From IMG/VR virus record IMGVR_UViG_3300020463_000093, positions 1 to 29,200 of that record: DNA of 29,200 nucleotides. One strand, 5' to 3'. Both the position numbers and the translations under genes were made by a program. This DNA comes from a virus. Under the pieces are notes generated by a model, which had not been told where the DNA came from, ran no database searches, and worked only from the letters and a program-made list of their open reading frames with translations. Below, piece by piece: positions 1-29,200 of this stretch (positions within the stretch are counted from its first letter, which is position 1; each line of letters starts with the position of its first letter).

Positions 1-727
1 TTCCTGAGTGGTTGGTGCAGTAGTAATACAGGAGAGGAGTAGCGTTGGTTACTGCTATTACTAGCTGAGCAGCAGCCGTTCCTGCTGTTCCTGTTGTTGT
101 GACACCAGTTGTATATACAGGGCCACCATTTGCATTAATACTAAAACGGAATGGGTGTCCTGTGTTTGAGCTATCTGATATGTCGAATGTGTATGTAAAT
201 CCACCCTTCAGCTTAACTGCTGGTGTCTGAACACCGTCGATATAAAATTTACCGCCAGCTACAGTAACAGCATGACTGACTGCACCGCCTAGCTGATCGG
301 CCACAGTGTTTATGTCTGTAATACTGCTGGCCACAGATAAGACGTCTGTTATGTTGTTTATTACTGGAAGTGCGTCGTCTCTCGCGCTTTCTGCCTGTGT
401 CTTCGCTAGTTCAGCAGCGTTCTTGTATGACAGTGCGTCTGCCACATAATCATGGAAGTCTGTGAACGTAATAGTTTGCCAGCCTGTGTCGGCATTAATG
501 AACTGGCCAACACGGACTTGAAACATTCCGGGGTCGCTAGGGTCTTCTCTAAACTGAAATACATCAGATTTAAAAGCACCATCGGCTGTTGCAAAAATAT
601 CACCAAGTAAATCGGGAACAGTGCGACCGCCTTTTTCGGAAGCCTCTAAGTAGTCATCAAGGATGTGCTCGCCAGTAGTAGTAGATAGAAAGCGGAGCTG
701 TTCACCAATAGGTCTAGTTTCAGCCAT
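1..727 (-). CDS. Phage tail/appendage structural protein, cut by the window edge
   Basis: Last gene of the leftward structural operon; 242 codons are visible and the C-terminus lies beyond base 1. It starts with ATG at 725-727 after AGGAG and overlaps the stop of the upstream gene by 8 bases. Residues 1-90 resemble the N-terminal part of phage tail or appendage proteins. Residues 95-150 are Ala/Asp-rich and repetitive. From about residue 158 there is a beta-rich domain of a type I associate with marine phage structural proteins: a FDISDSSN stretch followed by HPFRF (His191), then YYYCTNHSG (Cys237, His240) at the edge, where such copies normally continue with Met. His plus Cys-His-Met is a cupredoxin-like ligand set, but copper binding is inference. 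A host-contact or tail role fits the position after the portal. The exact structural role is not shown. Confidence 0.75.
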   Translation of the reverse strand, partial: MAETRPIGEQLRFLSTTTGEHILDDYLEASEKGGRTVPDLLGDIFATADGAFKSDVFQFREDPSDPGMFQVRVGQFINADTGWQTITFTDFHDYVADALSYKNAAELAKTQAESARDDALPVINNITDVLSVASSITDINTVADQLGGAVSHAVTVAGGKFYIDGVQTPAVKLKGGFTYTFDISDSSNTGHPFRFSINANGGPVYTTGVTTTGTAGTAAAQLVIAVTNATPLLYYYCTNHSG

Positions 728-1157
728 TTACTTTCTCCTCATTTATTATCTGAGTGATGATGCCCTTTGTTATGGCGTACTTCTCTTTGTCGAAGTAACG
801 CGTGAGCTTGTGCTCTAGGTCATCCATTCTCCTTTCAAACCCTTCAACACGAGCAACTAACTCACCAGCCAAAACGGATACCTCGTCTTTCCATGAGGTG
901 TCTGTGGTTGATTGACTAGACAGCGACTTGTCGATGAGGTTCTTAGCCTTCATTTCGACTGCTGCGATGCTGCTTTCTGTAGAGTCTGCGTGTTTTTGGA
1001 GCGAGGCAATATCCTTTGCCATTTGGCTTGCAGCTTTTCTTTGCTCCGCGAATAAGGTTTTGTATTCCGCCATAGATCCGAGCAAATCTTTTTCTACCGC
1101 TTCTAACAATCCTGCAACCGCCGGATCGACATTCTTGGCTAACGCTTTTCTGCTCAT
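720..1157 (-). CDS. Coiled-coil protein downstream of the portal
   Basis: 145 aa, family not recognised. It is highly charged and helical with heptad-like spacing through about residues 10-75 and 95-125, and there is no membrane segment. The ATG overlaps the portal stop by one base (TAATG), and its own stop overlaps the next start by 8 bases, so it is translationally coupled within the packaging/structural operon. An unrelated ORF in another frame over the same bases is a shadow. The position between portal and tail gene suggests a virion assembly or minor structural protein, but nothing in the sequence fixes a function. Confidence 0.75.
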   Translation of the reverse strand: MSRKALAKNVDPAVAGLLEAVEKDLLGSMAEYKTLFAEQRKAASQMAKDIASLQKHADSTESSIAAVEMKAKNLIDKSLSSQSTTDTSWKDEVSVLAGELVARVEGFERRMDDLEHKLTRYFDKEKYAITKGIITQIINEEKVNG

Positions 1158-3085
1158 TAGCGTCTCCTTGCTTCGGAGATTGGGACAAGATTTCCTGCCT
1201 GTACTTGTTGGTCAATGTTCTCTTGAGGTTGTACGTTTGCACCACGCATCTTTTCCATCATCATCATTTGCTGTGATGGGCTGGGGCCACGTTGCTGCAT
1301 CTGCTCTTGTGAAACTCTGAACCTATCTAAGTCTGTAATGCCCATGGCCCTGATAGCTTCTTCTGCTATTTGGCCAGCATCGTATTCCATGCTTAGACCC
1401 GTATTGTTCATAATCTGAAGCATGTTCATCCATGTCTCAGCATTACGGGTTGGTTCGAGAGGAAGTGTTCCGTCAATGACCAGATAGTCAATGTCACCTT
1501 GTAGATCCTTAGTGACGTTGTAATCTAGGTATCCATCTTGAACCATGCTCTCTAGTTGGTTCGGCATATTCTGCTGGTCGATCTTAATAGATCCTTCCAT
1601 AGACAGACTGTCTTGTATGTTTGCCACCATCATTCTGACCATTGGTCGAATGGTTGTTGCAGACATAATTCGTGAGAGTACGCCGAGCCTCTGCGATCCG
1701 AGTTGGGTTAAACGCTGAATTTCCGTTGCTGTGCGGATTCCGTCTGAGGTCGGCATACCTTGCTGTGCGTCTGACGCTGCGCTGACGCGCTGCTTCAGCT
1801 CAGACATCGACGCTATATCGTTAAGATGTCCGCGTGTGACGTCTGGCACTTGTGCGATAAATACACCGTCACCCGGTTTACTGCCCGGAAGTGTCCTGAC
1901 AATACCCCATGGGTTTCGGTCTATTAAGTCTGGTATGGAGACCTGAGTTGGGTCTGCAAAGATTAAGTTGTTTAGTGCGGCACTAATGTTATCTATGCGT
2001 GATCTCATCAAATATGTGGCGATGTCGTGCATCGGCAAGATGAGGTCATACAAAGATTGACCGTAAGTCTTGTGGTTGTCTTGATACAGACCGCCGAAGA
2101 CTACGGGGAATTGTTGTCCGTATGGGTTTAACTGGAACCTGATGACTACATTCTCGTCAAGAATTGTCATGACTAAGAAGATGCGGTCTATGCTAGGTAT
2201 TCCAATCTCGTGTCCTGATAGACGTACCCACGCTTCATCCACAACTCTAGCATCGCCGAGTGTGAAATAAGCATGATCCATCCGCTCTCTCTGGTGTGGC
2301 TGTGCTGGGTCTATTGATAATCCACGACCCTCTTCTTTATGCCAGTGATGAGCATTCCACGCATTCCGAGGCGGAGAGATCTTATGACGGAGTGCTGGAT
2401 ACTTCTTGAGCTTGGGGTACAAGCCACTGTTCTCCAGAGCACTAAATGACATGTAGTCTGCGAAGACTACGAATTGCATGTTCTCCCAGTCACCCCAATT
2501 TACTCTGGGGTCGGGGAAGCATCGTCTTGGATCGAAGTTGACGAGTTTGTTTTGGTTGGTCTTAGCATCCCACACAACTTTAGTGGGGGCGAACCCGTAT
2601 CGTATACTGTCCAAGAGAAGTTGAGCCAGACGTGCTTCTCCTGCGGTTCTTCGCATCTGTTGATGGAGGACGCGTTCGAGAATGAGGCTGGCGTTTCTTG
2701 ATTTTCTGTTGAGTCCCTCAAGTTGGAACATTGGGTTTCTTCCGCCCATTGCGGCCATAAGGTAGGTGAGAACAGTGTCGGCAATGGCACGGGTGTCCGC
2801 CATAACTGCTTTTTCTCTAAACTCTGTGGTATCCGCAGGTACATAAACATCGTGAGCACGGTCAGCTTCCTTCCAGTGGTCGTATCGTTTTCTAATCTTG
2901 AAGTAAGACATATCAGCCATAGACTTGACGTAATCGACAAGACGACGCTCCTGCTCCTCTGTAAGCAGGTCAGAGATGTCTTCGTAATTTATGAGTTTTT
3001 CCGCGTGTTCCGACAGATCTACAATCTGGCCTTCGTTCGGGCCTGAGTTGTATTCCGACGATCTATAATTTACCTGTGGATTCAT
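1157..3085 (-). CDS. Portal (head-tail connector) protein
   Basis: 642 aa from ATG 3085. An in-frame GTG six bases upstream (3091) lies too close to the only Shine-Dalgarno-like stretch (GGCGGG), so the ATG is preferred. The portal forms the dodecameric ring through which DNA enters and leaves the capsid. Supporting features are the length, a helical N-terminal clip/wing region, the FDPRRCFPDPR segment around residue 185 that is typical of podovirus-type portals, the long mixed middle region, and a Gln/Met-rich C-terminal tail (SQQMMMMEKM) as in barrel or tail regions. It follows the large terminase by about 60 bases and is coupled to the next gene. Assignment to a named portal family cannot be made by eye, but portal identity is likely from sequence and position. 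Confidence 0.9.
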   Translation of the reverse strand: MNPQVNYRSSEYNSGPNEGQIVDLSEHAEKLINYEDISDLLTEEQERRLVDYVKSMADMSYFKIRKRYDHWKEADRAHDVYVPADTTEFREKAVMADTRAIADTVLTYLMAAMGGRNPMFQLEGLNRKSRNASLILERVLHQQMRRTAGEARLAQLLLDSIRYGFAPTKVVWDAKTNQNKLVNFDPRRCFPDPRVNWGDWENMQFVVFADYMSFSALENSGLYPKLKKYPALRHKISPPRNAWNAHHWHKEEGRGLSIDPAQPHQRERMDHAYFTLGDARVVDEAWVRLSGHEIGIPSIDRIFLVMTILDENVVIRFQLNPYGQQFPVVFGGLYQDNHKTYGQSLYDLILPMHDIATYLMRSRIDNISAALNNLIFADPTQVSIPDLIDRNPWGIVRTLPGSKPGDGVFIAQVPDVTRGHLNDIASMSELKQRVSAASDAQQGMPTSDGIRTATEIQRLTQLGSQRLGVLSRIMSATTIRPMVRMMVANIQDSLSMEGSIKIDQQNMPNQLESMVQDGYLDYNVTKDLQGDIDYLVIDGTLPLEPTRNAETWMNMLQIMNNTGLSMEYDAGQIAEEAIRAMGITDLDRFRVSQEQMQQRGPSPSQQMMMMEKMRGANVQPQENIDQQVQAGNLVPISEARRR

Positions 3086-3144
3086 TTGCACTACCCGCCG
3101 TTTCTATTCACCAAAGATAACTTACAGGCGTATGGTGGTCGTCC

Positions 3145-4767
3145 TTACAAACCCCATCCTTGCCACTTTGAAGCAACACCCTTGACGCTAGACATTAAAG
3201 ACTTGCCGAAGTCTTGTTGATTGTTGTTAAGAGATTGTGTTGTGTCCGAATGCAATGACCATGCTTCGGGTGATATTGAAGTGCGAGACAAGCAGTCTAT
3301 AGCCATAACCATGGCGTCTACTTGGTCGTCGTGATTACCATTGGGGAAGCTAACAGCTTCATCAATGAAGTCATCGAGCCATGGAGACTCTTCTGGAAGA
3401 AATACTCTACCTCCTTCAATGATAGGGAGTACAGCATTAGTTCTGGCGACTTTATCATTTACTACCTTGTATGGAATAACAGACATGCCAGATTCACGTT
3501 TGAGTTCTTGTATTAAAGATTGACCACTAGCCTTGTCCTCAATGTACATGGCTCTGAGTCCCTTGCCGCGCCAGACGTTGTTTAGACGGATCATACGGGC
3601 TTTTAGCTCTGGGAAGTCCCACTTGCCTCTGACAAGATCGACAATATACATATCACCGTTTGTATCTACGCCAGCTACGACTAAAACACTGTAGTCTGCT
3701 GTCTCTGTTTTTTTGAATGCTGTATCAGCAGTTATTATAAGAGAGACAAACTTCTCAGGCTTTAAGTCTTCTGGATACTTCTGCCACCACTCTGTGCGGA
3801 TAATGTTACCGCCTTCGATGTATGGCTGCTGCTGGTACAAAGATGCAAACTCTCGCGGGTTTAATCTCTCACGCCTCTTCAAGTCGTCTAGCGGAAACCT
3901 GCTCGGCCATAATGGTACTTCGTCTTCTTGGCCATCTACGTTTCGTTTCCCCGGAGCCAATGATCTGTACTCGTCTGGTGTAACATAACGTGGGTCGTCT
4001 TCTGGGAGCATACGTCTGCTGATCTTCTTGCCGGGTACAGACTTAATGGCTGGGAAGTTGATGTGCTTCCACCGCCCTTCCTTCCAGTCTTCACTTGCTT
4101 GAAGTCTTCCAGCTAGGTCGTCTGGATGCCAGCGTGTAAGAATTACTATCTGCTTTGGCTTAGATCCGCCTGACTCTGGTTGCAGACGTGTGGCTAGTGC
4201 AGACGTGTAGTAGTTCCACGTCTTGTTGCGCTGGGTCATAGACTCCGCATCTTCGCGGGATTTGATAGGGTCATCGACAAGGAGGAGGTTGGCGGGACGT
4301 CCCGATGTCGTACCACCCACACCAACGGCAAAGTACGCCCCACCAACCTCTGTTCTCCATACGTCAGCAGCACGTGATTCAGTTGACAATGTGAAGTCTG
4401 GAAATGCTTGGTTTATCTGCTTGGTCTCTACCACCGATCTTACTTGACGACCGAAGTCTGTAGCCAGTTGTGCGTTATAGCTACATGACATTACGTATCT
4501 GCTGGGATTACGTGCCATGTAGTAGGAAGGGAACAGGACAGTGCCGAAGGTAGACTTCGCATGTCTGGGTGGCATGGTGACGAGAAGGTTGTTGACACCT
4601 AGCTCATCTTTTTCCAGTTTATCTAGCGCGTCGATTAACTCTAACTGGAAGTCTGCTAGTTCCCATTCTGGATACATGATCTTAACAAACGCCTCGAAGC
4701 TATCTCCGGCGTCTCTTATCTTTAATAGATACCTAGCTATCTGCGCTTTAGATAGTTTTGTGGCCAT
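3145..4767 (-). CDS. terL: Terminase large subunit
   Basis: 540 aa, the DNA-packaging motor and headful/cos nuclease that docks on the portal. ATPase half: Walker A-like MPPRHAKS at residues 65-72, Walker B LLLVDD at 161-166 and coupling motif ILTRWHPDDL at 209-218. Nuclease half: Asp347 in ITADTAFKK, Glu410-Asp411 in YIEDKASG and the DDQVDA motif at 480-485, giving the acidic RNase H-fold triad. The PPRHAKS form is that of phage-related terminases of the COG5362/Terminase_6 type. The length is normal and both domains look intact. The start ATG overlaps the upstream stop by one base (TAATG). Preceded by a small ORF and TerS, followed by the portal. Confidence 0.97.
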   Translation of the reverse strand: MATKLSKAQIARYLLKIRDAGDSFEAFVKIMYPEWELADFQLELIDALDKLEKDELGVNNLLVTMPPRHAKSTFGTVLFPSYYMARNPSRYVMSCSYNAQLATDFGRQVRSVVETKQINQAFPDFTLSTESRAADVWRTEVGGAYFAVGVGGTTSGRPANLLLVDDPIKSREDAESMTQRNKTWNYYTSALATRLQPESGGSKPKQIVILTRWHPDDLAGRLQASEDWKEGRWKHINFPAIKSVPGKKISRRMLPEDDPRYVTPDEYRSLAPGKRNVDGQEDEVPLWPSRFPLDDLKRRERLNPREFASLYQQQPYIEGGNIIRTEWWQKYPEDLKPEKFVSLIITADTAFKKTETADYSVLVVAGVDTNGDMYIVDLVRGKWDFPELKARMIRLNNVWRGKGLRAMYIEDKASGQSLIQELKRESGMSVIPYKVVNDKVARTNAVLPIIEGGRVFLPEESPWLDDFIDEAVSFPNGNHDDQVDAMVMAIDCLSRTSISPEAWSLHSDTTQSLNNNQQDFGKSLMSSVKGVASKWQGWGL

Positions 4768-4988
4768 TAGGTTTTGTTTCTCCGCAATATGCGGCTTATA
4801 TGGATCTCCTGCGCCTTTTGTTTGTCTTTGATAGTGTCAGCCATTACTTTCATTAAATGGTCTTTAATGGCTTCTGCTGCCTTCTCCTTGGATACTGACT
4901 CAAGGTCTAGTTGTTTCATGGCATTGCCGAAATCACCTAGTGATATGCTCGATTCAAGCGCATCTTTCTGTATATTCTTAACCTTCAT
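4767..4988 (-). CDS. Small hypothetical protein between the terminase subunits
   Basis: 73 aa, not recognised. It is charged and predicted helical (Lys/Glu/Asp-rich), with no cysteine pairs and no membrane segment. The ATG at 4988 lies inside the last codons of the TerS-like gene (11-base overlap), and a purine-rich GGAGGCGAGG stretch precedes it. Its stop overlaps the terL start by one base. Retention between the terminase subunits with overlapping ends on both sides supports a real gene translated with the packaging genes. A role as a packaging accessory factor is only inferred from position. Confidence 0.7.
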   Translation of the reverse strand: MKVKNIQKDALESSISLGDFGNAMKQLDLESVSKEKAAEAIKDHLMKVMADTIKDKQKAQEIHISRILRRNKT

Positions 4989-5436
4989 GGTCTATTACCT
5001 CGCCTCCTTCTACCTCAACCTCGGAAACACCCTGCGCAATCGCCTCTAATTCTTCACGAGACAGGTCTGTCAGCATCTTTGTGCTGTGCTCATGCTGGTG
5101 AAAGCTGGCATTTAGGTCTGGAACCACCTTATTTAGCAGGATTCCAAAGACTCTGGCCTGTGTAGGGTTCCATTCTTTAGCTCCCATAACCACCTGATGC
5201 GCGTCTACTAGCTGATCTCGCATGTAATTGGCTATTTCTGCCCTGATTTTGCCGCTTTCTGCGGGGGTAAGTTTATGTTCTGTAGTTAATGCTGTCATTT
5301 CACTGGCCTTCTTTAGATGTGGAGCTGTTTTCCTGCACTCCATGGAGCAGTATTTCCGACGATCCTTGTGATACGCCTTGGTTGAGAACTGTTTGCCGCA
5401 ATTTTGGCATGTTATTTCTACTGAACTCCTTGTCAT
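4978..5436 (-). CDS. terS: Probable terminase small subunit with N-terminal zinc ribbon
   Basis: 152 aa, first gene of the leftward packaging operon. Residues 10-34 hold a CxxC / CxxxC zinc-ribbon pattern (Cys10, Cys13, Cys30, Cys34), a DNA-binding addition seen on some phage packaging or HNH-like proteins. Residues 55-120 form a helical region ending in NPTQARVFGILLNKVVPDL followed by His-rich HQHEH, which resembles the central part of small terminase subunits. The acidic C-terminal tail is also common in TerS. TerS recognises the packaging site and loads TerL. The start ATG has no clear upstream Shine-Dalgarno; AAGGAG lies just inside the coding region. The assignment relies on position before terL plus partial family resemblance. 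Confidence 0.7.
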   Translation of the reverse strand: MTRSSVEITCQNCGKQFSTKAYHKDRRKYCSMECRKTAPHLKKASEMTALTTEHKLTPAESGKIRAEIANYMRDQLVDAHQVVMGAKEWNPTQARVFGILLNKVVPDLNASFHQHEHSTKMLTDLSREELEAIAQGVSEVEVEGGEVIDHEG

Positions 5437-5838
5437 TAGACGTTTTCAAAAAATGGTGCGCTTAGTCAGAGGGGTGGGGAGGTGACGTGATCGCGTGGGA
5501 CTCCATCGGCGGGTCGACCCCTGCCGCCCCCCGGTTGCGATTCCGCTCGTGTTCGTCACATGTGTGACACATGCGAGGCTAACCCACTGATTTTGCTCCA
5601 TTTCCTCTCCCTTCGTAGGGGTGTCTGCGCTCATCTGCTGGCGCACGTTTTGGAACTGATCTCCGCGAGCGCACAAACGATGGTCTTTCAGACCCCAAGC
5701 TCAATCATTTCAAGAGCTTACGAAAACAGCTTGGCGGTGTCGTCCCATGTGTACGCGTGTGTGCAATCCGAAGGAACTTTTGGGGTGACAGCTCGGCATT
5801 CCGTCGAACTGCGTAACGTCAGACACGGAGAAACGTAC
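5437..5838. promoter_or_regulatory. Divergent intergenic control region
   Basis: About 400 bases without a convincing gene between the leftward packaging operon and the rightward early operon. It must hold the outward promoters, though I see no clear sigma70 -35/-10 pair. Visible symmetry: the palindrome GGGTCGACCC (5511-5520), an inverted repeat GTCACA-TG-TGTGAC (5555-5568) that looks like a dimer operator, a small hairpin GGTCT-TTC-AGACC (5682-5694), and AAGCTC/GAGCTT flanking an 11-base loop near 5697-5720. A repeated element shared with another leader lies at 5759-5788. ORFs crossing the region on both strands are compositionally odd and lack ribosome binding sites. Confidence 0.6.
5759..5788 (+). 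repeat. Leader element copy A (GTGYGCAATC ... AAGGAACTTTT ... GTGA)
   Basis: A 30-base block matching a second copy at 6810-6841: GTGTGCAATC, then AAGGAACTTTT, then GGGGTGA. Both copies lie upstream of a plus-strand gene that has a strong GGAGG-type ribosome site (51 bases before the H1-like gene here). Conservation outside coding sequence suggests a phage promoter or a regulator/RNA-binding site. Confidence 0.55.
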
Positions 5839-6303
5839 ATGACACTCACACACGAACAAGCACAAGAAATCATCGACGCTAACGCATACGCAGGTAGCAC
5901 ACTCGCAGACGTAGCCAAAGGCTACGCGACCAAGTCCAAGCGCAAAGCCGCTATCGAGTACATCACGGCTAAAGCCGTCGTGTCCAAGCGCAAGCGTTGG
6001 AGCAACGCCGCTAAAGCGGCCAACGCGGGTGATGACCTGCGCATGGCGGCTTACGCCGCAGTCGGCAAGGCCGACCGCAACGCTGCATGGGCGGCTGTGA
6101 CTGCGGCTAACACGGACGCAGAGCCGAAGGCTCCGACCAAGGCCAAGGCGACCGCCAAGCCGAAGGCTTCCAAGCCCAAGGCTCAGCCGAAGGCTGACGC
6201 TCAGAACGGCCTAGACGCGCTTGCAGAGCAACTCGTTGCTCTCGACGATGCCGCGTTCACCGCGTTCACACACAAGCTCCTCGCGCTCAAGACGAAGTCA
6301 TAA
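5839..6303 (+). CDS. Histone H1-like basic, Lys/Ala/Pro-rich protein
   Basis: 154 aa. The ATG at 5839 is chosen because ACGGAG sits 8 bases upstream; the open frame continues upstream without a ribosome site. Residues 1-92 are Ala-rich and helical with Lys/Arg clusters (KSKRK, SKRKRW). Residues 95-119 are a low-complexity tail of Lys, Ala, Pro and Thr with PKA/AKA units, like the C-terminal tail of eukaryotic H1 and bacterial H1-like proteins. A short helical C-terminus follows (122-154). Such tails bind DNA non-specifically. A nucleoid-compacting or DNA-protecting early protein is the best inference. First gene of the rightward operon, closed by a strong terminator, so probably its own high-expression unit. 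The codon choice (AAG, GCC, CGC) agrees with high expression. Confidence 0.8.
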   Translation: MTLTHEQAQEIIDANAYAGSTLADVAKGYATKSKRKAAIEYITAKAVVSKRKRWSNAAKAANAGDDLRMAAYAAVGKADRNAAWAAVTAANTDAEPKAPTKAKATAKPKASKPKAQPKADAQNGLDALAEQLVALDDAAFTAFTHKLLALKTKS

Positions 6304-6320
6304 GCGCACACACCCAACCA

Positions 6321-6355
6321 ACCCTCACAGGCTCGCGCCTGTGGGGGTTTTTTTT
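6321..6355 (+). terminator. Rho-independent terminator
   Basis: Perfect CACAGGC-TCGC-GCCTGTG stem-loop (6326-6343), extended by CCCT/GGGG pairing, then eight T residues (6348-6355). It lies just after the H1-like gene and would end or attenuate its transcript. Confidence 0.92.
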
Positions 6356-6380
6356 GTCCCAAATTTACGGAGGTACACAC

Positions 6381-6578
6381 ATGGACAGACAACAACAACA
6401 ACGACGCACGAGTACGTGGGTCGAGAACACGCTCGGAGCGGTTGCCACAGCCGCGTTCGGGCTTTTCTTCGCGTGGCTGATACTCAACTGGCTCATGGGA
6501 TGCGGAGAGAGTTTCCCACAAGCCGATGGCACACGTGTCATGGGCGAGTGCTTATCAATCATGCCATGGAGGTGGTGA
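6381..6578 (+). CDS. Small single-pass membrane protein
   Basis: 65 aa from ATG 6381, which has GGAGG 7 bases upstream; an in-frame upstream ATG lies in the terminator tail and lacks a ribosome site. A short polar N-terminus (MDRQQQQRR) is followed by a hydrophobic segment at about residues 16-38 (LGAVATAAF then LFFAWLILNWLM), then a short tail with two Cys (CGES, GECLS). This topology suits an inner-membrane protein with an N-terminal cytoplasmic anchor. No family recognised. The stop overlaps the next start (TGATG). Confidence 0.75.
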   Translation: MDRQQQQRRTSTWVENTLGAVATAAFGLFFAWLILNWLMGCGESFPQADGTRVMGECLSIMPWRW

Positions 6579-6781
6579 TGGACGAGTACGAAATCTTAGT
6601 TCAGCACACCACGGTGTGGGAGAGAACGATCAAGGCCGCGAGTCAAGAACAAGCCGAAGAGATCGCTCGGAAAGAATGGCACGAAGGTGAGTTCACGACG
6701 CCAGACCCAGTAACGGGTGCAACATCGCCAATCGGATGGGATGAAGTCAATTCCGTCTCCGGCGAGTTCGAGATTATTTGA
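6578..6781 (+). CDS. Small hypothetical protein
   Basis: 67 aa, ATG overlapping the previous stop by one base with GGAGGTGG just upstream. Pattern: a beta strand (YEILVQHTTVW), a helix (ASQEQAEEIARKEW) and a C-terminal strand (SGEFEII), similar in outline to short phage proteins that adapt or inhibit host factors. Acidic overall. The function is unknown; coupling to the membrane protein suggests the two are made together. Confidence 0.7.
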   Translation: MDEYEILVQHTTVWERTIKAASQEQAEEIARKEWHEGEFTTPDPVTGATSPIGWDEVNSVSGEFEII

Positions 6782-6809
6782 CGTCTCACGGACACACGCA
6801 CACACACAT

Positions 6810-6841
6810 GTGCGCAATCTTAAAAGGAACTTTTAGAGTGA
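6810..6841 (+). repeat. Leader element copy B, within a structured leader
   Basis: Second copy of the element at 5759-5788: GTGCGCAATC, AAAAGGAACTTTT and AGAGTGA. The core AAAAG-GAA-CTTTT is itself an inverted repeat. It is followed by an imperfect inverted repeat built on GTCGAC-TT-GTCGAC (about 6844-6867) and, after about 60 bases, by the ribosome site of the next gene. Confidence 0.55.
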
Positions 6842-6901
6842 GGAGCTGGTCGACTTGTCGACTGGCTTCTCGTCGTTTCCCACAACATCACGGAGGTATT
6901 C

Positions 6902-7306
6902 ATGGAAACATCAACTAAACTCGACTTGTCGCAATTCACTGGAAGCATGGAGTTTGCTCGGTTCGGATTGACCAAGTCAATTATGAGCCAAGGCGTTACG
7001 CACGTAGCGACCACGCTTAACTGTTTTTGGCTCGTGCAAGACATCGACTTGCACATTCGAGAGCTTGCCAATAACGGCAAGGACGTAAGGTTCGTCGTCG
7101 CTAAACTCAAGCCAAGGGCCGCTCTTTCGCGAACAGAGAGCGATGGCGCAGTGCTTGTGCTTGAAGACGGTAACGACAACGTCCTCAAGGAAGTCAACAT
7201 TCCATACACGGACTTCGACTTCGACTCCGTAAGCGACGACTTCGAGATCTGGGCCGCACCAAACGAGATCGGTGCATACACGCTCTACTTGCCCTCAGAG
7301 CACTAA
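6902..7306 (+). CDS. DUF6876-like protein
   Basis: 134 aa, ATG with CGGAGG 7 bases upstream. The opening LSQFTGS, then a TKSIMSQGVTHVA segment, then CFWLVQDI, a helix, and a late DFEIWAAP segment follow the order I associate with DUF6876 proteins (usually FTGT... YTDGVKYLA... YWLIDxIA... FQxW), which occur on phages and plasmids; the match is from memory. The family has no established role. Here an expanded acidic loop (about residues 78-112) precedes the final strand. The protein is preceded by leader element B and followed by a long hairpin, so it may be a single-gene transcript. Confidence 0.6.
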   Translation: METSTKLDLSQFTGSMEFARFGLTKSIMSQGVTHVATTLNCFWLVQDIDLHIRELANNGKDVRFVVAKLKPRAALSRTESDGAVLVLEDGNDNVLKEVNIPYTDFDFDSVSDDFEIWAAPNEIGAYTLYLPSEH

Positions 7307-7330
7307 CCCCAACATTAAACTTGCGCTAAA

Positions 7331-7367
7331 GGTGTCTACTGTGTATCGTAAGGTATACAGTGACACC
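7331..7367 (+). promoter_or_regulatory. Long inverted repeat upstream of the AAA+/VWA pair
   Basis: Arms 7331-7345 and 7354-7367 pair as GGTGTC/GACACC, ACTGT/ACAGT and GTA/TAT (one G-T), with one bulged T and an 8-base loop. There is no T run after it, so it is not a standard terminator. It could be a two-fold operator, an RNA processing hairpin or a leader structure. It ends about 20 bases before the AAGGAGG ribosome site of the next gene. Confidence 0.65.
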
Positions 7368-7399
7368 CTTGGTGCTCACATCAACCCAAGGAGGTCTAC

Positions 7400-9226
7400 A
7401 TGACACCAACGCAAACAGAGCTGCGTTCATGTCTCGGTATCACCGACTTCGCCAAACGTCGAGCGGCTATTCGCAAGCTGTTCTCACAGGTGGCAAGAGT
7501 TACCGAGATGCAAGAACTTATCGACACAGTCAAAGACGCACCGCCGAGCAAGGTTCCCAAGAGTGTTTGGGAAAAGCGCACAGCATCGTGCATTCGAGAC
7601 AACATGACAGTACCAACACTGTGTGTTTTGATCGAGCACGAGTTGGGAGAAGTCTGGCTGAACAAAACACGCTTAGCCATCACAGATCCAGACACCTACG
7701 CCGCCACAGGGCGTCGTGGTCTTTCATTCGCCGAGCATCACGACATCAGGCGTGAGTTCGACAAGATCTACGCAAGAACATCAACAGCAACATCGGAGAA
7801 GCCCATGAGCTTAACAGCCGCAATCAATGCGTTTGACTACGCACGTATCAACGGACTCGCAGACGACATGACCATCTGGTCAGATCTGGAAGCCGCAACC
7901 GACAGCGACACTGTCAATGGTGTCAAGGCACTCGTGTCGGTACGTGATGACAAGGACGCACCTCGCACCGAGGCAGACCTCAAAATCGAGGCCATGAGCA
8001 AAGAGGATATAGACCTCTACGCTAAGATCATCTCACGCATGTCAGAGGAGGCAGACGTCGAGGATACCAAGCCAACCGCGAGGGTATTGCTCAACCCACC
8101 TACCGATCCCGCGCTTATCAATCTCGCACTAGCGCAGTCTGGCTTGCCACCCATCGGCGAGATCATCGACGAGATGAACTCACTCTCAGACGAACTCACC
8201 AAGGCCGAGTCCGCACCTACCATGTCCGTCGCACCTGTAGCAGAAGAGGCCAAGGGTGACGGTACGATCCCTAGCGGTAGTCTCAAGACCAAGGAGGCGC
8301 ATGTAGCTTTCAATCTCTCGCGTGGCAAGAAGCAATTCAGCTTCAAGGTTCCGTGTTGGGAGTGGGATGCACCACATCCTCACGTGCCGGAGGTCGACGA
8401 GGATTACGTCTTCCGTCCGTTCGAGTTACTGCGTGTGCTTTACGCCATCATGACCAACCAACGGTGCTACCTTCACGGTCACACTGGTTCGGGCAAGACT
8501 ACGCTCGTGGAGCAAGTTGCCGCTCGTCTCAACTGGCCGTTCATGCGCATCAACTTCGACAGTGAGATCACTCGTATGGACTTGATCGGTCGTGACGTAC
8601 TCACCAATGACGGTGGTGTAACGTCTTCCAAGTTCGTCGACGGTATCCTTCCACAGATGATGTCTGGCCCGTACATTGGTTGTCTCGACGAGATAGACTT
8701 CGTGCGTCCAGACATTGCTTACGTCTTGCAACGTGCTCTTGAGGGCAACGGTCTCATGCTCACCGAGGATGGTGGTCGCATGGTCATGCCTCACAAGCTG
8801 TTCCGTATGTTCGGTACTGGCAATACCGTGGGTCAGGGTGACGAGTTCGGTCTCTATCAGGGTGCTCGTCCGCAGTCGATGGCATTCCTCGACCGCTTCA
8901 CCGTGTGGATCAAGGTCGACTACCTCAAGCCGTCTGATCGCTTGAAGCTCATCAAGGCACGTCTGCCAAAGCTCAGCGTAGACCACGTCAACAAGCTCAA
9001 CAGCTACATCACCGAGCATCTGGAAGCGTTCACCACATCCAAGGTCATGCAACCAATATCACCACGTGGATACCTCGCACTAGGTCAGGCCATGACCGCA
9101 TACATGTCCTTCATCGACGACGAGTCGAGGGCAGTCGAGGAGGCCATATCAACCACCATCCTTGACCGTGCGTCTGTCAATGACCGTGCGGTGCTCAAGG
9201 CAATCTATCAGCGAGTCTGGGGGTAA
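7400..9226 (+). CDS. CobS-like / MoxR-type AAA+ ATPase
   Basis: 608 aa, ATG with AAGGAGG 7 bases upstream. The C-terminal half is an AAA_5/MoxR-type ATPase: Walker A GHTGSGKT (360-367), Walker B CLDEID (Asp430-Glu431), sensor-1-like FGTGN near residue 471, and an FLDRF segment typical of CobS/MoxR. The N-terminal 330 or so residues are not recognised; they are helical and acidic, and far longer than in cobaltochelatase CobS. MoxR/CobS ATPases work with a VWA partner, and one follows two bases after the stop. In cobaltochelatase the pair powers cobalt insertion; no CobN or other cobalamin gene is here, so a remodelling or chaperone role on a phage or host target is more likely. Arg codons are mostly CGT, suggesting high expression. 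Confidence 0.9.
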   Translation: MTPTQTELRSCLGITDFAKRRAAIRKLFSQVARVTEMQELIDTVKDAPPSKVPKSVWEKRTASCIRDNMTVPTLCVLIEHELGEVWLNKTRLAITDPDTYAATGRRGLSFAEHHDIRREFDKIYARTSTATSEKPMSLTAAINAFDYARINGLADDMTIWSDLEAATDSDTVNGVKALVSVRDDKDAPRTEADLKIEAMSKEDIDLYAKIISRMSEEADVEDTKPTARVLLNPPTDPALINLALAQSGLPPIGEIIDEMNSLSDELTKAESAPTMSVAPVAEEAKGDGTIPSGSLKTKEAHVAFNLSRGKKQFSFKVPCWEWDAPHPHVPEVDEDYVFRPFELLRVLYAIMTNQRCYLHGHTGSGKTTLVEQVAARLNWPFMRINFDSEITRMDLIGRDVLTNDGGVTSSKFVDGILPQMMSGPYIGCLDEIDFVRPDIAYVLQRALEGNGLMLTEDGGRMVMPHKLFRMFGTGNTVGQGDEFGLYQGARPQSMAFLDRFTVWIKVDYLKPSDRLKLIKARLPKLSVDHVNKLNSYITEHLEAFTTSKVMQPISPRGYLALGQAMTAYMSFIDDESRAVEEAISTTILDRASVNDRAVLKAIYQRVWG

Positions 9227-9228
9227 TC

Positions 9229-11088
9229 ATGAAGACATCAACATTCGTAAACGAACTAACCAAATCATCCGCAGTGTTCGGACGCAAGCATGACGTCAAG
9301 GTTGTGTTCGCTGGCGACCAAGCGGCAACCAATGGCGAGACCATCAAGCTACCTGCGATTGACCGCAACAGCACCATGACAGACGAGCAGATGGATATTC
9401 TGCGCGGCTATGTCGATCACGAGTCTGGTCACGTCAAGCACACCAACCATGCGGCAGTGCAACGTCTTGCTCGTGAGTGTCAGTCCAAGGGTGACATGCA
9501 CCTCAAGTCTGTGTGGAATGCACTCGAAGACATCTGGCTTGAGCGTCGTGTTATCGAAGACTATCCCGGCGCGGCTCACAATCTCAGAGCCACGGCTACG
9601 GCAGTCAACAAGGAATATCTGCGAGCTGTCAAGAATGATCCAAGCATACCAACCAAGGATCGCGCCATCGGTGCGGTCGCTATCACATGGGAGGGTCGCA
9701 AGTCTTACGGCGGCGATACCTGTCAGGAGTGTATCGATACCGCAAGCGTAGACTTACAATCTGCGGTCAAGAAGTGGGTCGGCGCACTCGATCATTGCAA
9801 AACCACCGAAGACGTAATCGCGCTCGCTCGTGTGGTTGAGAAATCATTGCGCGACGAAGACTACAAGGAGGAGCCGGAAGATGGGCGAGGAGACGAACCA
9901 ACAGAGAACGACGAAGAGCGTGAAGATACAGGCGATGGTGAAGGACGAGGAGAACCCGTTCCCACTGACGATGACAATCACGAAGAAGAACGCAACGACG
10001 GCGGAGCTGATGAAACTAGCGACGACGACGCTGATCGGGATGAAGCTGGAGGCGGCCCCCGTGTTGATGACGATACTACCCACCCCGAAGAGGAAGACGT
10101 AACGCCCTACAATCCTGAGTTGCAAGACGCAATTACACGGATGTTCGAGCGTAACGAGTTCACTACAGGCGGTGATGGTTTCAGCTACACACCATGGACT
10201 GAGAAGGACACATGGCATCACCGCACGTTCAAGACGCGACACTCTGATCGTCTGCGTCATCTTACTGGCGCACACTATGACGACATGCTCAATCGTATGG
10301 CATCCGAAGCCAATAGTATGCGCTCCAAGCTCATGCGTTCGCTTATGTCCAAGCAGAAGCGTGACTGGGATTACGGTCGTGAGGACGGAAGACTTGACAC
10401 CCGACGCTTCACGCAAGCGTTCAATGGCAAGGCCAACGTGTTCAAGATGCGCACCGACAGGACGGAACTCGATACGGCAGTGACCGTGCTCGTAGACTTG
10501 AGCGGCAGCATGTGCTCCAAGATCTACCTTGCAACGCAGTGTTGCATTGCCATCTGCGAGACGTTGGAAAAAGCCAACATACCTTACGAGGTGCTCGGCT
10601 TCACCAATCCCTACGTCAGCCCACGTGACGGTGTTCATTACGACCGTGCGCAACCACTCGACATGTACATCTTCAAGCAGTTCGACGAGCGTTTGTTCGA
10701 TGCCAAGGGTGCGCTTGCTTCCATGGCTCACATGGCATTGGACGAGAACAGTGACGGTGACGCTATCGAGAAGGCTCACGACCGCTTGTTGCAACGACAA
10801 GAGCGACGTCGTGTGATGCTCGTGCTGTCGGATGGTCTACCCGCATGTGGTGGCGACCGTCGCAAGGTCGACAAGTACACACGTCAAGCTGTTGCTGATG
10901 CTGAGAAGTCTGGCACGGACATTATCGGTCTCGGCATCATGGATAACTCAGTCGAGCGTTACTACCCCAAGTACACTGTTATCAATGACATATCCGACCT
11001 TGCAGGTGCGGCCATGGATCAGCTTGCTCGTGCGCTTATCGGTGAGCGGTACATCGTGGATAACAGCAAGCTCTTGGACGTGTCATGA
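9229..11088 (+). CDS. CobT-like VWA-domain protein with HExxH motif
   Basis: 619 aa, starts two bases after the AAA+ gene stop. The N-terminal region contains HESGH (64-68) in YVDHESGHVKHT and, about 30 residues later, NALEDIWLE (97-105), the arrangement of a zincin metalloprotease helix pair. Residues 208-290 are an Asp/Glu-rich linker as in CobT. The C-terminal part is a VWA domain with MIDAS DLSGSM (423-428) and VLSDG near 532. All expected MIDAS residues in these two motifs are present. The VWA part should contact the AAA+ partner. Whether the zincin site is catalytic is unknown; similar motifs occur in CobT-like phage proteins as I recall them. Its stop overlaps the next start (ATGA). 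Confidence 0.88.
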   Translation: MKTSTFVNELTKSSAVFGRKHDVKVVFAGDQAATNGETIKLPAIDRNSTMTDEQMDILRGYVDHESGHVKHTNHAAVQRLARECQSKGDMHLKSVWNALEDIWLERRVIEDYPGAAHNLRATATAVNKEYLRAVKNDPSIPTKDRAIGAVAITWEGRKSYGGDTCQECIDTASVDLQSAVKKWVGALDHCKTTEDVIALARVVEKSLRDEDYKEEPEDGRGDEPTENDEEREDTGDGEGRGEPVPTDDDNHEEERNDGGADETSDDDADRDEAGGGPRVDDDTTHPEEEDVTPYNPELQDAITRMFERNEFTTGGDGFSYTPWTEKDTWHHRTFKTRHSDRLRHLTGAHYDDMLNRMASEANSMRSKLMRSLMSKQKRDWDYGREDGRLDTRRFTQAFNGKANVFKMRTDRTELDTAVTVLVDLSGSMCSKIYLATQCCIAICETLEKANIPYEVLGFTNPYVSPRDGVHYDRAQPLDMYIFKQFDERLFDAKGALASMAHMALDENSDGDAIEKAHDRLLQRQERRRVMLVLSDGLPACGGDRRKVDKYTRQAVADAEKSGTDIIGLGIMDNSVERYYPKYTVINDISDLAGAAMDQLARALIGERYIVDNSKLLDVS

Positions 11089-11270
11089 AGCGCGTCAAGG
11101 TACGCACTGAGTGGTATGTCCTACACCCCCGACGAGACATGCGCTTCTGGCTCGCTGTTGCACTGCGAGTCAAGACGCGGAGCGTTCGTCACAAGGATTT
11201 CAGCACGATCAAACAGATCTGCATGGAAGTCGACACCCAAATCAAACAACTGAAAGGAGAACTAACGTGA
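11085..11270 (+). CDS. Small basic hypothetical protein
   Basis: 61 aa, ATG overlapping the CobT-like stop (ATGA) and its own stop overlapping the next GTG start (GTGA). Strongly basic, with Arg/Lys through the whole chain and a hydrophobic FWLAVALRV stretch too short for a confident membrane helix. The coupling on both sides argues that it is translated. Family not recognised. A nucleic-acid or partner-binding adaptor for the AAA+/VWA pair is possible but unproven. Confidence 0.6.
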   Translation: MKRVKVRTEWYVLHPRRDMRFWLAVALRVKTRSVRHKDFSTIKQICMEVDTQIKQLKGELT

Positions 11271-11788
11271 ATATATTTTTCGTTGACGACAACCCCAAGA
11301 TTGCCGCGCAATCATTGGGTGACAAGCATATCGGTAAGATGCTCGTCGAGTCTGCACAGATGTTGTTCACCGCCGTGCGTCAGCACGGATACGACGGCGG
11401 CGGTTACAAGTCTGCGTATGAGCATCACCCCATGACCAAGTGGGTAGCCAAGTCTTACTTACATGCACAGTGGTTGCTTGACCATGCTATCGAACTCGCC
11501 AAGGAATTTGAGCTACGGTACAACCACGAGCACAAGACCAAGTCTATGTTGCCCGTGCTCAGCATGGCGGTGCATCACCACATGCCAGACGAGACATGGC
11601 GTAACCCACCTCGCTGTATGCCAGACATCTACAAGATTGAGTTTGACGCATGGCGTGGTGAAATTCCTTGCCACGTTGCTTCGTACCGTGACTTCTACAG
11701 GTGCGAGAAAACTACGTGCCATGTGTATACCAATCGACAAGCACCTGACTGGCTCACGGAGGTAATCGACGAGGTTTCCCATGACTGA
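11267..11788 (+). CDS. Conserved phage protein (DKHxxKMxxExAQ family)
   Basis: 173 aa. The GTG at 11267 is chosen because AAAGGAG lies 8 bases upstream and it overlaps the previous stop (GTGA); the longer upstream frame has no support. The N-terminal pattern FFVDDNPKIAAQSLGDKHIG plus KMLVESAQML, a later HPMTKWVA segment, and PPRCMPD before an aromatic C-terminus match a widespread phage protein family as I remember it. It has sometimes been annotated by remote similarity as a pyrimidine-dimer glycosylase-like protein, but I do not rely on that. Many conserved His, Asp and Trp residues suggest an enzyme. Part of the overlapping early operon. Confidence 0.75.
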   Translation: MNIFFVDDNPKIAAQSLGDKHIGKMLVESAQMLFTAVRQHGYDGGGYKSAYEHHPMTKWVAKSYLHAQWLLDHAIELAKEFELRYNHEHKTKSMLPVLSMAVHHHMPDETWRNPPRCMPDIYKIEFDAWRGEIPCHVASYRDFYRCEKTTCHVYTNRQAPDWLTEVIDEVSHD

Positions 11789-12068
11789 ATCACTCAAGCG
11801 CAGATGGTGGCAATACCACAACCAAAACCCTCATGTGTACTCACTCGTGGAACGGTTCACGTTCGACGTGATTAGACGTGGGTTCGCGAACTACTCAATC
11901 AACTCAGTGTTCGAGCGCATCAGATGGCACACGGACATCGAGACACATGGTGAGAAGTTCAAACTATCCAACAACCATCGTGCTTACTACGCACGATACT
12001 TCATGCACAACCATCCTCAATATCGAGGATTCTTTAGAACCAAGGAGACTACAGATGAAAAAAGCTGA
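11781..12068 (+). CDS. Conserved phage protein of unknown function (YSINSVFERIRWHT)
   Basis: 95 aa, ATG within the last codons of the upstream gene (8-base overlap). The recognisable core, RRGFANYSINSVFERIRWHT followed by FKLSNNHRAYYARYFMHNHP and GFFR, recurs in phage and bacterial small proteins with no established function. Arg, Tyr and Phe-rich; a compact helical fold is likely. The upstream gene of the DKH family has its own similarly conserved character, and the two sit together here, which may reflect a shared pathway. Confidence 0.75.
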   Translation: MTESLKRRWWQYHNQNPHVYSLVERFTFDVIRRGFANYSINSVFERIRWHTDIETHGEKFKLSNNHRAYYARYFMHNHPQYRGFFRTKETTDEKS

Positions 12069-12618
12069 TGATGTAATCAAGGACATTACGAAGAAATCTC
12101 TCGCCTCATACGGCATTGAGAAAGACGAACAAGCCCCGACACCCACTGTATCGACAGACTTGTTCGCCACTCCAGAGTCCAACCATGCGGTAGCAAAGCG
12201 TAAGTATAAGACCAAGAAGCCCATCTATACTGCACCACGTAGGCCAGTTATGTCACGTGAAGAATACCTCAAGCGTCACCCAGAAGCGGCTACTCCAAGC
12301 GTGGCATCCAAGGGTAAGACAGACGAGCTATTACTTGCGTGTCAGGAATTGCCGACGCCAGACCAACCTATCAAGGGTTACGCCGGATACACACAAGCTG
12401 AGTGGGACAAGCTCGTTACCATCATTGCGAGGTATACCGCAGACGTAGCCGAGGGTGCAGGTCTGTTGTACAAGGGCGGCATGTTCTGCCCCGACAATCT
12501 ACGCAAGGGATTGTCCGTGTTGTTGCAAGCGAACTTCTCTCACCTCGACCCGTATGACAAGCGCAGACGAAACATCAGCGTCGACGGTCGAATCGACACA
12601 GACGAACGTCAGCCATGA
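12055..12618 (+). CDS. Hypothetical protein
   Basis: 187 aa from ATG 12055, which has GGAG 8 bases upstream; the frame is open further upstream inside the previous gene but without a ribosome site. The N-terminal 90 residues are basic, Pro/Thr-rich and probably disordered (KRKYKTKKP, APRRPVMSREEYLKRHP). From about residue 108 there is a folded-looking region with GYTQAEWDKLVTIIARYTADV and a short Cys-containing segment (MFCPDNLRKGL). Overlaps its neighbours by 14 and 4 bases. No family recognised. Confidence 0.7.
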   Translation: MKKADDVIKDITKKSLASYGIEKDEQAPTPTVSTDLFATPESNHAVAKRKYKTKKPIYTAPRRPVMSREEYLKRHPEAATPSVASKGKTDELLLACQELPTPDQPIKGYAGYTQAEWDKLVTIIARYTADVAEGAGLLYKGGMFCPDNLRKGLSVLLQANFSHLDPYDKRRRNISVDGRIDTDERQP

Positions 12619-12779
12619 AACTACGGAGTGACCCCAGACGTCGTGAGCAGATCAACGTCTGCTTAGAGACGTTCGAGTGGATACTCCACGAAGAAATGGA
12701 GGAGTCCGAAACTATGAGCCAGCTTCACGAGCTGGCTTGGAAGTTAGTCAACTTAACACGAGAGGAAGAAGACACATGA
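12615..12779 (+). CDS. Small acidic hypothetical protein (54 aa)
   Basis: 54 aa read directly from the sequence: begins MKLRSDPRRREQINVC and ends LTREEEDT. The ATG overlaps the previous stop (ATGA) and its stop overlaps the next start (ATGA). The N-terminus is basic and the rest acidic and helical (FEWILHEEMEE, HELAWKLVNL). The double coupling and the exact fit in the gap support a real gene. Function unknown. Confidence 0.65.
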   Translation: MKLRSDPRRREQINVCLETFEWILHEEMEESETMSQLHELAWKLVNLTREEEDT

Positions 12780-13957
12780 GCTACGAAGACACGAGCCTGT
12801 ACAACCTAATGTTAGCCGCACTGTCTGCACCGAAGAGGGGGTTTCACGCCCCCTGTTTCGGTGTGAAGAACAAAAGTTTTAACAAGATCGTTGACCGTGA
12901 GGTGAGAACCCTACGCGCAGACTTGATAGGAGCACAGCGTTTCATAGTGCAGCCAAGTCTGATGCGTCACGCTGCGATGGCAAGTCTTGTGCCACCCGAA
13001 CGTCTGCTCGATATGTTTTCTGTCGGGCGACCATGCTTTGACAACCTATGGATTGAGTGGGAAGACGCCAGACGTGTGCCTATTCTGTTCGAGTGTATGG
13101 AAGAGATGGGCATGGAGATCACACAGGAACAAGACCCTAGCCAATGGGTTGCCAAGATAGGTTTTCATATCACGAGCAACGAGCCACACGGACAGGGTTG
13201 GTTGTGCCAACAGTATGCTCTGATCGATGGCAAGATCGGGAGTCCAGAGTGGGCGGTCAACTTCACATGTGATGAGCCATTCGATAGGAAAAGACTTGCG
13301 GATCTGTCTTTCTCCAAAAGGTCAGACACGGGGTTTGAGTCGCACGGTGTGAGTGCCACGGATATTGAGGACATGATGGGTGAGCAGGGGCCGTTGTTAA
13401 TCGGTGCGCCATACACGAAGCACTGGAGTCAACAACGTCGCCGACCAATGACAGACGTCTTCCATCGCGTCACCATGACGCTTGGTACATTCTCGTCCTT
13501 GCAACTCAAGTACAACACCGCATCAGTGGCCACCCATGCAGACCAGATGAAGGTTCACAAAGATTCCCAACAGGGAGCACTTCTCGCATGGACAGGTGAC
13601 ATTCGCTACCTGATGGCGGTACTTGCACTGGTCAACTATCCGCACACAGTAGTGGAGCGTGACCAGATCGAAACCAAGCTACGGTCGATGGCATGGGGTC
13701 AACGTGTGCCTCGCAATGAGGTCAGACTTCTCGACATAGACTTACCAAAACCACGTGGAACAACACGCTACGAGAAGATGTTCAAGGGCGGTGGCGCACC
13801 CAAGCGTCGGCACGTCAGACGTGGGCATTGGCGCAGACTCAAGCACAAGGACGGAACATTCACAACCAAGTGGATCGAAGAGCAATGGGTCGGCAACGCA
13901 GACTTAGGAACAATCATTCACGACTATAACTTGAAATCAAAGGAGAACAGAGCATGA
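12776..13957 (+). CDS. Hypothetical phage protein with basic C-terminal region
   Basis: 393 aa from ATG 12776 (GAGAGGAAGAAG upstream, ATGA overlap). An in-frame upstream ATG would run through the 54-aa gene and is not preferred. The central region is mixed alpha/beta with several Trp and a Cys pair far apart. The C-terminal 60 residues have the pattern RHVRRGHWRRLKHKDGTF and WIEEQWVGN; the HVRRGHWR / W...W(V/R)G(N/D) ending is a recurrent phage and mobile-element motif of unknown function that I recognise only by pattern. Basic C-terminus suggests nucleic-acid contact. In a run of overlapping genes with no lytic or structural hallmark. Confidence 0.75.
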   Translation: MSYEDTSLYNLMLAALSAPKRGFHAPCFGVKNKSFNKIVDREVRTLRADLIGAQRFIVQPSLMRHAAMASLVPPERLLDMFSVGRPCFDNLWIEWEDARRVPILFECMEEMGMEITQEQDPSQWVAKIGFHITSNEPHGQGWLCQQYALIDGKIGSPEWAVNFTCDEPFDRKRLADLSFSKRSDTGFESHGVSATDIEDMMGEQGPLLIGAPYTKHWSQQRRRPMTDVFHRVTMTLGTFSSLQLKYNTASVATHADQMKVHKDSQQGALLAWTGDIRYLMAVLALVNYPHTVVERDQIETKLRSMAWGQRVPRNEVRLLDIDLPKPRGTTRYEKMFKGGGAPKRRHVRRGHWRRLKHKDGTFTTKWIEEQWVGNADLGTIIHDYNLKSKENRA

Positions 13958-14184
13958 GTTTAGATCAAATACATAACATGGAGATGGTGCTCGAATGGGT
14001 GAAGGCTTGCCCATTCAAGTACCGTGTCTCGTCGTACCAAGGCGGTGCGATTAGCGTGAGGGTCGACGTGCCAGAGCATGAGTGGTCGGTCGATGATGGA
14101 CAACATTACGAAACTGAACAGCCTAACTACACGGTGGTTGGCACAATCAAAGAGGAGAGGAATGATGATAGTACAGACGATTGA
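13954..14184 (+). CDS. Small hypothetical protein
   Basis: 76 aa, ATGA overlap with the previous stop and an AAAGGAGAAC ribosome site. Predicted alternating strands with VRVDVPEHEW and YTVVGTIKEE; acidic C-terminus (ERNDDSTDD). No cysteine motif, no membrane segment. Family not recognised. It is overlapped by 23 bases by the next gene. Confidence 0.65.
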   Translation: MSLDQIHNMEMVLEWVKACPFKYRVSSYQGGAISVRVDVPEHEWSVDDGQHYETEQPNYTVVGTIKEERNDDSTDD

Positions 14185-14629
14185 GAAAATGTTCCGGGCG
14201 ATGTCAGACGCAGAACGTCTGGCAACTGTTGCGATGATTACCGAAGTTTGCAAGGAGCTGGGCCACGCTATGCCGGAGTCGAGTACGACGCCGAAAAAGT
14301 CTGGTTGGAAGCGCAAGCCACGTGGTGTGTCGTCCAAGACTTACTGGATGCGGAGTGCCAAGGCTATCGACATGTCCAAGAAGGGTATGTTTCAGATAGA
14401 AGGTGAGTGGGTCAACAACTTATCCAATGATACAAAAATGGGTGAGCTTGTTGTGCTCGGTGTGAAGGGTGACGAAAAAGCATATCACCTCGTCACCAGA
14501 TCATCATCAAGTTCATATCAGTTCAAAGATTCGGGAAGCAACACAATCACAATAGAAAATTGTGAGCACATTTCCCAAGCAAAAAACTACAGGGAGCTTA
14601 TCAAAGACGTCGAAGCACGACTTGCTTAA
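14162..14629 (+). CDS. Hypothetical protein, last gene of the early operon
   Basis: 155 aa from ATG 14162 (a second ATG follows directly), with AGAGGAGAGG just upstream; the longer reading frame above it lies in another gene and has no ribosome site. Residues 10-35 look like a helix pair (MFRAMSDAERLATVAMITEV). A basic linker follows (PKKSGWKRKPRG), then a beta-rich C-terminal half containing a Ser run (TRSSSSSYQF). A DNA-binding regulator would fit the layout but nothing proves it. A strong hairpin follows the stop. Confidence 0.65.
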   Translation: MMIVQTIEKMFRAMSDAERLATVAMITEVCKELGHAMPESSTTPKKSGWKRKPRGVSSKTYWMRSAKAIDMSKKGMFQIEGEWVNNLSNDTKMGELVVLGVKGDEKAYHLVTRSSSSSYQFKDSGSNTITIENCEHISQAKNYRELIKDVEARLA

Positions 14630-14644
14630 AGTCTGGCAATCAAT

Positions 14645-14667
14645 AACGGGGGCGCGAAGCCCCCGTT
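14645..14667 (+). terminator. Terminator-like hairpin
   Basis: A perfect 9-bp stem AACGGGGGC / GCCCCCGTT around the loop GCGAA, 15 bases after the stop of the last early-operon gene. There is no long T run (TTGTC follows), so termination may be partial. The GC-rich stem closely resembles the hairpin at 25799-25818. Confidence 0.6.
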
Positions 14668-14993
14668 GTCACGAAGGGGATGGACAAAACAACGAAAGGT
14701 GTATAACATGGGATACACTCCAAAACTTTACAGATGAAAAGGACATCACATGAATACAGATATTTTTAGTTGGGCATATGTGGCAACAGTTCCACATAGC
14801 ACAAGAAAGAAGATAAGTAAGTTTAAGTATATGGCGCGAGGTTGTGCTAACTCTGACTGGGTGGGAAGCGAATGGAGTAGCCCCATCTCTCTGATAGGCC
14901 CACCCAAAGTAAGCAACATAAATATTCTAATTAATCATTGTTACAAATTAATTTGCACTAGGTGCTACAGATCAATAAAAACTGGAGAAAAAC
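14668..14993 (+). promoter_or_regulatory. AT-rich intergenic region before the LuxR-like/integrase pair
   Basis: Clearly more AT-rich than its surroundings. It contains the 12-bp perfect palindrome CAAATTAATTTG (14944-14955) about 40 bases before the LuxR-like start, a candidate operator for the integration control genes. I see no convincing -35/-10 pair. Very short ORFs (8-11 codons) with good ribosome sites occur at 14680-14737 and could be leader peptides, but this is weak. Confidence 0.4.
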
Positions 14994-15214
14994 TTGACGG
15001 AGAGAAATCTGAACGACTTGTACGAGCTAGTAGAAGGCCAGTACGAGCAGATCAAATTGCTTACGCGAGCGGTAAATACGTACCTCGACGTAATGCAGAC
15101 CCAAGAACAATCCCCTGCTGTTCGGCAGACGGAGACTATATTACAGGGCCACCCATCAAACACCCTATACAAACTGACTACCAAGCAACATGGGGCATTA
15201 CAAATGCTGCTTGA
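14750..15214 (+). CDS. Doubtful ORF overlapping the LuxR-like gene
   Basis: 154-codon frame. In favour: AAAAGGA 6 bases upstream of the ATG, and a CTRCYRS Cys pair near residue 70. Against: its last 220 bases are in a different frame over the well-supported LuxR-like gene, its first half is in AT-rich DNA, and no family is recognised. It may be a real short gene with a spurious extension, a decayed gene or noise. Confidence 0.25.
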   Translation: MNTDIFSWAYVATVPHSTRKKISKFKYMARGCANSDWVGSEWSSPISLIGPPKVSNINILINHCYKLICTRCYRSIKTGEKLDGEKSERLVRASRRPVRADQIAYASGKYVPRRNADPRTIPCCSADGDYITGPPIKHPIQTDYQATWGITNAA

Positions 15215-15485
15215 TGGTTGCTCTAACTCAGAAATAGCTAAGCGTTTTGATGTGTCGGAAGACACAGCCAAAGTCTACGTGCGGACAATAGCCAAGAAGT
15301 ATGAGGTTAATACACGTGCGCAGATTGTGATGGCTACCTTGGAAGAATTTAACAGCCTCGACGATGATGTCTACATGAGGATCAGTGGTGGACTGCCAAA
15401 AGATTGGCACTCTAACTTCCAAGATCCAGATCCATTCGCCGAGCTATACAGGACGAAGAAACATGAGCCTAAACCTAAGACTTAG
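14994..15485 (+). CDS. LuxR-type HTH regulator
   Basis: 163 aa from TTG 14994; the ribosome site GGAG 6 bases upstream supports this start and the next in-frame Met is 33 residues later. Residues 1-35 are helical and may pair subunits. Residues 61-116 form a GerE/LuxR-type helix-turn-helix: LTTKQHGALQMLLDGCSNSE, then IAKRFDVSEDTAKVYVRTIAKK. There is no autoinducer-binding or receiver domain, so it is a stand-alone DNA-binding protein, as in phage regulators. Its stop overlaps the integrase start by 23 bases, so the two are translated together. A role controlling integrase expression, or as a recombination directionality or repressor factor, is inferred from position. Confidence 0.8.
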   Translation: MTERNLNDLYELVEGQYEQIKLLTRAVNTYLDVMQTQEQSPAVRQTETILQGHPSNTLYKLTTKQHGALQMLLDGCSNSEIAKRFDVSEDTAKVYVRTIAKKYEVNTRAQIVMATLEEFNSLDDDVYMRISGGLPKDWHSNFQDPDPFAELYRTKKHEPKPKT

Positions 15486-16485
15486 GGGTGACGTCTGGCA
15501 AGTACAGGGAACCGTCAAAACTTTGACGGGTTCAACTGTTCGCGTCAGAAAATCGACGGGTTTTACCAAGCCTGAGAAGCGTTACGCTCAAGTTGTCATG
15601 AGCAAGATCATAGAAGACGCAATGACTGGACGTCTGGAAGACAAGTCTGGAGTCGAGTACGTTGCCGACGCCTGTGATGCTTACATATCTCGGCCCAGTC
15701 CGCCGGGGGATACAGACGTCAGAATTGTTGAGCAAATCAAGTCTGCCCTTGGGCGGATCAAGCTGAGCAAGATTACTCTGGCGGATTTTACGATGCACTT
15801 CGCCACTCGTGGCGTTGCGGCCAATACATTAGCACGAGAAATGACGAGCGCGAATGCCATGTTGAATCATGCACGAGCAATCGGTATGGACGTGCCAGAT
15901 ATTAATCTCAAGAAACCTTCTTACGATGATGCCAGAAGTAGGTGGTTATATAAGGAGGAAATGGAGGCTTTAATTGAGGCGTCTCCAGACGAGATTGAAA
16001 GTCTTGTTGCCTTTCTCTTCTTCACTGGCGCAAGACTAGGGGAAGCGACCTCCCTGTTGTGGAGAGACGTGGTTGACGAGTCAGCTATTTTCTCCTCACG
16101 AAAGGGTCGCTCGAAGAAGATAAGACGTCGGGCGGTCAAGCTGTCACCTTACCTTCTCTCTTTAATAGGTGAGCGGCAGGGATCGAACGACTATGTCTTT
16201 ACAAATACTGTCGGTAGCAAGTGGGATAGAAGTAATTTCTATACTTATTTCCGTCCTGCTTGCGAAGCGGCACACATTAAAGACTTCACACCCCATGATT
16301 GCAGACACACGTTTGCAAGCCACCTCGTACAGAAAGGAGCCAGTCTTAGAGCGGTGGCAGACTTATTAGGACACTCAAGTTTACAGATGGTCATGCGTTA
16401 TGCGCACCTTGCACCTTCACACCTTGAGAGTACGGTGAGTCTCTTATGGGACACCGACACAAATGAGACACACACCTATGTTTAA
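15463..16485 (+). CDS. int: Tyrosine recombinase / phage integrase
   Basis: 340 aa from ATG 15463 (overlapping the LuxR-like gene; a longer frame upstream is not needed). Catalytic site by alignment to the family: Arg191 (TGARLGE), Lys214 (SRKGRSKK, beta-hairpin Lys), His278 and Arg281 (HDCRH), His304 (LLGHSS) and the nucleophile Tyr313 (MRYAHL). Residues 1-55 look like an arm-binding domain with a beta fold and 65-155 like the SAM-like core-binding domain. Length is usual for phage integrases. It lies immediately before a complete tRNA-Thr gene on the opposite strand, 5 bases from its 3' end, which points to tRNA-Thr as the attachment target. Confidence 0.96.
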   Translation: MSLNLRLRGDVWQVQGTVKTLTGSTVRVRKSTGFTKPEKRYAQVVMSKIIEDAMTGRLEDKSGVEYVADACDAYISRPSPPGDTDVRIVEQIKSALGRIKLSKITLADFTMHFATRGVAANTLAREMTSANAMLNHARAIGMDVPDINLKKPSYDDARSRWLYKEEMEALIEASPDEIESLVAFLFFTGARLGEATSLLWRDVVDESAIFSSRKGRSKKIRRRAVKLSPYLLSLIGERQGSNDYVFTNTVGSKWDRSNFYTYFRPACEAAHIKDFTPHDCRHTFASHLVQKGASLRAVADLLGHSSLQMVMRYAHLAPSHLESTVSLLWDTDTNETHTYV

Positions 16486-16490
16486 GGGTG

Positions 16491-16565
16491 TGGTGCTGAC
16501 GGGGAGGATTGAACTCCCGACCTATTCGTTACCAACGAATTGCTCTACCACTGAGCTACGTCAGC
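16491..16565 (-). tRNA. tRNA-Thr (anticodon GGT)
   Basis: A complete cloverleaf on the minus strand: acceptor GCTGACG/CGTCAGC, D stem GCTC/GAGC, anticodon stem ATTCG/CGAAT with loop TTGGTAA, T stem GGGAG/CTCCC with loop TTCAATC, discriminator A and encoded CCA (16491-16493). Anticodon at 16531-16533 on the plus strand (ACC). No stem mismatch. Directly beside the integrase gene. Either a phage-carried copy that keeps the host tRNA functional on integration (attP), or a real host tRNA at an attachment junction. Confidence 0.97.
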
Positions 16566-16788
16566 CTATCTGTAACTCCCTTACCAAGGGCTACTGTGTC
16601 AAAAACCATAGCCAATCCGACACCCCAATACACCTAAAGAACATTGGTCATGTCGGCATCTTTCAACTGCGTACTCGTTCGGGTGTAACGAGTCACGAAT
16701 ATGACACACCAGATTCGACAAAACAGCAATTACGTGTTACCGATAGTGAGTCGTCTGTACTCGAACGGTGTGTTAAGGACATGCACAA
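16566..16788. promoter_or_regulatory. Intergenic region beyond the tRNA, candidate attachment arm
   Basis: About 220 bases without a supported gene. Contains a hairpin ACTCGTT/AACGAGT (16673-16693, 7-base loop) and scattered GACAC words on both sides of the tRNA (near 16446, 16620 and 16699), which could be arm-type integrase sites. The plus-strand ORF crossing it begins inside the tRNA antisense and is spurious. Confidence 0.4.
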
Positions 16789-17028
16789 ATGATAAAAACT
16801 AAACATGAGCTAAGACCACCATTCACAACTGATGAAATAAAATCCATGCAAGAAATGACGGAAGGTCTTATCGAGCAAGTAACTAAGTACACGGGCGGCG
16901 AGAACAGTCAGGCAATCAAAGACTTTGCCAATGACATGATAGATGTCCTCGTAGATGTGAAGATAGATTTAGATAAATTTAATCCAACAGAGAGGACAGA
17001 CGATGGAAAATCAGAGGCAATTCATTGA
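16789..17028 (+). CDS. Small acidic hypothetical protein
   Basis: 79 aa, ATG at 16789 with weak ribosome site (GATAAAAAC follows the start). Helical and acidic, FTTDEIKSMQEMTEGLIEQV then an IDVLVDVKIDLDKF segment. No cysteines, no membrane segment. Overlaps the next gene by 26 bases. Family unknown. Its place after the attachment region suggests a lysogeny-associated or accessory gene, which is only a guess. Confidence 0.6.
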   Translation: MIKTKHELRPPFTTDEIKSMQEMTEGLIEQVTKYTGGENSQAIKDFANDMIDVLVDVKIDLDKFNPTERTDDGKSEAIH

Positions 17029-17317
17029 GGTAGGCAAAGTCTACCTCGTTAAAGAAGGCGACCGTTTCGTAAGCGTGGAGTGGGCGATGGAAAATGTTCC
17101 GTCGCGCACTGCTGCTGCTGAATTGATAGACTTCGCTAAGCGATGTGCAGACAACTCGACGTGGGTTTACAACACCATCTCACGAGTACAGGAAGGAGGA
17201 GAGGATGCACAGACTCAAAGCACAGGAGATCCGAGCGGCGATATTGATAAGCAGGGAATTGGACAAACTGAACAGGCCGTTAGCGATCAAGGAGATACCA
17301 CTAATAACAATGCGTAG
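17003..17317 (+). CDS. Hypothetical protein with disordered acidic tail
   Basis: 104 aa, ATG preceded by AGAGAGGACAG. The first 60 residues look folded (strand FIEVGKVYLVKEGD, then a helix AELIDFAKRCAD). The last 40 are Gly/Gln/Asp/Thr-rich and probably disordered. That tail lies over the first part of the next gene (113-base overlap in another frame), unusually long for this phage. Both genes have good ribosome sites. The tail may simply be the by-product of the other frame. Confidence 0.55.
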   Translation: MENQRQFIEVGKVYLVKEGDRFVSVEWAMENVPSRTAAAELIDFAKRCADNSTWVYNTISRVQEGGEDAQTQSTGDPSGDIDKQGIGQTEQAVSDQGDTTNNNA

Positions 17318-17453
17318 TCACGCATCCTTGAAACCTATCATTGATAAGTTAATTCACACCCGAATACTAAAGCGAGAGTCTTTTCGATCCGGCTTAGAGA
17401 AGGGTGACAAATGGAAAGTCTACTGGAAGAAGTGGTTGGAAGACTACACTTAG
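17205..17453 (+). CDS. Small basic winged-helix-like protein
   Basis: 82 aa from ATG 17205, with AAGGAGGAGAGG directly upstream, the strongest ribosome site nearby; the longer frame upstream has none. Basic. Pattern: helix (LKAQEIRAAILISRELDKL), then PLAIKEIPLITMRSHASLKP, a helix, and a wing-like KRESFRSG with WKVYWKKW. This resembles a winged helix of about 80 residues, consistent with a DNA-binding regulator. Last gene of the rightward run, meeting a leftward operon at a hairpin. Confidence 0.65.
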   Translation: MHRLKAQEIRAAILISRELDKLNRPLAIKEIPLITMRSHASLKPIIDKLIHTRILKRESFRSGLEKGDKWKVYWKKWLEDYT

Positions 17454-17470
17454 GCGTTCCCTCTTGGGGT

Positions 17471-17496
17471 TTGGTGGCTTCAAGTCTGGCCACCAA
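17471..17496. terminator. Bidirectional terminator-like hairpin
   Basis: Perfect TTGGTGGC/GCCACCAA stem with a 10-base loop between two convergent operons, followed on the plus strand by TCTCTTT. It overlaps the last codons of the minus-strand gene. No long T run, so strength is uncertain. Confidence 0.55.
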
Positions 17497-17695
17497 TCTC
17501 TTTAACGGCAGGCTTACATTCCACAGATAGCCTATAGTTTTCGTTCCTTTCGTACTTACTCCAATTACTTTGATGGGCAATGAACATACAAATATCTATA
17601 GGCATAGGTTCGTTGTATATGTACTGGTTGCCAATATACACCCAGTCATCTCCGTTAAAACCCCAAAGAGAAAACACTAATACGAACATTGCCAT
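17480..17695 (-). CDS. Small phage protein with hydrophobic N-terminus
   Basis: 71 aa, ATG at 17695 with AAAGGAAA upstream. A hydrophobic start (MAMFVLVFSLWGF) is followed by DWVYIGNQYIYNE, then CMFIAHQSNWSKYERNENYR with a later Cys. I recognise the NNWSKY.RNENYRLS.EC ending from marine phage small proteins of unknown role. The N-terminal segment may be a signal peptide, which would leave the two Cys in the periplasm; this is inference. Last gene of the leftward operon. Confidence 0.7.
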   Translation of the reverse strand: MAMFVLVFSLWGFNGDDWVYIGNQYIYNEPMPIDICMFIAHQSNWSKYERNENYRLSVECKPAVKEIGGQT

Positions 17696-17708
17696 ATTTG
17701 TTTTCCTT

Positions 17709-18152
17709 TCACCTATAGTTCATCACCAAAGCTACTAGACCACCGATGCAGATAGCCGCACCGATTGCCGCTCCACCTATTATTATGATGGCTTCCATCT
17801 TCTCTTGTCGTCTCTTTTGTTCAGCACGTTCCGCTTCTTTTCTTTCCCTTTTTATATCACGGCGTAACTGCAAGAGTTCTTGCCATGCGGATTGACCACG
17901 CGTCCATATGATTAGTTCGCGGAGTTCCTCCTCAAGATCCTTGGCCTGTTGTTTAGCCACAAAAGTAGACAGAGCCTCCTCATTTACTGACAAGACTTGT
18001 CTGTTTCGCTTCTTTGAATGATCTCGGTTGACTTCGTCACAGGCATCCCACATTTTCCCCAGATCTTTCGCTAGGGTGTGGAGTTCCCGACCAGCAGTTA
18101 TGCCAGCTTTGACGGCCCCGAATGCGGCCATCGCCGCACTGATTGGTTCCAT
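17709..18152 (-). CDS. Phage protein with coiled coil and C-terminal membrane segment
   Basis: 147 aa. The N-terminal stretch MEPISAAMAAFGAVKAGITAG is hydrophobic and helical, the middle (about 30-120) is highly charged with a heptad-like run, and residues 120-143 are a clear membrane segment (EAIIIIGGAAIGAAICIGG). Conserved-looking words (EEALSTFVAKQQAKDLEEEL, ELIIWTRGQSAWQEL) resemble proteins I recall from marine phages, without known function. Likely virion- or membrane-associated. 4-base gap to the upstream gene, so one operon. Confidence 0.7.
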   Translation of the reverse strand: MEPISAAMAAFGAVKAGITAGRELHTLAKDLGKMWDACDEVNRDHSKKRNRQVLSVNEEALSTFVAKQQAKDLEEELRELIIWTRGQSAWQELLQLRRDIKRERKEAERAEQKRRQEKMEAIIIIGGAAIGAAICIGGLVALVMNYR

Positions 18153-18156
18153 ATAA

Positions 18157-18747
18157 TCACGCTAAACCCATTACCTTTGCATTATCTAAATTACTCAGAC
18201 TTGCCGTGGCTTTCTCTAAAGATTGCCTTTGTTGGGTAGATAAATTACCCATAGTCTGAGGGTCGTTTTGTGTAAAGCCAGTAACGTAGGCAGGGAATCT
18301 ATCGGTAGAAAACCATTCCTCTATTGATCTTTTCTCGGCGTCTGTTCTGCGTGATTTCATGTAGGCTTGTTGCTCCATCATCCGTTGTTGCGGAGTCAGG
18401 GATTGGAAAAATGTAATAGCGGCCTCTGCTACATTAAACATTTTTGTATCTTGGACAGCATCGGTTACTGATTGCTGAACTATGTCTATGGTCTGAGGTT
18501 CCCAGACTTCTTCGACTTGCTTCTCGTCTTCCTGTGCTGCTTGCTCGGCAGCCTTCAGACTTAACTCTTCATTCTTGCTGGCTGCCCCGGTTGGTAGACT
18601 TGGCTGCTCGCCGTCAGACTTGGGTTCCCCGGCAATAGCCCGGATCATCTGTTTTCCAATGCCATCATCGCGTTCAACAAACGCGGTTACTGCGTCGTCT
18701 AGTTTCAGAAAACCTGACAGAATACTACTGAACCCTTTGTCTAACAT
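18157..18747 (-). CDS. Hypothetical protein, possible virion component
   Basis: 196 aa, not recognised. An N-terminal helical part (about 1-45), then a Glu/Gln/Ala-rich low-complexity region (50-85), then a helical C-terminal part containing QSLTPQQRMMEQQAYMKS. The ATG overlaps the upstream gene's stop by one base (TAATG). Acidic, no membrane segment. The Gln/Met-rich pattern is common in phage internal or assembly proteins, but no family match is claimed. Confidence 0.65.
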   Translation of the reverse strand: MLDKGFSSILSGFLKLDDAVTAFVERDDGIGKQMIRAIAGEPKSDGEQPSLPTGAASKNEELSLKAAEQAAQEDEKQVEEVWEPQTIDIVQQSVTDAVQDTKMFNVAEAAITFFQSLTPQQRMMEQQAYMKSRRTDAEKRSIEEWFSTDRFPAYVTGFTQNDPQTMGNLSTQQRQSLEKATASLSNLDNAKVMGLA

Positions 18748-18965
18748 TAATAGCGTCGCCTCAATACAGAACCAGATCTTCCGCTAAAACCAGTACCCGC
18801 CGTAGACTTCGGCGTTTGCTGGTTAAGACTACGTCCGAACTGAGTAGCTACATTTGACTGGATGCGCAGGGCTTTGGGTTGCGAGAGGTTATTACCTCTC
18901 GGCGCACCCGACCCTGAGATAGTACCGAATACTATCCCTCGGTTCTTGCGTCTGTTTCCTCTCAT
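18747..18965 (-). CDS. Small basic Gly/Ser/Arg-rich protein
   Basis: 72 aa, strongly basic, begins MRGNRRKNRG and ends SVLRRRY, with Gly, Ser, Asn and Gln throughout and few hydrophobics, so probably disordered. Resembles the low-complexity tails of small phage structural or DNA-binding proteins, without recognised family. Coupled to the downstream gene by a TAATG overlap. Confidence 0.6.
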   Translation of the reverse strand: MRGNRRKNRGIVFGTISGSGAPRGNNLSQPKALRIQSNVATQFGRSLNQQTPKSTAGTGFSGRSGSVLRRRY

Positions 18966-18976
18966 GTTACTTCCTC

Positions 18977-19615
18977 TTAGTGTTCTTTGTTTTCGCCTTG
19001 TAGCCTTTTGATGACGGCTTCTTCTTCGGTGTGTTCGTAGGCTTTCGCATTGATCTTTTCATTCCACGCATCGAATTTCTCCTTCCGATCTTTGATTAGT
19101 TTCATGTCTTCTCTGGTGTACGCTCTGTAATAACCTGTGCGAAAGAGTCTTTTACTTGCACTCACCAGATGTTCATATGATTGCATAAGAATGATGGCGT
19201 AGTCGTCCGCTCCGATACCATTATATTCGGGAATTGACTCATCATCTTCCGCGTCTGGGTGAAAGCCTGTGATCCAGACTCCAAAGTGGTTGTTGTTCTG
19301 CTTGTCTACCCAGTTGTAGAACTCTTCGGGAGACATATCATTAGCCCCTGTCCAAGCCATAATGTGCATATTGTCAGACGTGGGTGGGTATAGTGCCTTC
19401 ATCTCGATAACAGCTTCCAAGTCTGGAGTGACGTGAACCATCACGTTCTCCTTCATCCACGCTTGTCTGGCGAAGGGACAGGGAGGAAAGCCGCCGTGCT
19501 CGTCAGACGCTTTCTCTAGTATTTTTTCACTCCAATCCCTTATCTCTTGGCAGATCAGGATAGCGGAGTCTTCCCACGTATCCACGCTACTAACACTTTC
19601 CTCTTTCCTAACCAT
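18977..19615 (-). CDS. Hypothetical phage protein (GFPPCPFARQAW motif)
   Basis: 212 aa. Residues 40-55 contain GGFPPCPFARQAWMKE, a pattern I recall from proteins of marine cyanophages, where they occur near 2OG-Fe(II) oxygenases. Acidic, mixed alpha/beta, with one Cys in the motif. Its ATG lies inside the upstream oxygenase gene (61-base overlap in another frame), so production is likely coupled. Acting with the oxygenase, for example on its substrate, is an inference from repeated neighbourhood only. Confidence 0.7.
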   Translation of the reverse strand: MVRKEESVSSVDTWEDSAILICQEIRDWSEKILEKASDEHGGFPPCPFARQAWMKENVMVHVTPDLEAVIEMKALYPPTSDNMHIMAWTGANDMSPEEFYNWVDKQNNNHFGVWITGFHPDAEDDESIPEYNGIGADDYAIILMQSYEHLVSASKRLFRTGYYRAYTREDMKLIKDRKEKFDAWNEKINAKAYEHTEEEAVIKRLQGENKEH

Positions 19616-20118
19616 ACGGGCCTCGCCTGATGTAATAGATGAGATGGAAATACAGCCATCGACCCCCGTTCACGGGGGGCGTATGGCGACTGACCCTCAC
19701 CTCTAATTTTAAGAAAACCACCCCAATATTCTTTGGGATGGGATAGTTGAATTGATACAGAATACTTGCGGCACGACACGGGATCAGCCCCGTTATCAAC
19801 GTGCTCACCGTAAAATTCTAATGGGCCATATTCTAGGTATTGGAGTGGTTCTATCTGTGCATCGTCCAGATCGAACTTTAATGTCCTGTCGTTGACATTC
19901 CTAACTGCCTTGCCAATCTCATCGAAGAGCCACTTACTATTTATATCTTGCTGTATCCAACCAGACTTACAGTTACGTTGTCGTCTCGACGTTATCCTTA
20001 TCCCGTCTTGCACGACTCCTGCTCGGATCATATTTGTGCTTTTTGTTAAGTCTAGTATGCGCTGAACTTTCTCGTCATCGAAGAAGTTATGTAACGCATA
20101 CCATTTTTGAATGTGCAT
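19555..20118 (-). CDS. 2OG-Fe(II) oxygenase (prolyl hydroxylase-like)
   Basis: 187 aa, ATG with AGGAGG 6 bases upstream. A double-stranded beta-helix oxygenase: HxD at His106-Asp108 (YGEHVDNG), second iron His163 in FPSHLLHQARPV, and 2-oxoglutarate-binding Arg173 (GKRKVLVAW). Core strand YSVSIQLSHPKEYWGGFLKI is typical of the P4H/PKHD type. It would use Fe(II), O2 and 2-oxoglutarate to hydroxylate a protein or nucleic acid. The phage substrate is unknown. The key residues all look intact. Overlaps the downstream CPF-motif gene by 61 bases. Confidence 0.9.
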   Translation of the reverse strand: MHIQKWYALHNFFDDEKVQRILDLTKSTNMIRAGVVQDGIRITSRRQRNCKSGWIQQDINSKWLFDEIGKAVRNVNDRTLKFDLDDAQIEPLQYLEYGPLEFYGEHVDNGADPVSCRKYSVSIQLSHPKEYWGGFLKIRGEGQSPYAPRERGSMAVFPSHLLHQARPVWLGKRKVLVAWIRGKTPLS

Positions 20119-20154
20119 TGATGTCCTCCTAACGTACAGGAAGACTAGAAGATC

Positions 20155-20676
20155 TTAGTCTTTCGGTCGTCCTGCTAACTGGAGGATGGCAGTACACCAG
20201 TCTAACAACTCGCTTTGTGTCTCCTCGCCTTTCATGGTGTTGGCTTTGCGGCAGACTAATTGGATGTTGTCTATGGTGTAGCCTTTAGAATTGTCTATGC
20301 GGTCGATAGACACGTTGGTAGGGAAGTTTTCCTTGCCTCTGATTGCTGTAAGCTCATAGCCAGTAAGAGCGCACTTGCCTTTTTGTTTAACGTAAAGTTG
20401 ATTTAGTTGTTCGAGTTTCAAATGCTTACGACTTCTCTCTGCACCACGTCCACGACGTGACCCACCAGACCACAGCAATGCCCTAACTGCGTGGCTCATG
20501 TCGCCATTTGATTTTTCTATTGTGCGTTTTCTGTTGCACTGTTTGCATTGTCCGTAAGGTTTTCCAGCTCGACCTTCTTTTTCTGCGGTCTTGCCAGCTC
20601 TGACTCTAAATTCACTTAATGGTAGCTCCTGTTTGCACCCGTTGCACCGACGCACCCCTGTCGGATTCTGTATCAA
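20155..20676 (-). CDS. HNH-type endonuclease with zinc ribbon
   Basis: 173 aa from TTG 20676, chosen because GAGGG lies 5 bases upstream; a TTG 12 bases earlier (20688) has no ribosome site. A four-Cys zinc ribbon (Cys11, Cys14, Cys44, Cys47) precedes a basic Arg/Gly linker. The nuclease core is CALTGYELT followed by VSIDRIDNSKGYT and IQLVCRKANTMKG. The usual first His of HNH is replaced by Asp (DRID form), as in a phage subset. It could be a homing endonuclease or a recombination/packaging nuclease. Overlaps the nuclease gene upstream by 65 bases. Confidence 0.8.
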   Translation of the reverse strand: MIQNPTGVRRCNGCKQELPLSEFRVRAGKTAEKEGRAGKPYGQCKQCNRKRTIEKSNGDMSHAVRALLWSGGSRRGRGAERSRKHLKLEQLNQLYVKQKGKCALTGYELTAIRGKENFPTNVSIDRIDNSKGYTIDNIQLVCRKANTMKGEETQSELLDWCTAILQLAGRPKD

Positions 20677-21040
20677 TTTGTCCCTCAAGAACCAAGTATG
20701 CCTTATAAAATTTTAGGAACTCGTCAAGTCTGACTAAGCACAGACTGTCTCCTGTTGGCTGTCGGTTCTTTCTGTTAATAACAATCGGCGTCTCGGAACT
20801 CCCTGTTTTCTCTGCGTTCCGTTCCGCTTGGCGTAAGGCGTCGTGGAAGTTGAGACGCTCTACCCTCTTGGCCTCAACAAATAACTCAGGCACACCAAGC
20901 AAGTCTGCACCACCTGACATCCCGACGTTACCGCCGCCGGATAGTGGTGCTCTGAAACTTTTAGTACCTACTTTATCGTTGATGTAGGCGGCTAACTCTC
21001 TCTCGTAGTTATCGCCTTTGCGTTTAGATGGAGTAGTCAA
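20612..21040 (-). CDS. PD-(D/E)XK nuclease, Holliday-resolvase-like
   Basis: 142 aa if started at TTG 21040, which overlaps the upstream stop (TTGA) and has GGGG 8 bases before it; an in-frame TTG at 21067 would add 9 residues and is not excluded. The fold is indicated by KRKGDNYERELAAY (Glu13), GGADLLG (Asp46), and LFVEAKRVE (Glu56, Lys58). This E / D / ExK layout with the RGxxxERELA start is that of archaeal-type Hjc resolvases and related phage nucleases. It would cut branched or replicative DNA before packaging. Confidence 0.78.
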   Translation of the reverse strand: MTTPSKRKGDNYERELAAYINDKVGTKSFRAPLSGGGNVGMSGGADLLGVPELFVEAKRVERLNFHDALRQAERNAEKTGSSETPIVINRKNRQPTGDSLCLVRLDEFLKFYKAYLVLEGQIDTESDRGASVQRVQTGATIK

Positions 21041-21330
21041 TCTTCGTACCCCATTGTTTTGCGGCAAGGTCTACAGAAGAACCAATTCTTCGGTCTCTTT
21101 TCCTTGCTACCACAACTCATACATGGACGAGTCCACGTCTTCTCTTCAAAATCTCTACGAACTTGGTATTTAGCACCGTCGAACTCCTGCAATCCTTCAC
21201 GGACGAGGATTCTTTTTAATGTGTCTACGCAACATCCAATGCGTGTCGCTAGGTCAGAGTAAGAGTGACGGTCATGTTCTTCGCGGAGCCATTGCAAGTC
21301 CGTGTCTGACACACGAACCACTTTTGGCAT
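21037..21330 (-). CDS. HTH plus zinc-ribbon phage protein
   Basis: 97 aa, ATG with AAGGAG 9 bases upstream; first gene of the leftward operon. Residues 22-46 form a homeodomain-like helix-turn-helix (YSDLATRIGCCVDTLKR). Residues 70-89 hold CMSC ... CRPC (Cys70, Cys73, Cys86, Cys89), a zinc ribbon. The middle GAKYQVRRDFEEKTWTRPC is a familiar block in this kind of phage protein, from memory. DNA-binding regulator or recombination accessory factor. The stop overlaps the nuclease TTG start. Confidence 0.8.
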   Translation of the reverse strand: MPKVVRVSDTDLQWLREEHDRHSYSDLATRIGCCVDTLKRILVREGLQEFDGAKYQVRRDFEEKTWTRPCMSCGSKEKRPKNWFFCRPCRKTMGYED

Positions 21331-21436
21331 TTAAATTTAGTCTCCTTCGCACTCCTGTATTAACAGGATTGCGTGTACCTTAGACGAGACATGTCTTTTT
21401 AGCAACACCTAAAGCGTTTTTTTTACAACTTTAGGG

Positions 21437-21465
21437 TTGATTGTGAAAGTAAATAGCGATACACT
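21437..21465 (+). promoter_or_regulatory. Putative sigma70 promoter, rightward
   Basis: -35 TTGATT (21437-21442), 17-base spacer, -10 TACACT (21460-21465). It points to the gene at 21586. The -10 lies inside the operator-like site 21457-21467. Confidence 0.45.
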
Positions 21466-21572
21466 CGCCTTGCTCGGAGACGGGAGACGACGAACGCAGA
21501 CGCTTGCGCTCCGCGTTCGAGAGAGTCGACCGCTTAGAGCTGCTAGTCTACTAGCTGGGGTCGAGTGTATCG
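21457..21572 (+). repeat. Paired operator-like inverted sites, possible structured RNA
   Basis: CGATACACTCG (21457-21467) and its exact reverse complement CGAGTGTATCG (21562-21572). Each is itself CGA-N5-TCG symmetric. The first overlaps the -10 of the promoter and the second sits 13 bases before the start of the next gene. Between them are two hairpins (CGAACGC/GCGTTCG and GCTAG/CTAGC). Read as DNA this is a looping operator pair; read as RNA it could be a structured transcript closed by an 11-bp stem and followed by TTTT. Confidence 0.55.
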
Positions 21573-21585
21573 TTTTGAGTACACA

Positions 21586-21936
21586 ATGAGTAAGAGAAAA
21601 ATACTTGCGCAACAAAAAAAATACGACGAATGGAAAAGAAAGAGAGACGCTAGAGAAAGTGGGAACCTCGATCTTGAACAACCCGTATGTGAGGCAGACG
21701 ACCGACCCAACCCACCTAATGAGCACCGCTTATCATCAGTACATGATGAACCGAAGCGAGTACGAAGCAAAGAAGCAGAAGAAAACAGACGTAAATATCC
21801 AGAAATTGCGCAATTTGTAGACGAATGCCGGAGAGTGTTCGGCCCCGGCGTCCGTGTTATTAGTATTACTCCTTGTCAATCTCCAACCAATCGTGAATCA
21901 GACGAAGCGGACGCTCCAGACGATCAGCTATTCTAA
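21586..21936 (+). CDS. Hypothetical phage protein, convergent with primase gene
   Basis: 116 aa from ATG 21586; GTG 21565 in frame would add 7 residues but lies in the operator-like site. Ribosome site weak (GAG at -10). The N-terminus is strongly basic (MSKRKILAQQKKYDEWKRKR), the middle is disordered and acidic, and the C-terminal KYPEIAQFVDECRRVFGPGV resembles the end of proteins in other phages, from memory. Its last 71 bases are antisense to the primase-helicase C-terminus. Unknown function. Confidence 0.65.
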   Translation: MSKRKILAQQKKYDEWKRKRDARESGNLDLEQPVCEADDRPNPPNEHRLSSVHDEPKRVRSKEAEENRRKYPEIAQFVDECRRVFGPGVRVISITPCQSPTNRESDEADAPDDQLF

Positions 21937-23776
21937 TAGGATCATGTCCATCGAGAGCCATATCTTTTGCTCTCTGCTTGGTTGACCTGCTTGATACAAT
22001 AATCTTTTCGTCTGTCTTATTGTGAGCGGCAAACCCTATCCACTGTACCCTGTCGTGCATGTCAGTCCACTCACGAACTTTTCCATACCTCAATTCCATA
22101 ACCATATATAACCTGTAGTCAGTTGGTAGACCTGACTCAAGTCTTGGCCATACAGGATCATCGTATGTCCCGTCCCAGATAGCAGCATTCTGTTTTGCTG
22201 TGTCTTCATCACGGTAGACTTGCGCAACCCGCATTTGAGTTTCCAGCACGGTGAGCTGGTTTGTTGAACCTGCTTCCCTGCCGATACCATTTTCACTAGG
22301 TTTATTGCTGTGGTGTAGCATGATGACAGACATGCCAGAGTTTCTTAGCTTGACTGCGAGCTTGTTGATCTTTGCCCATTCGTCTGCTGAGTTTTCTGAC
22401 AGGCCGGGATACGCAGACCTTATTGTATCTACAACAACCACGTCTGGATTACAGAAGTCTATCCACTCTTTGAGTTCTGCCAGCCCTTCTCGCTGGTTGA
22501 GATCCATCTCTTTCTGATAAACAAATGGTGTCCAGATGTTAAGTCTGTCTCCCGTGTCTCCATGGATCTGGCTCATCTCGATAAGTCGTCTTGCAATCGT
22601 GGCCATACCCATCTCGAAGTCTAGGTATAGAACTCGTGCAGGTCTCCCGATCTCAAACGGGCCGAAGTATTTCCTACCAGCGCAGAGCGCAGACATTGCG
22701 TGTTGTACAAAGAGAGATTTACCGTGGCCAGAATAGCCGAAGACCTGCACGATAGTGTTACTAGGAAGCCATGGTTCTATCAAGTAACTTTTAGCATCTG
22801 ACTGCTCTAATAGTTGCTGAGCATCAGACATTCTTATTAGCTTTCTAGGCTTGGGTTCCTCGTCCTTACCTTCTTTGATGTAAGGCTTATATATATAGTC
22901 ACCTTTTTCATCAAACCTTTCTGGATGATTACGTCGCTCGGCCTGTTCCATTGACTGAACCGTCGCCTCGAACTCTCGGTCATCAAGTCTGTCCTCAAAG
23001 AACTCCTTCATAAATGCGAAGCCACGAACACGCAATTCCGCACCGAAGTAACCTTCAAGGATAGACTCGGAGATGTAACGCATCACCCTTTCGTTTCTAC
23101 CGTTTCCAAGACCAGACGGTATCTTCAAAGAGGTGGGAAAGTTTTGTTTTACATACGCTGCTGTCCTGTCCCACTCACACATCAACTCGTCTGGGTGGAA
23201 AGGTGTGACGTCTGATAAGTCTAGGCTGCTGAAATGAAACCCGGAACCATCCGGGTCATCCTGTAGACTTGGTTTCCAATCCTCCCATACAGGCATCTCA
23301 TCCCAGTCAAAGACGTGCTGCGGATAATCCCAGACGTAATTGTTTGACGGCGGAAGAAGTGCATAGCTGCCATCCCCGCGAAAGTCTAGCCCGTTGATCT
23401 TAGGCCAGTCTGCTCCACGGCTGTTGACACCTGCCCGTGGGCCACGACGAATGCCGTCTTTAGGGTGAGTAAAATAAAGATGACTACCTCTCTTGGTTTT
23501 CACCTTAATCGGCGACCGCATGTGTGCGTCATAAGCCGCATGTGCCGCCTCATCATTATCGCAATCCACAACAACGACACCACTAATCTCGCCAGTAATA
23601 ATCGCTATGTCGTAGTCTGGCCAGTTAGTCCACCATTCTACTATCTCTTCGTCTGTGGGTAATCGCTCTTGATATTCCCTCCATTTAATTGCTGGTCTCT
23701 TACCTTCTGGTTTGATTGGTATAACTGACCAACCTCTATCCAGATACTCCAGAGCCGCATCCAGTTTTGTTTTCAT
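21866..23776 (-). CDS. Bifunctional primase-polymerase / SF4-type helicase
   Basis: 636 aa from ATG 23776, which has GAGGA 5 bases upstream; earlier TTG/ATG codons in frame lack one. N-terminal 170 residues are a Prim-Pol domain: GWSVIPIKPEGKRPAI, catalytic DCD (Asp71, Asp73), KRGSHLYF (His99) and LDFRGDG (Asp131, Arg133). The C-terminal half is a RecA-fold helicase of RepA/DnaB type: Walker A FGYSGHGKS (about 346-354), catalytic Glu in LDFEMG (388), Walker B VVVVDT (Asp450) and MLHHSNK (487-490). The C-terminal tail has a HTH-like IADRLERPLRLIHDW. It would prime and unwind phage DNA. No separate DNA polymerase is visible. It overlaps the Cro-like gene by 41 bases. Confidence 0.92.
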   Translation of the reverse strand: MKTKLDAALEYLDRGWSVIPIKPEGKRPAIKWREYQERLPTDEEIVEWWTNWPDYDIAIITGEISGVVVVDCDNDEAAHAAYDAHMRSPIKVKTKRGSHLYFTHPKDGIRRGPRAGVNSRGADWPKINGLDFRGDGSYALLPPSNNYVWDYPQHVFDWDEMPVWEDWKPSLQDDPDGSGFHFSSLDLSDVTPFHPDELMCEWDRTAAYVKQNFPTSLKIPSGLGNGRNERVMRYISESILEGYFGAELRVRGFAFMKEFFEDRLDDREFEATVQSMEQAERRNHPERFDEKGDYIYKPYIKEGKDEEPKPRKLIRMSDAQQLLEQSDAKSYLIEPWLPSNTIVQVFGYSGHGKSLFVQHAMSALCAGRKYFGPFEIGRPARVLYLDFEMGMATIARRLIEMSQIHGDTGDRLNIWTPFVYQKEMDLNQREGLAELKEWIDFCNPDVVVVDTIRSAYPGLSENSADEWAKINKLAVKLRNSGMSVIMLHHSNKPSENGIGREAGSTNQLTVLETQMRVAQVYRDEDTAKQNAAIWDGTYDDPVWPRLESGLPTDYRLYMVMELRYGKVREWTDMHDRVQWIGFAAHNKTDEKIIVSSRSTKQRAKDMALDGHDPIRIADRLERPLRLIHDWLEIDKE

Positions 23777-23972
23777 TATCGTCCTCATCAAAGTAAATGT
23801 TAAAGTCTAAGTCTGGGCGAGCTTCTTTAATCCGCTCTAATACGCGGCTGGAAACATACTGACGTTTAATCCATGAGTACGGTGCTGTACGCACCACACC
23901 TGCGATCTTCGCAGTCTGTGAAGCACCACCGCAATCAGCGATAAGTGCCTCGATGTTCAGCCTAATTTTCAC
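23736..23972 (-). CDS. Cro/CI-like HTH regulator
   Basis: 78 aa from GTG 23972, which has AAAGGAG 7 bases upstream; the long frame above it covers the promoter and is rejected. Helix-turn-helix residues are ASQTAKIAGVVRTAPYSWIK (about 16-35), followed by SSRVLERIKEARPDLDFNIY, as in short Cro-type repressors that match operators near their own promoter. The C-terminus is acidic. It lies between the primase-helicase and a strong divergent promoter with two direct repeats, which are its probable operators. Confidence 0.82.
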   Translation of the reverse strand: MKIRLNIEALIADCGGASQTAKIAGVVRTAPYSWIKRQYVSSRVLERIKEARPDLDFNIYFDEDDNENKTGCGSGVSG

Positions 23973-23997
23973 AAATTTTCTCCTTTCAATTTTTCGC

Positions 23998-24025
23998 TTG
24001 CACGTTTCTATGTATATCTTATAAT
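23998..24025 (+). promoter_or_regulatory. Strong sigma70 promoter for the recombination operon
   Basis: -35 TTGCAC (23998-24003), 16-base spacer, -10 TATAAT (24020-24025). Start of transcription is expected near 24032, about 50 bases before the gene at 24086. Leftward transcription for the Cro-like gene must start in the same region; a TTTACA / TAAGAT pair with an 18-base spacer is a weak candidate. Confidence 0.8.
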
Positions 24026-24033
24026 ACACCTGC

Positions 24034-24062
24034 CGAGTATGTAAAGACACCAAACGAGTATG
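24034..24062 (+). promoter_or_regulatory. Two direct repeats CGAGTATG (operators)
   Basis: CGAGTATG at 24034-24041 and 24055-24062, start-to-start 21 bases, i.e. two DNA turns. They lie at about +2 and +23 of the rightward promoter, where a bound repressor would block transcription. The core CGAGT is shared with the operator-like sites at 21457-21572. Confidence 0.65.
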
Positions 24063-24085
24063 CTGGTGCAAAAAGGAGGCTAAAA

Positions 24086-24523
24086 ATGATAGAAGACGAT
24101 TGGGACATTCTTGAGGGTTCAAAGCTCAAGCCCGTGTCCAAAACAGCGAGCATGACTGCCGATAGACTTGAGCCGTTAGCGAGTGAATACCATGACCTTG
24201 TAAAGGAACATGAAAGGATCTCCGAGCGGATAGGTCAATTAGAGGGTGAGATGTCTCACCTATTCCCACAGGAAGCAGGAGAGTTAGCAATATCTACCTC
24301 ATCATTCGAGGTCGTCGTCCGACGATCCGAGAGATGGTCTTGGGATAAGAAGATGTTAGATAAGATCTTTTCTCAGGGCGAGATACCAACCTACGTCAAT
24401 CGTAGTTTGACTGTCGACAAGCGCAAGTTCCTCAAGATTCCAGTTCACGAACAGGAAGAATTGAAACCTGCATTAACGCGAAAGCTAGACTCACCTAAAA
24501 TCAAGGTAATACGTCATGTTTAA
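24086..24523 (+). CDS. Hypothetical protein, first gene of the recombination operon
   Basis: 145 aa, ATG with AAGGAGG 7 bases upstream. Residues 25-58 form a coiled coil (EPLASEYHDLVKEHERISER), the rest is mixed with a basic beta-rich C-terminus. Not recognised. Its 8-base overlap with the Sak4-like gene and its place at the head of the operon suggest an early recombination or replication accessory factor. Confidence 0.75.
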   Translation: MIEDDWDILEGSKLKPVSKTASMTADRLEPLASEYHDLVKEHERISERIGQLEGEMSHLFPQEAGELAISTSSFEVVVRRSERWSWDKKMLDKIFSQGEIPTYVNRSLTVDKRKFLKIPVHEQEELKPALTRKLDSPKIKVIRHV

Positions 24524-25325
24524 ATTAATGAATACCTCGTCCCTTCAGAGCGATGGGCCGATCAAGGTATTGTTATACGCTCACCACGGCTTTGGTAAGA
24601 CTTACCAGTGTCGTAACTTTCAGAATAGATACGGCAAGGGATTGATCTTGTCGGGAGAAAGCGGACTCAAGTCTGTTGAAGATGTCTCTATTGATTATGT
24701 TCCATTCACTTCGTGGGATAAAGAGCATGATCCAGAGAACGGCGTCTTCAGTTTCCGTGGCATCATTAACATGCTGAAATCTAAAGACTTCCAAAATCAG
24801 GAATACAAATGGTTAGCCATTGATAGCTTGACAGAGTTATCAGAGCAGTTGATTTCGCACTTAGAAAAAGAGTACGAGGGTAACAGCAATGGTTTCCAGA
24901 TGTGGGGTGATTACAACCGCCTGATGCTTGGAGCATTGAAGTGGATAAGGGATCTACCCATCCACGTCTATGTAACCTGTTTGGCCAAAGAAGAGAAAGA
25001 CGCTAACGACGTCACTCAATACTGGCCGCTAGTGAAAGGTAATGCAGTAAGCAAGCATGTACCTGCACTATTCGATCATGTTCTTTGTGGTGTTAGAGCT
25101 ACGGAGAAAAACGACCAAGGCACACCTAAAGTCAGACGTTTCGTAGTAACGGATGAAGTGTCGGGTTGGCATGGAAAAGTCCGAGATCCAAGAAATAGGC
25201 TTAAACCTTACGAGCAGGTCGACGACATCACCGCCTTGTTTGCGCGAATGGCATTGCCAGACAAAGACTACGAGGCATACACAAAAGCTAAGACAGCTCA
25301 GAAGAAAGGAGAGAAAAATGAGTGA
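24516..25325 (+). CDS. Sak4-like RecA-fold ATPase
   Basis: 269 aa. Walker A AHHGFGKT (residues 22-29) and Walker B KWLAIDSLTE (about 99-108) in an AAA_24/RecA-fold core; the overall plan (small ATPase, ILSGESGLKS, MWGDYNRL, VYVTCLAKEE, HVPALFDHV) matches phage Sak4-type single-strand annealing ATPases. Sak4 works with a phage SSB in recombination, and an SSB-like gene follows with an 8-base overlap, then a Cas4/RecB-like nuclease. C-terminus is Lys-rich. Confidence 0.85.
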   Translation: MFKLMNTSSLQSDGPIKVLLYAHHGFGKTYQCRNFQNRYGKGLILSGESGLKSVEDVSIDYVPFTSWDKEHDPENGVFSFRGIINMLKSKDFQNQEYKWLAIDSLTELSEQLISHLEKEYEGNSNGFQMWGDYNRLMLGALKWIRDLPIHVYVTCLAKEEKDANDVTQYWPLVKGNAVSKHVPALFDHVLCGVRATEKNDQGTPKVRRFVVTDEVSGWHGKVRDPRNRLKPYEQVDDITALFARMALPDKDYEAYTKAKTAQKKGEKNE

Positions 25326-25788
25326 TTGGAATGGTTTTGGATCTCTTGATCTATCAGATGTAGAGGAGAGTTCTGGAAGCATGTTGCTCTCAGAAGGGGA
25401 ACATGTTGTTAAATGTACCGAGGCTGCAATGGAAGACTTCGGTGGCAGTAACAAGAGACTGCGTTGCAAGTTTGAAAAGGTAGGAGGCAAAGGCGCATTG
25501 GGTCATAGCTTCAACCTAGTTCACACAACAAGTGACCAAGCTCAAGAAATAGGAAGACGAATGTTCAAGTCTTTCTTAATTGCGGGAGGACATCCAAACC
25601 CGGATAAGCCCGGAGACGTAAAAACTATAGAAGGTTTAACTGCGTCTGTTTATGTGGGGATGGGTAAACCTTTTCAGAAAAACGGTGAGACTAAACAATA
25701 CCCCGAAATAAAGTCTTTCGATTCAGCATCTTCGGACGACAGTTCGTCTGGTGGAGGTAATAAGTTGGATGACGAAATCCCGTTTTAA
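25318..25788 (+). CDS. SSB-like protein (DUF669-type)
   Basis: 156 aa from ATG 25318 with AAAGGAG upstream, overlapping the Sak4-like gene by 8 bases; the longer frame above is a shadow. Begins SDWNGFGSLDLSDVEESSGS, then a beta-barrel-like KCTEAAMEDF and LRCKFEKV, helices EIGRRMFKSFLIAGG, a Ser/Gly-rich linker and the terminal LDDEIPF. That acidic DDxIPF tip is the SSB tail that binds repair and replication partners. Single-strand DNA binding is a family inference. A terminator hairpin follows. Confidence 0.85.
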   Translation: MSDWNGFGSLDLSDVEESSGSMLLSEGEHVVKCTEAAMEDFGGSNKRLRCKFEKVGGKGALGHSFNLVHTTSDQAQEIGRRMFKSFLIAGGHPNPDKPGDVKTIEGLTASVYVGMGKPFQKNGETKQYPEIKSFDSASSDDSSSGGGNKLDDEIPF

Positions 25789-25798
25789 ACCGCAGGGA

Positions 25799-25826
25799 GG
25801 GGGAGCGCAAGCTCCCCCTTACTTTA
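25799..25826 (+). terminator. Terminator hairpin with GCAA tetraloop
   Basis: Perfect stem GGGGGAGC / GCTCCCCC (25799-25806 and 25811-25818) with GNRA loop GCAA, then TTACTTT. It ends the first three-gene unit of the operon; read-through to the nuclease gene is likely. Confidence 0.8.
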
Positions 25827-25838
25827 TAAGAGAAAAGA

Positions 25839-26648
25839 ATGAAGGCAGAGCAAGTAGTACAGGCAATAGACCTTGGTTACGAGAGGGATCAAAAGGAAAA
25901 ACCACGTAGATATATTGGCGCAAGCGTCATAGGTACTCCGTGTGATGCCATGCTCGCTTATAATTTACGAGGTTTTCCTAACGAGCCACCCGATGCGAGG
26001 TTACAAAGAATTTTTAATCTCGGCCACATACTAGAAGACGTGGTCGTGAAGGACTTGAAGGACAAAGCAAATCTTCGAGTCTGGGAAGTAGACGCACTAA
26101 CTGGAAGACAACACACCTATGAGGAATGGGGTGGACATATAGTCTGCCACACTGACGGGTTGGTTGAAGATGAAGAAGGTGTCGTTCGCATATTAGAAAT
26201 CAAAAGCATGAACGACGCGAGCTTCAGCAAATTCAAGAAGTCTGGCGTTAAGGTTAGCCACCCAAGATACTTTGGCCAAGTCCAGATGATGATGGGCATG
26301 GGGGAAATGACCGAAACTCTTTTCGTGGCGATCAATAAAAACAACAGTGAATATCATGCGGAGGTAGTTAAGTTTGATGATTTTGAATACGCGCATATTA
26401 CAGAAAGAATTGAAAGAGCCTTATCTGGGAGGGTCAGAAAGGTCAGCACAGATGGAACCGACTGGCGTTGCCGAGGTTGTTTTAAGCGAGGAGTGTGTTG
26501 GGAAGATAGAGAAGTTCCCAAGCACTGCACTACGTGCGCATTTTCCTTGCCTAGACCAGACGGGAATTGGCAGTGTACCAAACTGGACGACGAGGCAAGG
26601 GAAATTTGTGCAGAATATAAGCAGTTTGAACCCCTCTCGAAGGAATAG
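25839..26648 (+). CDS. Cas4/RecB-like PD-(D/E)XK exonuclease with Fe-S-type cysteines
   Basis: 269 aa, ATG with AAGAGAAAAG upstream. Nuclease residues: HILEDV (Glu66), Asp106 in CHTDGL, Glu120 and Lys122 in ILEIKS, Gln147 in YFGQVQM. Cys35 together with Cys211, Cys214 and Cys220 gives the 4-Cys layout of the AddB/Cas4 iron-sulfur nucleases. Four more Cys (230, 233, 246, 257) follow as a probable second zinc or Fe-S site. It would resect DNA ends to single strands for the Sak4/SSB pair. 13 bases after the terminator hairpin. Confidence 0.85.
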   Translation: MKAEQVVQAIDLGYERDQKEKPRRYIGASVIGTPCDAMLAYNLRGFPNEPPDARLQRIFNLGHILEDVVVKDLKDKANLRVWEVDALTGRQHTYEEWGGHIVCHTDGLVEDEEGVVRILEIKSMNDASFSKFKKSGVKVSHPRYFGQVQMMMGMGEMTETLFVAINKNNSEYHAEVVKFDDFEYAHITERIERALSGRVRKVSTDGTDWRCRGCFKRGVCWEDREVPKHCTTCAFSLPRPDGNWQCTKLDDEAREICAEYKQFEPLSKE

Positions 26649-26655
26649 AATAGCT

Positions 26656-26964
26656 ATGGCATTTACTAAAATTATAGAGGAGTTTCATCAGCTATCGGAA
26701 AAACGGTCGACTCAACTGAGGAAGATCAAGCAATGTGAGAACGACATTGTCTCGATAAGCGAACGCCTCGAAGTCTTGAATAAGCAGGACGATGGTAGCC
26801 AAGAATTTATAGATCAGTTCTCGAAAGCGAAGGACAAGCGACGACGTTTAAGGGACGAGGTCGCAGACTTGGAACATGATGTCCGAATGACAGAAAGCGA
26901 GATTGAAGCACTCAGAATGGAATATCAGTTCGTCGTCGATCTAGAAAGCACCGATGATGAATAG
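26656..26964 (+). CDS. Coiled-coil hypothetical protein
   Basis: 102 aa from ATG 26656 with AAGGA some 12 bases upstream; the long frame above covers the nuclease gene. Nearly all charged helix with heptad spacing (IEEFHQLSEKRS, KDKRRRLRDEVADLEHDV, SEIEALRMEY), so a coiled-coil dimer or a partner of the nuclease. Family not recognised. Overlaps the next gene by 11 bases. Confidence 0.65.
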   Translation: MAFTKIIEEFHQLSEKRSTQLRKIKQCENDIVSISERLEVLNKQDDGSQEFIDQFSKAKDKRRRLRDEVADLEHDVRMTESEIEALRMEYQFVVDLESTDDE

Positions 26965-27301
26965 AGATGAGATACTTAAATTAGCGGAAGAGCTTATTAA
27001 TGGCGACCGAGCAAAAGATTATGGGTCAGCCCATGCAAACTTTTGTCGGATCAAGCAGGGATGGAACGTCATTATACAAGCCGCTCTCACTACACATGGC
27101 GAGATAAATGAAGGCCACGTAGCTTTGATGATGGCATGGGTAAAGATCTCACGGCTATGTCAGAGCATAGATCATGATGATTCATGGGTAGATCTTGCTG
27201 CTTACGCGGCACTTGGAGGAGAGTTATCTCCCCCTAAGATATATTCTCGATCTGAAAGTGAGGGCCATCCATCGAAACCCGACGACCCTGAGAACGCCTG
27301 A
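26954..27301 (+). CDS. DUF6378-like phage protein
   Basis: 115 aa, ATG at 26954 (second ATG directly after). Pattern GDRAKDYGSAHANFCRI, then HVALMMAWVKISRL, then SWVDLAAYAALGGEL matches DUF6378, a phage family of unknown role that sits in replication or recombination blocks and whose DYG/DSWVD helices resemble MazG-like nucleotide hydrolases (from memory). End of the rightward operon. The last 68 bases are antisense to the endolysin gene end. Confidence 0.78.
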   Translation: MMNRDEILKLAEELINGDRAKDYGSAHANFCRIKQGWNVIIQAALTTHGEINEGHVALMMAWVKISRLCQSIDHDDSWVDLAAYAALGGELSPPKIYSRSESEGHPSKPDDPENA

Positions 27302-27728
27302 GATCTACATACTCGTTGCATAACTCTTCACAACTACCACTCCATTGGGTAATCGGTTTGTGCCAAGCCGCGCCCCAAGTAATATCGAAGTCTTTACTAA
27401 GAACTTGACGAACTCCATCGGCAGCTTGCATGAACGCATCTGCAATCTCATCGTAGACTTCGATCTCCCAGCAGACATCTCCGTCAATATAAGCGACGCA
27501 GTCTACAGCATGGGAATATCCATCTTTTTGCGGTAAATGTTTTGATTTTAGCGTCCAGCTTCTCCCGGCAGCCAGTAATTTTTTCTGGGTTGCGAGGTCT
27601 CTTACCCCACATGTGATGCCAAAATCTACCTTCGTTACCATGATGGCAGACTTCACAACATTGACCAATACGGGATGAACTCCCTCCACTCGGTCAAGGC
27701 TCCGTTGGCTCAACTTAAACTTGGGCAT
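27234..27728 (-). CDS. Endolysin, M15-type L-alanyl-D-glutamate/D-Ala peptidase
   Basis: 164 aa, ATG 27728 preceded by AAAGGAAAC. The M15/VanY zinc site is seen in SKHLPQKDG..HAVD (His64, Asp76) and DGPHFQI (His157). This is a peptidoglycan peptidase that opens the cell wall at lysis, with no signal peptide, so it needs a holin to cross the membrane; two small membrane proteins lie just upstream. Length is normal for single-domain phage M15 endolysins. Its 3' end overlaps the convergent gene by 68 bases. Confidence 0.9.
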   Translation of the reverse strand: MPKFKLSQRSLDRVEGVHPVLVNVVKSAIMVTKVDFGITCGVRDLATQKKLLAAGRSWTLKSKHLPQKDGYSHAVDCVAYIDGDVCWEIEVYDEIADAFMQAADGVRQVLSKDFDITWGAAWHKPITQWSGSCEELCNEYVDLRRSQGRRVSMDGPHFQIENIS

Positions 27729-27740
27729 TAGTTTCCTTTC

Positions 27741-27878
27741 TTATAGCAGGGGTGCTAACAACAGCAGACCAAGCAACACACCAGCAGAGAATATAATTCC
27801 ACACATGGTTTTATGTTTTAGTGTTGCGAAGACTTCAGTGACAGCAGCAGAGAATGTTGCAATTATCTTTTCTTTCAC
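27741..27878 (-). CDS. Small membrane protein of the lysis block (45 aa)
   Basis: 45 aa from GTG 27878, with AAAGGAG 7 bases upstream and a 4-base overlap with the holin stop (GTGA). Amphipathic helix VKEKIIATFSAAVTEVFATL then a membrane segment CGIIFSAGVLLGLLLLAPLL at the very C-terminus. Could be a second holin, an antiholin or spanin-like helper. Not recognised further. Confidence 0.72.
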   Translation of the reverse strand: MKEKIIATFSAAVTEVFATLKHKTMCGIIFSAGVLLGLLLLAPLL

Positions 27879-28267
27879 TTTGTAACTCCTTTAAATTTCT
27901 CGAATGTTCTAAGAGATCCCAAACCTAATAGTCCTCCAAGGACTGTTAGAAGAGCAGACATATCAAACTCTGGCAGAGCAGGGGTTTCTAAACCTGCGTA
28001 GGTCAGCACGAATATTAAGAGTGGTTGGAACACAAAATGCCAACCAAACGAAATCGCGCAAACCCATCCCACAAGGGGTCGCCACGACGACTGAAACCAG
28101 TTGCCTTGAGCTTCCATTTTGTTGACTTCGATTTGAGCTATCGCCACCTCGTGCGCTTGCTTGGCGGCCATGGTTGCTATCTCGTGGGCGAGCGCAGCCT
28201 TTTGGTCGGCATCGGCAACAAACTTATCGAGGATATTTGATACTGGCCCAATTAGTGATTGTAACAT
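27875..28267 (-). CDS. Holin (GTA_holin_3TM-like)
   Basis: 130 aa. Charged helical N-terminus, then membrane segments at about 64-91 (WRPLVGWVCAISFGWHFVFQ) and 103-120 (MSALLTVLGGLLGLGSLR) with a FEKFKG C-terminus. The NWFQSSWRPLVGW and LLGLGSLRTFEK blocks are typical of the gene-transfer-agent/3TM holin family. It would form membrane lesions for the M15 endolysin. Overlaps the 45-aa gene. Confidence 0.86.
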   Translation of the reverse strand: MLQSLIGPVSNILDKFVADADQKAALAHEIATMAAKQAHEVAIAQIEVNKMEAQGNWFQSSWRPLVGWVCAISFGWHFVFQPLLIFVLTYAGLETPALPEFDMSALLTVLGGLLGLGSLRTFEKFKGVTK

Positions 28268-28334
28268 GAGGGGTCTCCCGTAAATTCAAGTCGAGATCAT
28301 TCTCGTATGAACGCCGTAAGTTGTCGTCCCTATG

Positions 28335-28652
28335 CTACTTCTTCGCCGCTAAAGCTGTGGCTCCCATGTACGTGCCAACGACGCCAGCTTGGGCTATGTA
28401 GAATAAGCCAAGCAAGTCTGACAGCGCGTTCACACGGTCAACGGGTATGATTGGAGTGAACAACAGGATTGTAAAAACAAGCATGGTAGCCATTGCTCCC
28501 CACGCCATACGTTGCTGTTGCTGTGTTTTCTCTTCTCTCAGCTCCAACTCAAGCATATCTTTGGCTCTCGCCATTTCTTCGTCAGTCACCGTACCGTCTC
28601 TATTAATGTCATACTTGTTGAAGCGAGAGTTTACCTCTAGCTTCTTAATCAC
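28335..28652 (-). CDS. EF-hand membrane protein in the lysis block
   Basis: 105 aa from GTG 28652 (AGGAGA about 9 bases upstream; GTGA overlap with the previous stop). Residues 15-26 are a full EF-hand loop, DINRDGTVTDEE, which binds calcium in known proteins; a Glu/Gln-rich helix follows, then two membrane segments (about 49-68 and 80-100). Topology puts the EF-hand on the same face as the short C-terminus. Function unknown; a calcium-sensing link to lysis is speculation. Confidence 0.75.
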   Translation of the reverse strand: MIKKLEVNSRFNKYDINRDGTVTDEEMARAKDMLELELREEKTQQQQRMAWGAMATMLVFTILLFTPIIPVDRVNALSDLLGLFYIAQAGVVGTYMGATALAAKK

Positions 28653-29200
28653 AGATTATTATCTCCTAAACTTCCACCACCTAAACCACTGTCTCCAATG
28701 TCTGTGTCACCAAGTCTTCTGGACTTAGATGACTTTGCTTCACCAGCAATCATGTCAGTCAGGCCATTTCTGGTGGCCCTTATTCCTCCAGCTATCGGGA
28801 TTCTACCTGCAACAGTACGTGCGGCAGTTCGTTCTTTAGCGTTGGAATCGTCGTTCTGATCCATGATACCTGCTGCAACATTCGGAGCATCAGTGAACAT
28901 CAAGCCATACGACGGGCCTAGAACAGCACTAGCAATTCTGGTCTGTCCGTATGATCCATTGTCAACCTGAGAAACTGTTGAGTGCAGTAAGTCTGCAAGC
29001 AAACCAAGACCACCCATCTGGATGAGTCCCTCGAAATACCAGCCTAAGAAATCATCGGCATCCCCGTAAGTCTTCTCGTCGTAGCCAAGGTATTCAGCAA
29101 ACTTGCCCATGTTTCTGGTTCTGAGATCTGGGCTTTGCTCATCTTCTCCACCTCTGAACTGAACAATATCTTTTGCGCCTAACGCCACCATACCCATTCC
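28649..29200 (-). CDS. C-terminal part of an internal virion protein, cut by the window edge
   Basis: At least 183 codons; the frame continues beyond base 29200. The C-terminal region has a short hydrophobic stretch (GGLGLLADLLHSTVSQV), AVLGPSYGLMFTDAPN and TARTVAGRIPIAGG, the layout I associate with the ends of large T7 gp16-like internal virion (transglycosylase/DNA-ejection) proteins in podophages. The tail is Ser/Gly-rich. Start, length and catalytic part are outside the window, so the assignment is moderate. Confidence 0.65.
   Translation of the reverse strand, partial: GMGMVALGAKDIVQFRGGEDEQSPDLRTRNMGKFAEYLGYDEKTYGDADDFLGWYFEGLIQMGGLGLLADLLHSTVSQVDNGSYGQTRIASAVLGPSYGLMFTDAPNVAAGIMDQNDDSNAKERTAARTVAGRIPIAGGIRATRNGLTDMIAGEAKSSKSRRLGDTDIGDSGLGGGSLGDNNL

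Follow-up and report, generated by a model that had tools for sequence, protein, structure and literature searches.

Known AAA+/VWA pairs

It has been reported that MoxR-clade motors pair with VWA co-chaperones which capture a client peptide, the two forming chaperone/co-chaperone couples (PMC7159879). In viruses, a pair of this kind is already known from Roseobacter phage CRP-810 and from hundreds of tailed phages, where it is mostly annotated as cobaltochelatase. Liu et al. 2021 have proposed that phage CobST hijacks the CobN of the host, and the same work called the 'peptidase' annotation of cyanophage cobT a mistake (PMC8651126).

Four described systems are relevant for comparison. The 'cobaltochelatase CobS/CobT' of CRP-810 (gp06/gp07) shares with the locus studied here the gene order, a long N-terminal extension of the ATPase and the MIDAS, with the motif HEAGH in place of HESGH; identity is 48.5% over 99% of the ATPase and 49.8% over 87% of the partner, an endonuclease V (denV-like glycosylase) gene follows just after the pair, and a LuxR-type gene and an integrase are also nearby, so that this true relative differs by annotation only. 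The cyanophage 'peptidase' T4-GC 146 and 'cobS' T4-GC 150 (for example in P-SSM2) are more distant: the former carries HEVGH, NVCEDVRIE and a VWA domain with DWSGSM, and cobS lies three genes downstream of the 'peptidase' in a replication cluster in P-SSM2-type cyanophages, but T4-GC 146 has 17% identity, sits on a long branch and is missed by Pfam CobT; this divergent relative is found in 459 phage records, in each along 80% or more of its length. The aerobic cobaltochelatase CobS/CobT (PDB 9uka series) is homologous end to end, with an acidic linker, a MIDAS and an AAA+ core, whereas its CobT lacks HExxH (DSMALR for DHESGH) and partners CobN, and its CobS lacks the N-terminal extension of about 315 residues found in the phage ATPase. 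Finally, the jumbo phage Atu_ph07 encodes a MoxR AAA+ protein (ASV44729) beside a VWA protein fused to an N-terminal metallopeptidase-type domain (ASV44728; PMC7824862). This pair was considered as a member of the same family and rejected, since ASV44728 belongs to DUF2201_N/DUF2201 (PF13203, PF09967), carries HQILH and not HExxH, and does not genuinely match the CobT-like profile, while the CobT-like protein described below matches neither PF13203 nor PF09967.

The locus and its two proteins

The window, that is, the whole stretch of DNA analysed, is a 29,200-base IMG/VR virus record in which the pair lies on the plus strand, the ATPase gene preceding the CobT-like gene. Its features are as follows.

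7388..7394, plus strand: Shine-Dalgarno-like AAGGAGG, read directly 5 bases upstream of the ATPase ATG
7400..9226, plus strand: CobS-like MoxR-clade AAA+ ATPase, 608 aa (AAA_5 2.9e-16; TIGR01650 CobS 3.9e-49; phrog_249 1.2e-51)
7400..8341, plus strand: N-terminal extension of the ATPase, about residues 1-314 (AlphaFold2)
8477..8500, plus strand: Walker A GHTGSGKT (residues 360-367)
8684..8698, plus strand: Walker B LDEID (residues 429-433; DE at 430-431)
9229..11088, plus strand: CobT-like protein, 619 aa, with zincin-like N-domain, acidic linker and VWA domain (PF06213, PF11775, TIGR01651, phrog_1576)
9229..9864, plus strand: predicted gluzincin-like N-domain, about residues 1-212 (AlphaFold2, VIA-align)
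9418..9432, plus strand: HESGH (residues 64-68), predicted zinc-binding/catalytic motif, in helix 52-71
9517..9543, plus strand: NALEDIWLE (residues 97-105), in helix 90-111; E100 is the likely third zinc ligand (predicted)
9850..10128, plus strand: acidic low-complexity linker (residues 208-300), 45% D/E
10438..11037, plus strand: VWA domain (residues 404-603; PF11775 CobT_C)
10495..10512, plus strand: MIDAS DLSGSM (residues 423-428)
11267..11788, plus strand: neighbouring pyrimidine-dimer DNA glycosylase, denV-like (PF03013 1.3e-08, phrog_624)

The sequence-only reading of this locus had described two ORFs at these positions, with Walker A and B motifs in the first and HESGH, an acidic linker and a DLSGSM MIDAS in the second; all of these are present, the ATPase stop and the CobT-like ATG are separated by 2 bases on direct reading, and the observation on the pair is thus confirmed. 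With a MoxR-clade AAA+ protein adjacent to a VWA protein whose MIDAS is intact, the pair qualifies as a MoxR AAA+/VWA couple.

In the ATPase, the AAA_5 score of 60.2 bits exceeds the Pfam gathering score of 22, and the TIGR01650 CobS match covers residues 315-608 at 167.6 bits, below the equivalog cut-off of 558.55 bits. The N-terminal half had been described as unrecognised, and it indeed has no match in Pfam, PHROG or NCBIfam. AlphaFold2 models it as mostly helical (pLDDT 86.9, pTM 0.51), with two helical regions (3-127 and 138-218), a further helical stretch at 238-271 and a link of low confidence; Foldseek with this half returned just unrelated helical proteins and no fold match. An alignment of the marine group ATPases shows that the extension is common to the marine relatives, while the SSU5- and ICP2-type ATPases, of 370-450 aa, lack it, and because of this distribution it is likely to be a clade-specific adaptor.

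The partner is more than a VWA domain with an HExxH motif, as Pfam CobT and CobT_C matches run along its length: PF06213 covers residues 6-271 (1.1e-17, 64.9 bits against a cut-off of 26.1) and PF11775 residues 404-603 (1.5e-27, 97.1 bits against 21). The PHROG profile phrog_1576 matches at 2.9e-71, and TIGR01651 at 2.1e-45, with 155.5 bits compared to an equivalog cut-off of 759.05. PADLOC assigned no defence system to the pair, giving weak matches to the ATPase only. A PDB match to AcrIIA26 (E 1.6e-4) spans the NxxEDxxxE..YxG stretch only and was judged a likely coincidence.

Predicted fold of the N-domain

AlphaFold2 modelling of the CobT-like N-domain, with 78 aligned N-domains as input, all from the window and the fetched viral loci, gave a pLDDT of 94.2 and a pTM of 0.89. 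In this model HESGH lies in one helix and N97, E100, D101 and E105 lie in the next long helix. A gluzincin is characterised by an HExxH helix and a Glu on the following helix, and the predicted position of the motif and of the two helices is consistent with such an arrangement; the check proposed earlier, whether the HESGH helix stands in a zincin arrangement, hence favours a gluzincin-like placement in the model.

A Foldseek search of the PDB with the N-domain had no significant match. When the Foldseek candidates were aligned with VIA-align, the first 26 places were taken by metallopeptidases or their relatives, among them selecase, DUF885, M48, ZMPSTE24, ERAP2, IRAP, abylysin, jannalysin and LTA4H, at Z scores of 4.3-5.7 which are individually weak and lie, up to the highest, in a range that the tool itself calls common. 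The solved CobT is absent from the Foldseek and VIA-align rows, which is uninformative, and the matches of the N-domain in BFVD are other phage CobT/VWFA proteins. The case for a zincin therefore draws on the motif, the predicted placement of the helices and the uniform identity of the structural matches, which together suggest this fold.

Pairing and motif conservation in viruses

Distant homologues were found in phages of Vibrio (ICP2), Rhizobium, Stenotrophomonas, Salmonella, Klebsiella and E. coli and, by fold, in haloarchaeal and Gordonia viruses; phage-plasmids and bacterial genomes contain homologues of the pair as well. The genes of the pair go unmentioned in the paper on the Kp1604 plasmid. 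The whole-protein alignment was nowhere conserved enough for a scan of genome contigs.

Because a CobT-based search contained the HExxH pattern itself and would have been circular, only the ATPase served as the anchor for finding partners, in 62 non-redundant viral loci. A CobT-like gene was present in 57 of them, the ATPase standing at a contig end in the other 5, and all but one of the partners (56/57) were on the same strand as the ATPase and within 1.3 kb of it. The question whether phages keep the pair adjacent can thus be answered: pairing is near-obligate. HExxH with a downstream ED...E was found in 55 of the 56 partners long enough to judge, a count that includes one partner (locus L137) with a one-residue insertion. 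In the alignment columns of 64 anchored partners, H64, E65 and H68 are each kept in 62, the other 2 being gaps, and E100 in 62. From composition alone, HExxH is expected 0.04 times in the CobT-like protein, and its conservation across diverse viruses makes a chance origin untenable. One HExxH, at position 195 in locus L282, lies away from the site and was set aside as chance.

Motif residues have been lost in a few members, such as Stenotrophomonas phage ANB28, with DREVST, and ICP2, which lacks the ED, so some members may work without catalysis. Together with the fact that genuine CobT functions without these residues, this makes a non-catalytic zincin the strongest rival explanation: the domain would bind zinc or peptide structurally without cutting, and the pair would be a chaperone, for example one that dismantles or assembles a complex. 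Genuine CobT is a remodelling subunit with no HExxH, inactive zincins can remain as binding domains, and natural members with damaged motifs exist. On the other hand, H64, E65, H68 and E100 are near-invariant in very divergent viruses, a pattern typical of catalysis, and zinc binding alone would not require E65; we consider a pure remodeller unlikely.

Relationship to genuine cobaltochelatase

With the solved CobT as query, 80 bacterial CobT proteins were fetched, and aligned over the same domain none of the 80 has HExxH at the zincin site. When the two N-domains were aligned profile to profile (E 1.5e-9), no gap fell in the motif and DSMALR of genuine CobT came to stand opposite DHESGH of the phage proteins; E100 and E105 are retained, and D/Q replaces N97/D101. 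A MAFFT pairing of an unrelated HDxxxH of genuine CobT with HESGH was rejected, as SMALR takes this position in phmmer and in the profile-profile alignment and is also put there by the anchoring RG..D residues, and the MAFFT columns for H64 and H68 in cellular CobT were left out of the counts. Two 'HExxH' matches in genuine CobT, at position 44, are elsewhere than the site and were attributed to chance. Among the new results here are that near-obligate pairing and HExxH are kept in viruses, and that the motif is absent at this site in genuine CobT.

In a quick tree of the VWA domain, the chelatase-type CobT sequences group in a single clade (SH-aLRT 100) on a long stem, nested inside a larger HExxH-bearing viral set with support of 85-88, the root and deep nodes being weak. 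Loss of the zincin site on the chelatase stem would be the simplest reading of this topology, with the root and deep branches unsure.

No match to CobN (PF02514) was detected in the 29-kb window or in 27 related pair-holding phage records, and a host copy is possible; a nearby CobN homologue had been named as evidence that would count against the original interpretation. By the curated cut-offs and CobN, our verdict is that the pair is homologous to cobaltochelatase and not a member of that family, and the claim that a cobalamin name misleads is supported by the lack of CobN in the records searched.

These data bear directly on the proposal that the pair is a viral cobaltochelatase helper, in which phage CobST would hijack host CobN and so increase the cobalamin available to B12-dependent enzymes, class II ribonucleotide reductase (RNR) for instance. 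The end-to-end homology to CobS and CobT favours it, and so does a Cobavirinae phage, the one among the 27 records with a class II (B12-dependent) RNR above cut-off. However, the pair scores far under the chelatase equivalog cut-offs, HExxH is intact in phages and missing from every chelatase tested, and the 25 neighbour families shown include no cobalamin family. CRP-810 and its closest large relatives have no match to NrdJ. Moreover, the pair is kept on E. coli phage-plasmids: among 5,426 complete E. coli genomes, 219 have a Cyrano-type CobT gene, in every case on a plasmid and not on the chromosome, whereas CobN was not found in the E. coli control genome (one of 14 control genomes). The CobN, E. 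coli plasmid and RNR results argue against CobN hijack as a general explanation, which we regard as very doubtful, possible as it is for particular hosts.

Gene neighbourhood

Downstream of the pair, the pyrimidine-dimer glycosylase gene is joined in the window by those for a LuxR-type regulator and an integrase. The packaging genes (terminase and portal) are on the opposite strand, with small unrelated ORFs between them and the pair. In a census of 150 neighbours of diverse relatives, of which the top 25 families are shown, the commonest named families were regulators, sigma factors, pyrimidine-dimer glycosylase (phrog_624), replication proteins, DNA polymerases and integrases, and these 25 contain no named virion family.

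It has been suggested for the jumbo-phage pair that it serves as a virion-assembly chaperone which proteolytically processes structural proteins (PMC7824862). The same architecture in that pair, and reports that MoxR-VWA pairs assist in complex assembly, an archaeal virus tail being one example (PMC7824862), would extend this proposal to the present locus. It is weakened by the neighbourhood, which is mostly replication, transcription, repair and integration, by the separation from the packaging genes and by the assignment of the jumbo pair to a different family, and appears rather improbable.

Proposed mechanism and implications

Taken together, the pair is probably, in our judgement, a split ATP-driven AAA+/zincin-VWA unfoldase-protease, likely lytic and not used for cobalt insertion. 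An ATP-driven remodelling pair with a VWA subunit that may also be a zinc protease had been put forward at the outset, and both sequence and predicted fold support it. The CobS-like AAA+ protein would form a ring motor, presumably a hexamer, on which the CobT-like partner would dock; the VWA/MIDAS would capture a client protein and the ring would remodel the client so held, after which the gluzincin-type zinc domain (HExxH with E100), tethered by the flexible acidic linker, would bind zinc and cleave the client. The target may be a host or phage protein of DNA replication, transcription or repair, and chelatase CobT would be a relative which has lost its zincin site. In FtsH-type AAA+ metalloproteases an ATPase motor is likewise coupled to an HExxH zinc protease, motor and protease being in one chain, whereas here the two would be distinct proteins linked via the VWA domain. 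Action would probably fall in lytic growth, as suggested by the neighbourhood and by the absence of the pair from one list of lysogen-expressed genes (PMC9928086).

More broadly, and only tentatively, mobile elements (tailed phages, phage-plasmids and others) may carry an undescribed two-component AAA+ protease, in which a CobS-type ring supplies a VWA-tethered gluzincin, with replication proteins of the host or the phage as targets, and from which the cobaltochelatase subunit could have evolved through loss of the protease site and recruitment of CobN as a partner. The evidence points in the opposite direction to the view that the cyanophage annotation is mistaken (PMC8651126), the peptidase motif being among the most conserved viral features and missing from the B12 enzyme. 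If this reading is true, the pair would represent a new kind of AAA+ protease that could be tested with E. coli phage-plasmids, and it would become possible to trace where a subunit of a B12 enzyme came from. It is common to interpret phage cobS and cobT as cobalamin 'auxiliary metabolic genes', and should the protease reading hold, a widely used ecological marker would have been misread.

Integrase and tRNA gene in the window

Two further features of the window are the following:

15460-16565, opposite strands, tyrosine integrase gene and tRNA-Thr(ggt) gene
12677-13957, plus strand, open reading frame of 426 amino acids

Only 5 bases separate the end of the integrase gene from the opposite-strand tRNA-Thr(ggt) gene; this junction is likely an attachment site, and the virus is probably temperate. 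A PHROG search with a 398-amino-acid part of the 426-amino-acid product returned zero matches.

Natural variation of the metallopeptidase motif

Natural motif loss is seen in Stenotrophomonas phage ANB28, in which DREVST replaces DHExxH, while Vibrio phage ICP2 retains HECYH and has lost the ED pair (loci L009 and L006, respectively). The published jumbo-phage exemplar of the metallopeptidase-VWA proteins is located as follows:

L298:33254-34543, Atu_ph07 ASV44728

This protein may be catalytically dead, judging from its sequence, because HQILH stands where HExxH is expected. The zincin-domain profile also matched the anti-CRISPR AcrIIA26 (PDB 9zq6_B; E 1.6e-4), a likeness that is confined to the NxxEDxxxE...YxG stretch and is probably coincidental.

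CobT-like genes in cellular genomes

HExxH-type CobT-like genes were also found in bacterial genomes (loci L283, L284, L285, L287 and L288), and in three of these (L285, L287 and L288) no CobS-like gene was found within the 12 kb fetched. In a set of 5,426 E. coli genomes, all of them complete, the Cyrano/SSU5-type CobT-like gene, carried by E. coli phage-plasmids, was present in 219 and was plasmid-borne every time. Among 128 sampled Pseudomonadota genomes with a strong CobT match, some of which are possibly incomplete, 39 had no match to the cobaltochelatase subunit CobN, and the control genome of Caulobacter vibrioides likewise had a CobT match and no CobN match. For CobST, a role beyond cobalamin is possible even in cells.
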